From NCBI GenBank assembly GCA_018711305.1, contig DVIL01000036.1, positions 1-64,000 on the forward strand: 64,000 nucleotides of DNA, written 5' to 3'. The DNA is from Candidatus Coprenecus stercorigallinarum. GTDB lineage: Bacteria; Bacteroidota; Bacteroidia; Bacteroidales; UBA932. Shown here piece by piece: positions 1 to 64,000 of the stretch. Position 1 is the first letter of the stretch, and each line of letters opens with the position of its first letter. Under the pieces are notes generated by a model. The model saw only the letters and a list, made by a program, of their open reading frames with translations, was not told where the DNA came from and made no database searches. The position numbers and the translations under genes are program-made.

Positions 1-629
1 CGCTTGGTGCTGCCTCCTCCGATGAGGAAGCCCACGGTCATGGGTATCATGGGGAAGACGCAGGGGGTGATGACTCCCGCCAGTCCGGCGAGGAAGGCTA
101 TGAGCAGGAAGCTCCAGAAGCCCTGGCCGCCGGCCTTGGCGTCTTTAGAGGGAGCGGATGCCTCTCCCGGCGTCGCCGTGGGGTCCACCTTGACGGACAC
201 CTCGCTCTCGTTGAGGGTGCACTCTGCCCCGTTGCAGGTCTGGTACTCGAGGTATCCGGTCACGGTGAAGGTCTCCTGCGAGGCGGGGACGATGACCTGG
301 CGGAATTGTGCCGTGCCCTCGAAGTACTTGACGTCGATGCCGAATCCCTCGTCCAGTTTGACGTGGGCCTCCTCAACGTCCTGCAGCCCTCCGGAGAGGG
401 TGAAGGCGGCGCTTTCGTCCGCGGTGAAGGAGGTGGCCATCGGGCCTCCGCTCACCGGCACGGTGCTGTACATGTACCAGCCCGGCTCGAGGCTGACGGT
501 CAGCAGCAGCTCGACGTTCCCGTCGGGCAGGACGGAGGCTCTAGAGTCTACTGAGATTACTCCCTGGGCGCTGGCGCACAGGGTTATAAGGCCGGCTAAG
601 ACGGCCATGACAGTTCTTTTGAAGTTCAT
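1..629 (-). CDS. Thiol:disulfide interchange protein DsbD-like, N-terminal part (runs off the window start)
   Basis: Minus strand from ATG at 629: MNFKRTVMAVLAGLITLCASAQGVISVDSRASVLPDGNVELLLTV...GWYMYSTVP...GYLEYQTCNGAECTL...FLAGLAGVITPCVFPMIPMTVGFLIGGGSTK; DsbD N-terminal domain with CNGxEC, then TM segment with TPCVFPMIPMT. Confidence 0.85.
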   Translation of the reverse strand, partial: MNFKRTVMAVLAGLITLCASAQGVISVDSRASVLPDGNVELLLTVSLEPGWYMYSTVPVSGGPMATSFTADESAAFTLSGGLQDVEEAHVKLDEGFGIDVKYFEGTAQFRQVIVPASQETFTVTGYLEYQTCNGAECTLNESEVSVKVDPTATPGEASAPSKDAKAGGQGFWSFLLIAFLAGLAGVITPCVFPMIPMTVGFLIGGGSTK

Positions 630-636
630 AGTTTAT

Positions 637-1818
637 TTATTTGAACAGTTCGGCTACTTTCTCCGCCAGAGCCTCTCCACGGACATTCTCAGCCACGATA
701 CGGCCGTCGGAGTCCACAAGGTACATCGTAGGGATGGCCCTCACCTTGTAGAGTTTGGCGATGCCGGACTCATCGAGGAAGTTGGGCCATGTAAGCTGCT
801 CATCCTCGATGGCTTTCTTCCAGTCCTCCGCATTTTTGTCTCTGGAGATGCTTATAATCTGGAAGCCTTTGGAGCCGTACTTGGCATAGAGATTCCTGAG
901 GTTGGGTATCTCCCTGCGGCAGGGGGCGCACCACGATGCCCAGAAATCGATCAGGATGTATTTCTTGCCCTCACTGAGCTGCGCAAGGGAATATTCCTTT
1001 CCGGAAGCGTCCTTGACGGTGAAGTCGGGCACCTTCTCACCTATCATTCCGGCGGGATACAGTTCGGCACGCACCATCTTTCCATAATAGGAATCCTTAG
1101 CCTCCTGGCTGAAAGCCTCATATACGGGACGCATGTCCTCGGACAGATATGTTGTCAGGGATATCATCATCAGGGGTGCCCAGAAAGAGTCCTTGTTGTC
1201 CATGAAAGTCTTGTTGTACAAGGAATCCAAGGTGCTGAAGAACTTATGCTCGTCTGCCTGCATCGCTTTTCCGGCCTTGCTGTTCATGAGTTCCTCGACC
1301 TTCCTGGTATCGCCCTTTCCCTTTGCCTCTCCGATTGCAGCTATTATCTCTGCATGCCTGCGCTGATTGGCACTGAAAACCGAATCCATGCCGTAGCGGA
1401 CCTGCATGAGCTCATAGTAACGGTCGCTCATAGGAGAGCCGGTCACCTTGAGAGCTTCCAGCCCATAACTTGCCGTGCCGTCAGCGCCGGCAGAGGATGA
1501 CACTGAGCCCGATATCTCCATTTTGGTATTTTCCACCATAAGATTGCGGGAGCCGTAAGCATCCTTCACTACCAGAGACACGGCCGTAGGCTGCTCCACG
1601 ATACCGGTGAAAGTAAACTTACCGTCCGTTACGGTTGCCTCCGCCAGAGGATCCATCACCTCGTGAGCGACAGGTATAAGCTGAACGACCGCATTGTCGG
1701 GGATACCCTCGACTGAGCCTTTGATGATGTAACCGCCCTTGGGCGCCTTCGGGCCGCATGCCGAGACAGCTGCGACAGATGCGAAGAGGAGAACCAGTTT
1801 AAAAAGATTACTTTTCAT
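637..1818 (-). CDS. TlpA/AhpC-TSA family thioredoxin-like lipoprotein with DUF4369-like N-terminus
   Basis: Signal/lipobox (SVAAVSACG), C-terminal thioredoxin fold with FWASWCAPCRREIPNL. Confidence 0.9.
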   Translation of the reverse strand: MKSNLFKLVLLFASVAAVSACGPKAPKGGYIIKGSVEGIPDNAVVQLIPVAHEVMDPLAEATVTDGKFTFTGIVEQPTAVSLVVKDAYGSRNLMVENTKMEISGSVSSSAGADGTASYGLEALKVTGSPMSDRYYELMQVRYGMDSVFSANQRRHAEIIAAIGEAKGKGDTRKVEELMNSKAGKAMQADEHKFFSTLDSLYNKTFMDNKDSFWAPLMMISLTTYLSEDMRPVYEAFSQEAKDSYYGKMVRAELYPAGMIGEKVPDFTVKDASGKEYSLAQLSEGKKYILIDFWASWCAPCRREIPNLRNLYAKYGSKGFQIISISRDKNAEDWKKAIEDEQLTWPNFLDESGIAKLYKVRAIPTMYLVDSDGRIVAENVRGEALAEKVAELFK

Positions 1819-1835
1819 TTTACATTGATTTTATG

Positions 1836-3254
1836 TTATCTGTCTACATTCTGCGTAATGGTGCCGTTTCCGGGGTTGTTGATGGCTCCGGCCGGGAATG
1901 GCATGGTCCATAAATGAGAGCCGGGGCTGAGGGTATAGGTCCGGCCGTCGTATTCCTTGGTCAGGGTACGGGCGTAGGTACCCTCGGCGTTGAAGCGGCG
2001 GGCATCGGCAAAAGGCACGATGGAGAAAATCAGCTCGTTGTCCTTTGTCCGGCGGATCAGGTCAATCGCCTCTCCAAGATCTGACGCAGTCAGGGGTACA
2101 TACACATCCGGACGGATACGGGTCTGACGCACGGTGTTGAGCACGTCCATTGCTCCGGGAATATCTCCTCCTCGGGCCAGACACTCGGCCTTGATGAGGT
2201 ACACCTCGCAGGTAGTGAGTCCGCCCCAGTTGAAATATCCGTTACCCACTCCGTCATAGTAGGTATCCTGATTCTCGGAGCGGTATTTCCAGCGGGACAT
2301 GAACTTGGCGTCTCCTTTCTCGAAACGCTCCGCCCTCCAGACCGGAATATCCAGTTCGTTGGTGGTATAGTTCGGAGAGCCGTTGCCGCAGCGGAAATAG
2401 TAATTCTCCACGTAGGAATAGTCTGTCGGGGTAGGCAGGCCGGTATAGTCGTCAGGATTCTCTATGGCGGCGATATGGTCGTCATAATAGGCGTTCCAGT
2501 CGTAGAGAGCGCTGTTTTGGTCCAGGGCCAGGTCGGCATACCTGAGGGCTTCGGTGTAATCCTGCATCTGGAGATAGACACGGGCCAGGAGAGCGTAGGC
2601 TGCACCAAGATTAGGATGTATCACCGTCATGGATTCCTCGGGAAGACCTCCGTCGATGGCTTCCTCCACACCATCTATGATGAAGTCATACATCTCCTGT
2701 ATGGTCACCTGCTCGCTGGGAGCATCTATCACCGAACTGGTAATGAGGGGCACACTCAGTTTCTCCCCTGCCGTGGCGGTCTCGTATGTGTCGGCATAGT
2801 AGTTGACCAGTACGTAGTAGCAGAGGGAACGGATGACCTTGGCGTATGCAATCACCTCCGCCCTCTCGGCATCAGTAGCCTCGGTCGCAGTGGGGACGTA
2901 TTCAATTATAAGGTTGCAGGAAGAAATAGCGGAGTACATCCGATAATATGTACCCTCATCCGAGTTGTTCAGCATGATACGGTCGGCCGACTCATCCCAC
3001 ATGTAGTTGGCCCGGGTAAGGGTGGGACTGTTGAGATTGGAGACGGTCACATAGTAGTCATTCAGCAGATAAAGGGCGTTGCTGACGGGAGTCTGTCCAA
3101 TGGTGTACTCGTCGCGCAGCAGTGACTCGAAGTCTGCAAGTGTAGTAGGTACCTTCTCTCCTTTCGGAACTATATTCAGATAGTCGTTGCACGAGGAGAA
3201 GAACGGAAGGCATGCTATAACGAATATGTACAGAAACTTTTTCATAAATATCAT
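1836..3254 (-). CDS. SusD/RagB family nutrient-binding outer membrane lipoprotein
   Basis: Lipobox FFSSCNDYLNIVPKG, SusD-type repeats (AYALLARVYLQMQDYTEALRYADLAL), next to SusC. Confidence 0.92.
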   Translation of the reverse strand: MIFMKKFLYIFVIACLPFFSSCNDYLNIVPKGEKVPTTLADFESLLRDEYTIGQTPVSNALYLLNDYYVTVSNLNSPTLTRANYMWDESADRIMLNNSDEGTYYRMYSAISSCNLIIEYVPTATEATDAERAEVIAYAKVIRSLCYYVLVNYYADTYETATAGEKLSVPLITSSVIDAPSEQVTIQEMYDFIIDGVEEAIDGGLPEESMTVIHPNLGAAYALLARVYLQMQDYTEALRYADLALDQNSALYDWNAYYDDHIAAIENPDDYTGLPTPTDYSYVENYYFRCGNGSPNYTTNELDIPVWRAERFEKGDAKFMSRWKYRSENQDTYYDGVGNGYFNWGGLTTCEVYLIKAECLARGGDIPGAMDVLNTVRQTRIRPDVYVPLTASDLGEAIDLIRRTKDNELIFSIVPFADARRFNAEGTYARTLTKEYDGRTYTLSPGSHLWTMPFPAGAINNPGNGTITQNVDR

Positions 3255-3265
3255 CTTTATCTACA

Positions 3266-6200
3266 TTAGAAATTCAAATAAACTCCAAGGATGAAGGTCG
3301 GCTTGTTGTAGCCTCCCAGCAGGTATTTGGCCTCGGGACTTGCCGCCACCATGAAGAGGTTCTCCGCTGCCGCCATGATACGCGCACCCTTCATCGCCAG
3401 CTTGCTGCATGCATTGGAGGGCAACCTGTAGGTGAGCGACAGATTGTTCAGCGACAAGTTGGATGCATCTATGATATTGACAGAGGACTGGGCATACATG
3501 GTGTAGTAGTTGTAGTTGTACAGCGGGTTCTCGGAAGAGATGTAGCGCGGCACATCAGTATGGGCCTCGTCACCGGGCTGCTGCCAGCGGTCGGTAATGC
3601 GGTTGCTGACCGGAGCTATGCTGCCGTTGATGAACGGAAGGCTGGTATTGCGCATCTTGTGTCCTCCCTCGAAGAGGAACTGAGCCGCCAGTTCCCAGTT
3701 GCGCCACCTGAGATTGAGGTTAAGCGCACCGCTGTAAACAGGCACCGTTGTTCCGAAATATAGCAGATCCTCGATATCGGACGGAGTCATGTCATCGTAC
3801 AGCTCTCCGTTACGGTCGTAGAGCTGGGGTGTTCCCTGAGCACTCAGACCTGCCCACTGATAGCCGTAAATGGCATTATAAGGATTGCCGATGCGGGGAT
3901 AGGCAGCAGGATAATCAATCAGCAGGTAGGACACAGGAGCCTCAACATTGACGTAGGTCACCTCATTCCTGTTGTAGCTGAAGATAGCGCCTATGTCAAA
4001 TCTCCAGTCACTTGTGCTGACCGCCGTACCGTTCAGGGAGATCTCAAAGCCTTCGTTGACCATCTCTCCGTTGTTGATGGTGTAGGTACTGTAGCCCCAA
4101 CCCTCGGTCGGCACGCCGTTGGTGTTGGCCAGGAGGTCTGTACCGTTTTTATAGTAGTACTCCACTGTACCGCTCAACCTGTTGTCCAGCAGGGAGAAGT
4201 CTACTCCGACGTTGGTGGTGGCTGTCTTCTCCCATCTCAGGTTGGGATTCGGGCGGCTCTGAATGGTTCCGGAGATACCGCCTACGTGCTGGTTGGAACC
4301 GAAGTAGGCAGTCATGTACGGGGCTGAATTCTTCGCGATGTTACCGCCGATACCGTAGCTGAAACGCAGCTTAAGCATGTTCACCCAGTCGGCACCCTGC
4401 ATGAATTCCTCGCGGTCGATGTTCCAACTGGCTCCCACGGACCAGATGGGACGTTTCTGGTATTTCGAGCCGGTGGAGAAGAGATTGGTCTTGTCCCAGC
4501 GGATACTTCCTGTCACTGTGTACCGTCCGTCGTAAGTGTAAGCCGCATTGCCGTAGAACGACACGTAGCGGTTGATCAGCTCCAGAAGATAGGCTGTATT
4601 CTGAGTAGTGAAGCTGCCCCAGCCCCAAATGCTGCCCATGGAGCTCAGGCCGACCTGGTCGATCAGGGAATAGGTCATCAGATCAGGATCGTAATTGTAG
4701 AGAGTACGGTTCTCATAATTGTTCTTGTTCTCCCTGGTCTCGGTACCCACCAGGGCGGTAACCTCGTGCTTGCCGGCGAAAGTCTTGTTGAAATCCAGCT
4801 GCTGACGGAAATTGTACGCTCTGGTAATATTGTTTGAAGTGAAGTAAATGTTTCCGTAAGGGATATTGAATGTCGCAGTTCCGTCCCCGTTGGCAGAGGC
4901 GTATGTATTCACCGTATTGCGGACATCGTAGGAGTCCTTGCTGCGCAGCTGTTCCGTAGCGTAATTGGCATACTCGTACTGGAAAGATGCCGTGTATTTC
5001 AGCCAGTCAGTGAACTTAATGGCAAGGCGGGCGTATGTACGGTTACTGAAGTTCTTCTGACGGGTCAGGTTCATTTTTATCTCGTCAAGGGGAGTGATGT
5101 CGAGATTATACAGACCGTTTGAATTGAGGATACTCATATTGTATGCCGAGTACCTGTCTTCCTGACGGTTGGTATAATACGAGCCGTCCCCGTTAACCAG
5201 CCTGTCGTAGGGCATGTAGGTATATCCGGGAGAGAAAAGGCTGAAACTCTGGGTACTGCCGCTGCCGTAATTGAGATAGGTACCCACATCCAGGGTGAGC
5301 CACTTGGTTATCTGAGTGGTATTCTGAATGTTGATGCCGATATCGTCATTATCGGTGTATTTATCGCTTTCCAGGTTGTTGCGGTAGGTGATGGAGGCAT
5401 TGAACGTATTTTTCTCGCTGCCCCTTCCGAAAGAGAGGTTGTACTGCTGGCTGAAAGGGTTGCGGGCGCCGTAACGCTTGATGTCATCATAGTAACTGTA
5501 TCCCATAGCCGCAAGAGCAGCGAGCTGCGCGTCCACTTCCGACTGAGTCATCTGGCCTGCATAACCGCGGAGCAGGGCGCGGATACCCTGTGTGGTGAAG
5601 GTATTGTCATCCAGCAGTCCCTGGGCGTACGCCGCTGCTCCGGCTCCCTGCAGATTAGGGTTCTGGGCAGCCCACTCGCGCTCGAGTTCCACCATAGTGG
5701 CGGCATCTGCCAGATATTTATCGGCGTAAGTGGAATAGGGCTGAAGTGACAGTGTAGCGGAGAAGGACACATTCATCTGGTCTTTCTGCGCCCTCTTGGT
5801 AGTGATGACGACCACTCCGTTGGCGGCACGTGCACCGTAGATGGAAGCAGCTGCGGCATCCTTCAGGACAGTGATGCTCTGGATGTCCTCGGGGTTGATG
5901 TCAGGCACGCTCTCCACCCAGTTGCCGTAGCCGTCATTGGTGGTCTTCTCTACCGGGAAGCCGTCGATAACGTAGAGCGGAGTCGTCAGACCATTCATGG
6001 ATGTGACACCCCTTATCTGCCCGTCGGTCAGACCTGCGACACGTCCTTCCAGCATGGTGCTGACATTTGAGATACGCTGGGTCTCGAACTGTTCGGAATT
6101 GACCTTGGCGAAAGCACCTGTCGTACGTTCCTTGGAAATAGTCTGATAACCGGTAACGACAACAGCATCCAGCATCTCGACATCGGGAAAAAGAATGACG

Positions 6201-6760
6201 TTTATCCTATCACGCGAACCGATGAGCTCTTCATGAGGTTTCATACCGAAAAAGTTGAATACCAGGGAGACTTCCGGATTATCCGGAACTTCTATCTCAT
6301 AGTATCCGTCCACATCGGTATAGACTCCGGCTGTAGTGCCTTTCACCAGAACATCAGCACCGACCAAAGGGATATCCTCATTGTCGAGAACCTGGCCCCG
6401 GATTTTCCTTACACCTTGCTGAGGAGCTGCCTCCTGGTTGTTCTGAGGAACCTCCTCCTGACGCAGGGCGATCTGTTTGTCCATCAATATCCATGTGATT
6501 CCAGTCCCTTCAAAGACTGCTTCCAGGACTACATTGATATCAGGGCTGCTGACATTGACAGTAACGGTCCTGGAAAGATCCAGCGAGGTGTTGTTGTACA
6601 CAAAGCTGTATCCGGTTTCCCGGGTAACTTCCTTAAGTACTTCAGAGAGTCTGAGGTTACTGCAGTTCACCTCATAGTTTTCCTGCGCCGAAGCCGATGC
6701 CATGGAAAGCATGAGCGAGACTATAAGCGCCGGCAAGAATTTGACTAATATAGATTTCAT
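3266..6760 (-). CDS. SusC/RagA family TonB-linked outer membrane protein with N-terminal STN domain
   Basis: STN region, carboxypeptidase-like beta-sandwich (IRGQVLDNEDIPLVGADVLVKGT), plug VVVTGYQTISKERTTGAFAKV, SIYGARAANGVVVITTK. Confidence 0.95.
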   Translation of the reverse strand: MKSILVKFLPALIVSLMLSMASASAQENYEVNCSNLRLSEVLKEVTRETGYSFVYNNTSLDLSRTVTVNVSSPDINVVLEAVFEGTGITWILMDKQIALRQEEVPQNNQEAAPQQGVRKIRGQVLDNEDIPLVGADVLVKGTTAGVYTDVDGYYEIEVPDNPEVSLVFNFFGMKPHEELIGSRDRINVILFPDVEMLDAVVVTGYQTISKERTTGAFAKVNSEQFETQRISNVSTMLEGRVAGLTDGQIRGVTSMNGLTTPLYVIDGFPVEKTTNDGYGNWVESVPDINPEDIQSITVLKDAAAASIYGARAANGVVVITTKRAQKDQMNVSFSATLSLQPYSTYADKYLADAATMVELEREWAAQNPNLQGAGAAAYAQGLLDDNTFTTQGIRALLRGYAGQMTQSEVDAQLAALAAMGYSYYDDIKRYGARNPFSQQYNLSFGRGSEKNTFNASITYRNNLESDKYTDNDDIGINIQNTTQITKWLTLDVGTYLNYGSGSTQSFSLFSPGYTYMPYDRLVNGDGSYYTNRQEDRYSAYNMSILNSNGLYNLDITPLDEIKMNLTRQKNFSNRTYARLAIKFTDWLKYTASFQYEYANYATEQLRSKDSYDVRNTVNTYASANGDGTATFNIPYGNIYFTSNNITRAYNFRQQLDFNKTFAGKHEVTALVGTETRENKNNYENRTLYNYDPDLMTYSLIDQVGLSSMGSIWGWGSFTTQNTAYLLELINRYVSFYGNAAYTYDGRYTVTGSIRWDKTNLFSTGSKYQKRPIWSVGASWNIDREEFMQGADWVNMLKLRFSYGIGGNIAKNSAPYMTAYFGSNQHVGGISGTIQSRPNPNLRWEKTATTNVGVDFSLLDNRLSGTVEYYYKNGTDLLANTNGVPTEGWGYSTYTINNGEMVNEGFEISLNGTAVSTSDWRFDIGAIFSYNRNEVTYVNVEAPVSYLLIDYPAAYPRIGNPYNAIYGYQWAGLSAQGTPQLYDRNGELYDDMTPSDIEDLLYFGTTVPVYSGALNLNLRWRNWELAAQFLFEGGHKMRNTSLPFINGSIAPVSNRITDRWQQPGDEAHTDVPRYISSENPLYNYNYYTMYAQSSVNIIDASNLSLNNLSLTYRLPSNACSKLAMKGARIMAAAENLFMVAASPEAKYLLGGYNKPTFILGVYLNF

Positions 6761-6844
6761 CTCGGTTAATATTGGTTATTGCCGTCATGGTAATTTACCT
6801 GACTACAATAATTACAATATTCTGCCCGAGTACCCTAAAGAAAC

Positions 6845-7756
6845 TTAACCTATCGTGATATTATTTCCATCCAGAACATAGACGACATCACAGGTAAAGG
6901 ATAGAAGCTCGAGAACCTGATGAATGGACTCGGAACGGAAATCAGCAGTAAATGAATTCCTGTATATGGAGTTGTCCCTGACAGTTATATGTACACCGTA
7001 CCAGCGTTCGAGCGACTCCAGCACCTCCTTCATCGGAGTATTGTCAAAATGCAGGATTCCGTCCTTCCAGGCGGTATCACCGTCTATGTCGGGGGTCGTG
7101 TCAGCATAGGCGGACTCCTTCCTAACAGTGATTTTGGACCCCTCTTCCAGTGTGAACACATCCTCCTTGTCAGTCATCACCTCAACAGACCCTTCCAGCA
7201 ATGTCAGCTTCACCTCCTCGTCTGGAGAATAGCAGGAAAGATTGAAAACGGTTCCGGTAACCTTGATGGTGGGGCCGTCAGGAGTCCGTACATAGAACGG
7301 GTTCGAAGGATCGGAGTACACGTCGAAATAGCCTTCCCCGTGCAGGGAGACCTCCCTGTTTCCGTCCTCAAAATTATCGGCCACGAGCAGCTCACTGCCG
7401 CAGTTGAGCCAGATGACGGAGGAGTCGGGAAGGACGACACGGCTTCTGACACCGTTGGGCACCGTATAGACATCTGCTGCCTTGGCAGTAAACTCCAAAG
7501 GGTCAGGAGCGACTACAGGCTCCGGTCTGAACTGTGTCCAAATGAAAAGACCGGCCAGGATAACCGCAGCCGCGCGGAAACACCAGTCCACGGCAGGGGT
7601 TTTCCGCCTCCTGCCGCCGAATGACGGGACAGGCCCCAGATAGGGCTCGTCCGGCATGGTCGAGAACACCTCGGCATTGAATTTACTCAGTTTTTCCTTA
7701 TCCAGCTTTTCTTCCATAATCGGATCTCTAATCTTTTCCTTGTCTATATAATACAA
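6845..7756 (-). CDS. FecR-family anti-sigma factor
   Basis: Central TM, FecR core (YTVPNGVRSRVVLPDSSVIWLNCGSEL, HGEGYFDV, FYVRTPDGPTIKVTGTVFNLSCY) and C-terminal DUF4974-like domain. Confidence 0.92.
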   Translation of the reverse strand: MYYIDKEKIRDPIMEEKLDKEKLSKFNAEVFSTMPDEPYLGPVPSFGGRRRKTPAVDWCFRAAAVILAGLFIWTQFRPEPVVAPDPLEFTAKAADVYTVPNGVRSRVVLPDSSVIWLNCGSELLVADNFEDGNREVSLHGEGYFDVYSDPSNPFYVRTPDGPTIKVTGTVFNLSCYSPDEEVKLTLLEGSVEVMTDKEDVFTLEEGSKITVRKESAYADTTPDIDGDTAWKDGILHFDNTPMKEVLESLERWYGVHITVRDNSIYRNSFTADFRSESIHQVLELLSFTCDVVYVLDGNNITIG

Positions 7757-7797
7757 TCAACTCCTGCCCTAGCCTAAAAATTTTTCAAAATTTTTCA

Positions 7798-8337
7798 CTA
7801 CAGATATTCTTTCAGCCTGTTGCGGAAATGCCGCAGCGAGATCTTGATGTGATATTCCACAGCTTTGACGCTGAGTCCCTTTTTCGCGGATATCTCCCTG
7901 TTGGTCATACCGTCGAGCCGGCTCATGTGGAAGGTGTCCCTGGCGGTGTCAGGCAGGGAGTCGAATGTCTTCCTAATTAAAGAGGACAGCTCCAGCGAGT
8001 CTATCAGATGTTCTACTGACGGATCCTCAAGGGCAGCTGTCCTTTCTTCTAAGATAGCCGTAAGTGAAGGATCGGAAAAAAGTTTCTTTTCCTTCAGAAA
8101 ATTCAGAGTCCGGTTCCTCGCTATGGTAAAGACCCATGCGCGGAGATTCGAATCAGGCCGTATGGAATAACGCTTCTCCCACACAGTGCACAGCACATCC
8201 TGGGCCAGGTCGCGGGCCTTCTCACTGTCGCAGATATAACTTGTAATGAAATGTACAAGGTTGTTGTATTCCAGGCGATAGAACATTTCAAACGCCTTTC
8301 CGTCTCCATTACGTATGTCTTCTGCGATATTGGCCAT
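7798..8337 (-). CDS. RNA polymerase sigma-70 factor, ECF subfamily (Bacteroidetes FecI-like); start set to the internal ATG MANIAED
   Basis: Region 2 (LVHFITSYICDSEKARDLAQDVLCTVWEKR) and region 4 (LPDTARDTFHMSRLDGMTNREISAKKGLSVKAVEYHI); the longer ORF start at 8388 would overlap the upstream gene. Confidence 0.9.
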   Translation of the reverse strand: MANIAEDIRNGDGKAFEMFYRLEYNNLVHFITSYICDSEKARDLAQDVLCTVWEKRYSIRPDSNLRAWVFTIARNRTLNFLKEKKLFSDPSLTAILEERTAALEDPSVEHLIDSLELSSLIRKTFDSLPDTARDTFHMSRLDGMTNREISAKKGLSVKAVEYHIKISLRHFRNRLKEYL

Positions 8338-8350
8338 AAGCAGATTCTCA

Positions 8351-9421
8351 TTACAGCCTGTCGGCAATGGCCGCAAAGGCTGCAGCATCGGGGCCGTCGG
8401 AGAATGCGGCGGGTTTGCCGGCGTCTCCGCCCTGCTCCACTGACATGTAGATGGGGATGCTGCCTAAAAGCGGGATGTTCAGCTCTTCCGCCATCTTCTT
8501 ACCGCCGTCCTGACCGAAGATGTAGTACTTCTCGTCGGGGTGCTCCGCGGGGGTGAACCAGGCCATGTTCTCGACCAGGCCGAGGATAGGTACGTTCACA
8601 TCCTTGTGGCGGAACATGTTGATGCTCTTTATCACGTCGGCAATGGCCACCTGCTGGGGAGTGGTGACGATGACAGCCCCGGTCAGAGGGATGTCATGCA
8701 CCATCGATATGTGGATGTCGCCCGTTCCGGGAGGCAGGTCTATGAGCAGGTAGTCAAGTTCGCCCCAGTCCACCTGCATGACTATCTGTTTCATGGCGTT
8801 GCTGGCCATGGGTCCGCGCCATATCAGGGCCTGCTCGGGTGCAACCAGGTGACCTATGGACAGGAGCTTTATCCCCCATTTCTCGAGAGGTACGATCAGA
8901 TCCTTTTCTTCGTCCATGTACGGAACTTGTCCCTCAGTTCCGGTCATCTTGGGAATGGAGGGGCCGTAGACGTCCGCATCCACAAGTCCCACCCTGTATC
9001 CTTTGAGGGAAAGGGCCACGGCGAGATTGACGGAAACGGTGGACTTGCCCACTCCGCCCTTGCCCGAAGCAATGGCTATGATCTTGCCGATATTCTGCAG
9101 CTGGGTATCGTCCAGGTCGTTGACTGTCTTCTTCGTCGGTTTGCGCTCCCGTACCAGCTCGATGATGGATATCTTGGCATGGGGGAACTCGGCAGCCATT
9201 GCCTCCTCGCACTGCTTCTTGATGGAGGAGAGGAGGGGGTCAGGAGAGGGCACGACCAGTTTGAAACGGACCAGCACGGCCTTCTCTCCGGCCTGGGGGT
9301 CCTCGGGTTCGACGGCAGCCCCGTTCCCGTCAAAGAGCTTGATGTCCTCGACGAGACCCAGGGAGACGATGTCCTTGTCAGCCGCCGGATGAATGATCTT
9401 TGAAAGGGTTTCTAAAATCAT
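8351..9421 (-). CDS. mrp: Mrp/NBP35-family Fe-S cluster carrier ATPase
   Basis: IIAIASGKGGVGKSTVSVNLAVAL deviant Walker A, DADVYGPSIPKM, LIDLPPGTGD. Confidence 0.92.
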   Translation of the reverse strand: MILETLSKIIHPAADKDIVSLGLVEDIKLFDGNGAAVEPEDPQAGEKAVLVRFKLVVPSPDPLLSSIKKQCEEAMAAEFPHAKISIIELVRERKPTKKTVNDLDDTQLQNIGKIIAIASGKGGVGKSTVSVNLAVALSLKGYRVGLVDADVYGPSIPKMTGTEGQVPYMDEEKDLIVPLEKWGIKLLSIGHLVAPEQALIWRGPMASNAMKQIVMQVDWGELDYLLIDLPPGTGDIHISMVHDIPLTGAVIVTTPQQVAIADVIKSINMFRHKDVNVPILGLVENMAWFTPAEHPDEKYYIFGQDGGKKMAEELNIPLLGSIPIYMSVEQGGDAGKPAAFSDGPDAAAFAAIADRL

Positions 9422-9438
9422 TTCAGCGCGGGAGTAAA

Positions 9439-11589
9439 TTATTCAACGATATCCAGTTCCTCAATGAGGTTGGTGGCTCCGCCGAACTTCTCGATGATAA
9501 AGAGGACGTAGCGGATGTCCACGCTGATGCATCTCTGGAGCTCGGGCTCGAAGATGATGTCACCGCTCATTGACTCCCAGTTGCCGTCAAAGGCCAGACC
9601 GATGAGCTCGCCGCGGCCGTTCATGATCGGAGAGCCGGAGTTACCGCCGGTAATGTCGAGGTTGCCGATGAACGCTACCGGCATCTCGCCCTTGTCGTTG
9701 GCATAACGGCCATAGTCCTTGGCCTCGTACAGTTCCTTCAGTTTCTCGGGAACCACGAACTCCCAGTTGTTCGGATCTTCCTTCTCCATCACGCCCTTGA
9801 GGGTGGTGTAGTAGTTGTAGAAAACGGCATCGCGGGGATAGTAGGGCAGGACTGTTCCGTAAGTCAGACGCATGGTGAAGTTGGCATCGGGATAGATGGC
9901 CTCGCCCTCGCGCATCTCGAGAGTACCTGCGATATAGTCTTTCTTGCCCTGGGCAAACTGCTCTGAGAACGAACTGTACACCTCAGCATGAGGGCGTACG
10001 GCAGCGAGATAGGACTCCCTGATCTTTGCGGCGGGGTCATTGTTCAAAGCCTCGGTATCCCCGGCAGCTATTGCAGCATTTACCTTATCCAAAGATGTAT
10101 ACAGAGACTTGTCATACAGGTCCTCCACAAAAGCGTTGATATCACCTCCGAAACGGCTGTCGATATCCTGATAGAACGAAGGCAGCTGGTCTGCGGGAAT
10201 GCTCTCCTTGAGCAGCTGTATCATGGCTACGGCCACTTTCCTGTCAGTAGGCATCGAATAGTCCTCGTAGAATGATTCCAGACGGCGGCTTACTGTTGCC
10301 AGCTGCTCCTCCTTTGCTGCAGGATCCGCGGCCGCAAGGGCATCCGTAATCCTCTTGCCGTTGGCCGAAGCGCTCACAAGCTCGATACGGCCTACGCTTT
10401 CATTGATGTAGGTCATCAGGATATTGTCATTCTTGCGTCCCTCAACGGCAGCATTGATGTTCTCGAGAGCCTTGCCGTAACGGGCGATACGCTCCTCGCC
10501 GCCGGCATTGACCCACTCGGTGAAAGCCTGCTCCTCAGCGGCGCGGCGTGCTTCTACCCCGAGTTTCTCGAATGTCTCGTTCATACCGATCCACTTTTTC
10601 CAGCCGTTGGACGAGCCGGCATATTTGCTGGCGTACTGGAGCATGATCTTAGGGTCAGCCTCCATGTCGGCCATCAGCACGTCCTGACGGAGGGTACGGA
10701 CCTTGATAGCGGCCTCGTTGCGCTCGGCAGTCTCGCGGAGTTCGGAAGCGGTCATGAAACGGTTGGTGGAGCCGGGATATCCCATGATCATGGCGGGAGA
10801 GCCCTCCTCGTAACCTGCGATAGACACCTTCAGATACTGTTTCGGGGTATAGGGCACATTGTCCTCGGAATACTCGGCGGGGTTGTTGTTCTGGTCGGCA
10901 TATACACGGAAGATGGAGAAGTCTCCGGTATGACGGGGCCACATCCAGTTGTCGGTATCGGCGCCGAACTTACCTATCGCCTGAGGGGGAGCACCTACGA
11001 AACGTACGTCCCTGTACACCTTGTACACGATGAAGTAATAGGTATTGCCGCCATAGAACGAGTTGATACCGCCGACAGTGAACTTATCGTCGCAGCCGGC
11101 CTTCTTGGCGAGCTTGTTCTCGAGTTTGGCCATGGCCTTCTCCCTGTCCTCGGAAGTCTTTGCCTTGGCCAGCGCCTTGTTTACCTGCTCGGTCACATCG
11201 GTAAAACTCTCGAGGAATCTCACGCTGAGACCCGGAGCGGGGAGCTCCTCCTCAAGGCTCATGGCCCAGTAGCCGTCGCGGAGGTAATTGTGTTCCACGG
11301 AACTGAGGCTCTGGATTGTACCGAAACCGCAATGGTGGTTGGTGAAGAGCAGTCCCTTGTCGGAAACGATCTCACCGGTACATCCGCCGCCGAAAATCAC
11401 GATAGCGTCCTTCAGCGAAGAATTGTTCAGGTCATATATCTGCTGAGGTGTGATTTCAAATCCCAACTCAGTCATTTTCCCGCTGTTCATTTTTTCCAGC
11501 AGGGGCAGCAGCCACATACCCTCGTCAGCCTTCACGGGAGCCAGGGGCAGAAGCAGCAGCATCAAGCCAAGCAATGTTGATTTTTTCAT
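9439..11589 (-). CDS. S46 family dipeptidyl-peptidase, DPP7-like
   Basis: GGGCTGEIVSDKGLLFTNHHCGF (catalytic His region), TGGNSGSPIMNGRGELIGLAFDGNWESMSGD (catalytic Ser region; Gly at the DPP7/DPP11 specificity position). Confidence 0.92.
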   Translation of the reverse strand: MKKSTLLGLMLLLLPLAPVKADEGMWLLPLLEKMNSGKMTELGFEITPQQIYDLNNSSLKDAIVIFGGGCTGEIVSDKGLLFTNHHCGFGTIQSLSSVEHNYLRDGYWAMSLEEELPAPGLSVRFLESFTDVTEQVNKALAKAKTSEDREKAMAKLENKLAKKAGCDDKFTVGGINSFYGGNTYYFIVYKVYRDVRFVGAPPQAIGKFGADTDNWMWPRHTGDFSIFRVYADQNNNPAEYSEDNVPYTPKQYLKVSIAGYEEGSPAMIMGYPGSTNRFMTASELRETAERNEAAIKVRTLRQDVLMADMEADPKIMLQYASKYAGSSNGWKKWIGMNETFEKLGVEARRAAEEQAFTEWVNAGGEERIARYGKALENINAAVEGRKNDNILMTYINESVGRIELVSASANGKRITDALAAADPAAKEEQLATVSRRLESFYEDYSMPTDRKVAVAMIQLLKESIPADQLPSFYQDIDSRFGGDINAFVEDLYDKSLYTSLDKVNAAIAAGDTEALNNDPAAKIRESYLAAVRPHAEVYSSFSEQFAQGKKDYIAGTLEMREGEAIYPDANFTMRLTYGTVLPYYPRDAVFYNYYTTLKGVMEKEDPNNWEFVVPEKLKELYEAKDYGRYANDKGEMPVAFIGNLDITGGNSGSPIMNGRGELIGLAFDGNWESMSGDIIFEPELQRCISVDIRYVLFIIEKFGGATNLIEELDIVE

Positions 11590-11604
11590 TTTTCCGAAAT
11601 TTTT

Positions 11605-11625
11605 TAAATTTGAGACACAAATATA
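11605..11625. promoter_or_regulatory. Back-to-back Bacteroidetes -7 elements: TAAATTTG (11605-11612, +, glycerate kinase) and TATATTTG (reverse of CAAATATA, 11618-11625, -, S46 peptidase)
   Basis: TAnnTTTG consensus in the 42-bp gap between divergent genes. Confidence 0.55.
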
Positions 11626-11631
11626 AAAAAT

Positions 11632-12795
11632 ATGAGCGGTTTTGGCAAAATAGTAATAGCTGTTGACAAATTCAAGGGTTCAATGACCGCCGTGCAGGCC
11701 TCAGAGGCTATCCGGGACGGCATTACGGAAGGATGCCGGGAAGCCGGAAATGCAACTCCGGAAATCATCCTGCGTCCCATGGCGGACGGAGGGGAAGGCA
11801 GCATGGGGGTAATGGAAAGGGCCCTTCGGGAGAGCGGCAGAAGCTATCGGAAGGAATTCATTCCGACGGTCAATCACCTGGGCTCGCAGATCCTTGCCCC
11901 GGTACTGCTGTACAACGCGGAGGACGGCACCCGCTGCGCATTCGTGGAGATGGCCTCGGTATGCGGCCTCAACATGATACCGCGCGACCGGCGCAACCTC
12001 CTCCGCTCTACCACTTACGGTCTCGGCATTGTCCTGCGCGAATGCATCGGAAGCCACGGAGTGAGGGAGATACTCATGGCTATCGGCGGAAGCGGCACCA
12101 ACGACGGGGGCTTCGGCCTGCTTTCTGCCCTCGGGTGGTCCTTCTCAAACTCCAGTCCCTTCCGCAACAGGGACATACCCACTTTCATCAGCGGCATTGA
12201 GACAGCCTCCGACCGCTCTGTGGATGACATCTGTCCCCATCTGCGCCAGACCCGCATCACCGTAGCCACCGACGTGACAAGCCCGCTGCTCGGTCCTCTC
12301 GGAGCCACGGCGGTATACGGTCCGCAGAAAGGATGCCGCAAGCAGGACATCCCGGTATTCGAGAATGCTTTGGAAAACTGGGTGAGGGTCATCGGAGTTC
12401 CCGACTTCCCCGGGGCCGGAGCTGCCGGAGGTACGGGATACGCCCTGAAAGCCGCTTTAGGAGCGGAACTTGCGGCCGGATGGCAGGTCTTCGCCTCCAT
12501 GCTGCATCTGGAAGAGGAGATTGCGTCGGCCGATCTGGTCATCACCGGCGAGGGCCGCTTCGACAAGTCATCCCTGACCGGCAAACTGCCCGCCGGCATC
12601 GCCACCCTGTGCCGCCGTTACGACAAGCCCCTCTGGATCGTCACCGGCACCTGCCGGGTTCCGGCAGACCAGCTTGCAGCCATAGGCATTTCCCGTGTCA
12701 TCGAACTTTCATCCTCGGCTGCCCCGGGCGAAGACACCTACGGTGACGCGCCGGCCATTATCCGGCATGCCGTAGCCTCGGCCCTGCAGGACTGA
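11632..12795 (+). CDS. Glycerate kinase (GarK/GlxK family)
   Basis: KIVIAVDKFKGSMTAVQASEAIRDGI, RPMADGGEGSM, GGSGTNDGGFGLLSALG. Confidence 0.93.
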   Translation: MSGFGKIVIAVDKFKGSMTAVQASEAIRDGITEGCREAGNATPEIILRPMADGGEGSMGVMERALRESGRSYRKEFIPTVNHLGSQILAPVLLYNAEDGTRCAFVEMASVCGLNMIPRDRRNLLRSTTYGLGIVLRECIGSHGVREILMAIGGSGTNDGGFGLLSALGWSFSNSSPFRNRDIPTFISGIETASDRSVDDICPHLRQTRITVATDVTSPLLGPLGATAVYGPQKGCRKQDIPVFENALENWVRVIGVPDFPGAGAAGGTGYALKAALGAELAAGWQVFASMLHLEEEIASADLVITGEGRFDKSSLTGKLPAGIATLCRRYDKPLWIVTGTCRVPADQLAAIGISRVIELSSSAAPGEDTYGDAPAIIRHAVASALQD

Positions 12796-12810
12796 GGGAC
12801 AGGAAGGTGG

Positions 12811-13998
12811 CTACCGGAACAGAAGAGGCAGGAACTCCGTGAGGTAGATCCGCCAATTGCGCCATATATGCCCCCCGCCATTCTCATAGTAGGTATAGGG
12901 CCAGTCATGACTGTCCAGAAATGCGCGGTAGTCCTCATTATACCCGTACAGGAAATCCTCCTTGCCGATACCTATCCAGTAAAGAGCCGGCTCCTTGGAG
13001 AACTGCTCGGCCAGACTGCTCTCGATATCCGAATACGCCCCGGCGGCGGAACCGCCTTCCGTCCTCTTCTCCCTCGGCATTACAGCCGCTGAAAACAGGC
13101 CCACGTAATCGAACATGTCCGGGTACATCCTCGAGATGTTCATCGCATGGCCGCCACCCATCGAAAGACCGGCTATGGCTCTGAAAGCCTTGTCCTTGCG
13201 CACACGGTAATGCTGCTCGACATAGTTGACGATATCGGGGAAGGACTCCTCCATCGTACAGGCTGCCTCTCCGGAGCGGTTGAAATCAGGCTGCTCCAGA
13301 CCGCCCGGTGCCTGACCGGGGGCAGCATCGTTGAATACATGGCCGTTAGGCATTACCACTATCATCGGCAAGCAGCGGCCGGCAGCTATGAGATTGTCCA
13401 GAATCTCCGCTGCCCTGCCCAGGTCGCTCCAGGCCTCCTCGTCCCCGCCCATGCCGTGCAGCAGATAAAGCACAGGATACCGGCCCTTGCCGTTGTCATA
13501 GCCAGCAGGAGTGTAGACTGTCATGCGGCGGACCGTCCCTAAAGCCGGACTGTCATACCAGACTTTGGAGACAGTACCGTGCGGAACGTCCTGCACGGAA
13601 TACAGGTCTCCGGGATTACCTTCCACGATGAAATAATTTGTCAGAGAGGAGACATCCCTCTTTATGAAAACATTGGACATGTCCAGGACCCTCAGTCCGT
13701 CCACTATGAAAGTATAGCTGTAGAGCTCTGAGCGAAGCGGAGGAGTCGTATGCTCCCAGACACCGTCCTCGCCCTCACGGAGCTCTGCCCTGTAATTGCC
13801 CTGGAAATCACCCTCGACCCATACCTCCACCGCCTTCGGTGCGAACAGACGGAATGTAACCCTGCCGTCAGGATGTACTTCAGGAGAGGTGACTGCCCGT
13901 GTAGACCAGATGGCCTGCTGCGCTCCGGCTTGAAATACTGATAGAAGTACGGCGGTCAGAAAAGCTGCCGCGCTTCTGTTCCAATTTACAACAAACAT
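12811..13998 (-). CDS. Secreted esterase (esterase D/feruloyl esterase-like alpha/beta hydrolase) with N-terminal E-set/CBM48-like domain
   Basis: E-set region (VTFRLFAPKAVEVWVEGDF); YPVLYLLHGMGGDEEAWSDLG, AIAGLSMGGGHAMNISRM nucleophile elbow. Confidence 0.88.
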   Translation of the reverse strand: MFVVNWNRSAAAFLTAVLLSVFQAGAQQAIWSTRAVTSPEVHPDGRVTFRLFAPKAVEVWVEGDFQGNYRAELREGEDGVWEHTTPPLRSELYSYTFIVDGLRVLDMSNVFIKRDVSSLTNYFIVEGNPGDLYSVQDVPHGTVSKVWYDSPALGTVRRMTVYTPAGYDNGKGRYPVLYLLHGMGGDEEAWSDLGRAAEILDNLIAAGRCLPMIVVMPNGHVFNDAAPGQAPGGLEQPDFNRSGEAACTMEESFPDIVNYVEQHYRVRKDKAFRAIAGLSMGGGHAMNISRMYPDMFDYVGLFSAAVMPREKRTEGGSAAGAYSDIESSLAEQFSKEPALYWIGIGKEDFLYGYNEDYRAFLDSHDWPYTYYENGGGHIWRNWRIYLTEFLPLLFR

Positions 13999-14016
13999 AA
14001 TCCTTACTTTTTATAA

Positions 14017-16347
14017 TTATTCTATACTCTGATAATCCAGGGGAGGGTCAAAATAGCGGGACAGCGACTTGAGGTTCTCGCGGTAGTTGGGAGCAGCGAA
14101 GTCCGTACCTTCGAAGAAGCGGTTCCACTCCTCGTGGAGAGCGGCAATATGCGGGTCCGCCTCAGCCTCCGTCTCGTACAGTACCGTACCGTCGGAAGCG
14201 TACAGCCTGGCTGTGAGGGATTCGGGTGAACACGACAGGGTCAGCAGGCCGCCCTGTGGTACGGTCACTTCGACAGGGGCAAAGACCCCGATGGAGACGC
14301 TGAGAGTGACTTCCCGGGAAGCGGTCCACTCATAGCGGTATTCGGTCCGGCCGCCGGGGCGGGTGGCGTACTTGCAGTCCAGCGCTCCGTCGGCAATGCT
14401 GACACGCTGGTCCAGAGAGGTTATTACAGAAGGAATACGGGGCTGGATATCAATCCGGCCGCTGAGCATATCGGGCCGCACACCGAGGAAATACTGATCC
14501 CACACACGGATATGCTCTCCGTTGCTCCAGGCCTGGAGGAATGTACCCGAACGCCTTACCCAAGTGCTGCCCGGACGGGGCCATGGATCTGCGCATTCGG
14601 ACAGACTGCCGACCGCACCCTCACAGAGTGCCTGCCGGTTCATGTTGGAGAAAAGTCTGAACGCAAGGTCCTGCTGACCGTACTCTATCATCCTCTGCAT
14701 CGCCTGACCGTTGAGCCAGAGCCAGACAGTGCCGTTGTGATAGGCATCGTCCTTATGGTAGCGGTGCCACATCTCATGCCACGGATGGAACTGAGCGTCG
14801 TTCTGGTCGAGGCTCGACACGCCCCAGGGATAGACCAGGTGCTCCCACATCCGGCGGGTATCCTGCATTCTCAGCAGGGTATCGGATATCAGCTCGTGGG
14901 CGTAGACGGTATTGGGACGCAGCTGCAGGTCGGGAGTGCCGTCGGAATTGAGATGGTCGTATATGATGCCCGACTCGCGGTCGATGAAATCGTGCCCGAA
15001 ATTTGCGCGGACCTTTTCGGCCAGAGCCTCCCACTGCCGGGCCTTGCGCTCCTCGCCCATGTAACGGGCCATGTCTGCCGCACATCTGAGCTGCTGATAC
15101 CATAGGGCCTGGATATCCACCGCTCTGTCTCCGCGGGGAGAGCACGGGTATTGGCCCTGACGCTTGGCATCCATCCAAGTATCGGCGTCGGCATGGGTCA
15201 GATAGCCTCGGTCATCGGTGAAAAGCCGTGCCGAGGCGTCAGTGGCGGTCTTCACGGCGGGGTATATCTGCTTGATGAAGTCCACGTCTCCGGTGTATTT
15301 CAGATACTCGTAGGCCTGAATCACAAAGCGGGGAGTACCGTCGGTGGTGTTGTAAAGAATACCGTCGAGGTTCAGGCGGTTAGGTACGCGGCCGTAAGTC
15401 TCCGACTCCGGGTCGGTATCCTGATAGCGGGCAAATGACAGAAGAATATCCCGGGCGACATCGAACTCTCCGGTACAGAGCACTGCTCCCGGCATAGCAA
15501 TGAACATGTCCCTGCCCCAGAAATCGGTAAACCATGGAAAGCCGGCGTACATGCCCCAGCCGCCGTGCTGACGGGTCACCAGCTCGTCCGCAGTCAGTTC
15601 TATCCATGCGACAGCCCTGTCGAGAGAGGGCAGGTCGGAGCGCATGGCATTGTCATCCAGAAGAGCCTGCATCCGTTGCTGCCGCTGAGCGAGCCACTGC
15701 CGCCCTTCGGAGCGGAACTGCGAGGCGAGCTCCCGGCTTTCCGTCTCATTGCCGTAGGAGATGATGAAGCCGCCTGCATTGCGGGGAGCCTCCACTACCT
15801 TACCGTCGAAACTCAGCTGAACATCCGGATTCAGAGCGGAGATACGGACAAAATCTCCCCGTGCCTCCACCGCCGCGTATATCACGGAATTGCCGTCCTT
15901 GCGGGGCAGAGTGACATTGCTGCCGATAAGCTCCAGTCCTATCCGGCTGCCGGCCACGTCTTCAACTCCGACAAACAGTACCTTCCGGCTGTCCACCAGG
16001 GCAAATGTCTCCACAGCGCAGTCATGAACCCTCTCAAGCCGGTCAGGCCACACCGTAACGGAGGCATTCCTGCGGCTGAGCATCCTGCCGTCCACATACA
16101 GCCGGTAATCGGCGAAAATCCTCTTGGCCCGGATATTCCACCCGGCGTACCAGTCGCCGAAATCGTCCGCGGAAGTCTGGCCGTAATAGAAACCGGCCTC
16201 CTTGTCACTGTAAGAGTATTCCCTTGACTGACCGGATGGTACGGTAACTCCAAGTTCCTCAATCCGGAGAGGGGAATACGCGGCTGCTCCGGCTGTTGCG
16301 GCTGCCAACAGTACCGCCGCTGAAGTAATCCTGAGTGCTTTCTTCAT
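14017..16347 (-). CDS. Six-hairpin glycosidase / amylo-alpha-1,6-glucosidase-like protein; start set to MKKALRITSAAV
   Basis: (alpha/alpha)6-barrel hallmarks: GGWGMYAGFPWFTDFWGRDMFIAMPGA, AYEYLKYTGDVDFIKQIYPAV, YHNGTVWLWLNGQAMQRM; signal peptide after the internal Met. Confidence 0.8.
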   Translation of the reverse strand: MKKALRITSAAVLLAAATAGAAAYSPLRIEELGVTVPSGQSREYSYSDKEAGFYYGQTSADDFGDWYAGWNIRAKRIFADYRLYVDGRMLSRRNASVTVWPDRLERVHDCAVETFALVDSRKVLFVGVEDVAGSRIGLELIGSNVTLPRKDGNSVIYAAVEARGDFVRISALNPDVQLSFDGKVVEAPRNAGGFIISYGNETESRELASQFRSEGRQWLAQRQQRMQALLDDNAMRSDLPSLDRAVAWIELTADELVTRQHGGWGMYAGFPWFTDFWGRDMFIAMPGAVLCTGEFDVARDILLSFARYQDTDPESETYGRVPNRLNLDGILYNTTDGTPRFVIQAYEYLKYTGDVDFIKQIYPAVKTATDASARLFTDDRGYLTHADADTWMDAKRQGQYPCSPRGDRAVDIQALWYQQLRCAADMARYMGEERKARQWEALAEKVRANFGHDFIDRESGIIYDHLNSDGTPDLQLRPNTVYAHELISDTLLRMQDTRRMWEHLVYPWGVSSLDQNDAQFHPWHEMWHRYHKDDAYHNGTVWLWLNGQAMQRMIEYGQQDLAFRLFSNMNRQALCEGAVGSLSECADPWPRPGSTWVRRSGTFLQAWSNGEHIRVWDQYFLGVRPDMLSGRIDIQPRIPSVITSLDQRVSIADGALDCKYATRPGGRTEYRYEWTASREVTLSVSIGVFAPVEVTVPQGGLLTLSCSPESLTARLYASDGTVLYETEAEADPHIAALHEEWNRFFEGTDFAAPNYRENLKSLSRYFDPPLDYQSIE

Positions 16348-16380
16348 ATCGCTTGAATTATCGTTGTGAAAAAAATCATT

Positions 16381-16388
16381 CAAAGATA
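16381..16388 (-). promoter_or_regulatory. TAnnTTTG -7 element (reverse of CAAAGATA) upstream of the six-hairpin glycosidase
   Basis: CAAAGATA about 35 bp upstream of the chosen start at 16347. Confidence 0.5.
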
Positions 16389-16450
16389 CTAAGGAATATG
16401 AAGGATTGGAAAGATTCTCAAAAATGACGCATGTTATTTTTTGAAGATTC

Positions 16451-16460
16451 CTAAATTTGC
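16451..16460 (+). promoter_or_regulatory. TAnnTTTG -7 element (TAAATTTG) upstream of the HAD hydrolase
   Basis: ...TTCCTAAATTTGCAACCTATG. Confidence 0.5.
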
Positions 16461-16465
16461 AACCT

Positions 16466-17167
16466 ATGAGTGAGAAAAAATTAGTGATATTCGACCTGGA
16501 CGGCACCCTGCTCTACACCGTCCCCGACATCGCGGCGGCAACCAACCAGGCCCTTGCAGCCTGCGGCTATCCCGTCCATAGCGAAAAGGAAATAGCATCA
16601 TATATCGGAAACGGCATCAACAAGCTGTTCGAGAGAGCATTGCCGGAAGAAGCCCGCAACAAGGAAGAAGTACTGCGCATCAGGAGCCTCTTCCTGCCCT
16701 ACTACAATGAGCATTGTGCGGACGCGACCCGCCCATTCGACGGCATCCCGGAACTTCTCGCCACAATCTGCCGTTGCGGCATCCAGGTCGCCGTCGCCTC
16801 GAACAAATACCATCCCGCGACAGTCAGGCTCATGCAGCATTTCTTCCCTGAGATACCTTTCTGCGCCGTATTCGGAGAAAGGGAGGGAGTGCCCCGCAAG
16901 CCGGAGCCGGCGATAGTATGGGACATCCTTCGCGTGGCCGGAATCAGCTTTCCAGACCCCGGTCACAGCCCGTCACTGACAGCCGATGACGGACGCGGCA
17001 GCGTACTCTACATCGGGGATTCCGGCGTGGACATGCAGACCGCCGCCAACGCCGGCATCGAAGCCGTTGCCGTCACCTGGGGCTGCCGCACCCGCGAAGA
17101 ATTGGCATCCTGTTCCCCCGCCCACATAGTGGACAGGCCGGAGCAGATTGCGGAGATACTGTTTTGA
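16466..17167 (+). CDS. HAD-superfamily hydrolase, phosphoglycolate phosphatase-like
   Basis: KLVIFDLDGTLLYTVPDI, VAVASNKYH, VLYIGDSGVDMQTAANAGIEAVAVTWG. Confidence 0.9.
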   Translation: MSEKKLVIFDLDGTLLYTVPDIAAATNQALAACGYPVHSEKEIASYIGNGINKLFERALPEEARNKEEVLRIRSLFLPYYNEHCADATRPFDGIPELLATICRCGIQVAVASNKYHPATVRLMQHFFPEIPFCAVFGEREGVPRKPEPAIVWDILRVAGISFPDPGHSPSLTADDGRGSVLYIGDSGVDMQTAANAGIEAVAVTWGCRTREELASCSPAHIVDRPEQIAEILF

Positions 17168-17214
17168 CTTCCGGATTCAACAATCTAATCCAACCGGCAT
17201 ATCACGTGCAACAG

Positions 17215-17252
17215 GAAGGTGACGATGAAACACCATTTTCGTCGGCACCTTC
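17215..17252 (+). repeat. Family A 38-bp palindrome, copy 1
   Basis: GAAGGTGACGATGAAACACCATTTTCGTCGGCACCTTC. Confidence 0.9.
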
Positions 17253-17482
17253 TGGGCTACCTTAAGCAATACGGAACAAGAAGAACCTCTTGTCAGAAAT
17301 CCCTCTGAGATTGGCTCTGAGGAGTCTGTTTTGGCGTTGAAGGGCTACGCCATGGCATTGGACGAGCGGAAATACGCCAGACATTGCTTGTGGAAGGGGA
17401 AGGGAGGTTCCAAACCGCTACCGCCTGCAAAGTACCTGCACCGTATCCTTCATTATTCCGGCTTCACTCCGGCCTCCATTCC

Positions 17483-17659
17483 CACGATGCTTTTTAGTTA
17501 CATTGTAATGGATTATAAATAAAGCGATTAACGAAATGTCAGAATTCAACATGAAGCGAAAACAGGACATTTCAGTCCCAAAACGCGCCATGTTCAAAAT
17601 AGCTATATTGGCAACATGCTTAGTATCAAGCATATTTGTTATAACTAAAAAGCATCGTG
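17483..17659 (+). mobile_element. Family D 177-bp MITE-like element, copy 1
   Basis: TIR CACGATGCTTTTTAGTT ... AACTAAAAAGCATCGTG (17-bp perfect); no coding capacity. Confidence 0.85.
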
Positions 17660-17756
17660 AGAAATATGTTTGATGGCATCTGTTTCACTATGCAGCGCAA
17701 TTTATCGGACTATAGAAATTTTGCTTTTCTGTCTTTGACGGTTTTCAATTTATCGG

Positions 17757-18455
17757 GGGTAAGTTTGCGGATAATCATTTCGAAGAATCCATGTTCTCTG
17801 ACAATCCTTCCAAATTTTTCCCATATACCCAAGTCGATATCGTTGTGTATCCGAATGGCAAACTACAGGATCCTTCAAACTTCATAGAGGTTCCTTCCAT
17901 CAAAGGCACTGTGGACTTTATGATTAACGAGGTAATGACATATTTGCGGACAAATATCATCAAAGAGCGCGTGCTCAAACCGGGAGACAAGGCTGAATCC
18001 ATACGTTTTTCTTCAATTATCCGTATCAGGCATTGGAAGAAGCTGTTGTCAACAGTCTTTACCACAGAGATTACCAGATGCGCGAGCCCGTGGAGATTAC
18101 TATTGAGCCGGACTGCATTCGAATAATCAGCTACGGCGGGCCGGACCGGTCCATAAGATTAGACGACCTTAACCGTGGCGCGGCTCATGCGCGGCGTTAC
18201 TGTAACCGCAAACTCGGGGATTTTCTAAAAGAACTGGATCTTAGGCATTCATCCAAAATGAGCCCCAAAAATCAATTGTTCTCACCCCAAGGCAGAGCAA
18301 GATGTTGAAGTTGATAAGGAGTAATGACAGAATCACGCGGGCACAAATGTCCGAAGAGTTGAAAATATCGGAGGCCACCATCAAGAGGGAGATAAAGCAC
18401 TTAAAGGAGCACGGGATTCTGAGTTATGACGGCCCTGCAAAATCAGGCAAGTAGA
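17757..18455 (+). pseudogene. Decayed ATP-binding transcriptional regulator of the AlbA_2/HATPase_c_4 type
   Basis: Fragments in two frames: GGKFADNHFEESMFSDNPSKFFPYTQVDIVVYPNGKLQDP...INEVMTYLRTNI (frame of 17791) then EEAVVNSLYHRDYQMREPVEITIEPDCIRIISYGGPDRSI (frame of 18033), then ITRAQMSEELKISEATIKREIKHLKEHGILSYDGPAKSGK; frameshift and missing middle. Confidence 0.75.
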
Positions 18456-18505
18456 CCATAAACCCTTCTGTAAACATAAAACCAAGTAGTGTGGTCTGGC
18501 TCCGG

Positions 18506-19192
18506 TTACTTCTTGCGGGCAGCCACAGCCAGCAGCACTCCGAGGGCGACTCCGAGCAGGGCGGCGCAGAGGACACGGCCCGAGGGCGGCAGCAGGAACG
18601 TCACGGTATGGGCGGGGAACCAGAAAAGCGGAATGGTCTTCTTGAAGACAAAGCCCCACTGGGCCTTCCAGTTGACGCGGCTCATCAGTTCGCCCATCTT
18701 CCAGGGCCTTACCAAAGCGAGGGCAGAGCCGTTATAGTCGGCGATATGGATGTCGCATATCTTGTGCAGGGTCATGAAGACCGGAGCGAAGATGGAGTTC
18801 ATGGCCACGGAGACGCAGAACGCCACCAATACTTTCTGCCAGCACATAGGTCCCGCCAGATATTCCGTGGCACCGGCCAGACCCATGTATTCCATAAACG
18901 CCGGCGTACCTGTCGAGAATATGATCATCGCCATGTTGATGCCCATACCGAGGATGCCCCATACTATCATCTTGGAGACCAGACCGAAACCCTTGTAATA
19001 ATACCGGCCCGTGGAAATACGTGCCCCCAGCATCTCGCCGGCAGTTGACAGTACCGCGAACTTTATGAAGCTCACTATCATTCCGTGAGCGGCATTGAAA
19101 CTCTTGTACAACCCGTACAGGGTATCCGAAAGCACGAATGGCAGGAACACCGCCGCCACCGCGCATATAAAAATCAGGTCAGCTTTCTTCAT
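18506..19192 (-). CDS. Conserved multi-pass membrane protein of unknown function; start set to MKKADLIF
   Basis: Several hydrophobic TM stretches, long ORF, good coding composition; no family assigned with certainty. Confidence 0.7.
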   Translation of the reverse strand: MKKADLIFICAVAAVFLPFVLSDTLYGLYKSFNAAHGMIVSFIKFAVLSTAGEMLGARISTGRYYYKGFGLVSKMIVWGILGMGINMAMIIFSTGTPAFMEYMGLAGATEYLAGPMCWQKVLVAFCVSVAMNSIFAPVFMTLHKICDIHIADYNGSALALVRPWKMGELMSRVNWKAQWGFVFKKTIPLFWFPAHTVTFLLPPSGRVLCAALLGVALGVLLAVAARKK

Positions 19193-19243
19193 GCCGCGAA
19201 TATACTGCATGAATCCTGAAAACCGGTAACTTACCGCACTTTT

Positions 19244-20614
19244 TTACAGGGCATGACCGGCCTGACCGAGGTCCTTCGAGGCCCGCAGGATGATGTCGAC
19301 TGCCCCGTCGATGCCCACCCGGTCGGTGTTGAGCATAAGGTCGTATTCGCCGATGTCGGTCCATTGCCGGCCCGTGTAGCGGCGGTAGTGGTTGGCACGG
19401 CCGCTGTTGACGCGCTCGAGCTTCCGGAGGGCCTCATCCGTGGAAATATTGAACCGGGAAGCGACACGGGAAGCGGCCGAGTCCGGGCCTGAAGTGACAA
19501 ACACCCTGAGTACGTGCGGATTGTCCCTGAGAGCCCAGTTGCCCAGACGGCCTACTATAACGCACGGGCCGTGATGGGCAAGTTCGCGGATAGTACGGCT
19601 CTGACTGACATATATCGCATCATCCTTCGAAGGATTCATTGAGACCGGAATACCGCTGTCCTCGAAAATCATCTCCCACAGCTTGGCCGTGGAGATATTC
19701 TGCTCGTTCTCGGCCACGAACTCCGGCGTGCGTCCTATCTGCGCCGCCGTCCGGTCGATAATCTGGCGGCTGTAGCAGGGACAGCCCAGACGGCGGGCCA
19801 CCTCCTCGCCTACTGCATTGCCCCCGCTGCCATACGTACGTGCAATGGTGACGATGCGGTATTTGCCCCAGGTACCGCCGGCTGACGAAGCCTGATCAGA
19901 AGCCTGCCCAGCCCGCTCACTCTGAGGGATAAAGATACGGTCCAGCCACCCGATACGGGGCGAGAACACCCGCACCATGAACCCTACGTAGAACATCGAC
20001 ACCAGCGTACCGGGTCCTATCATCTTCCAGTCCCAGTGTCCGAAAAAGACGAACATGAACACCACGCCGACGGACACCAAAAAAGTGTCGGTACATATCT
20101 TGACCTTCCCGAAATCCTTCTTCAGGAACTTGGCTATCGCCAGCGGGAATCCCTCTCCGGCCAGCATCAGCGAGTCGCAGCGCACCTCGCAGGCAATACC
20201 GAAAGCCAGAATGGCACCGCCTATAAGCAGTTCCACAAATCTCAGCGGATACCCGACAGCGGGATTGATGTCAAACGGAATCTGCAGGAACCCTGTCATC
20301 CACATGGTCACGTCCGTATAGAAGCCGAACAGGAAGGAGACAAGTATCTGAGTCAGCTGCCGTTTCTCGAAATCCTTCCGCAGCAGCAGTATCTGGGTCA
20401 GGATGAAGAATACGTGCATGCATATCGTCAGCTGCCCCATAGTAAGCTTCATCCCGGGGATGAGGGACAGGACGTAAGGCGGGGCGGATATAGGTGACGA
20501 GCCCAAGTTGGCCCTGATAGACAGGGACGTACCGAATGCTATGACAAACAGAATCACCACGAAGGAGGCATAACGCCTTATCCACTCCGCCCGGCTTCGT
20601 TTTATATTGCTCAT
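19244..20614 (-). CDS. YczE/YitT-like integral membrane domain (DUF6198-type) fused to cytidylate kinase-like domain
   Basis: N-terminal TM region (FGTSLSIRANLGSSPISAPPYVLSLIPGMKLTMGQ); C-terminal RIVTIARTYGSGGNAVGEEVARRLGCPCYSRQIIDRTA P-loop, VIVGRLGNWALRDNP, GRQWTDIGEYDLMLNTDRVGIDGAVDIIL. Confidence 0.85.
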   Translation of the reverse strand: MSNIKRSRAEWIRRYASFVVILFVIAFGTSLSIRANLGSSPISAPPYVLSLIPGMKLTMGQLTICMHVFFILTQILLLRKDFEKRQLTQILVSFLFGFYTDVTMWMTGFLQIPFDINPAVGYPLRFVELLIGGAILAFGIACEVRCDSLMLAGEGFPLAIAKFLKKDFGKVKICTDTFLVSVGVVFMFVFFGHWDWKMIGPGTLVSMFYVGFMVRVFSPRIGWLDRIFIPQSERAGQASDQASSAGGTWGKYRIVTIARTYGSGGNAVGEEVARRLGCPCYSRQIIDRTAAQIGRTPEFVAENEQNISTAKLWEMIFEDSGIPVSMNPSKDDAIYVSQSRTIRELAHHGPCVIVGRLGNWALRDNPHVLRVFVTSGPDSAASRVASRFNISTDEALRKLERVNSGRANHYRRYTGRQWTDIGEYDLMLNTDRVGIDGAVDIILRASKDLGQAGHAL

Positions 20615-20831
20615 GATGTATGCTATGCGATTAACCCGGATGCAAAATTACAGCATATTCTCACTTTATGTTTAGAAAATGCAGGCTGTTTTCCAATCAC
20701 CTGATAAACAAAGCATTACGATCAGCACCGCATTTTCGCACCGCCACAAGGAGCCGAGAATTGCACCCTCTTTCACAACGCGCTGAATATCAAGGTAGTG
20801 CAAAACAGCTTGCATTTTTCACCGATGTTGC

Positions 20832-20839
20832 TACTTTTG
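20832..20839 (+). promoter_or_regulatory. TAnnTTTG -7 element (TACTTTTG) upstream of GNAT-Ogt
   Basis: 22 bp before ATG 20861; supports the internal start. Confidence 0.5.
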
Positions 20840-20860
20840 CATACACATTATGGCCGAATT

Positions 20861-21988
20861 ATGACTGACGGAAACAGAACAATAATAGAAACCCCGCGGT
20901 TGCTGCTGCGCGAAATGACAGCGGCGGACCGGCCGGACCTGTGCATGATACTGCAGGACAAGGAGGTAATGTACGCCTACAACGGTCCGTTCTCCGATGA
21001 GGAGGTGAACGGGTGGCTGGAGCGGCAGACGGGACGGTACAGGGAATGGGGCTACGGCCTCTGGGCAGTGGTGCTGAAGCAGACCGGAGAGATGATAGGC
21101 CAGTGCGGAGTGACCCGGCAGCTGTGGAACGGGGAGGAAATGCTGGAGGTCGGCTATCTGTTCCGGCACTCTCACTGGCATCAGGGCTATGCCACGGAAG
21201 CGGCCCGCGCCTGCATGGAATACGCCTTCAACATCCTCGGGGCCTCCGAGGTCTGCTCCATCATCAGGGACAATAACATTCCCTCCCAGCAAGTGGCCCT
21301 GCGCAACGGAATGAGGAAAGCCGAAGGGGTGATGGTAAAGCATTACAGAGGTGCGGAAATGCCCCACTGGCTGTACCTGACGACACGGGAAGAATTCAGC
21401 GGCAAAGCCGGCGGCTGCAACAACACCGGAAGCGGCTCCGGAAAGAACCGCAGAATCCTGACGGTACACTATCAGGCACCCTGCGGAGAAATGCTCCTCG
21501 GCTCGCTCGGAGACAGGCTCTGCCTCTGCCACTGGACGCATGAGCTGCATCCGGGAAGGGTAGCGAACCGGCTTAGGAGAATACTCAAGGCGGAATCGGA
21601 GGACTGCGGGCAAATAAGCGGCGATACTCCGGGGCAATCCGCATTTCCTGAGATCCTGCTCAGGACAGTCCGGGAACTGGACGAATATTTCCGCGGTGAG
21701 CGGAAGGAGTTCGACATCCCCCTGCTCCTGGCCGGCAGTGAGTTTCAAAAGCGCGTCTGGCAGCAGCTGCGGCACATACCCTACGGACAGACCGTATCCT
21801 ACGGAGAGCTGGCCGCAGCCATAGGTGCCCCGAAATCCGTCCGGGCAGTGGCCAATGCCAACGGTGCCAACGCCATCTCCATCATTCTGCCCTGCCACCG
21901 CGTCATCGGAAGCGACGGCAGCCTCACCGGCTACGGTGGAGGAATCGACACTAAACGCTACCTTTTGGAACTGGAAAAGAAATACTAA
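20861..21988 (+). CDS. Fusion: N-terminal GNAT (RimJ-like) acetyltransferase + C-terminal methylated-DNA-[protein]-cysteine S-methyltransferase (Ogt/MGMT)
   Basis: GNAT: IIETPRLLLREMTAADRPDL...EVGYLFRHSHWHQGYATEAARACMEYAF; MGMT: GSEFQKRVWQQLRHIPYGQTVSYGELAAAIGAPKSVRAVANANGANAISIILPCHRVIGSDGSLTGYGGG; one uninterrupted ORF. Confidence 0.88.
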   Translation: MTDGNRTIIETPRLLLREMTAADRPDLCMILQDKEVMYAYNGPFSDEEVNGWLERQTGRYREWGYGLWAVVLKQTGEMIGQCGVTRQLWNGEEMLEVGYLFRHSHWHQGYATEAARACMEYAFNILGASEVCSIIRDNNIPSQQVALRNGMRKAEGVMVKHYRGAEMPHWLYLTTREEFSGKAGGCNNTGSGSGKNRRILTVHYQAPCGEMLLGSLGDRLCLCHWTHELHPGRVANRLRRILKAESEDCGQISGDTPGQSAFPEILLRTVRELDEYFRGERKEFDIPLLLAGSEFQKRVWQQLRHIPYGQTVSYGELAAAIGAPKSVRAVANANGANAISIILPCHRVIGSDGSLTGYGGGIDTKRYLLELEKKY

Positions 21989-22004
21989 ACGAGCTTCTGA
22001 TAAT

Positions 22005-24041
22005 ATGAAAACGAATCGGATTTTAGCGACAATCATCGCCATTTCATGGCTTTCGGCCGCCGGAAACTGGGCAGACGCCCGGCAATACTGGACTCTGGAC
22101 AGGAACTCCAACAGCATTTCGTGGCAGCCTGAGGCCTCTCAGGAACACTACGACCATATCGAGATGAGCGGCCGGCAGGTATCGGCCGTACTGCGCTACG
22201 GAGTAGACAGCGAAGGCAGATTCGTGCTGAACAAGAGTATGATATGGCCTATGCTGAGGACTGTGCCCAACAACACACACGCCAGCCTGATGCGCCGTTT
22301 CGACTGGAATCCGCTGGATGCGGTGACAGCGGAAGGACGCAGCCTGTCCGAACATGTGGAGAGGCTTACGATTGACGGTACACTGAAGGTACACAGCAGT
22401 ATTTCCGTCGGGAGAAACCGCAGCCTTTCACTGGAACGGACTTACTTTCCATCAACGGACATGCCGGCCCTGCTGGAGCTGTACACATTCAGGAATACCG
22501 GGACAGAACCCGTGTACATCGAATGGCCCGCGATACAGGACGAAGTGACCACCGACCCCGCCAGAGGGACAGAAGGCAGCTACCGCATCTATCTGACCGT
22601 ATCTGAGGGAGGAGCCGTAACCCTCGCACCGGGAGGCACCTGCTCGTTCGCGGCCTCAGTCTCGGCAGCAGGCCCCGGGGAGGAAAGTGTCTGCCTGACA
22701 GCCGAAGAGACCCTTACAGAGCTGGACAAACGCATGCAGGCCGTCAACGGATGGACCGGCAATCTGGTGCTGGAGACTCCCGACTCCGTAATCAACCGGA
22801 TGTTCGCCTTCTCGAAAATCCGCGCATGCGAGAGTATCTTCGAGACGGAGGGAGGCCCCATGCACGGTCCTGGCGGAGAATCCTACTACGCCGCCATCTG
22901 GGCCAATGACCAGGCCGAATACATCAACCCCTATTTCCCCTTTACCGGCTATGCCTACGGCAATGCCTCCGCCCTCAACTCATTCCGCCATTTCGCCAGG
23001 TTCATGAATGATGAATGGAAGCCCATTCCAAGCTCCATTATCGCAGAGGGCAAGGATATCTGGAACGGAGCCGGCGACAGGGGGGATGCGGCCATGATAG
23101 CCTACGGGGCCGCAAGATATGCTCTGGCAAGAGGGGACATGAACGAGGCAGGGGAGCTGTGGCCCCTGATACAGTGGACTCTGGAATACTGCCGCCGCCA
23201 TCTGAACTCCGAAGGCACCGTAAACTCTGACAGCGATGAACTGGAAGGACGCTTCCCGGCAGGAGAGGCCAATCTCTGCACGTCCTCACTATACTACGAC
23301 GCCCTGATCTCAGCTGCATACCTGGCTGAAGAGTTAGGAGACCGGCAGTCGTCCGGAAAATACCGCAAGCAGGCAGCCGCCATGAAGAAGGCCATTGAGA
23401 ATTATTTCGGGGCCACGGTAGAGGGCTACGAGACATACGCCTATTACGAGGGCAATGACATACTCCGCTCGTGGATATGCATCCCCCTCACTGTCGGAAT
23501 CAACACCAGGGCATCCGGCACGATAGACGCCCTCTTCTCACCCCGGTTATGGACGGAAAACGGCCTTCTCACACAGGCCGGAACCACCACTTTCTGGGAC
23601 CGTTCCACCCTCTATGCCCTGCGCGGGGCATTTATGGCCGGAGCTACGGAAAAGGCTCTGGACTTCCTGAAACAATATTCGGCGACCAGACTGCTGGGAG
23701 ATCACGTACCCTACGCAGTCGAGGCATGGCCCGAGGGCAACCAGCGGCATCTCTCAGCCGAAAGCGGACTTTACGGAAGAATCATAACCGAAGGAATATT
23801 CGGAATAAGACCTACGGGACTCCGGACATTCGACCTCACCCCGCACCTGCCCCAGGAATGGAATGAAATGGCACTCAGGCATATCCGAGCATTCGAAGGA
23901 GACTTCGACATAGAAGTGACCAGGGCCGGGGCAGAAAGGGAAGGAGACTTCATCCGAATTGTCGTAAAAGACCGGGAAGGAATCATCCTGGACAGGACTG
24001 TCCGGAACGGCTCGACCGTCAGCTGCCGGGCCGCACGCTAA
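22005..24041 (+). CDS. Secreted (alpha/alpha)6-barrel glycosidase-like protein
   Basis: Signal peptide MKTNRILATIIAISWLSAAGNWADA; GPGGESYYAAIWANDQAEYINPYFPFTGY, GTTTFWDRSTLYALRGAFMAG. Confidence 0.7.
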   Translation: MKTNRILATIIAISWLSAAGNWADARQYWTLDRNSNSISWQPEASQEHYDHIEMSGRQVSAVLRYGVDSEGRFVLNKSMIWPMLRTVPNNTHASLMRRFDWNPLDAVTAEGRSLSEHVERLTIDGTLKVHSSISVGRNRSLSLERTYFPSTDMPALLELYTFRNTGTEPVYIEWPAIQDEVTTDPARGTEGSYRIYLTVSEGGAVTLAPGGTCSFAASVSAAGPGEESVCLTAEETLTELDKRMQAVNGWTGNLVLETPDSVINRMFAFSKIRACESIFETEGGPMHGPGGESYYAAIWANDQAEYINPYFPFTGYAYGNASALNSFRHFARFMNDEWKPIPSSIIAEGKDIWNGAGDRGDAAMIAYGAARYALARGDMNEAGELWPLIQWTLEYCRRHLNSEGTVNSDSDELEGRFPAGEANLCTSSLYYDALISAAYLAEELGDRQSSGKYRKQAAAMKKAIENYFGATVEGYETYAYYEGNDILRSWICIPLTVGINTRASGTIDALFSPRLWTENGLLTQAGTTTFWDRSTLYALRGAFMAGATEKALDFLKQYSATRLLGDHVPYAVEAWPEGNQRHLSAESGLYGRIITEGIFGIRPTGLRTFDLTPHLPQEWNEMALRHIRAFEGDFDIEVTRAGAEREGDFIRIVVKDREGIILDRTVRNGSTVSCRAAR

Positions 24042-24089
24042 GCCCGGCCGGAAAGTAAAACGTAGGGACGTTTATTTATTCACAACATT

Positions 24090-25019
24090 ATGGACAACAC
24101 ATCACAGACCATCACGGTGATATGCTTCTCACCGACACATACCTCACGGGCGATAGCCGGGGCCGTGGCCGACGGAATGGCCCGTACCCGTTGCGGCGCC
24201 GGAGCAACTGCCTCTTGCCCAAGTATTGTCAGGACTCTGGACCTGACCCTCGACAGGTCCGATGAGCCGATAATCCTGACTTCGGGCGAAACCGTAGTCC
24301 TCGGCGCACCGGTCTACGCGGGCAGGGTCGCACCGGAGGCAGTCCGGCGGCTCAAGCGCATCCAGGTAGCCGCAGGAGCATCCATACCGGCCATAGTTAC
24401 GGTGACCTACGGCAACCGGGACTATGAGGACGCGCTGGTCGAGCTCTACGACCTCGCCCTCTCGCTGGGCCTCACCCCGTTCGCCGCCGGAGCCTTCATC
24501 GGAGAGCACAGCTACAGCACTCCCGGGATGCCCGTAGCCGAGGGCCGTCCCGATTCCATGGACCTGGCCGATGCCAGCATCTTCGGAGGGGAGTGCGCCC
24601 GCAAACTGGAAAGCCCTGGAGCATTCGCACCTTTCCACATCAAGGGAAACCGTCCGTACAAAGAACCGTCCCGTCCGGCGTCCTCCCCTGCAGCCGCACA
24701 TCCCTCCGGTTCCGGTACGGCTGCCGCCCCTCCAGCACATTCCGCCGTCACTGCAAGTTCTGGCACGCCTGCCATTCCCGCCGTACCCGTGACCGCCGAC
24801 GGCTGCCCGCTCTGCGGTGAATGTGCAGCAGTCTGCCCCACCGGAGCCATTGTCCTGGACTCCGGCTCCATGAAAGTGCTGACCGACCCCTCCCTCTGCA
24901 TCCGCTGCTGCGCCTGCGTCAAGGCCTGCCCCGCCGGAATGCGCACCTACAGCACCCCCTTCGCCGCCTTCCTCCACGAGCACTGCTCCGCCCGCCGCGA
25001 GCCGGAGACATTCCTGTAA
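24090..25019 (+). CDS. Flavodoxin-like domain fused to 2x[4Fe-4S] ferredoxin (EFR1-family ferrodoxin)
   Basis: ITVICFSPTHTSRAIAGAVADG flavodoxin start; CPLCGECAAVCPTGAI and CIRCCACVKACPAGM cluster motifs. Confidence 0.88.
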   Translation: MDNTSQTITVICFSPTHTSRAIAGAVADGMARTRCGAGATASCPSIVRTLDLTLDRSDEPIILTSGETVVLGAPVYAGRVAPEAVRRLKRIQVAAGASIPAIVTVTYGNRDYEDALVELYDLALSLGLTPFAAGAFIGEHSYSTPGMPVAEGRPDSMDLADASIFGGECARKLESPGAFAPFHIKGNRPYKEPSRPASSPAAAHPSGSGTAAAPPAHSAVTASSGTPAIPAVPVTADGCPLCGECAAVCPTGAIVLDSGSMKVLTDPSLCIRCCACVKACPAGMRTYSTPFAAFLHEHCSARREPETFL

Positions 25020-25153
25020 GCACCACTGCCACAGACAAGAAAGAGCATGCCGATGAGGCGAATGACAGCCAAACAAGCGTTTTTGTCGTCACTTAACAGT
25101 TTCCGCAAAACGCTTATCCGCAAACTTGCCCCGGATAAACGGACCTCAATTTG

Positions 25154-25332
25154 CCACTATACATTTTCGTTATATTGCAGTCCGCTGACTGTCAATAATT
25201 TTCCAAATCATAAAAATGTAAGGACGACGAAAATATCTCAAAAAAGGGGCTTTTTAAGGGCTTCTAACATTTTTCGATTTTACAAATGTCTTGATTATAA
25301 ACATCTTTCAATTTAACTAAAATGTATAGTGG
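25154..25332. mobile_element. Family E 179-bp MITE-like element
   Basis: Perfect 14-bp TIR CCACTATACATTTT ... AAAATGTATAGTGG; diverged relative at about 62748-63005. Confidence 0.65.
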
Positions 25333-25461
25333 AATTAGGTGAGGCTTCTTAGGTTTCTTGCGCCCCTGGGGTATTTCTGTGGATAACCAAAGTACACTTG
25401 AGAAAGTCAAGGAAGTCTCCTGATTTCGGGCAAGTGACGGGAAGAATACTGCACCCTGTTT

Positions 25462-25637
25462 TGAACGAATTTACTTCGGGGTGCGCAGTGGAGAAATACC
25501 CCATGTAAATCAGATAGTTACATAACGCGCTGCACATCTGACATCTTTTGAAACACGTCAAATGTGCAGCAAGATTTGCAGAGTACTGATTTTCAAACAG
25601 TTGAAAAACGGAGTGCACCACGAAGTAAATTCGTTCA
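25462..25637. mobile_element. Family F 176-bp MITE-like element
   Basis: Perfect 17-bp TIR TGAACGAATTTACTTCG ... CGAAGTAAATTCGTTCA. Confidence 0.65.
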
Positions 25638-25775
25638 ATAATGCACTCAGCCTGGCCCCTACACAGTGCCTTCTGAGCGTGGCTTGAGGACAGCTGCTTG
25701 TCTTTCTGCAGTATGGTAGGTACGGTCAAATACGGACTGCAGCCGGCAGGCTGAGTCTTCCGAAGATGGAGAAAA

Positions 25776-26405
25776 TCAGAACTTCCAAACGGGATAATCG
25801 AAGACTTTCCCGCCTCTCTTTCTTCGGACATAGACCGTCAGGCCAACGGCCAGTGCAATGCTGACAACCCGGACAATATTGGAAATCAAGCCTCCGGCTG
25901 CGACTTCCGTGCCTTCCATCGTGAAAACATGCCATGCTCCGTTCATCAGCATATGCAGCCCGACAGGAACCCATATGTTGAAATTCCACTCGACGTACAT
26001 CCAACTGAAGTACAGCGCTCCGATAAAGGTCACACCGAAAGCGGCCAGTGACGAAAGGACATCGTGTCCCTGATAAAGATGCACGGAAGCGAAATAAAGT
26101 GCAGGCAATATGACAGCCCAGAAGAAACCAGTTCTTGCATACCGGAAAAGCATACCGAACATAAAAGCTCTGAACACCAACTCTTCCTTAAACCCGGTGA
26201 GGATGCACTTATCATAAAGCACTTGGAAAGTCAACTCCGTATTGAAGTTGCCGTAAAACGGAAATACAAGATACAATGGCAACGTGCAAATGACAGCTGC
26301 TCCAAATCCTTTGAGAAGATTTCCATTCAGCCCGAGAAAAGAAAATATTTCCTTATATTTTATTACAACTGCCGCCAGAATAAAAGCCACAAGCACAAGG
26401 AGCAA
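25776..26405 (-). CDS. CPBP family intramembrane metalloprotease/glutamic endopeptidase
   Basis: TGFKEELVFRAFMFGMLF (EExxxR), ALYFASVHL, LHMLMNGAWHV. Confidence 0.85.
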   Translation of the reverse strand: MLLVLVAFILAAVVIKYKEIFSFLGLNGNLLKGFGAAVICTLPLYLVFPFYGNFNTELTFQVLYDKCILTGFKEELVFRAFMFGMLFRYARTGFFWAVILPALYFASVHLYQGHDVLSSLAAFGVTFIGALYFSWMYVEWNFNIWVPVGLHMLMNGAWHVFTMEGTEVAAGGLISNIVRVVSIALAVGLTVYVRRKRGGKVFDYPVWKF

Positions 26406-26599
26406 TGCCTTAGAGAATTGCTGTTATCCTGCCTATGTTTCTCCAGAAGAGAATGATAATCACACTCGCAACAATGGAATACAGTATTCTTGCTGCCTTT
26501 GATGAAAGTTGGATCATTGATAAAGTAACTTTAATTGGCCCCAAAGGTACGCAAATACCAGTACAGTAGAAATTCTATACCCTCCAATCAAGCAGCCCG

Positions 26600-26835
26600 T
26601 AGGTGCAACGGAAGTTGAACTGCAAAGAGACAAGGCTGCGGACATGTGGCAAAGGGGCTTAGGTGAAACGGTCCCGGACATATGCTGAAGGCAGGGTGTG
26701 AACGAGACGAATTCCGCCTGAGCCCTTGTTAAAGGTCAGTGGCTGATATCGCCGGCAGCAACGGTAAGTAGAAGCACGCTGTTGTTTCACAATCGTCTGT
26801 TATGCAGACACTTGACAAACGGAGGCGTGCTTTCC
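26600..26835 (+). other. Possible structured-RNA remnant (group II intron-like 5' domain?), orphan
   Basis: No ORF; GC- and purine-rich tract GAACTGCAAAGAGACAAGGCTGCGG...GGTGAAACGGTCCCGGACATATGCTGAAGGCAGGGTGTGAACGAGAC... with nested hairpin GAAGCACGC..GTCTGTTATGCAGAC..GCGTGCTTTC. Confidence 0.3.
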
Positions 26836-27985
26836 GACCTGGAAAAACAAGTCGAAAAGATCACCTCTGTTTTGCAGCGTGCTTGTAATCAGCAATATGC
26901 AAAAACGGGGGTGCTGCACAGCATGCCGTTGTAAACTGCTAACATATCAATAATCCCAATTGACATCGATTCCATTTGGAACCTCCGCGCAACCCTAACA
27001 AAAGGCCTTGATTCCGGTGTTGAAAAATTCTGGTTCTTCCGACATTTCGAGTGTCGAGTGCTGAATCACCACGAGTGCTGTCTGTTTTTCATCACCGCCA
27101 TCAACTCTTTAATTATTAAGCTAATAGATAACATGCACGTTTACAGACACAATCTTAGCCCTTAAGCACATAGAGTCAGCGCATAGAGTCGAGTCTGAGC
27201 ACACAGAGTCTGTTTCTTTCATTTATGTGCAATTGCATGATTTTTAACATATTAGATAAAACATACCTTTACAGACACTGCAGGAACAAATGGAGTCTGT
27301 AGTTGGAACTTTGAAGCAATAAATTGGTAATCACGACAATACAAGTCTCATCCGAAAACAGACTGAAAAGCAGATACCATGGGGCAGGAATTAGACAGAT
27401 ACTGTTTCGCGGTGAGAGATGCCTACAATGGGGTTTTGAGAACACCCTTAGGTTTTGGTTTTTCGCAATGCTCCCACAAATTTTTCCACAACACCGGAAC
27501 CAAAGTCTGTCATGTGCGGAGTCTGTTTAATACTTACAGACACTCACTGATGTGGGCACTATCGAACTCATGCTAACGACAGACTAACAATAAAAAGTTC
27601 GTGCGACATTTCGCATGATTGTCGCATCACACGATATTCCGGATGAACCAAAATTCTCCGGAAGTATTTCTCCAGCCATTATAATTCCCGAAAGGCGAAT
27701 CCCCATCTCTCCGCAAAATTCCGTAATCCCTTTATTCGCAGTTTGTCAGATGACAACAGGCCTGAGACCGGGACCGAGACGGGTCAATGTTCAACCTCTT
27801 TTCTTCGGACAATACCTCATTGCCAGAAGAAAAAAATGTTTCTACTCAATCTTGCCGCCCGCTCTCCCTCTGTCTGCCTGAGGTAACTCATCTCGGAGTC
27901 CATATCGCCTTACCGCTCTCACTTCTGACCTAATCGCTCCCTTACTTGGAGCGAGTCTTTCTCTGTCGGTATTGCACTCCATTTT

Positions 27986-28033
27986 GGTCTCGGATTCGGT
28001 CTCGGATTCGGCCTCGGACTAGGTCTCGGACTT
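27986..28033. repeat. 12-bp tandem repeat x4
   Basis: GGTCTCGGATTC GGTCTCGGATTC GGCCTCGGACTA GGTCTCGGACTT. Confidence 0.9.
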
Positions 28034-28176
28034 GCACCAGCCCCCTTCTACCGACCTGATGCCGCACCTCAAAGAGTCAGCATGTATACCGGCCTTTCAA
28101 ATTTTCTTGGAGTCTGTCTCTCTGGAGTATGTCTCTCCCTGCCGGTCACCTTTTGCTCCTTGCCGTCGCCTATTCT

Positions 28177-28353
28177 CACGATGCTTTTTAGTTGTATTTG
28201 AAGTTATTGATATTCAAATCTTTGCCGCTCCGACCACTTTTCAGGTGGAGCAATTTTCGATGAAAACAGCCTGTTTTCGCCTGATGTTGAATTTTTAAAT
28301 TTTATTAATCACCTCATATAAAGCGGATTACGATACAACTAAAAAACATCGTG
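28177..28353 (-). mobile_element. Family D 177-bp MITE-like element, copy 2 (opposite orientation)
   Basis: TIR CACGATGCTTTTTAGTTGTAT ... ATACAACTAAAAAACATCGTG; same length as copy 1; the reverse complement shares interior ATTCAACAT..GCGAAAACAGG with copy 1. Confidence 0.85.
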
Positions 28354-28400
28354 GAGATGATGAATGCCATGCTGGAGCTGCAATTGCGCATACAACATCG

Positions 28401-28438
28401 GAAGGTGCCGATGAAATGCCAGTTTTGTCGGCACCTTT
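28401..28438 (+). repeat. Family A 38-bp palindrome, copy 2
   Basis: GAAGGTGCCGATGAAATGCCAGTTTTGTCGGCACCTTT. Confidence 0.9.
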
Positions 28439-28472
28439 TCAGTTAACCGGATTCAAAAAAGCACTGAATAAG

Positions 28473-28512
28473 CCGCAACGGCACCGAAACGCGGGATTCT
28501 CTGCCGTTGTGG
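28473..28512 (+). repeat. Family B 40-bp palindrome, copy 1
   Basis: CCGCAACGGCACCGAAACGCGGGATTCTCTGCCGTTGTGG. Confidence 0.88.
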
Positions 28513-28577
28513 TTTGGAGCCAAACGGGAAAACGGCTCTGAGCGGCCTCTCGAAGGGGCTGCAACGATACCGGTTTA

Positions 28578-28617
28578 CCGCAACGGCACCGAATCGCGGG
28601 ATTCTCTGCCGTTGTGG
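28578..28617 (+). repeat. Family B 40-bp palindrome, copy 2
   Basis: CCGCAACGGCACCGAATCGCGGGATTCTCTGCCGTTGTGG (one mismatch to copy 1). Confidence 0.88.
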
Positions 28618-28753
28618 TGCGGCGGGGTGGAGTGGAGAACCCTGCACAGGTGGCCTGACGAATGGGTTGCAGGTTGGTTAAGTGCAGGCAATATGGCAAC
28701 TCGGGGAAAAACCCGTTCCTGCATACCGGAAAAGATATGAAATGTAAGAATGC

Positions 28754-29638
28754 TCAGTCTTTGCCGTAATAGAGAAAGCCCCGGCTGTCGTGGTGTATCT
28801 CCACGAGACCCCAGTGCACGAAGAGCGAGAGCAGATGGATGACCCGACGGCGGGGGATGGTCACGCGGCGGCATATCTGCGACAGGGTCAAGCCGGAGGA
28901 AGAACGTGAAATAGCCGTGGAGCTGGAAGCGCCGTATGAAGCCCGGGCCGTAGGAGAACCGGACTGGGCTGAACCGGGCAGGACTGAACCGGACTGGGCT
29001 GACTGACAAGAGGTACTGCCTGAAGCGGCTGCGATGACGGCGAGCAACTCCCTTTCCTGTTCCGTGAACGTCACAGAGACCTGGTCTTGACGCGACCATG
29101 AATCCGAGACCCTGTGTCCGGAACCGGAAGTCTCATATCCGGAGCCAGGGACCTCGTATCCGAGACCCGGCGACATTCTGCCCGCACTGCCGCCACGGCC
29201 ATTGTCTGCCTCGCACCTCCACACCCCGATATGCACCGGTGAAGCTAAGATATTCTCATCCGCTATGCGCACGTAAGCCAGTTTCCGCCCGCCCTCTTCC
29301 TTCACCATCACCGGCTTGCGTGGGGCAGGCTCCACCGAGGCGATCAGCACGGAACGGCCTTCCGGACGATACACCCGCATCTCCACCTCGACCTCCGGGT
29401 CACAATAGACCTTTGCCGCTGCCTCAACCATGTACATTTCCTCCTCGCTGCGCACCCCCGCAATACGCCCGTTGTCCTTGACCCCGATCAGCAGCCGCCC
29501 GCCTTCGGTATTTGCAAAAGCCGAGAGCGACCGCGCAATCTTCCGCGAGTCCGAAACCTCGAACTTGAAATCCTGCCGGACGTGCTCGCCCTCAGCGATT
29601 AAAGCCCGTATGAACGACGTGTCATCCTGCTGCTTCAT
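28754..29638 (-). CDS. AlbA_2 (Schlafen-like) domain putative DNA-binding/ATP-binding protein with low-complexity linker; start set to MKQQDDTS
   Basis: EGEHVRQDFKFEVSDSRKIARSLSAFANTEGGRLLIGVKDNGRIAGV; Gly/Ser-rich linker; C-terminal wHTH-like ISRSSSGLTLSQICRRVTIPRRRVIHLLSLFVHWGLV. Confidence 0.85.
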   Translation of the reverse strand: MKQQDDTSFIRALIAEGEHVRQDFKFEVSDSRKIARSLSAFANTEGGRLLIGVKDNGRIAGVRSEEEMYMVEAAAKVYCDPEVEVEMRVYRPEGRSVLIASVEPAPRKPVMVKEEGGRKLAYVRIADENILASPVHIGVWRCEADNGRGGSAGRMSPGLGYEVPGSGYETSGSGHRVSDSWSRQDQVSVTFTEQERELLAVIAAASGSTSCQSAQSGSVLPGSAQSGSPTARASYGASSSTAISRSSSGLTLSQICRRVTIPRRRVIHLLSLFVHWGLVEIHHDSRGFLYYGKD

Positions 29639-29725
29639 GGCTGCAAATTTACCATTTTCCTCTTTTTTCGCTACAGCTTCCGCGTTTATTCGGCTACGCC
29701 GAATATATTTGCAGAAAAACAAGTC

Positions 29726-30505
29726 ATGATAGAAAATATTTTAAAGCAACACATTCCTGAGAGGTTCGTCAACGATGAGAGGTACCGCCGGGGACACATC
29801 AGGATAATCAATCCGCTGCCGGGAACGTCGGTGCTCGGGCTGCATATCCCGGACATGAGGAAGGTGGCCTCGCAGCTGGCCGCCTCCGATGATGCCGTGG
29901 GGCTGATCGGACAGTTCGAGGCGGCTCCGGAACGCAGTCTGCTCTACGAGGAATACATGGTCTGGGGCATGATGCTGAACCGGATCAAGCTGCCGCTGGA
30001 AGAACGGCTGGAAAGAGTCCGGGCATTCGTCCCGCACATCGACAACTGGGCGGTGTGCGACTGTGTCTGCGCCGATGCCAGATGGGCCCGTCCGGACGGC
30101 AGGACCTGGGATTTCATCCGGCCGTATCTGTCCTCTGGCCGGGAGTTCGAAGTCCGCTTCGGCCTCATCCTGTACATGTCGCGGATGATGGAGGAAAGCT
30201 CGCTGCCGGAGATATTCAAGATAATGGAAAGTATTGACCTGGAGCATATCCAATCCGACTACCGGCAGGGTAAGGCCAGCAAGGACAGCGGGGACCTGTG
30301 CCCAGGACTGACGGCAGGCAGACCTCCCTACTACGTCCGCATGGGCATGGCATGGCTCATGGCCACAGCCCTGGCAAAGTACCCCGACACCACCCGCAGC
30401 CTGCTGGCACATACCCGCCTGCCCGAAGACGTGCTCCGGCTATACGTCCGCAAGGCCCGCGAGTCCTTCCGCACCCGGGATATACCGCCGTTCCAGACCG
30501 TTTGA
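29726..30505 (+). CDS. DNA alkylation repair enzyme, AlkD-like HEAT-repeat protein
   Basis: GLHIPDMRKVASQL, LLYEEYMVWGMML, HIDNWAVCDCVCADARWAR, YYVRMGMAWLMATALAKYPDTT. Confidence 0.88.
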   Translation: MIENILKQHIPERFVNDERYRRGHIRIINPLPGTSVLGLHIPDMRKVASQLAASDDAVGLIGQFEAAPERSLLYEEYMVWGMMLNRIKLPLEERLERVRAFVPHIDNWAVCDCVCADARWARPDGRTWDFIRPYLSSGREFEVRFGLILYMSRMMEESSLPEIFKIMESIDLEHIQSDYRQGKASKDSGDLCPGLTAGRPPYYVRMGMAWLMATALAKYPDTTRSLLAHTRLPEDVLRLYVRKARESFRTRDIPPFQTV

Positions 30506-30559
30506 TGCTCCTGACGGGCAATTGCCGATGTTTTCTGCGGTTATTCCGTCATTTTTCCC

Positions 30560-30567
30560 TAAGTTTG
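30560..30567 (+). promoter_or_regulatory. TAnnTTTG -7 element (TAAGTTTG) upstream of rsmA
   Basis: Ends 9 bp before ATG 30577. Confidence 0.5.
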
Positions 30568-30576
30568 CATTCTGAA

Positions 30577-31368
30577 ATGAAAGTACGGGCAAAAAAACGG
30601 TTAGGGCAGCATTTTCTCAATGACGAGAGCATCGCACACAGAATCGTGGAGTCTCTTCTAGAGATGAATCCGCGGGGTGCGGAGTGTTCTGTGCTGGAAG
30701 TCGGTCCGGGCATGGGAGTGCTGACCAAATACCTGCTGCGGGAGGAAGGTCTGGATTTCAGGGCAGTGGAGATAGACGGAGAATCGGTGGAATACCTGGT
30801 TCAGAATTATCCCGCCATCAGGCCGCATCTGTATGAGGAGGATTTCCTGAGGATGGATCTCGGGAAAATATTCCCCGGCAGGCTCGCCGTCATAGGCAAT
30901 TTCCCCTACAACATCTCCTCCCAGATATTTTTCAAGATACTCGACCACAAGGACAATATCCCGTTCGCAGTGGGCATGATCCAGAAGGAGGTGGCTGACC
31001 GCCTCGCCTCACCTCCGGGCAACAAGGCCTACGGCATCCTCTCGGTACTGCTACAGGCGTGGTACGATATCGAATACCTGTTCAGCGTGGAACCCGGCTC
31101 CTTCACCCCTCCCCCGAAGGTGCGCTCGGCAGTCATCCGCATAAAACGCAACGGCAGGACTTCCCTCGGTTGCGACGAAGCCCTTTTCAAGAGAGTGGTC
31201 AAGACCTGTTTCAACATGAGGCGCAAGACCATACGCAACTCCATCAGGCCGCTGCTCGGAAACGGCATGTCCATTGAGGACACCCCGCTGCTGGACCTGC
31301 GTCCGGAGCAGTTGTCCGTAGAGAAGTTCGTAGAACTGACCAATCACATTATTACTAACCAATACTAA
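30577..31368 (+). CDS. rsmA: 16S rRNA (adenine1518-N6/adenine1519-N6)-dimethyltransferase
   Basis: KKRLGQHFLNDESIAHRIVESL, VLEVGPGMGVLTKYLL, VIGNFPYNISSQIFFKIL; ATG preceded by TAAGTTTG. Confidence 0.95.
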   Translation: MKVRAKKRLGQHFLNDESIAHRIVESLLEMNPRGAECSVLEVGPGMGVLTKYLLREEGLDFRAVEIDGESVEYLVQNYPAIRPHLYEEDFLRMDLGKIFPGRLAVIGNFPYNISSQIFFKILDHKDNIPFAVGMIQKEVADRLASPPGNKAYGILSVLLQAWYDIEYLFSVEPGSFTPPPKVRSAVIRIKRNGRTSLGCDEALFKRVVKTCFNMRRKTIRNSIRPLLGNGMSIEDTPLLDLRPEQLSVEKFVELTNHIITNQY

Positions 31369-31379
31369 TTCTTACAGCA

Positions 31380-32795
31380 ATGAAACTCAGACATTTGGCA
31401 ATCGCAATGACAGCTGCGCTCGGCATGGCCGCATCCTGCGACACCGTCCAGCACTGCGACAGCTCCATTCCGTATGACATCCAGGGCGGAAAAATAGTTT
31501 TTCAGGTACCTCCCCGCATCGAAGGACAGAAATCCGTACTCGGGCTGACCACCGAACCCATGGAGACAGTGCGTGTGGGCTTCATAGGCCTGGGCATGAG
31601 AGGTCCCGGCGCAGTGGAGAGATTCACCCACATTGAAGGCACCGAGATCAAGGCCCTCTGCGACCTGTATCCCGAAAGGGCAGCTGCAGCCCAGGAGATC
31701 CTCAAAAAGGCCGGCCGTCCCCACGCACAGGAGTACAGCGGTGAGGAAGGCTGGAAAGAACTGTGCCAGAGAGATGACATCGACCTCGTGTACATCGTGA
31801 CTCCCTGGCAGAAACATGTCGAGATGGCCGTTTACGCCATGGAGCAGGGCAAACACGTTGCAATTGAGGTGCCCGCCGCCACATCCTTAGCAGAATGCTG
31901 GGAGCTGGTCAACACGGCCGAGCGTACCCAGAGGCACTGCATGATGCTCGAGAACTGCGTCTACGACTTCTTCGAGATGACCGCCCTCAACATGGCCCAG
32001 CAGGGTCTCTTCGGCGAGGTGCTTCACGGAGCCGGCGGCTACATCCACAACCTCGAGCCTTACTGGGACGAGTACCAGGGCAACTGGCGCCTCGACTTCA
32101 ACCAGGACCACCGCGGTGACGTCTATGCCACCCACGGCTTCGGTCCCATATGCCAGGCCATGAACATCCACCGCGGCGACAGACTCCAGACCCTCGTGGC
32201 CTTCGACACCAAGTCTGTCAACGGCCTCAAACTCGTACAGGAGAAGATGGGCCTCGACGAATGCGCCAACGGCGACTACACCATCACCCTCATGCGCACT
32301 GCCAACGGCAAGATGATAGAGGTACACCACAACGTCATGACCCCCCGTCCCTACGACCGCAAGTACCAGCTTACCGGTACTGAGGGATTCGCCAACAAGT
32401 ACCCCATCGAGGGCTTCACCTTCATGCCTGAGAACATCGACACCGACGAGGTGCCTGACCATGAGGACCTCAACGCCCACGGCTTTGTACCCGAGGCCGC
32501 CCGCAAGGCTCTCATGGAGAAATACATGCATCCGATTCATAAGGAAGTCGGCGAGATCGCCAAGAAGGTCGGCGGCCACGGCGGCATGGACTTCGTGATG
32601 GACTACCGCCTTGTCTACTGCCTGCGCAACGGCCTGCCTCTGGACATGGACGTATATGACGCAGCCGAGTGGTCCTGCGTCGGCGAGCTCGGAGCAGTCT
32701 CCATGTTCCACGGCAACATGCCCGTTGAAGTGCCCGACTTCACCCGCGGCGACTGGGACAAGACCGACGGCTTCCACTTCGCCTACAAGAAGTAA
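31380..32795 (+). CDS. Gfo/Idh/MocA-type NAD-dependent glycosidase, GH109 alpha-N-acetylgalactosaminidase-like
   Basis: VRVGFIGLGMRGPGAVERFTHIEGTEIKALCDLYPERA, NCVYDFFEMTALNMAQQGLFGEVLHGAGGYIHNLEPYWDEYQGNWRL; secretion signal/lipobox-like MAASC. Confidence 0.9.
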   Translation: MKLRHLAIAMTAALGMAASCDTVQHCDSSIPYDIQGGKIVFQVPPRIEGQKSVLGLTTEPMETVRVGFIGLGMRGPGAVERFTHIEGTEIKALCDLYPERAAAAQEILKKAGRPHAQEYSGEEGWKELCQRDDIDLVYIVTPWQKHVEMAVYAMEQGKHVAIEVPAATSLAECWELVNTAERTQRHCMMLENCVYDFFEMTALNMAQQGLFGEVLHGAGGYIHNLEPYWDEYQGNWRLDFNQDHRGDVYATHGFGPICQAMNIHRGDRLQTLVAFDTKSVNGLKLVQEKMGLDECANGDYTITLMRTANGKMIEVHHNVMTPRPYDRKYQLTGTEGFANKYPIEGFTFMPENIDTDEVPDHEDLNAHGFVPEAARKALMEKYMHPIHKEVGEIAKKVGGHGGMDFVMDYRLVYCLRNGLPLDMDVYDAAEWSCVGELGAVSMFHGNMPVEVPDFTRGDWDKTDGFHFAYKK

Positions 32796-32818
32796 TCCGT
32801 CTCTCTGAGAGACATGTG

Positions 32819-32867
32819 CAAAACAGCAGCCCCTGTCCGTAAACTCTGCGGCGGGGGCTGTTTTATT
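32819..32867 (+). terminator. Probable intrinsic terminator downstream of the GH109 gene
   Basis: AAAACAGCAGCCCCTGTCC...GGCGGGGGCTGTTTTATT inverted repeat ending in a T-rich tract. Confidence 0.55.
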
Positions 32868-34055
32868 ACCAAATCGGTCATTGGAGACGGATTTGGTTCC
32901 AACGATATTTTACAGGGCGGTAAACACTTTTATTAACCAACTGAAGGTCAAACAGATGGCTTTTCCATACCTTGCCATGACCCCACTATGCTATTTGAAC
33001 GTGAATTCAAAATAAGCATCGGCATCAGAAAAAGACGGGTTGTCCGTCGTTGACGGGTAAGTATAGTTTGTGTATAGTTTGCACTCAGACCTTGTTAAGC
33101 TCGCTGTGTCCCGTCTATGCCTGTTCGTTGTGCATTGCCAATGCCAGTCTGTTTTGCCATATTTTGATTAACTTTCTTTTGTATAGAGATTTACTGGGAT
33201 ATACCTGCTACAGACTCACGGAATATGAGTTGGTGTGTGGATGTCAGAATGCTTTCAGAAGCGGTATAATCGGGTACGTACATCCATACATGCGTACATC
33301 CCATCCATACATGCATTCAGTCTGTTATGCATCGGCACACGTAATCAGCTGTTCCGCAGAAGTATACACAAACCAGCAGATTACAGACATGCATGTTGTC
33401 CCCACAGTCTGTAATCCGCATATCAGCATAACGCACTCAACAACTGTCGTTTACCAGAGTATTGCCATAACAGACTGGCAGCAGACTGCCCCCGGAGAAG
33501 TCCAGCAAGAGAGACGAATGGAAGTACCTGATATCCAGACACACTGAAAAAAGCCATCTGCTGGACTGTAGGCAAAATGACGGTTTTGATGCAAAACGTG
33601 CGGGGTCCAGCATGTCTCCGAAGACATATATGCTTGACAATAAGGAGAATACATTTCAAACCATTTGCTGGACATAGTAAAAGTGACAGATAGAATTTCA
33701 GAATAAGACGGCAACGGTAAGCGAAGCAACACATTGTTTTTCCATCTCCCTGGTACTCAAAATGTTGCTTATGAGCCGCGATCTTTTCGGGCTTCGCTAC
33801 CTGCCGCAAAGATCAACTGCATAATAGAAAGCATTTACTATCAATATATTGCGGTTCAAGGGTGCTCTTGTACTTACTTACTAGAGTACAACAGACCGGA
33901 CGACCACAATGGAACTACATTTATTCCACTTATCTGACTCCGCTTCTTGTTCCGGCCTCCGACCTCAAAGGTATAGTCGCCCACCTTAAAATCAGCCGAT
34001 GGTGCGGGAATTATATCGAACACTGCACTCATCATGCTGAAAACAGGAATCTCCG

Positions 34056-35273
34056 CTATTCAAACAATGTGCTAAGATCCCAGGACAGGAACTCTTCAAG
34101 GGGAACTCCTCCGGTGCCTACGACCAGAGAATGAAGCGGGTGGAAGGCGGCTGCAAACTTCTGGAGACTGCGGCCGGCTGTACGGCTTCCGCTTTTTACC
34201 TCCACTGCGACACAACGGCGGCGGCTGTCTATGACAAAATCTACTTCGTCATCCCGCTCCCGCCAGTAATAAACCTTATAGTCCAGTTCCTTTGCCGCAT
34301 TGAGGATATGCGCCCCGACGGCACTCTCAACCCAGCGTCCCCATAGAGCAGGAGACGTGTACACTTTCTCAAAACTCATCCCGGCAAGGGCACTCAGCAA
34401 TGCTGTGTTGTAGACCATAAGTTTCGGCACGGAATTGTATTTTCTCGCATTGTCACTGGCATACTTGTGCAGGCCTGCCAGCATCTGAGCCTCAGAGAGG
34501 GTGGTAAGATAACCTGCCAGAGTAGTCACATTGCCGGCATCCTGAAGCTGCCCCAGCAGTTTTGTCAGCGACATCTCCTCTCCGGAGTAGGTACATCCCA
34601 GCTCGAAAAGCTGCCTCATAAGTTCCGGCTTATAGACAGTCCGGGTCATCAGAACATCCTGATCTATAGCCGGAGAGACAATACTGTCCTTGATATACCG
34701 ACGCCAGCGGGACTCGTCTCCGATGAACTTCGCCGCTCCGGGATATCCGCCGAAATAGATATACTGGGAAAGTTCCAGTCCGAAAGCCCCATGCATCTCC
34801 TGCAAACTCCAGTGCGGCATACGTATCAGCTCATACCGCCCAGCCAGAGACTCAGTCAGCCCGTCTTTCAGCAGCAGACGGGAAGAGCCGAGAATCACCA
34901 CCTTCAGATTGACATCATTGAAGGTGTCCGCATCCCATTGTTTCTTGACCTCCTCGCTCCAGTTGTCGATCTTATGCACCTCGTCGATTACCAGCAGATA
35001 CTCCCTGTAGCCGCCCAGCCGCATCCTGGCTCTGGCCGTATCCCACACTTCTCCTATCCACGCAGTATTGTCTTTCGGGATACCGTCAGACGACACCATC
35101 ATATTGGGAACTTCTGTCTCCTGCAGAACCTGTCTGACCAGAGTAGACTTACCCACCTGACGAGGACCTACCAAAGCCTGAAGTTTATTGCGCTCTTCGG
35201 ATATGCGCAATGCAAGCTCTTTGAATTGCGGTCTTTTGAACATAACTACCTCTGTATTTTTACACAAAGACAT
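34056..35273 (-). CDS. AAA ATPase with C-terminal DUF4143
   Basis: LQALVGPRQVGKSTLVRQVL Walker A, YLLVIDEVHKI Walker B, C-terminal VYYWRERDDEVDFVIDSRRRCVAVEVKSG. Confidence 0.92.
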   Translation of the reverse strand: MSLCKNTEVVMFKRPQFKELALRISEERNKLQALVGPRQVGKSTLVRQVLQETEVPNMMVSSDGIPKDNTAWIGEVWDTARARMRLGGYREYLLVIDEVHKIDNWSEEVKKQWDADTFNDVNLKVVILGSSRLLLKDGLTESLAGRYELIRMPHWSLQEMHGAFGLELSQYIYFGGYPGAAKFIGDESRWRRYIKDSIVSPAIDQDVLMTRTVYKPELMRQLFELGCTYSGEEMSLTKLLGQLQDAGNVTTLAGYLTTLSEAQMLAGLHKYASDNARKYNSVPKLMVYNTALLSALAGMSFEKVYTSPALWGRWVESAVGAHILNAAKELDYKVYYWRERDDEVDFVIDSRRRCVAVEVKSGSRTAGRSLQKFAAAFHPLHSLVVGTGGVPLEEFLSWDLSTLFE

Positions 35274-35311
35274 ACAAAATACTCAAATCTTGACTACAAA
35301 ATGTTCAAATC

Positions 35312-36592
35312 TCACCCGTTGATGGCACGGACGGGGTCGACGGTAGCGGCCTTCCAGGCGGGAATGAGGCCGGAGAGGATGCCGAGGACGACGGCTATCA
35401 GCATACCGGCGATGGCGTTGTCGGGGGAGAGAGTGATGGTGAAGTATTCGGAGACGGCATTGACCGGAATGGAAATAAGGAAGACCAGAAGAATGCCCAC
35501 GAGGCCACCGGCAAGGGAGAGAAAGGAGGCCTCCACCATGAACTGCGTCAGGATTACGTAACGCTTGGCTCCGAGGGCCTTCTGAATCCCTATCTGGTTC
35601 ATGCGCTCCTGTACCGAGACAAACATGATGTTGGCGATGCCGAAGCCTCCGATGATCAGCGAGAACGCCCCGATGATCCAGCCGGCCTTGCTTATGCCCC
35701 GGAAGACAGAGTCAAGCATGTCGAGCAGGAAAGTCATCTCGTTGATGGCAAAGTCGTCCCGTTCCGAGGGAGACAGGCCGCGGCAGGAGCGCAGCAGCAG
35801 GCGCAGCTCGTCTATGAACGCATCACGGGAGACTCCTTCGGCGGGAGCCGCCATCATCATCCCCGAACCCCACGCGGAGGCCAGCACCGTCTTGCCGAAC
35901 TGCAGCGGCAGTATGACCGCATCATCCGTATTGACAATGGAAACCATGCTTTCCCCCTGTTTTTCCAGCACCCCGACCACAGTCGCACTGCCTCCCTTGA
36001 CCTTGACCTTTTTCCCGACCGGATAACTGTCGCCGAAAAGCTCCTGCGCGACATTGTACCCGAGGATAGCCACATTGGACCCTCCGCGTATCTCCATCTG
36101 CGAGAAATCGCGGCCTTCGGCGAGAGAATAGCTCATCACATTCTCCAGTCCGTCAGTGGTGATGACAAGGAAAGCATTGGAGTAGTTGTTGCGGCGGTAG
36201 GAGGCATTGCCATTGCCCATAATGACGTAGACCACATTTTCGGCGAGAGCGGCGTTACGGGCGACATATTCGAAATTCTCCTCGGTGATCTCCGGCCTCT
36301 GGAGATAGTCCCACCACTGCAGCGGCTCACCGTCCTCCCCCTCCTCCTGAGCCATGGGAAAACGGTCGATATAGACGATATCGCTTCCGAAGGACTGGAC
36401 GCCCTCCATGATATTGGCCTTGAGCGAGTCAACGGCACAGAACACCGCCACTATCGAGAAGATGCCGACAGTGACTCCGAACAGCGAGAGAAAAGTCCTG
36501 AGCTTGTCGGACCTGATGGAGAAAAACGCGAAAGAGGCACTCTCCGCAACCAACCCCACCACTATCCTCAGCTCTTTCACGAATTGTTTCAT
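35312..36592 (-). CDS. MacB/FtsX-like ABC transporter permease
   Basis: N-terminal SIRSDKLRTFLSLFGVTVGIFSIV; C-terminal IIGGFGIANIMFVSVQERMNQIGIQKALGAKRYVILTQFMVEA; PVRAING end. Confidence 0.92.
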   Translation of the reverse strand: MKQFVKELRIVVGLVAESASFAFFSIRSDKLRTFLSLFGVTVGIFSIVAVFCAVDSLKANIMEGVQSFGSDIVYIDRFPMAQEEGEDGEPLQWWDYLQRPEITEENFEYVARNAALAENVVYVIMGNGNASYRRNNYSNAFLVITTDGLENVMSYSLAEGRDFSQMEIRGGSNVAILGYNVAQELFGDSYPVGKKVKVKGGSATVVGVLEKQGESMVSIVNTDDAVILPLQFGKTVLASAWGSGMMMAAPAEGVSRDAFIDELRLLLRSCRGLSPSERDDFAINEMTFLLDMLDSVFRGISKAGWIIGAFSLIIGGFGIANIMFVSVQERMNQIGIQKALGAKRYVILTQFMVEASFLSLAGGLVGILLVFLISIPVNAVSEYFTITLSPDNAIAGMLIAVVLGILSGLIPAWKAATVDPVRAING

Positions 36593-36608
36593 AAACGTCT
36601 GAAATAGT

Positions 36609-39299
<2,691 letters not shown>

Positions 39300-39530
39300 A
39301 TCCTGGTCACTTGGTTTAAGAAAGGCAAAATTAACAAACTGTTTTGATTTTGCCCAAAATTTGGGACATATCCGTTTTGCAGGAGCGCATCATCACGGAG
39401 CCATCTCCCCGGCACCACGCCGCACCGAATCCGCACAGGAGCACACCTGCTTCACCTGCTTTCATCGGCTGCGACAACCCTTTTCCAAACCCTTCTCCAC
39501 AATGGCAGTATTTACAGGGGTTAACCCTTT

Positions 39531-39570
39531 CCGCAACGGCAGCTCTTCCCGCAATTCGGTGCCGTTGTGG
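39531..39570 (-). repeat. Family B 40-bp palindrome, copy 3 (reverse orientation)
   Basis: CCGCAACGGCAGCTCTTCCCGCAATTCGGTGCCGTTGTGG, close to the reverse complement of copy 1. Confidence 0.8.
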
Positions 39571-39633
39571 AAACAGTAAAGAAACATGGCCGGCGAAATG
39601 CATACGGACGAGGTCGCACAGTTGCGGGCACCG

Positions 39634-39989
39634 GAAGGTGACGATGAAACGCCGCTTTTGTCGGCACCTTCATGAAGGGAGCGCGGATGTATGGCCGGCA
39701 GAAGGGCCTACGGACGGAGTCGCACAGTTGCGGGTATCGGAAGGTGACGATGAAACGCCGTTTTTATCGGCACCTTCTTGAACGGAGCGCGGAAGTATGG
39801 CCGGCAGAAGGGCCTATGGACGGAGTCCCACAGTTGCGGGTACCGGAAGGTGACGATGAAAAGCCGCTTTCGTCGGCACCTTCTTGAACAGAGCGCGGAT
39901 GTATGGCCGGCAGAAGGGCCTATGGACGGAGTCCCACAGTTGCGGGCACCGGAAGGTGACGATGAAACGCCGTTTTTATCGGCACCTTC
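39634..39989 (+). repeat. Family A tandem array: four 38-bp palindromes (39634, 39740, 39846, 39952) at an exact 106-bp period with conserved 68-bp linkers
   Basis: Unit GAAGGTGACGATGAAACGCCGTTTTTATCGGCACCTTC + TTGAACGGAGCGCGGAAGTATGGCCGGCAGAAGGGCCTATGGACGGAGTCCCACAGTTGCGGGTACCG. Confidence 0.95.
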
Positions 39990-40060
39990 TTCAAGGAGTA
40001 AATGGGTTCCCTTGAGCAAAACGCAGACACGAACCACTGTAGGGGTACTACACGAATTCC

Positions 40061-40158
40061 ACTCCTTCCGAAGGAGTAGGGAAATGCGCGAAAGTACGAC
40101 TCCTTCCGAAGGAGTAGGGGGAAATGGCGGAGAAGCCGACTCCCTCGGAAGGGAACGT
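40061..40158. repeat. Family C palindromes ACTCCTTCCGAAGGAGT (40061-40077, 40099-40115, degenerate at about 40139-40156)
   Basis: 17-bp near-perfect palindrome repeated at a 38-40 bp period; fourth copy at 56705. Confidence 0.85.
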
Positions 40159-40229
40159 GGGGTGTCCGGCAAGAAATATTTGTTTTGCTATCCGTTTATG
40201 AGTAAGTTTGTAGGAAAAACAGACAGAAT

Positions 40230-41267
40230 ATGGGATTACGTCTGACAATAATTGCGGCTGCTGCACTGATGACGGTGGCCGGCTGCGGACATAATGAAAA
40301 AAAATATACCGTAGTCAAGGACTTTCCGATAGAGGAGACGCTGGAACCGGTCAGGGTGGTGCATTACGATCCGGTTGAGAGCAACATCCTCACCCTGGAC
40401 AGGGCCGGGGACTGGTGGATATCCCAGAACATCAAGAATTACAGCGGTGAGTCGGACAGCAAGTGCTTCTCGCTGCTGGACGACGATTTCCGGACAGTGG
40501 TGCAGTTCGGCACATGGGGACGCGGTCCGCAGGAGTTCGTCTATGCATCGTATCAGGGATATGAGGGCATGAAAGGCGACTCGATAATCATCACGGTAAG
40601 GGACTGGACGCTTGGCCGGCTGATAAGGCTTACAGCCCACACCGGGAACGGCGGATACCGTACGGAACTGCATCAGGACTTCCATAAGAGCATGAGGGCC
40701 ATCCATTCCCTCGGAGACGGCCGCTGGCTGTGCAACGCGGACAACAACCGCTACTATTTCACCGGTCCGGAAGGGCTGCAGAAAACCTATCTCGAAGGCT
40801 GGGACGAGGGAGTAAACGAGACAGTCGAAGCCGAAATCACATACATGCCCCCGCAGTTCACCGGTGAGACCATATCTCCAGACTGTTCCAGACTGCTGGT
40901 CTACAGCATCACCTGGCCCGTCCTGTACCTGCACTCGATTGAGACCGGAGAGCGCCTGGCAGAGACATACGTGGATTACGGACCGGACGACATCGCCTCC
41001 GAGAACTACACCGCAGACCTGAGCTACAACCCTGCCCTATACCTGGGAAGCCGCCACATCGTAGGAATGCTCAATGACGAAGGAGGCTACAGCCCCATAC
41101 CATCCCGCATAGTCATCTTCGACACAGAACTGAACCCTGAGGCCTGCTACAGCATCGCCCCCGCCAACTACTTCGGCCTTGACCCGGCCACCGGCATCCT
41201 CGCCGCCATCTCCTACAATGAAGAGACCGTCAGCCTGTATGACCTTTCCGAATGGCTCAGCAAATAA
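40230..41267 (+). CDS. BF3164-like lipoprotein (6-bladed beta-propeller/TolB-like)
   Basis: Lipobox TVAGCGHN; FGTWGRGPQEFVYASYQGYEG; overall pattern of BF3164/DUF4221-type lipoproteins. Confidence 0.7.
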   Translation: MGLRLTIIAAAALMTVAGCGHNEKKYTVVKDFPIEETLEPVRVVHYDPVESNILTLDRAGDWWISQNIKNYSGESDSKCFSLLDDDFRTVVQFGTWGRGPQEFVYASYQGYEGMKGDSIIITVRDWTLGRLIRLTAHTGNGGYRTELHQDFHKSMRAIHSLGDGRWLCNADNNRYYFTGPEGLQKTYLEGWDEGVNETVEAEITYMPPQFTGETISPDCSRLLVYSITWPVLYLHSIETGERLAETYVDYGPDDIASENYTADLSYNPALYLGSRHIVGMLNDEGGYSPIPSRIVIFDTELNPEACYSIAPANYFGLDPATGILAAISYNEETVSLYDLSEWLSK

Positions 41268-41273
41268 ATCGAT

Positions 41274-42614
41274 ATGAAACGGGTACTTATCATCACATAC
41301 TACTGGCCGCCGACAGCCGGCTCGGGAGTGCAGAGGTGGCTCAAGATGTCCAAATATCTGCCTCAGTACGGCTGGCAGCCGGTCATCTACACTCCGTCGA
41401 ACCCCGAGGCCGGAATGACCGACGAATCCCTGCTGAAGGACATATGCCCGGAGGCCGAGATCATCAAGCGGCCCATCATGGAACCATACGCAATATTCAA
41501 TGCGCTGACCGGCAGCAAGGGGGCAAAGAAAAACCGGCAGAAAGACGGTAGTGGGAAACAGGCCGGCTCAAGAGCAGTCAACCCCATCAACGCCGTGGGC
41601 CACAAGTCCCCGCTGATGCGCCTCTCCCTCTGGCTCAGGGCAAATGTCTTTGTCCCCGACCCCCGCTGCCTGTGGATCCGCCCTTCCGTCAGATTTCTGA
41701 AAAAATACCTCCGCGAGCATCCAGTGGACGCCATCGTCAGCACCGGTCCTCCCCACTCCATGCACCTGATTGCAAGGAACCTGCACCGCTCGACGGGTAT
41801 CCCGTGGACAGCCGACTTCCGCGATCCGTGGACCCGGATATTCTACTTCAAGCATCTGCCGCTGACCCGCCGAAGCAGAAAGAAATACGCCGCAATGGAG
41901 CTGTCGGTACTGCATGAGGCCGACCGTGTGGTGGCAGTCACGGACAACATGGTGCGGGATTTCTTGGAGGAATTGGGAGCACATGAAAATTCCTGCGGCA
42001 AATTCCACGTCATCGAGAACGGCTACGACGAGGACGACTTCGCAGGAATCACTGCCGCAGAGCTGCCGGAAGGCTTCAATCTCGTACACACCGGCCTTTT
42101 CTCAGCGGAGGGCAATCCCCGCAAACTGTGGAAAGTCCTTTCGGAGCTGTGCCGGGAGAATCCCGACTTCGACCGCAACCTGCATCTGACATTTGCCGGA
42201 AAGACCGACCCCGAGATACTGGCCGCGATAAAGGAGGCCGGACTTGAAACCCACCTGACCGACCTCGGCTACGTCCCCCACCATGAAGCCAACAGCCTGC
42301 AGAAGGCCGCGGACCTGCTCTTGCTGCCCCTGCGGGAGGAACCGGAGGCCGCCGGAATCCTCACCGGGAAATACTTCGAGTACCTCGCAGCCGGACGCCC
42401 CATAGCGGCATTCGGCCCCCACGGCAGTGTCTTAGAGCATTCCCTCGCTGCGACCCGCACCGGAGAAATATTCGACTGGGACGAGGAGACCCCGCTCAAA
42501 GCCTGGATCACAGCCTTGTACACCCGCACCGCCACATTTGACCCGGACACCGCAGCCATTTCCGCCTACACCCGCCGCTGCCTCGCCGGACGCTATACGG
42601 AAATACTGCGGTAA
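41274..42614 (+). CDS. Glycosyltransferase (GT4/GT1-like)
   Basis: VLIITYYWPPTAGSGVQRWLKMSKYLPQYGWQPVIYTP; PHSMHLIARNLHRSTGIPWTADFRDPWT; GILTGKYFEYLAAGRPIAAFGP. Confidence 0.9.
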   Translation: MKRVLIITYYWPPTAGSGVQRWLKMSKYLPQYGWQPVIYTPSNPEAGMTDESLLKDICPEAEIIKRPIMEPYAIFNALTGSKGAKKNRQKDGSGKQAGSRAVNPINAVGHKSPLMRLSLWLRANVFVPDPRCLWIRPSVRFLKKYLREHPVDAIVSTGPPHSMHLIARNLHRSTGIPWTADFRDPWTRIFYFKHLPLTRRSRKKYAAMELSVLHEADRVVAVTDNMVRDFLEELGAHENSCGKFHVIENGYDEDDFAGITAAELPEGFNLVHTGLFSAEGNPRKLWKVLSELCRENPDFDRNLHLTFAGKTDPEILAAIKEAGLETHLTDLGYVPHHEANSLQKAADLLLLPLREEPEAAGILTGKYFEYLAAGRPIAAFGPHGSVLEHSLAATRTGEIFDWDEETPLKAWITALYTRTATFDPDTAAISAYTRRCLAGRYTEILR

Positions 42615-42687
42615 AAGCGCATGCCGTTATCCAAGCGTAAGTTTTATAACATTATTTGAAAATTGTTAAACTAAAACTCTTAAAACG

Positions 42688-43770
42688 ATGAAAAAACACT
42701 TTGACCTGAAACCCATTCTGATGGCCGCAGCTGTGCTCGCAGGAGCCTGCACCGGAAATGAATCGAGAACAGTAAACCTGGAGAACAGCCTTAATTCAGA
42801 GCCGGACACAATCGGCCTGGAAAGCATCACTGAAAAGATTGAGACCGTGGAGCTCCAGTGCGACAGCCTCTACGACATACGCATCTTCGCGGACTACGAC
42901 GGCCGGCTGTACGGCACTACCTCCGACAACAGATTGGTGATATTCTCGCAGGACGGCACCTTGCTCCATGCCTACAACCGGACCGGACGCGGACCGGGCG
43001 AATACGTCTGGCCTGATTTCAACTATGACCCGTTCAACCATGAAATCATAGTTTATGATTCACAGAACAAAATCATACGCTACGATGCGGACGGCAAATT
43101 CAAGGATGAAATACGGAATGATGTCACCAGCCGGTTAGGCAGCATAATGCCTATAGACACGGACACCTACGTTTCCACTGTCATGTCATTCGTACAACGC
43201 GACTCCAGCCTCCAGTATCTTGACAGGAACATCAACGTCACCGGAAATGCACTGCCCATCTTCAACCAGGCCCAGCTCTCCAGCGAAGGACTGATCCTGA
43301 TGGAGCCCACATACCTCTACAACTCTGTCCCCTTGTACCAGCCCTATGCCGAAGACACCTACTACAGTTGGAACGGTACATCCTGGCAACCATATCTCAG
43401 AGTCGATTGCGGAAAATACCAGATGCCGGCAGAACTGGCTATAGCTGTGGGCAAGGAGTCCGAGAAGGCGAAGTACATCTTTATCAACAGGGATTATATC
43501 GCCGGCAATTACTATTTGGTTTCTTACGCCAGGTATGAAGACTTGAACCTCCACTATGACGTATACGAAATGACCGGCGGCCGCAGGCTTATGCACAACA
43601 CACAGACAGAAGACGAGATAATGGCCGGCAGTGATGAAGGCTTCATCTTCCGCCACGAAGGAGAGACCTACCGCATCATGCCCCAGTACGTCAAGGACAA
43701 CGTCCTCTACTGGTCACGCTTCTCCGAGGACGGCGGCACTACCCTTTTCAAACTGACTTTGAAAAAATGA
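42688..43770 (+). CDS. 6-bladed beta-propeller lipoprotein
   Basis: Lipobox AVLAGACTGNES; IFSQDGTLLHAYNRTGRGPGEYVWPDFNYDP, typical of the Bacteroidetes 6-bladed propeller family. Confidence 0.78.
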   Translation: MKKHFDLKPILMAAAVLAGACTGNESRTVNLENSLNSEPDTIGLESITEKIETVELQCDSLYDIRIFADYDGRLYGTTSDNRLVIFSQDGTLLHAYNRTGRGPGEYVWPDFNYDPFNHEIIVYDSQNKIIRYDADGKFKDEIRNDVTSRLGSIMPIDTDTYVSTVMSFVQRDSSLQYLDRNINVTGNALPIFNQAQLSSEGLILMEPTYLYNSVPLYQPYAEDTYYSWNGTSWQPYLRVDCGKYQMPAELAIAVGKESEKAKYIFINRDYIAGNYYLVSYARYEDLNLHYDVYEMTGGRRLMHNTQTEDEIMAGSDEGFIFRHEGETYRIMPQYVKDNVLYWSRFSEDGGTTLFKLTLKK

Positions 43771-44131
43771 ATATTCTGAAACTTTTTTTCATAGCGATAA
43801 TAGTTTTTTCATTCATGATGAACGGGCAGAGTCTTATCCTTTAGATAAAGAAACTGTCATTACAGACCTTTCCGACCCTGAAGGCAGCGGGAAAATGCTG
43901 ATAAGCGTAAATGTAGACTACAAGAACGGGACAGACAGCACGCTGTATTTTGTAGGAAATTCCCCCGAAGCGGCCTTCAGAACATTAGGAATCGGTGTAG
44001 CACAAATTACAAATATGACGAATATCACCGACGAAAAATATATTAGGGAAATGCTGTTATATTTTACGGACCGCTTCCCAAAAGTCAATCTGTGGGTTTC
44101 GGTTTCTGCTGAGGTTCCTTGCTCCGAATGA
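43767..44131 (+). pseudogene. Small secreted protein gene apparently disrupted by a 1-nt frameshift
   Basis: ATGA overlap with the upstream stop; signal peptide MNILKLFFIAIIVFSFMMNGQ stops at TAG, while the -1 relative frame continues ESYPLDKETVITDLSDPEGSGKMLISVNVDYKNGTDSTLYFVG... to 44131. Confidence 0.5.
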
Positions 44132-44141
44132 AAAAATTTTT

Positions 44142-44149
44142 TATCTTTG
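44142..44149 (+). promoter_or_regulatory. TAnnTTTG -7 element (TATCTTTG) upstream of the TolC/RND operon
   Basis: ATG 44158 follows 8 bp later. Confidence 0.5.
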
Positions 44150-44157
44150 GGGGAATT

Positions 44158-45717
44158 ATGTACTTAACCATGAATACCAAGAACCTGAAATACATTCCCC
44201 ACATACTTGCTGTATCGATATGCCTGCTGATTCCACGGATTATGACTGCCGGTACAGCCGTTACGGATACGGTTTCGACCGATGCCGACGGGGAACCTGC
44301 CCGATGGGAATTCACCCTCGAAGATGTGATTGTGCTGGCGCAGAGCAAATCGCTGCCTGCATTAGTGGCCAGATACTCATTCATAAGCAGCTACTGGCAG
44401 TTCCGGTCCTACAAGGCGCAGTTTCTTCCCTCACTGAACCTGGGGGCTGACCTCGGGCAGTACAACCGCTCCATTGTGGCACTGCAGGACGCCCAGACCG
44501 GCGAGACGCACTACGTCCAGAATGACAACATGAACAACTCCCTCCAGCTGTCCATCGACCAGAACATTCCCTTCACCGGCGGTACTGTATCCCTGAACAC
44601 CTACCTCAACCGCTTCGACCAGTTCTCCCCCTACGGAGACATGGCCTACAACTCCAACCCCGTCAACATCGCCTACTACCAGCCCATCTTCCAGTACAAC
44701 CGGCTGAAATGGGAGAAGAAGACCGAACCCAAGCGCTACGAGATGTCCAAGCGCGTGTATCTCGAGGACATGGAGGAGATAGCAGTTACGGCCACAACAT
44801 ACTTTTTCAACGTGCTCCGCGCCCAGAAGAGCCTAGAGATGACCAGAAGCCGATACGAGAGCACTCAACAGCTCTACGCCATAGCCCAGGAGAGATTCGG
44901 CATCGGCACCTACACCAAGGACGAGCTCCTGCAGATGGAGCTTCAGCTGCTCAACGCGGACATAGCCGTAGCCAGCGCCGAAGTGGAGCTGCGCCAGTCT
45001 ATGCTCAGTCTCAGGTCATACCTCGGACTGACCGATGACACTGAGATTACCCTTATCACACCCACGCACCATTCAGACATCACCATAGACGAGGAGGACG
45101 CCGTAACCCGCAGCCTGCAGAACACCTCATTCAGCCTCAACAACGAGATCAACCTCATCGAGGCTGAAGCGGCCATAGCCCAGGCCAAGGCCGACCGCGG
45201 ATTCAGCGCCACCCTCACGGCCCAGTTCGGTCTGACCCAGACCGGCAGCGACTTCGTATCCTCCTACCGCAACCCCATTGACCAGGAAATCGTCGGCCTG
45301 AGCCTCAGCGTGCCTATCGTGGACTGGGGTCTCGGAAAGGGTAAGGTACAGATGGCCAAGACAGAGCAGGAGATAATCCTGACCCAGGTCGAGCAGGAGA
45401 TCATGGAGAGACGCCAGGACATCTACATCAGGGTGATACAGTTCAACGCACAGGCCAAGCAGTGCGATGTCTCGCAAAAGGCCGACGGCATAGCCACCGA
45501 GCGCTTCGAACTGGCCCTCCAGCGCTTCCGCAACGGCAGTATCAGCATCCTCGACATCAATACGGCCCAGAATGAGAGGGACGAGGCTTCTGCACAGTAC
45601 ATAGAGGAACTGGCCAATTACTGGAACTACTACTACAGCCTGCGCAAAGACACCCTTTACGACTATATCTACGGCAAGGACCTCGACGCCGAATTTGACA
45701 AACTCATAGACGAATAG
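44158..45717 (+). CDS. TolC-family outer membrane efflux protein (start set downstream of the TATCTTTG motif)
   Basis: TLEDVIVLAQSKSLPALVARYSF, LNLGADLGQYNRS, FGIGTYTKDELLQMELQLLNADIAVASAEVELRQSMLSLRSYLGL. Confidence 0.92.
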   Translation: MYLTMNTKNLKYIPHILAVSICLLIPRIMTAGTAVTDTVSTDADGEPARWEFTLEDVIVLAQSKSLPALVARYSFISSYWQFRSYKAQFLPSLNLGADLGQYNRSIVALQDAQTGETHYVQNDNMNNSLQLSIDQNIPFTGGTVSLNTYLNRFDQFSPYGDMAYNSNPVNIAYYQPIFQYNRLKWEKKTEPKRYEMSKRVYLEDMEEIAVTATTYFFNVLRAQKSLEMTRSRYESTQQLYAIAQERFGIGTYTKDELLQMELQLLNADIAVASAEVELRQSMLSLRSYLGLTDDTEITLITPTHHSDITIDEEDAVTRSLQNTSFSLNNEINLIEAEAAIAQAKADRGFSATLTAQFGLTQTGSDFVSSYRNPIDQEIVGLSLSVPIVDWGLGKGKVQMAKTEQEIILTQVEQEIMERRQDIYIRVIQFNAQAKQCDVSQKADGIATERFELALQRFRNGSISILDINTAQNERDEASAQYIEELANYWNYYYSLRKDTLYDYIYGKDLDAEFDKLIDE

Positions 45718-45731
45718 AAACATAAGACAAT

Positions 45732-46811
45732 ATGAAAAAACTGCTGATACTGCCGCTGCTGGTCCTCACCGCTGCCTGCGGCCAGAACAAAAAGGACGTG
45801 GAAGAAGACACCCTCACCCGCCTCTCCCAGGCAGTGAAGGGCAATTACGTGGATACCATGACGCTCCGACTCCAGGACTTCACCCGCCAGACCATAAGCA
45901 ACGGCAAGCTCATGGCTGTCCGCAAGAGCACCCTGCGCTTCGGGACCACCGGCACCATCGAGCAGGTCAATTTCATCAACGGCCAGAAGGTCCGTGAAGG
46001 AGAGCTGATAGCCTCCCTCGACCAGGAGAATGCCTCCATAGCCTTGGCACAGGCTGAGAATGCCCTGAGCAAGGCCCGCATAGACATGAACGACGTACTG
46101 ATAGGCTTCGGATACGGGGACGCGGACACTTCCAATGTACCTCCCGCCACTATGGCCATCGCCCGCACCCGCTCCGGCTACGACGACGCGGAGCAGACTT
46201 ACCGCAAGGCCCTGAGCGACCTTCGCGGCACGAAGATAACGGCACCGTTCAGCGGCAAGGTGGCCGGCATCAAGGCCAGAGTCTATGAGAATGCTCCTTC
46301 GGAGGAGTTCTGCACCCTGATTGACGACAGCAGTTTCGAGGTCACTTTTCCTCTCCTCGAGTCGGAAATTCCCTCCGTCAGAACGGGTATGCCTGTGAAA
46401 ATATCCCCCTTCAACAATCCCGGGAAGACCTATACCGGCCGCATAACCGCCATCAATCCCATGGTGGACGAGAAAGGGCAGATCCAGATAACCGCCTCAG
46501 TGAGCAACTCAGACGGAAACATGATGGACGGCATGAACGTCCGTGTGACCGTTGAAGAGATTATCCCCGCACAGCAGGTAGTGCCCAAAAGCGCGGTGGT
46601 CATGCGCGACAACGAGGACGTACTCTTCGTCTATCAGGCTGCCGACAGCTCGGCCCGCTGGGTCTACGTGGACATCCTGATGTCCAACAGCGGGAGCCAT
46701 GTGGTACAGGTAAATCAGGAACGCAACGCCCAGCTGGAACTGGGTGACGCCGTCATCATATCCGGCAACCTCAACCTCGCACACGAATCTAAAGTCATCG
46801 TAAGACAATGA
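45732..46811 (+). CDS. RND efflux periplasmic adaptor (HlyD/MFP family)
   Basis: Lipobox LTAACGQN; TGTIEQVNFINGQKVREGELIASLDQENASIALAQAENAL, GTKITAPFSGKVAGI, VVPKSAVVMRDNEDVLFVY. Confidence 0.92.
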   Translation: MKKLLILPLLVLTAACGQNKKDVEEDTLTRLSQAVKGNYVDTMTLRLQDFTRQTISNGKLMAVRKSTLRFGTTGTIEQVNFINGQKVREGELIASLDQENASIALAQAENALSKARIDMNDVLIGFGYGDADTSNVPPATMAIARTRSGYDDAEQTYRKALSDLRGTKITAPFSGKVAGIKARVYENAPSEEFCTLIDDSSFEVTFPLLESEIPSVRTGMPVKISPFNNPGKTYTGRITAINPMVDEKGQIQITASVSNSDGNMMDGMNVRVTVEEIIPAQQVVPKSAVVMRDNEDVLFVYQAADSSARWVYVDILMSNSGSHVVQVNQERNAQLELGDAVIISGNLNLAHESKVIVRQ

Positions 46812-49800
46812 TCCGCAAGCTCATCAAACGGCCTGTGGCGGTCTCCATGGTGCTTTTCGCCGTGGCAGTCCTCGGAGCGGTGTCCATCAAGCTGATACCG
46901 GTCTCCCTTATGCCGGACGTGGACATCCCGCAGATTACAGTACAGGTCAAGGTCGACGGCAGCTCCGCCCGTGAGATGGACGAATACCTCCAGCCCCTGC
47001 GCCGCCAGCTCATGCAGATACCCTCGCTGACCGACATCCGCTCCCAGTCCGAGAGCGGAGTGGGCATCATCCGCCTGAGCTTCGACTACGGTGCCGACAT
47101 CGACTTCATCTTCGTGGAAGTCAACGAGCGGATAGACAGGGCCATGTCCTCCCTGCCGGAAGGGGCTGAGAGACCCAAGGCCCTCAAGTCCAGCGCGACC
47201 GACATCCCCGCATTCTTCGTCAACATGACAGTCCGGGACACCTCCCGCACCATGGAGCTGAGCCGTCTGGCCTCCAGCGTCATCTCCAAGCGTATAGAGC
47301 AGATACCGGAAGTGGCGATGGTGGACCTCAGCGGACTGGTCTTCCCGGAGATACTCATCATCCCGGACATTGACAGGCTCACCGCCATAGGCGTCACTCC
47401 CGAGCGGCTCTCCGAAGCCATCGAGGCCAACAACATACGCCTTGGCAACCTGTCGATACGCGACGGCCAGTACCACTGGAATATCCGCTTCAACTCCGAA
47501 ATCAATTCCAAGGACGACATAGAGAATATCCGTCTCAATATCGGCGGCCGCGTCTACCGTTTCAGCGAGCTGGCCGAAGTCATAGAACAGCCTGCCTCGG
47601 AGGACTGCCTCATCCGTTCCGACGGCAGCCGGGCAGTCAGCATGGCCATAATCAAGCAGAGCGATGCCAGGATGAACACCCTTCAGGATGAGCTGAACGA
47701 CCGCATAGAGGAGTTCCGCGATGATTATCCGGGTGTGGAGTTCACCGTCACCCGCGATCAGACCGAGCTGCTGCGCTACACCATAGAGAACCTCGAACAG
47801 AACCTCTACGCCGGCATCATCCTCGCCAGCATCGTGATTCTGCTCTTCATGCGCAACTTCCGCTTCTCTCTGCTCATCATCCCCACTATCGTAGTCTCCC
47901 TGCTGACCTCGATGCTCGCCCTCTTCCTCATGGGCATAAGCATCAACATCATCTCCCTGGCCGGCCTCATACTCAGTGTCGGAATGATGGTGGACAACTC
48001 GATTATCGTCATAGACAACATCACCCAGCGGTGGGAAAGAGGCGACAGCCTCGAGGATGCCGTGGCCATAGGCTCGGGAGAGGTATTTGCCCCGATGCTC
48101 AGCTCCATCCTGACCAACTGCGCCGTCTTCGTACCTCTCGTCTTCCTCAGCGGAATAGCCGGAGAGATATTCTTCGACCAGGCCGTGGCCATCACCGTAG
48201 GTCTGTTCTCCTCACTGCTCTTCGCCGTCCTGGTGGTTCCCGTCTACTACTACGCGATGTACCGCCGCCGCGGACGCAAAATGGACAACAAGTACCTTGC
48301 CCGCATAGACCGTTTTCTGGAATTGGGTCCCTCCTACGAGAAAGCCCTGAAATGGACATTCCGCCACCAAGGTATTGTCCTGACTCTGATGGCAGTCTCC
48401 ATACCTCTATCCGTACTGCTGTTCATGGAACTGGACAAGAGCACCTTCCCTCCGGTAACCAAGAGCGACATCGTCCTCAACGTAGACTGGAACAGACCTG
48501 TGACCATCACTGAGAACGACCGCCGCAGCACCACCCTTGTAGAGGCCGTAAAGCCCCATACAGCCCAGGTGACACAGATGTGCGGCACCCAGCAGTTCCT
48601 CATGCCCCACACCAGGGACATGAGTCAGAGCGAGGCACAGATATACTTCAGGGCCCATACCGCAGAAGGTCTTGACAGTCTGATGAATGAGGCCGCTGCC
48701 TTCCTCAGGGAGCACTACCCGGACGCCTCGTTCAACTTCACGGACGCCGGCAACCTCTTCACCCTCATGTTCTCCAGCGACGGCTCGAAACTGACTGTAC
48801 AGATCAGCGGCCGCGACGGACGCACCCCGGAGCCGGACCGTCTCAATACCATTCTCTCGGAGATAAGCGAGGCCGCACCGGATGTGTACATCTCTCCTGT
48901 AAGCTGGCAGGAACAGATAATGCTCGTACTGGATATCGAGAAAATGTCCCTGTACAACATATCCTACTCAGAAGTCCTCAGCACCCTCCGCAAACGCACC
49001 AGGGAAGACAATATCTTCTCGATTACCACCGGCGACTACTCCATTCCCGTGGTGGTCGGAGATGAGAACCGCTCCGCTGACCTGCTCAGCGGCAGCATCC
49101 GCAACCAGGACGGGGCCGACATTCCCCTGAACGCCTTCATCACTGAAGGCCGCAGCAGGGACCTGAAGACCATTGTCTCCGGGATGTCCGGCAATTTCTA
49201 CCCCCTCGAACTGGATATTCCCGACTCTCAGGTGCCGGAGGTCATGGCCGCAGCGCGGGATATTTCCATTGAGGACGGCACGTGGGACGTGGCTTTCAGC
49301 GGCTCATATTTCTCCAGTCGCGAAACCATACGGGAGCTGATGATGATAGCGGTGGTGGCCATACTGCTGCTGTACCTGATACTCGCGGCACAGTTCGAGT
49401 CCATCATCCAGCCGCTAATCATCCTGTCGGAGATAGTGGTGGACATCTTCGGAGCCCTTCTGCTGCTGTGGATATGCGGGGGAGGTATCAACGCCATGTC
49501 CATGATAGGCATAGTCGTGATGAGCGGTATCGTAATCAACGACTCCATACTCAAAGTCGACACTATCAACCGTCTACGAAAGGAGAACGGCTACGGCCTG
49601 CTCAGGGCCATCATGACTGGCGGCTCGCGGAGGCTCAACCCGATCCTGATGACGACCCTGACCACAGTACTGGCCATGGTGCCTTTCCTCACCCGCGGGG
49701 ACATGGGCTCCGACCTGCAGTACCCGATGTCGATAGTGATGATCGGCGGCATGATCATAGGTCTGATTGTCAGTATTTTCGGCATTCCATTGATTTACTA

Positions 49801-49828
49801 CCGGATCTATAGGAAGAAGAGGAGATGA
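46808..49828 (+). CDS. RND efflux permease 1 (AcrB/CusA/MdtB-like)
   Basis: KRPVAVSMVLFAVAVLGAVSIKLIPVSLMPDVDIPQI, LAGLILSVGMMVDNSIIVIDNI, ATG overlaps the upstream stop (ATGA). Confidence 0.95.
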   Translation: MIRKLIKRPVAVSMVLFAVAVLGAVSIKLIPVSLMPDVDIPQITVQVKVDGSSAREMDEYLQPLRRQLMQIPSLTDIRSQSESGVGIIRLSFDYGADIDFIFVEVNERIDRAMSSLPEGAERPKALKSSATDIPAFFVNMTVRDTSRTMELSRLASSVISKRIEQIPEVAMVDLSGLVFPEILIIPDIDRLTAIGVTPERLSEAIEANNIRLGNLSIRDGQYHWNIRFNSEINSKDDIENIRLNIGGRVYRFSELAEVIEQPASEDCLIRSDGSRAVSMAIIKQSDARMNTLQDELNDRIEEFRDDYPGVEFTVTRDQTELLRYTIENLEQNLYAGIILASIVILLFMRNFRFSLLIIPTIVVSLLTSMLALFLMGISINIISLAGLILSVGMMVDNSIIVIDNITQRWERGDSLEDAVAIGSGEVFAPMLSSILTNCAVFVPLVFLSGIAGEIFFDQAVAITVGLFSSLLFAVLVVPVYYYAMYRRRGRKMDNKYLARIDRFLELGPSYEKALKWTFRHQGIVLTLMAVSIPLSVLLFMELDKSTFPPVTKSDIVLNVDWNRPVTITENDRRSTTLVEAVKPHTAQVTQMCGTQQFLMPHTRDMSQSEAQIYFRAHTAEGLDSLMNEAAAFLREHYPDASFNFTDAGNLFTLMFSSDGSKLTVQISGRDGRTPEPDRLNTILSEISEAAPDVYISPVSWQEQIMLVLDIEKMSLYNISYSEVLSTLRKRTREDNIFSITTGDYSIPVVVGDENRSADLLSGSIRNQDGADIPLNAFITEGRSRDLKTIVSGMSGNFYPLELDIPDSQVPEVMAAARDISIEDGTWDVAFSGSYFSSRETIRELMMIAVVAILLLYLILAAQFESIIQPLIILSEIVVDIFGALLLLWICGGGINAMSMIGIVVMSGIVINDSILKVDTINRLRKENGYGLLRAIMTGGSRRLNPILMTTLTTVLAMVPFLTRGDMGSDLQYPMSIVMIGGMIIGLIVSIFGIPLIYYRIYRKKRR

Positions 49829-52800
49829 AAGGAGGTTTCAGGATACCGTCATTCTCGGTGCTGCTTATCTTCGCGGTACTTACGGTCATCGGTGCGGCCA
49901 TGCTGCCGTCCCTCAACCTGCAGTACCTGCCGAGAGACAAGCAACAGACCATGTCGATTTCATTCTACTGGCAGGATGCATCGGCAAGGGTCATAGAGAG
50001 TGAGGTGACCTCCAAGATTGAAGGCTATATATCCTCGATCAAGGGTATCAGCCGCGTATCCTCGATGAGCCGCAAGGAAGAGGGCTCCATAGACATCACT
50101 CTCAAGAAAAAAGAGGATGTGGACGCCGTCCGGTTCGAGATATCCTCGGCCCTCCGCTCCCTCTACGACCAACTGCCGGACGGAGTATCCTATCCGGAGC
50201 TCTCAGTCTCCACCGGCGGAGCCAATGTTGACCCCATACTCACCTACACCGTCAATGCGGACCTGCCCACCAACCAGATAGAGCAGTACATCAACGACCA
50301 CATCCTCAAGGACCTGTCCATCATCGAAGGAGTGAGCTCCGTAGTGCTGTCGGGAGCTACGCCGAACTACATGGAGATAGCTTTCAATCCGGAGAAGATG
50401 AAAGCCGCAGGAGTCAGTTCCTACGAACTTTACAATGCCGTTTCAACCTACCTGGAGGGCACCAGCGTAGTCGGAAGTGCCCCTGCGTACAACCCCGACG
50501 AGGAACCGGACATCATCCTGCGCAACGCCCCGGTCGAGCTCAGCAGCGTACCCGTAGCCAACAAGGAGGGCCGCATCATCAGGCTGAGCGACGTGGCAAG
50601 TATCACCCTCAAGGAGAAAGTGCCAAGTTCATACTACCGCATCAACGGCCTCAACACTATCAACATCACTGTATACCCGGAGGAATCCATCAACACCGTC
50701 CAGGTCTGCCGCACAGTGGAGGAGACCATGACACGGCTCGAAACCGGCTTCCCGGAATCCTTCTCTGCCCTGAAGGCCTACGACGTCTCCACCGAGATCA
50801 GCGAGGAGGTGGGCAAGCTGGTACGCAGGACCCTGCTCTGCGTGGTCATCCTCCTGGCCTTCATCTTCGTCACCACCTTCAGCCCCAGATACACTTTTCT
50901 CATAGGTCTGACCCTGCTGGTCAACCTCATTGTCGCCTGCATCTTCTACGTCCTGCTGGACATCGACATACACATCTACTCCCTGGCCGGCATATCGATA
51001 TCGCTGAGCATCATCATCGACAACTCGATCATCATGGTCTCGCACTACTCCTACTACCGGGACCGGAAGGTGTTCCTGGCGATACTCGCCGCCCTGCTGA
51101 CCACCATAGGATCGCTGACCGTGATATTCTTCCTGCCGGAGGAGCAGAAACGCATACTGGCCGATTTTTCCACCGTGATTATCATCAACCTGACCGTATC
51201 GATGATCACCGCCCTGTTCTTCGTACCGGCCCTTCTGGACTACCTGCCGGTGAAATCAGAGAGCATCGCATTCTCCATCAGGCGGCGGAGGAAGATCGTA
51301 CGCTTCTCCCAGGGCTACGGACGGTTCATATTCTACGTGAAAAAATTCAATTGGGCCGTTATCCTCTTCTTCCTCCTGGCCTTCGGAGGCTCCTTCCTCC
51401 TCTTCCGCAAGAGCCTGGACGGCTTCGCGTCGATGTTCCGCCAGCCCGAGCGGCCGGTGCTCTACATCAGCGCCGGTATGCCCGAGGGATGTTCGGTACA
51501 GCAGCTCAATGAGATCATGGTCTACATGGAAAACTTCCTGGCCGGATTCGACGAGATCAAGCTCTTCCGTACCTCCATCACCTCCTACGACAGGGGCAGC
51601 ATCTCCGTAGAGTTCCACGAGGACGTCAACCGCACCTCATTCCCGGCCATACTCAAGCAGCAGGTCATCCGAAAGGCAATAGACTACGGCGGAGCCAACT
51701 GGAGCGTCTACGGCATCAACGACCAGAACTTCTCCAACTACATAGGCGGCAGCACCTACCGCAACGGCAACATCATCCTGTCGGGATACAACTACGATAT
51801 CCTCTACGGCTTCTGCGAGGACCTCGTGGAGCGGCTTTCCGCCAACCCGAGAGTCTCGGACCTGAGCATCGAAGGTCCGGAGAACTACTACTATTCCTCC
51901 TCCGAGGGCAGCCGCGAGTACCTGATAACCTACGATTACGACAACCTGGCCCTCTACGGCATCAACCCCGTGTCCGCATTCAGCGCCCTGAGCGAGAGAC
52001 TCTTCTCTCAATTTGTAGGCACCACGATGAGCGATAACGGGGAAAGGATGGACGTCCGTCTGATATCGGACGATGCAGAGAGCTTCGACGTATGGCACCT
52101 GGCCAACGAGTACATCCGCATAGACAGCACCGACATCCGCTTCGACGAGATAGGCTCGATAGACAGCCGTAACTCCGGAAACAATATCTTCCGCCAGGAT
52201 CAGGAGTACATCCTCTGCGTCCGCTACAACTTCATCGGCTCCTACAAGCTCGAGGAGCGGCTCATGGAATCCGAAATCGAACGGCTCAACACCTCAGTCC
52301 TGCCGATAGGATTCAAGGCCTCCTCCCCTCAGTACGACTGGTTGCAGAAAGCCAAGAACCAGTGGATACTGCTCGTGCTGATAGTGGTGATCATCTACAT
52401 GATATGCGCCGTACTCTTCGAATCGCTCCTCCAGCCGCTGGCCATAATATCGCTGATACCCGTCTCGTTCATCGGCATATTCCTGGCATTCAGGCTCACG
52501 GAGACCACCTTTGACCAGGGAGGCTTCGCGTCGATGATCATGCTCGCCGGCATCGTGGTCAACGCCGGCATCTACATCGTGAACGAGTACAACCGCATGC
52601 CCGCTCACAGACGTAGCTTCATACGGGCCTACAACCACAAGATCATCCCGATATCCCTGACGATACTCTCGACAGTCCTCGGACTCGTGCCCTTTCTGCT
52701 GGACGGCAAGGAGGAAGTCTTCTGGTTCGCCTTCGCGATAGGCACCATGGGAGGCATGCTCTTCTCCTACGTCGCGCTGATTATCTTCCTGCCGATGATC

Positions 52801-52926
52801 ATGCCTACTCCACCCGGTTCCGGTGGAAATGGGGAGCCGCGTAGAAAACGAAGCCGAGAAGGGAAACGAGGCTTAGGACGGCTCCTGTCAGGTAGGCGTA
52901 GGAGAAAGACAGACGCTCCCCTATAA
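49825..52926 (+). CDS. RND efflux permease 2 (AcrB/CusA/MdtC-like)
   Basis: SVLLIFAVLTVIGAAMLPSLNLQYLPRDKQQTMSISFYWQDASARVIESEVTSKIE, AGISISLSIIIDNSIIM; ATGA overlap with permease 1. Confidence 0.95.
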   Translation: MKGGFRIPSFSVLLIFAVLTVIGAAMLPSLNLQYLPRDKQQTMSISFYWQDASARVIESEVTSKIEGYISSIKGISRVSSMSRKEEGSIDITLKKKEDVDAVRFEISSALRSLYDQLPDGVSYPELSVSTGGANVDPILTYTVNADLPTNQIEQYINDHILKDLSIIEGVSSVVLSGATPNYMEIAFNPEKMKAAGVSSYELYNAVSTYLEGTSVVGSAPAYNPDEEPDIILRNAPVELSSVPVANKEGRIIRLSDVASITLKEKVPSSYYRINGLNTINITVYPEESINTVQVCRTVEETMTRLETGFPESFSALKAYDVSTEISEEVGKLVRRTLLCVVILLAFIFVTTFSPRYTFLIGLTLLVNLIVACIFYVLLDIDIHIYSLAGISISLSIIIDNSIIMVSHYSYYRDRKVFLAILAALLTTIGSLTVIFFLPEEQKRILADFSTVIIINLTVSMITALFFVPALLDYLPVKSESIAFSIRRRRKIVRFSQGYGRFIFYVKKFNWAVILFFLLAFGGSFLLFRKSLDGFASMFRQPERPVLYISAGMPEGCSVQQLNEIMVYMENFLAGFDEIKLFRTSITSYDRGSISVEFHEDVNRTSFPAILKQQVIRKAIDYGGANWSVYGINDQNFSNYIGGSTYRNGNIILSGYNYDILYGFCEDLVERLSANPRVSDLSIEGPENYYYSSSEGSREYLITYDYDNLALYGINPVSAFSALSERLFSQFVGTTMSDNGERMDVRLISDDAESFDVWHLANEYIRIDSTDIRFDEIGSIDSRNSGNNIFRQDQEYILCVRYNFIGSYKLEERLMESEIERLNTSVLPIGFKASSPQYDWLQKAKNQWILLVLIVVIIYMICAVLFESLLQPLAIISLIPVSFIGIFLAFRLTETTFDQGGFASMIMLAGIVVNAGIYIVNEYNRMPAHRRSFIRAYNHKIIPISLTILSTVLGLVPFLLDGKEEVFWFAFAIGTMGGMLFSYVALIIFLPMIMPTPPGSGGNGEPRRKRSREGKRGLGRLLSGRRRRKTDAPL

Positions 52927-54007
52927 CTCCGCCCAATACAAGTCCGATACCGATGCCTATGTCCCAGGAGGTGAGGTAGGTCGAAGTGGCCGTGCCGCGC
53001 TGGTCGTGCCGGCCGAGGTTGACGAACATGGTGTTGAAGGCCGGGAACATCGTCCCGAAGCCGGCTCCGAGCACAAGGGCCGTAGTGTACAGCATGATTT
53101 CAGCCGCCCTTATCGAATGGGGTGCCACTCTCTCGCACAGGAAGAGGCTCAGGAAACACAGTATCACCGGATAGAACGCGATGTGTATCACCTCCGTGAT
53201 ATGTCCGCGGTCCACCTGCTTGCCCGAGAACAGACGGGAGACGGCCAGGCCGACGGCCATGCAGGTGAAGAACAGACCCGTACCGCCGGTGATGCCCATA
53301 TTCCTGGCGTACATGGCCACGTACGTGGTGGTCATGCCATAGGGTATCGAGAGCAGCAGCAGGTCCAGGCCGAGGGGTATGCCTTTGAGCAGCACGAAAC
53401 GGTCCAGGGAAATGGCAGTACGGGGCACCGGCTGTTTCTTGGGTGTCCTGATGCAGCAGGCACATATCAGTCCGGCCATGCAGCAGCTGAGGGCTGTGAT
53501 GAAAATCGTATCGAAAGACACGTGGTCGTGCATGAACAGGCCGGTCATCGGGCCGAGGGACATGGCTATGTTGTTGGCCAGACCGTAATACCCCACCGCT
53601 TCCCCTCGCCGCGATGAGGGAGTGATGTCGATCACTATCGTATTGCCGGCCACGGTCACAGTACCGAACGAGAAACCGTGCACTATCCTCAGGACGATGA
53701 ACATCAGCACAGTCCCGGTGACGATATAGCCTCCGAATATCAGGGTGAATACTAAAAATGCTATCAGGTACAGCGGCTTGCGGGCAAAACTGTCCAGCAG
53801 ATAGCCCGAGAACGGACGGACGGCCAGAGCGGCTATCGTGTAGCAGGCGAGAATCGCTCCAACGGCCCCTTCTGTAACTCCGAACTCTTCGACCAGATAA
53901 AAAGGGAAAACAGGCATCAGCAGATAGAAGCCGAAATACAGCAGGAAGTTCGCTGCGAGGATGAAGCAGTAGCCGGGAGAGACCAGCCTGTCTTTATGCG
54001 GGGTCAT
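52805..54007 (-). CDS. MFS transporter (about 12 TM)
   Basis: FGVTEGAVGAILACYTIAALAVRPFSGYLLDSFARKPLYLIAFLVF; RIVHGFSFGTVTVAGNTIVID. Confidence 0.92.
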   Translation of the reverse strand: MTPHKDRLVSPGYCFILAANFLLYFGFYLLMPVFPFYLVEEFGVTEGAVGAILACYTIAALAVRPFSGYLLDSFARKPLYLIAFLVFTLIFGGYIVTGTVLMFIVLRIVHGFSFGTVTVAGNTIVIDITPSSRRGEAVGYYGLANNIAMSLGPMTGLFMHDHVSFDTIFITALSCCMAGLICACCIRTPKKQPVPRTAISLDRFVLLKGIPLGLDLLLLSIPYGMTTTYVAMYARNMGITGGTGLFFTCMAVGLAVSRLFSGKQVDRGHITEVIHIAFYPVILCFLSLFLCERVAPHSIRAAEIMLYTTALVLGAGFGTMFPAFNTMFVNLGRHDQRGTATSTYLTSWDIGIGIGLVLGGVIGERLSFSYAYLTGAVLSLVSLLGFVFYAAPHFHRNRVE

Positions 54008-56580
54008 CGGGGTTGTCTTTTCTTATGTCCGTAGAAAAATGAATAAAGTATGCATCCGGCCAGAGCCAGGATTATGACCAGCGAGGATGCGAGGGAAATG
54101 TTCCTGCCTATGGTGAAAGAGCCGGGGTCATATACAAATTCCACTTCATGGCTCCCCTCGTCTACCAGCAGGGCGCGGAGGGTGTAGTCGGCGCGGAGAA
54201 TGGGAACCTCCTCTCCGTCTATGAAGGCTTTCCAGCCGGCAGGGTAGTATATCTCACTGAATACGGCAAGACCTGTTGCAGTGGCATTGACATCGTATTT
54301 CAGGCGGTTGGGGCTGTATTCTGTCAGTTCTATGCTGCCGTCGGATGCACCTGGATATGCGGTTACGGTACCTTCGGCTGCCTGAGGATCGGATACTACG
54401 GCCTCACGGGCAGGATCAATCTCTCGGAGAGCGGCCATCTCCGCATCAGCGGTAGGGGCCGTACGGGAACTTTCCACAAACCATGCATTGCCGAGCCGTC
54501 CGCCGTATGTCAGAGGCAGACTGTTGCCGTCGAAGACTATGTATTTCGTATTGAGCATGGACAGCACCGGATAGTATTCCAGTCCGGCTTCCAGGTCTGC
54601 AATGGTGCGGGCCGTAGGGATGACAGCATTGACATCCGAGGCCAGACGGCTCATCTCCGGAGCGATATGGAAATCTATCAGATCCTGATACCGCTGGAGC
54701 TTGGCAGGGCTGTAGCCGCCTATTGTCTTATGGTGGTAGCTTACGATAGCGTCATTGAAGGTATTGACACTCAGGTCAAGAACCCGATAAGACAGTTCGG
54801 TGTCCTGATGTATGGCATTGTCCACCGGACGGGGATTGAACTGTTCATCGAAATTACGCCTGGTTACAAAATGATCCTTGTTCAGGTATCTCTTATCCAC
54901 ACCCCACAGATCCACGAGCAGCAGCACTCCGAGAACGGCCACTGCCGGTATTGCCTTGAATTTCCCTTTCCACGCAACTGCCAGCACTCCTGCTGACAGC
55001 ACAATGAAAACCAGCGACCTGAATGCATCTGCCCTGAGCAGGCTGCGGCGGTCATCTTCGAGCGCACCGATCAGGGACGCATTGTTCCCTAACACAGCTG
55101 CATCCGAAGCGGAGGAAAAGTCTCCTGCCAGTCCGGGGAATAAAGCGAACAGCAGGGATATGCCCCCTGTCACTCCAAGGGCCGTCAGCAGACCGTTCCG
55201 GACCTTCCTGTCAGGAAGAGGTTCCTTGCCGAAAAGGGCGGCATTGACACCGAGAATACCCATCAGCGGGACCGTTACCTGCAGAATGACCAGAATCATG
55301 GAGACAGTACGGAACTTGTTGTACATAGGAGCATACTTGAAGAACAGCTCGGAAAACCACATGAAATGCGAGCCCCAGGCCAGCAGCACGGCCAGCAGTG
55401 ACACACCCGCTATCCACCATTTGTAGCGGCCCCGTATCACACAGAGTCCGAAGACAAAGAGGAAAAGGGAGACGGCACCGAGATACATCGGTCCGGCCGT
55501 GAAAGGCTGAGGACCCCAGTACAGCGGCATACCCTTGCGCAGAGCCTCGGCATTTGCCCCCACAGAGCGCAGGTACTGGTATGTAGCCGATTCGCGGGAC
55601 AGTTCTCCGGATGAAGAACCTCCGTTGAAGTTGGGGATCAACAGATTCGGCATCTCCTCTATACCATAGGACCAGGCGGTGGCATAGTCGAGCTTCAGAC
55701 CGTCTCCGGTCTGCTTGTGCTCATCATGGGTCAGTTCAGAGCCTCCGCGCATGGTGTACTCCGCATATTCGTAGGTAGGCAGCAATTTATTGGCGTTGGT
55801 GGCGATGCCGAGCAGGCCGCCGACCAGCACGAGGACGGAGGCCATGAGCCAGCGGCCCACCGGTGTCTCACGGAAAGAGGGCACCACGGTTGTTCCGGAG
55901 CCGTTTTCCGATGCGGCCTTCATTTTCCTCTGGGCCACAACAGCCCCGCACAGCTCCGCGATGGCATAGCCGAAGACGATGAACGCCAGATAGTATGTAA
56001 TCTGGGGATGATTGGCCTTTATCTGAAAGCTCAGGGCCAGGGCGAAGAATACCGCGCCGAGGAGGGCCTTTCGTCTGTAGGCATAGACCAGAGCCGCCAG
56101 TACCCAGGGCATGAAGGCTATGGCCACCATCTTGGTGTTGTGGCCGACCTGGATGATCTGCATGTTGTAGGAGCAGAAAGTCACCGCAATGGCCCCGACC
56201 GCCGAAAGCCAGGGATTGACCCCGAAGGCCAGGAACAGCAGGAAGCCTCCGAGCAGCGAGATGATCAGATAGCTGGGCGGACGCTCGCCCCAGAACAGCA
56301 GGTCATAGAGAGGAGTCGTCGCATCCCCCTTGTACGGCACGGATATCTGAGTCGCAGGCATCCCGCCAAACATCGAGCCGGTCCACAGTGCCGGGTCATC
56401 CGGATGCCCCTCATTCCATTCCAGTATCTCGTGCGACATTCCCTTCCATGAAGAGATATCCGACTGGTCCACCACCTTACCCTGCAGCACCTGAGGCGCA
56501 TAGGCATACGCAATGACTGCAAACCCTGCCACGATAATCACATACGGCAGGGCCTTCCTGAGTATTTCCTTTATCTTCAT
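54004..56580 (-). CDS. YfhO family membrane protein (putative membrane glycosyltransferase)
   Basis: QGKVVDQSDISSWKGMSHEILEWNEGHPDDPALWTGSMFGGMPATQISV; YNMQIIQVGHNTKMVAIAFMPWVLA; C-terminal EIYYPAGWKAFIDGEEVPILRADYTLRALLVDEGSHEVEFVYDP. Confidence 0.92.
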   Translation of the reverse strand: MKIKEILRKALPYVIIVAGFAVIAYAYAPQVLQGKVVDQSDISSWKGMSHEILEWNEGHPDDPALWTGSMFGGMPATQISVPYKGDATTPLYDLLFWGERPPSYLIISLLGGFLLFLAFGVNPWLSAVGAIAVTFCSYNMQIIQVGHNTKMVAIAFMPWVLAALVYAYRRKALLGAVFFALALSFQIKANHPQITYYLAFIVFGYAIAELCGAVVAQRKMKAASENGSGTTVVPSFRETPVGRWLMASVLVLVGGLLGIATNANKLLPTYEYAEYTMRGGSELTHDEHKQTGDGLKLDYATAWSYGIEEMPNLLIPNFNGGSSSGELSRESATYQYLRSVGANAEALRKGMPLYWGPQPFTAGPMYLGAVSLFLFVFGLCVIRGRYKWWIAGVSLLAVLLAWGSHFMWFSELFFKYAPMYNKFRTVSMILVILQVTVPLMGILGVNAALFGKEPLPDRKVRNGLLTALGVTGGISLLFALFPGLAGDFSSASDAAVLGNNASLIGALEDDRRSLLRADAFRSLVFIVLSAGVLAVAWKGKFKAIPAVAVLGVLLLVDLWGVDKRYLNKDHFVTRRNFDEQFNPRPVDNAIHQDTELSYRVLDLSVNTFNDAIVSYHHKTIGGYSPAKLQRYQDLIDFHIAPEMSRLASDVNAVIPTARTIADLEAGLEYYPVLSMLNTKYIVFDGNSLPLTYGGRLGNAWFVESSRTAPTADAEMAALREIDPAREAVVSDPQAAEGTVTAYPGASDGSIELTEYSPNRLKYDVNATATGLAVFSEIYYPAGWKAFIDGEEVPILRADYTLRALLVDEGSHEVEFVYDPGSFTIGRNISLASSLVIILALAGCILYSFFYGHKKRQPR

Positions 56581-56704
56581 ATTCCGTTATATTCAGTTTT
56601 TCCGTCGAAAGTTATTGCAACTTGCAAATATACTCTTTTTCCATATAAACGCGCATATTCGCAACCACCAGTATTTCCCGTCACTCCATCGTCACCCACT
56701 TCCC

Positions 56705-56721
56705 ACTCCTTCGGAAGGAGT
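56705..56721. repeat. Family C palindrome, distant copy
   Basis: ACTCCTTCGGAAGGAGT. Confidence 0.8.
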
Positions 56722-56740
56722 GGAATTACGCCATAACGGG

Positions 56741-58141
56741 CTATCTTGTGCGGAGACGTAGGAATGACAGGCAAGAGGCGCAGACGACCAGTATGCCGGC
56801 AAGGAGCATAGCGCCATGCGGGGCCTTGTCTCCGAAGAGATGGAAAAGAAGGGCAACGAGGGCTGCGCCGGTGGCCTGGCCTGTCAGGCGGGCGGTGGAG
56901 AGCATGCCGCTTGCACTGCCGGCCCGGTGGTTGGGCGCGGAGCTCAGGAGCAGATGGTTGTTGGGCGACTGGAAGAATCCGAAACCGGCGCCGCAGAGGG
57001 CGAGTCTCCAGCCGAGGGCAAAGGGAGAAGCATCCACCGGCATCTGCGAGAGCAGGAAGCAGCCGGCACTCATAAGCAACAGACCGAAACCACCTAACAG
57101 GCCCGGGTGGATCTTGCCGCTCAGCGAGCCGGACAAAGGCGCCACGAACATCACTATGAACGGCCAGGCGGTCATTACGGCACCGGTCTCCACGGGATTC
57201 ATCCCGAAGGTATGCAGCAGCATGAAAGGCATGCCTACCAGCACCATCATCTGGGCAGTATATGAAACCACACTGGTTGTCACGGACATGGAGAAGGCCG
57301 GAATACGGAGCAGGTCAAAGGGCAGCATCGGATATCTGCGGCGGAGCTGACTGCGGATATACAGGAAACCCAGTACGAGCAGCACGGCAGCTGCCACAGC
57401 TACGACCGCAGGACTGACATCGTGCGAATACATCTCGATGCAGCCTATGAGAAGACCGAACACGGCGGCGTTGAGAAGGGCGTCCCCGATATGGAAACGG
57501 CGTCCGACGATATGAGTGGGATTGTCAGGGAGGAAACGCCACCCCATCAGGAATGTCACTATCCCCACCGGGATATTGATGGCGAACAGCCAGGGCCAGG
57601 AGGCGAAAGACAGTATGGCGGCCGCTATCGACGGACCGGACACGGCCGACAGGGCCACCACGGTGGCATTGATTCCCACCCCCTTGCCGAAATGCCGCCT
57701 GGGAAACACCAGTTTGGCCACGGAGGTATTGACACTCATCATCATCGCCGCCCCAAGCCCCTGGAATGCCCTGGATGCCACGAGCATAAGCAGACTGTGG
57801 GAAACCGTGCAGAGAACGGATGCCACCGTAAACACGGCCACTCCCGACAGATACACTTTTTTATAGCTGTACAGTTCCCCGAGCGTCGAGAAGGGCAGCA
57901 GGGCCATCATCACCACGAGCTGGAAAGCATTGACCACCCATATCGAGTCAGCAGGCGAGACACCGAGTTCCTGCGCTATCACCGGCAGGGCCACATTGCA
58001 GATATTGCCGTCCACCACCGACAGGAAGATGCCGCACCACACCGCGCCCATGGCATAGAAAAGCTGCGGCCTGTGCAGACCGTCCCACTCCAGATTGCCG
58101 GTGATCCTTTCTTCTTCCATTTTACTGCGTGACTTCGGCAA
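56741..58141 (-). CDS. MFS transporter, DHA2-like (paralog 1 of tandem pair)
   Basis: ITGNLEWDGLHRPQLFYAMGAVWCGIFLSVVDGNICNVALPVIAQELGVSPADSIWVVNAFQL. Confidence 0.93.
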   Translation of the reverse strand: MPKSRSKMEEERITGNLEWDGLHRPQLFYAMGAVWCGIFLSVVDGNICNVALPVIAQELGVSPADSIWVVNAFQLVVMMALLPFSTLGELYSYKKVYLSGVAVFTVASVLCTVSHSLLMLVASRAFQGLGAAMMMSVNTSVAKLVFPRRHFGKGVGINATVVALSAVSGPSIAAAILSFASWPWLFAINIPVGIVTFLMGWRFLPDNPTHIVGRRFHIGDALLNAAVFGLLIGCIEMYSHDVSPAVVAVAAAVLLVLGFLYIRSQLRRRYPMLPFDLLRIPAFSMSVTTSVVSYTAQMMVLVGMPFMLLHTFGMNPVETGAVMTAWPFIVMFVAPLSGSLSGKIHPGLLGGFGLLLMSAGCFLLSQMPVDASPFALGWRLALCGAGFGFFQSPNNHLLLSSAPNHRAGSASGMLSTARLTGQATGAALVALLFHLFGDKAPHGAMLLAGILVVCASCLSFLRLRTR

Positions 58142-58153
58142 ATGTACGCAAAT

Positions 58154-59584
58154 TTACTTTACGGGAGAACGCAGCCCGAGTCGGCTGACAGAGGAAAGGG
58201 CGCCGCAGATGGTGAGGATGCCGGCCAGGAGCATGGCATCGTGGGGAGCACCGTCTCCGAAAAGATGGAAGAAGAGGGCGACGAGGGCCGCACCGGTGGA
58301 CTGGCCTACGAGGCGGGCCGTTGCAAGCATGCCTCCCGCACTGCCGGCACGGTAGTTGGGCGCGGAACTCAGAAGCATGTGGTTGTTGGGCGACTGGAAG
58401 AAACCGAATCCGGCCCCGCACATCATCAGCCGCCATGCAATGTCCAGATGCGAGGCGTTCTCAGGAACAAATGCAAGCAGGAAACAGCCGGCACTCATCA
58501 GCAGCAGGCCGAAACATCCCAGCACTCCGGGATGCACCCTGCCTATGAGCGAGCCGGCCAGCGGGGCCACGAACACGATGACCAGCGGCCAGGAAGTCAT
58601 CAGCAGTCCGGTCTCCACGGCATTCATCCCGAAAGTATGCAGGAGCATGAACGGTATGGCCACCATTGCCGTCATCTGGGCGGTAAAGGAGATAATGCTG
58701 GTAATCACCGACATCGAGAATACGGGGATACGGAGCAGGTCGAACGGCAGCATGGGCCAGCGGCGGCGGAGCTGGGTCCGCACGTAGATGCTGCCCAGGA
58801 CAACCAGCAGGGCGACCCCGACAAGCACCGTAACGGACTTCGCCCCGTGCGAATACATCTCGATGCAGCCTATCAGCAGTCCGAAGACGGCGGCATTGAG
58901 CAGGCCGTCCCGGATATTGAAATGCCGTCCCTCGATGTGGGTAGGATTGTCCGGCAGATGCTTGAATGCCATGAAGAACGTCACTATTCCCACCGGAATG
59001 TTGATTGCGAAGAGCCAGGGCCAGGAGGCGAACGAAAGAATACCTGCCGCAACCGTAGGACCGGCCACCGAGGCAAGGGCCACCACCGTGGCGTTAAGCC
59101 CCACTCCCCTGCCCAGGTACTTTTTGGGATAGGTGATTTTCACAAGAGTGGTATTGACACTCATCATCATCGCCGCACCCAGCCCCTGGAACGCCCTTGA
59201 GGCGACCAGAAGCGGCAGCGTATGCGACAGGGCGCAGAACAGCGAGCCGACTGTGAACAGTACCGTCCCCGAGACATACACCCGCTTGTAGCTCAGCAGC
59301 TCCCCGATGGAGGAGAACGACAGCAGGGTCATCATGATCACCAGCTGGAACGAGTTGACCACCCAGATGGAGTCCGCAGACGACACCCCAAGCTCCTGCG
59401 AGATGGTAGGCAGGGCCACATTGCAGATATTGCCGTCCATCACCGAGAGAAAAATCCCGCACCACAGCGAGGCCACCGCATAGTAAATCTTCGGGCGGGA
59501 CAGACCGTCCCACTCCAGATTGCCGGTGATGTGCTCTTCCGGTTCAACTGCCGTATTCACCCCCTTTTTCATGTGCATGTGCAT
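58154..59584 (-). CDS. MFS transporter, DHA2-like (paralog 2 of tandem pair); start uncertain (59584 or nearby Met)
   Basis: ITGNLEWDGLSRPKIYYAVASLWCGIFLSVMDGNICNVALPTISQELGVSSADSIWVVNSFQL; collinear with paralog 1. Confidence 0.92.
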   Translation of the reverse strand: MHMHMKKGVNTAVEPEEHITGNLEWDGLSRPKIYYAVASLWCGIFLSVMDGNICNVALPTISQELGVSSADSIWVVNSFQLVIMMTLLSFSSIGELLSYKRVYVSGTVLFTVGSLFCALSHTLPLLVASRAFQGLGAAMMMSVNTTLVKITYPKKYLGRGVGLNATVVALASVAGPTVAAGILSFASWPWLFAINIPVGIVTFFMAFKHLPDNPTHIEGRHFNIRDGLLNAAVFGLLIGCIEMYSHGAKSVTVLVGVALLVVLGSIYVRTQLRRRWPMLPFDLLRIPVFSMSVITSIISFTAQMTAMVAIPFMLLHTFGMNAVETGLLMTSWPLVIVFVAPLAGSLIGRVHPGVLGCFGLLLMSAGCFLLAFVPENASHLDIAWRLMMCGAGFGFFQSPNNHMLLSSAPNYRAGSAGGMLATARLVGQSTGAALVALFFHLFGDGAPHDAMLLAGILTICGALSSVSRLGLRSPVK

Positions 59585-59702
59585 GCAGATATTGACAGCG
59601 GGCAAAGATATACAAAACCCATTAACGATATGCCGGTATGGCGGTATGCAAACCATCAAATGAAAAAAATGCTATTTTTGAGGAAAGTTTAATTTTACTA
59701 TC

Positions 59703-60272
59703 ATGAAACGGTTTTTTTTAATTCTGGCTGCTGCGTCTGTTTCCTTAGCCGCTTTTGCGCAGACCAGGGTGCAGGACTCATTTTTCGGAGTCAGGCTTGG
59801 GGCGAGCTATAAGGAAGTATTCGGGACAGATGTTGTGAAGAACGAATACCGCAGGTCAGCAGGCATGAAAAACCATCCTAAATATAGATTGAGCGTCAAT
59901 AACGTCCGGTTGGGCGGCAGGGAATGGACAGAGTGCCTGTTCTATTTCGATGACGAACACCGCCTGTATCAGCTGCGTTTTTACGATGCATTCAAAAACG
60001 AGGATGTCTCCGGTACCTGTTATGAGCAGATTTTGGAACTGCTGGATAAGAAGTACAAGGACCGTCCCGGGATTATCAGGGAGTGCCGGAGTGACTGGGA
60101 AGACAGCAAGTACGAGTCGGTCTCCTATACGGACAGGGACGGAGGAGTGTGCGAACTGGTCAGGGAGTACAAGGCATCTGCCAGCGGACACTATTTCAAT
60201 TATGTGTTCCTGTACTACTACAATAAGAATGTAAAAATGGGTGTTGAACACAGCTATATGGAGGAATTGTAA
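59703..60272 (+). CDS. Small secreted protein of unknown function (paralog of the next gene)
   Basis: Signal peptide MKRFFLILAAASVSLAAFAQ; TRVQDSFFGVRLGASYKEVFG; TATTTTTG promoter motif upstream. Confidence 0.75.
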   Translation: MKRFFLILAAASVSLAAFAQTRVQDSFFGVRLGASYKEVFGTDVVKNEYRRSAGMKNHPKYRLSVNNVRLGGREWTECLFYFDDEHRLYQLRFYDAFKNEDVSGTCYEQILELLDKKYKDRPGIIRECRSDWEDSKYESVSYTDRDGGVCELVREYKASASGHYFNYVFLYYYNKNVKMGVEHSYMEEL

Positions 60273-60273
60273 T

Positions 60274-60855
60274 ATGAGACGGATAATAATCGCCGTTCTT
60301 GTCCTGTCTATTGCGACTGCAGTATCTGCACGTCAGAAAGTTCAGGATACTTTTTTCGGCCTGAAATTCGGTGAACGACATGAGGACATTTACGAATTGC
60401 CGGAACTCAAGGAGCTTATGGATTGCGCCACCCCGGACGGTATGGGCAGGAAAAACAAACCGCGCCAGCATGAGGTGCTGTGGGAGGTGGATTTCGGAGG
60501 CAGGCGCTGGAGCTATATGGATTATTATTTCAGCCCCGGAGGAGTGTTCTATAAAGTAAGGGCGTACAAAAACTACGATTCTCTGGAGGATGCCCAAGAG
60601 CGCTATCTGCCGCTGATGAAAGACCTGGACATGAAGTACGGGGATGACAATAGCATAGTCCGCAATGTCGATGACTGTATGGAGGATGACAGAGAACAAT
60701 CAGTGACTTATACGGATGCCGACGGCAGGGTGTGCAAGCTGAGTATCTACTATACTGAGTCTGATGGCATGGACATGTATTATTACGTCATGCTGTACTA
60801 CTATGACAGCAGACTCCAGAAAAAGATTGAAGCTGAGTTCCTGAATGAGTTGTAA
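60274..60855 (+). CDS. Small secreted protein of unknown function (paralog of the previous gene); start set to MRRIIIAVLVL
   Basis: Signal peptide; QKVQDTFFGLKFGERHEDIYELPELKEL; starts immediately after the stop of the previous gene. Confidence 0.75.
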   Translation: MRRIIIAVLVLSIATAVSARQKVQDTFFGLKFGERHEDIYELPELKELMDCATPDGMGRKNKPRQHEVLWEVDFGGRRWSYMDYYFSPGGVFYKVRAYKNYDSLEDAQERYLPLMKDLDMKYGDDNSIVRNVDDCMEDDREQSVTYTDADGRVCKLSIYYTESDGMDMYYYVMLYYYDSRLQKKIEAEFLNEL

Positions 60856-61654
60856 CATACAGCCGTAAACTGAGGTATTCATCGTTCGAATTTAGCATAA
60901 CTGCAATGGACCAAAAATTACGGGACCATAAAGCACATCTCAAACTCAAAGGAGTGCAGGGTAGACTTTCGGCGAAAATAGATTGAGGAGATGTTTCTTG
61001 CGACCCAGGAGCATTTTTGCGGATAACCATTTGAATTTTCTATGCAAAACCCTTTAACCCTTTAACGATACGACAGTTACCACTCCGGCCGAGCACCTCA
61101 TCATCGCCTTTTACTCGCTTGCCAGATTCAGCCGGCCTGTCTCAACTGACCTGCCCGACTCAAATTGCCTGCTTGGCTTGCCAGACTCCCCAGACTCCCT
61201 ATGAGTCTGTTTCTGCGACTTACTGTACAAGTGATTGAAAACAAGTAGATTCCCTTGATACGCAATATAACAGACTGCCAGCGTAAAGACCCTGTCTGTT
61301 TTACCATAATTCATGCATATCACTATCCTACAAGCACTTGGTGTCAACATACCGAAACAGACTTGCCTGGGAAAAAGAACCCGATAGACTCACACCCGCC
61401 TTACAATGCTTCCTGACATAGATCTCGGGCAAAATCTGCCCAACCCCTTTTCTCAGTCTGTTTTCTACATTTTAGCACAACTTATTTATTTACAGAAAAA
61501 TATGCCCGCTCATCGATTACAGACTTCTGACAGAAACAGGGGTCAGTAGAAATTCAGCGAGGATAAATTTCTACTGTTACCTGAATTGCACTTTGGTCGA
61601 CAAACCGGCTCACAGCCCATGTCATTCAACACTACACCGCATCACGTGTAACCG

Positions 61655-61798
61655 GAAGGTGACGATGAAACGACACTTTCGTCGGCACCTTCAGCGGGGG
61701 GATACGGTGACAAGGCCGTCAGAAGGACCTGCGGACGGGGTTCCACGGCTGCGGGTGCCGGAAGGTGCCGATGAAACGCCATTTTCGTCGGCACATTC
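61655..61798 (+). repeat. Family A array: two 38-bp palindromes (61655, 61761), again 106 bp apart, with diverged linker
   Basis: GAAGGTGACGATGAAACGACACTTTCGTCGGCACCTTC ... GGCCGTCAGAAGGACCTGCGGACGGGGTTCCACGGCTGCGGGTGCCG GAAGGTGCCGATGAAACGCCATTTTCGTCGGCACATTC. Confidence 0.93.
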
Positions 61799-61940
61799 TA
61801 GGCTGCCTTGGAATCAAACTGCGCACAGCAAATCCCAGAGGGTCATCGATAAAAAGTTTTCCCCCGGATTGCAAACCTACATGCGTGTCCCGCTGAATTT
61901 CTACTGACCCAGAAACAAATACAGCAACAGAATGACGGCA

Positions 61941-61980
61941 ACCATACCCAACCATACCCAACCATATCCAACCATACCCT
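61941..61980. repeat. 10-bp tandem repeat x4
   Basis: ACCATACCCA ACCATACCCA ACCATATCCA ACCATACCCT. Confidence 0.92.
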
Positions 61981-62241
61981 GCAGCAACATATCCACCTAT
62001 CCACCCAGTAGTCCCATCTTCCTCCATCCCCTAGTCCCATCATCCCCAACGTGTGATGCGTAATACGCAGATGTCATGTCACTAAAAATAATAGTCAAAC
62101 ACAAGTATTTGATTATAATCTACTTAAAAGTCACGATATGATTTAGTGAATAGTAAAAGTACCTTATACGCGATTTTTCCTCCCTCACAACCTATCTCAT
62201 AATTGCAAGTACTTTATTTTCAAGAACTTTGTTTCAACTAT

Positions 62242-62346
62242 CGTGTTTAGTGGCGTTCACAGTTCTATGACCCGCTCCTTAGTCCGGTCAAGGAAAGGGT
62301 GTTCCTCCGTGTTTAGTGGCGTTCACAGTTCTATGACCCGCTCCTT
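62242..62346. repeat. Two perfect 39-bp direct repeats (62242-62280, 62308-62346) separated by 27 bp
   Basis: CGTGTTTAGTGGCGTTCACAGTTCTATGACCCGCTCCTT twice. Confidence 0.9.
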
Positions 62347-62747
62347 GAAGCACCGATATCCCGCAACACAGTTCCTATTAAGTACACAATGTATTTTGAT
62401 AAAGATTCAGCTGTTAGTGGAGAAGAACCAGAAACTTAATATCAGGAACGCTTTACAAACATAGGTATTCAATGTTCGAATTATTTAGAAGAATTGCAAT
62501 AGACCAAAAGTTACGGGACCATGAAGCACACTCCAAGCTCACAATGCATTGAATCACAGTGTTTTGCCAAAACATTCGCTGCCCTACGGCCTGTCTTTTC
62601 CGACCATAGAGCATCTAAATATATTACAATGCACTTATTATAGGCACATTACGATTTCAAGACATTCTTCATGGGCTGGTGATATGGGTAAGCCGATATT
62701 AACGTCGAGGACAGAAAAGCAGTCCTTCTATAAAATTCCGTGGTCCA

Positions 62748-63005
62748 ATTTGTCACTATACATTGTCGTTGTATTGCTGTCCACTTACTGTCAATAATTT
62801 CAAAAATCATAAAAATGTAAAGTGCCGTTTCCTAAAAAAGGTTGACTCAAACTGTCCTATCCTGAAGAAAAAAGTTGATTCAGTTAATAAAAATCTTATT
62901 CCTAAAAAGAGGAGGACGGAAATATCTCTATAAAGGGTCATTTTAAGGGCTTCTTACATTTTGCAGTTTGCGGACATCCCGATTATCTGCACTTTTCAAT
63001 TCAAC
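62748..63005. mobile_element. Diverged relative of the family E element carrying a roughly 100-bp extra segment and a degraded right end
   Basis: TGTCACTATACATTGTCGTTGTATTGCTGTCCACTTACTGTCAATAATTTC..AATCATAAAAATGTAA and GGAAATATCTC..TTTTAAGGGCTTCTTACATTTT match 25154-25280. Confidence 0.6.
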
Positions 63006-63191
63006 GAGTGAAGTTAAAGGAGGCTTCCTGCGGCCCAGGGAGTGCGGATAGCCATTTCGGGCAATATGCACCGGCCTACATGTACCGGTCCCGTCAAAGA
63101 TGTGGCGTCTGTCTCAATCGACAGGAGTTTTCTGATTCCGGGCAGAGGGCGAATATGTGCACAAATGTGCCGGCAGATGCGTATTTATTAT

Positions 63192-63199
63192 TATGTTTG
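63192..63199 (+). promoter_or_regulatory. TAnnTTTG -7 element (TATGTTTG) upstream of the M49-like peptidase
   Basis: 25 bp before ATG 63225. Confidence 0.45.
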
Positions 63200-63224
63200 C
63201 AAAAATGAATAAACACTACTGTAA

Positions 63225-64000
63225 ATGAAATCAAGCACCAAAGCCAAATCCATCTGCGCGGCTCTGATAGGAGCGGCGGCAGTAGCGGGAGTATCGTCCT
63301 GCGGCAATCAGAATCAGACAGAATCACCCATGAAACAGAAAGTTGAGGAATATGCGCCATTCGAGCTGTCTTCTCCATTGGCAGCCCAGTTGAGCGACAA
63401 TGAGAGGCAGATCGTCGAGATATTCTTCCAGATAGGACAGATAGCCGACGGGCTGTTCTGGCAGCAGACATTCGGGGACAAGAGCCTCATGGATCAGATC
63501 GCTGATCCCTATGCGAAGCAGTTCGCCTACATCAACTACGGCCCCTGGGACCGTCTCGATGACAACAAGCCTTTCATCGACGGCTACGGTGCCAAGCCCG
63601 ACGTATGCACCTATTATCCTGCCGACATCACCCTCGAGGAGTTCAACGCCTTCGACGACCCCAACAAGTCGTCCTGGTACACAGTCCTGCGCCGCGATGA
63701 GAACGGAAAGCTGAAGACCGTATGGTATCACGAGGAGTACGCCGAAGAGGTAAACAAGATGTGCGAGCTGATGCAGCAGGCTGCCGACCTGGCCGAGGAC
63801 CCCGGTCTGAAGAAATACCTGCTGGAGCGTATCAAGGCCTTCAGGACCGATGACTACCTCGCCAGCGATCTGGCCTGGATGGACATGAAGGACAGCAGGA
63901 TAGACTTCGTGGTCGGTCCCATCGAGAGCTACGACGACAAGTTCCAGGAGACCAAGACTTCCTACGAGGCATTCATCCTGCTGAAGGACACCGAGCGCAG
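63225..64000 (+). CDS. Dipeptidyl-peptidase III-like (M49-type) lipoprotein, N-terminal part, runs off the window end
   Basis: From ATG 63225: MKSSTKAKSICAALIGAAAVAGVSSCGNQNQTES...LSDNERQIVEIFFQIGQIADGLFWQQTFG...DDYLASDLAWMDMKDSRIDFVVGPIESYDDKFQETKTSYEAFILLKD; open at the window end so absent from the ORF track. Confidence 0.8.
   Translation, partial: MKSSTKAKSICAALIGAAAVAGVSSCGNQNQTESPMKQKVEEYAPFELSSPLAAQLSDNERQIVEIFFQIGQIADGLFWQQTFGDKSLMDQIADPYAKQFAYINYGPWDRLDDNKPFIDGYGAKPDVCTYYPADITLEEFNAFDDPNKSSWYTVLRRDENGKLKTVWYHEEYAEEVNKMCELMQQAADLAEDPGLKKYLLERIKAFRTDDYLASDLAWMDMKDSRIDFVVGPIESYDDKFQETKTSYEAFILLKDTER

Follow-up and report, generated by a model that had tools for sequence, protein, structure and literature searches.

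A 106-bp hairpin array upstream of mutS in Candidatus Coprenecus stercorigallinarum is probably a RAYT-associated REP array

The divergent gap beside mutS in the window (the whole 64,000-nucleotide stretch of Candidatus Coprenecus stercorigallinarum DNA that we analysed) holds four hairpins repeated at a fixed interval, and we consider it probable (roughly 0.78) that they form a tandem group of REP-type hairpins, the sort of element that RAYT (TnpA_REP, Y1/HUH) transposases mobilise. Our best reading is a RAYT-associated REP array laid out head-to-tail, with a modular unit made of a clade-specific hairpin and a common linker core. The case is built from sequence: hairpins with a constant period, their dispersal, family-specific arrays adjoining RAYT genes in sister species, differences by whole units, and a core at the linker midpoint. 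An earlier note on this DNA had described neither the wider hairpin family nor a second palindrome family of equal period, and the link to RAYT genes and the common linker core likewise go beyond it.

The array is intergenic, with mutS on its left (36609-39299, minus strand) and a putative lipoprotein gene on its right (40230-41267, plus strand, as are all other window features given below). The best segment of mutS was 95% identical to the mutS of Candidatus Coprenecus avistercoris, and orthologues of the lipoprotein gene in sister species had 79-81% identity; the label "BF3164-like" that the earlier note gave this right-hand gene found no confirmation from Pfam or NCBIfam. A pattern scan and TRF both bore out that note's claim of palindromes starting at 39634, 39740, 39846 and 39952, exactly 106 bp apart. 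TRF placed the array at 39586-39998 (period 106, 3.9 copies, 90% match, 0% indels) with a score of 651, the top score within the window, and the 21-nt hairpin pattern of this family, designated F1, occurred eight times in the window, where 0.04 occurrences would be expected by chance. The palindromes are imperfect, 38 bp long, of the form GAAGGTGaCGATGAAA-N6-TTTcGTCGgCACCTTC, and all four have the same orientation. Hairpins 1 (39634-39671, GAAGGTGACGATGAAA-N6-TTTTGTCGGCACCTTC), 2 (39740-39777), 3 (39846-39883) and 4 (39952-39989, with the array ending at about 39998 by TRF), each identified by pattern and folding, are separated by linkers of 68 bp at 39672-39739, 39778-39845 and 39884-39951. 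To the left of hairpin 1 lies a diverged, incomplete linker (39586-39633, from the start of the TRF array and the sequence), which brings the array to four hairpins with three complete linkers and this partial one. A CRISPR array was rejected because the linkers are near-identical copies and not unique spacers, and a protein-coding tandem repeat because 106 bp is not a multiple of three and the ORFs match no family; the same frame argument had led the earlier note to discount a repeat protein, and the intergenic position of the family elsewhere agrees.

Taken singly, the hairpins of the array folded at -17.7 to -21.6 kcal/mol (z -2.9 to -5.1). Among 45 distinct F1 copies from across the genus the stem paired in 90.4% of cells, a level reached by 0 of 500 shuffles; columns 11-28 show replacement of A-U by G-U and G-C, and at column pair 8-31 there are 27 copies with a mismatch and 15 with C-G. 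Covariation between units, proposed earlier as a check, is real but modest: the number of stem pairs with double changes in these 45 copies was not above that of shuffles. The linker was conserved over its 68 bp as had been claimed, but the GGCC..GGCC inverted repeat attributed to it is weak, and the linkers folded no better than shuffles (z about 0 in most of them). The hairpins are stable, covary modestly and lie in a divergent upstream gap, as could fit regulation of mutS or the lipoprotein gene by a structured RNA, a terminator or an array of attenuators; we hold this to be very unlikely, however, in view of the lack of excess structure in the linkers, an Rfam search of the gap that returned four weak matches (E 0.4-0.96), all far under the gathering scores, the dispersal of the family near unrelated genes, and the presence of different hairpin families in the same gap of other species.

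That dispersal was evident in the genome of the window (G000, a 2.14-Mb draft of 102 contigs), where F1 matched at about 14 places with about 20 hairpins, either solo or in tandem at 105-106 bp. Our sampled sequence from this genome amounted to 785 kb, and copy densities taken from it are biased upwards because the sample was partly picked for known matches. The 105- or 106-bp spacing recurred at C1:61655 and 61761 (the second F1 pair of the window, 61655-61798, with 106-bp spacing), at C85:4436 and 4541, and at C24:24 and 130, and solo hairpins lie in the window at 17215-17252 and 28401-28438. At solo sites the sequence in common was limited to the hairpin and some 3 nt 5' of it. The 5' flank of F1 hairpins is mostly nCCG or nTCG. 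Fourteen of 16 F1 hairpins fell outside ORFs of at least 150 aa, though such ORFs make up 84% of the sample, and the other two lay inside an ORF that crosses the array. A search of 60 genomes found F1 in seven, the window's own and six others, all of them Candidatus Coprenecus, and none outside this genus. At three F1 sites (window ~61540-61910; L246 80-360; L244 4280-4480) the common sequence widened to a block of about 250-300 bp, reaching out from the hairpin in one direction or in both. Close to the block edges there is a short inverted match, and one or two F1 units lie within; this block looks like a MITE or IS remnant holding the hairpin.

A second and unrelated palindrome family, F2 (CCGCAACGGCA-N18-TGCCGTTGTGG), gave 17 exact occurrences in the same genome, counting both strands of the near-palindrome, with pairs and triplets at nine loci spaced by 104-106 bp. 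One F2 hairpin (39531-39570, matching at 39534; stem z -5.3) abuts the F1 array, and an F2 pair with 105-bp spacing (28476-28614) adjoins the solo F1 hairpin at 28401. Over all fetched sequence, 27 of 35 F2 intervals were 105 bp, F2 having been found by its hairpin alone, and 40 of 47 F1 intervals were 106 bp, a count favoured by the fetching of F1 loci for their likeness to the window array and overlapping with that for a further set of related hairpins, F1b, because near-palindromes are read on both strands. Arrays with a period of at least 60 bp in the 785-kb sample had periods of 62, 78, 83, 83, 105, 105, 105, 106 and 115 bp. Periods of 104-107 bp were seen in four or more families, and a third family, F3 (CACCTTCGGAAGGTG), has a period of 117-118 bp made of 39 + 79 bp. 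Palindromes of a fourth kind, F4 (ACTCCTTCCGAAGGAGT), occur in the window as a pair 38 bp apart (40061 and 40099, spanning 40061-40115 within the feature 40060-40120) and again at 56705-56721; the pair resembles the F3 pairs of sister species, which are 39 bp apart.

Proteins with the Pfam domain Y1_Tnp are expanded in the genus Coprenecus. These RAYT proteins matched NCBIfam NF047646 (REP_Tyr_transpos) at 26.8-45.2 bits, which is under the curated cut-off of 80 bits, and a PDB search with them returned no relative; their motifs are mostly S[TN]HVH and Y[IV][LVI][RK]NP. At least three RAYT clades in sister species each go with a separate hairpin family, arranged as a tandem array that starts about 35-56 bp past the stop codon. 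Trees and flank scans placed F1b hairpins with a 106-bp period from 55 bp past the stop in one clade (genome:contig G002:C41, G008:C57, G013:C3 and G016:C39), while F2 arrays of 105 bp begin 35-47 bp past the stop of the RAYTs G017:C8, G016:C42 and G011:C17, and F2 arrays also lie upstream of G017:C8, G016:C42 and G002:C84. The RAYTs G013:C10, G011:C1 and G016:C48 have F3 arrays of 117-118 bp, and two RAYTs of G009 have further arrays at 104 and 107 bp. A hairpin just upstream of L005 1505 (G000:C30, before 4883), GGTGAACCGAAACGGGCTAATTCGGTTCACC, is similar to the palindrome in the 104-bp array behind a RAYT on G009:C12. One F1b array (L174, 2849-3290) has two alternating linker types, giving a higher-order unit of 212 bp. 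RAYT-flanking arrays in other genera of the family had periods of 51-52, 66, 84 and 298 bp, and for that reason we rejected a universal RAYT period of 105 bp; RAYT-like genes carry tandem arrays on both sides in L309, L310 and L314 (84, 52 and 51/66 bp) and downstream in L300 (298 bp).

For F1 proper, as distinct from F1b, we found no RAYT with an adjoining array; the nearest case is the G000 RAYT on C87, which has one solo F1 hairpin 279 bp downstream. Other RAYT relatives in G000 are on C55 and C78, with a distant one on C51 and a truncated copy on C3 (at 83661) whose nearest match (84%) was G002:C10, itself related to the F3-type RAYTs. An intact RAYT of the array-bearing clades was not found in the G000 draft, and the array in its own genome looks orphan, though such absences are weak evidence because draft MAGs break at repeats of this kind. 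Some sister genomes have RAYT relatives and no F1 hairpins.

Unit number, which the earlier note suggested comparing between strains, was compared across species, and it changed in steps of complete units both in the mutS gap and next to RAYT genes. In the orthologues of the F1b RAYT site, the conserved right flanks begin at about +212 (G002), +318 (G016) and +424 bp (G008) past the stop, corresponding to two, three and four units. The orthologous mutS gap of other species contains one, two, four or six F3 palindromes and one or three F2 units, and not F1; the gap is thus a resident site that houses several families, and their arrays change unit-wise. Change in tandem copy number could by itself be explained by recombination with no transposase, which counts against our preferred reading and would fit a simple minisatellite, i.e., a segment bearing a hairpin by chance that was amplified by slippage or unequal crossover and has no link to a transposase. 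Units are also more alike within arrays than between them, as a minisatellite would have it. We nevertheless regard this account as unlikely, given that the hairpin is dispersed to unlinked sites without its linker, that other RAYT clades have their own hairpin family directly downstream, and that the same period recurs in an unrelated hairpin family.

The linkers of the two main families proved to have a core in common. A 30-bp weight matrix trained on F1 linkers only (consensus aAtGCCcGCgAGAGgGGCCTCcGaagcGGG) matched the window array at 39690-39719 (TATGGCCGGCAGAAGGGCCTACGGACGGAG, centred midway between hairpins), 39796-39825 and 39902-39931, and in 16 of 21 F2 loci, against 3.5 expected, its best match lay no more than 3 bp from the middle of the linker. 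F2 linkers differ strongly from locus to locus yet stay in register (z about 8; 0 of 5000 rotations), and the possibility that they are unrelated sequence of fixed length was rejected on the strength of this column register and of the F1-trained motif finding the midpoint. F1 linkers also have a weak dyad at the midpoint (z 3.3). A strong match to the core (CATGTCCGGCAGAAGTGCCTGCGGACAGGG) was seen at about 10450 of L219, on a 20-kb stretch with no detected F1 or F2 hairpin. Hairpin centres and cores follow one another in alternation at 52-53 bp, about five turns of the helix, as might be expected if a nucleoid or regulatory protein bound the double-stranded DNA as a phased array whose period was under selection; the exact midpoint position of the core in two families, the dyad, and the periods of 104-107 bp in four or more families speak for this. 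We nonetheless find it distinctly unlikely, as F3 departs from the period with its 39 + 79 bp, the RAYT arrays of other genera run at quite different periods, solo hairpins are common, and the shared ancestry of the units accounts for much of the constancy. A more general proposal, which we offer tentatively and think somewhat doubtful, is that Coprenecus RAYT systems are modular, each clade having its own hairpin and several having one midway linker core and one unit length (104-107 bp), such that the length would depend on how transposition works or on a phased complex and not on hairpin sequence.

Returning to a RAYT-associated REP array, the most likely course would be recognition of the single-stranded hairpin by a RAYT, which then spreads it through intergenic DNA; such action on F1 hairpins is our inference. 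The 38-bp hairpin is the dispersing part, and it matches RAYT relatives lineage by lineage. The array gains and loses whole units (hairpin plus 68-bp linker), in our reading either through excision and reinsertion of unit-length single-stranded DNA by the transposase or through recombination or slippage between direct repeats, and it may have some effect on mutS or the lipoprotein gene. No transposition event or empty site was observed among the sequences compared.

The origin of REP arrays and the reasons why RAYT genes persist have been studied mainly in Proteobacteria. Here a single genus has several RAYT clades, each beside a matching tandem array, with gain and loss of exact units and a linker core found across hairpin families. 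Coprenecus thereby provides ready RAYT/hairpin pairs for tests of recognition and a measurable unit length for tests of mechanism. Intergenic gaps such as the region upstream of mutS may also break short-read assemblies at repeats in this genus.

REP, BIME, REPIN and REPtron elements are described in PMC3733652 and PMC6006769, and the F1 system is like the REP/RAYT REPtrons of those accounts in having short, imperfect, dispersed intergenic hairpins, of a kind clustered at Y1/HUH transposase genes. REPs are imperfect palindromes of 20-40 bp, multicopy and mostly intergenic, and F1 agrees in each respect (38 bp, about 20 copies, 14/16 outside ORFs), but it does not carry a GTAG/GTGG or CGTC tag at its foot and has a CCG-like 5' flank instead. 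RAYTs flanked by hairpins of the same family, which define a REPtron, were found for F1b, F2 and F3 in sister genomes. The arrays differ from the described REPtrons in being head-to-tail with a fixed unit of 105-106 bp. As for IS200/IS605-type MITEs, a pair of same-orientation hairpins bounding a fixed-length segment would fit the subterminal hairpins of this transposase superfamily; our comparison identified neither an insertion target nor a site of cleavage. The BIMEs and REPINs of E. coli and Pseudomonas likewise have multiple hairpins and conserved spacers and are sometimes tandem, but their unit is an inverted pair of REPs (PMC6006769), whereas F1 hairpins all have one orientation; the earlier description "BIME-like" holds as to the kind of element, given the dispersed intergenic hairpins linked to RAYT genes, but not as to inverted pairs. 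The closest known case is that of the Bacteroidetes RAYTs of TnpA_REP subclass 2.6 (RAYT group 5), which according to PMC6006769 are flanked by "atypical secondary structures" copied elsewhere in the genome and have the motifs NH[LIV]H, WQ and YIH[QN]NP. Coprenecus RAYTs have HVH and a different Y motif, and the portion of PMC6006769 on subclass 2.6 that we drew on describes no fixed-period array or linker core, unlike what we see in Coprenecus. We therefore file the array as a variant of the RAYT-associated REP array and not as a BIME, set apart by its orientation, fixed unit length and linker core, and by the Y motif of the RAYT proteins.
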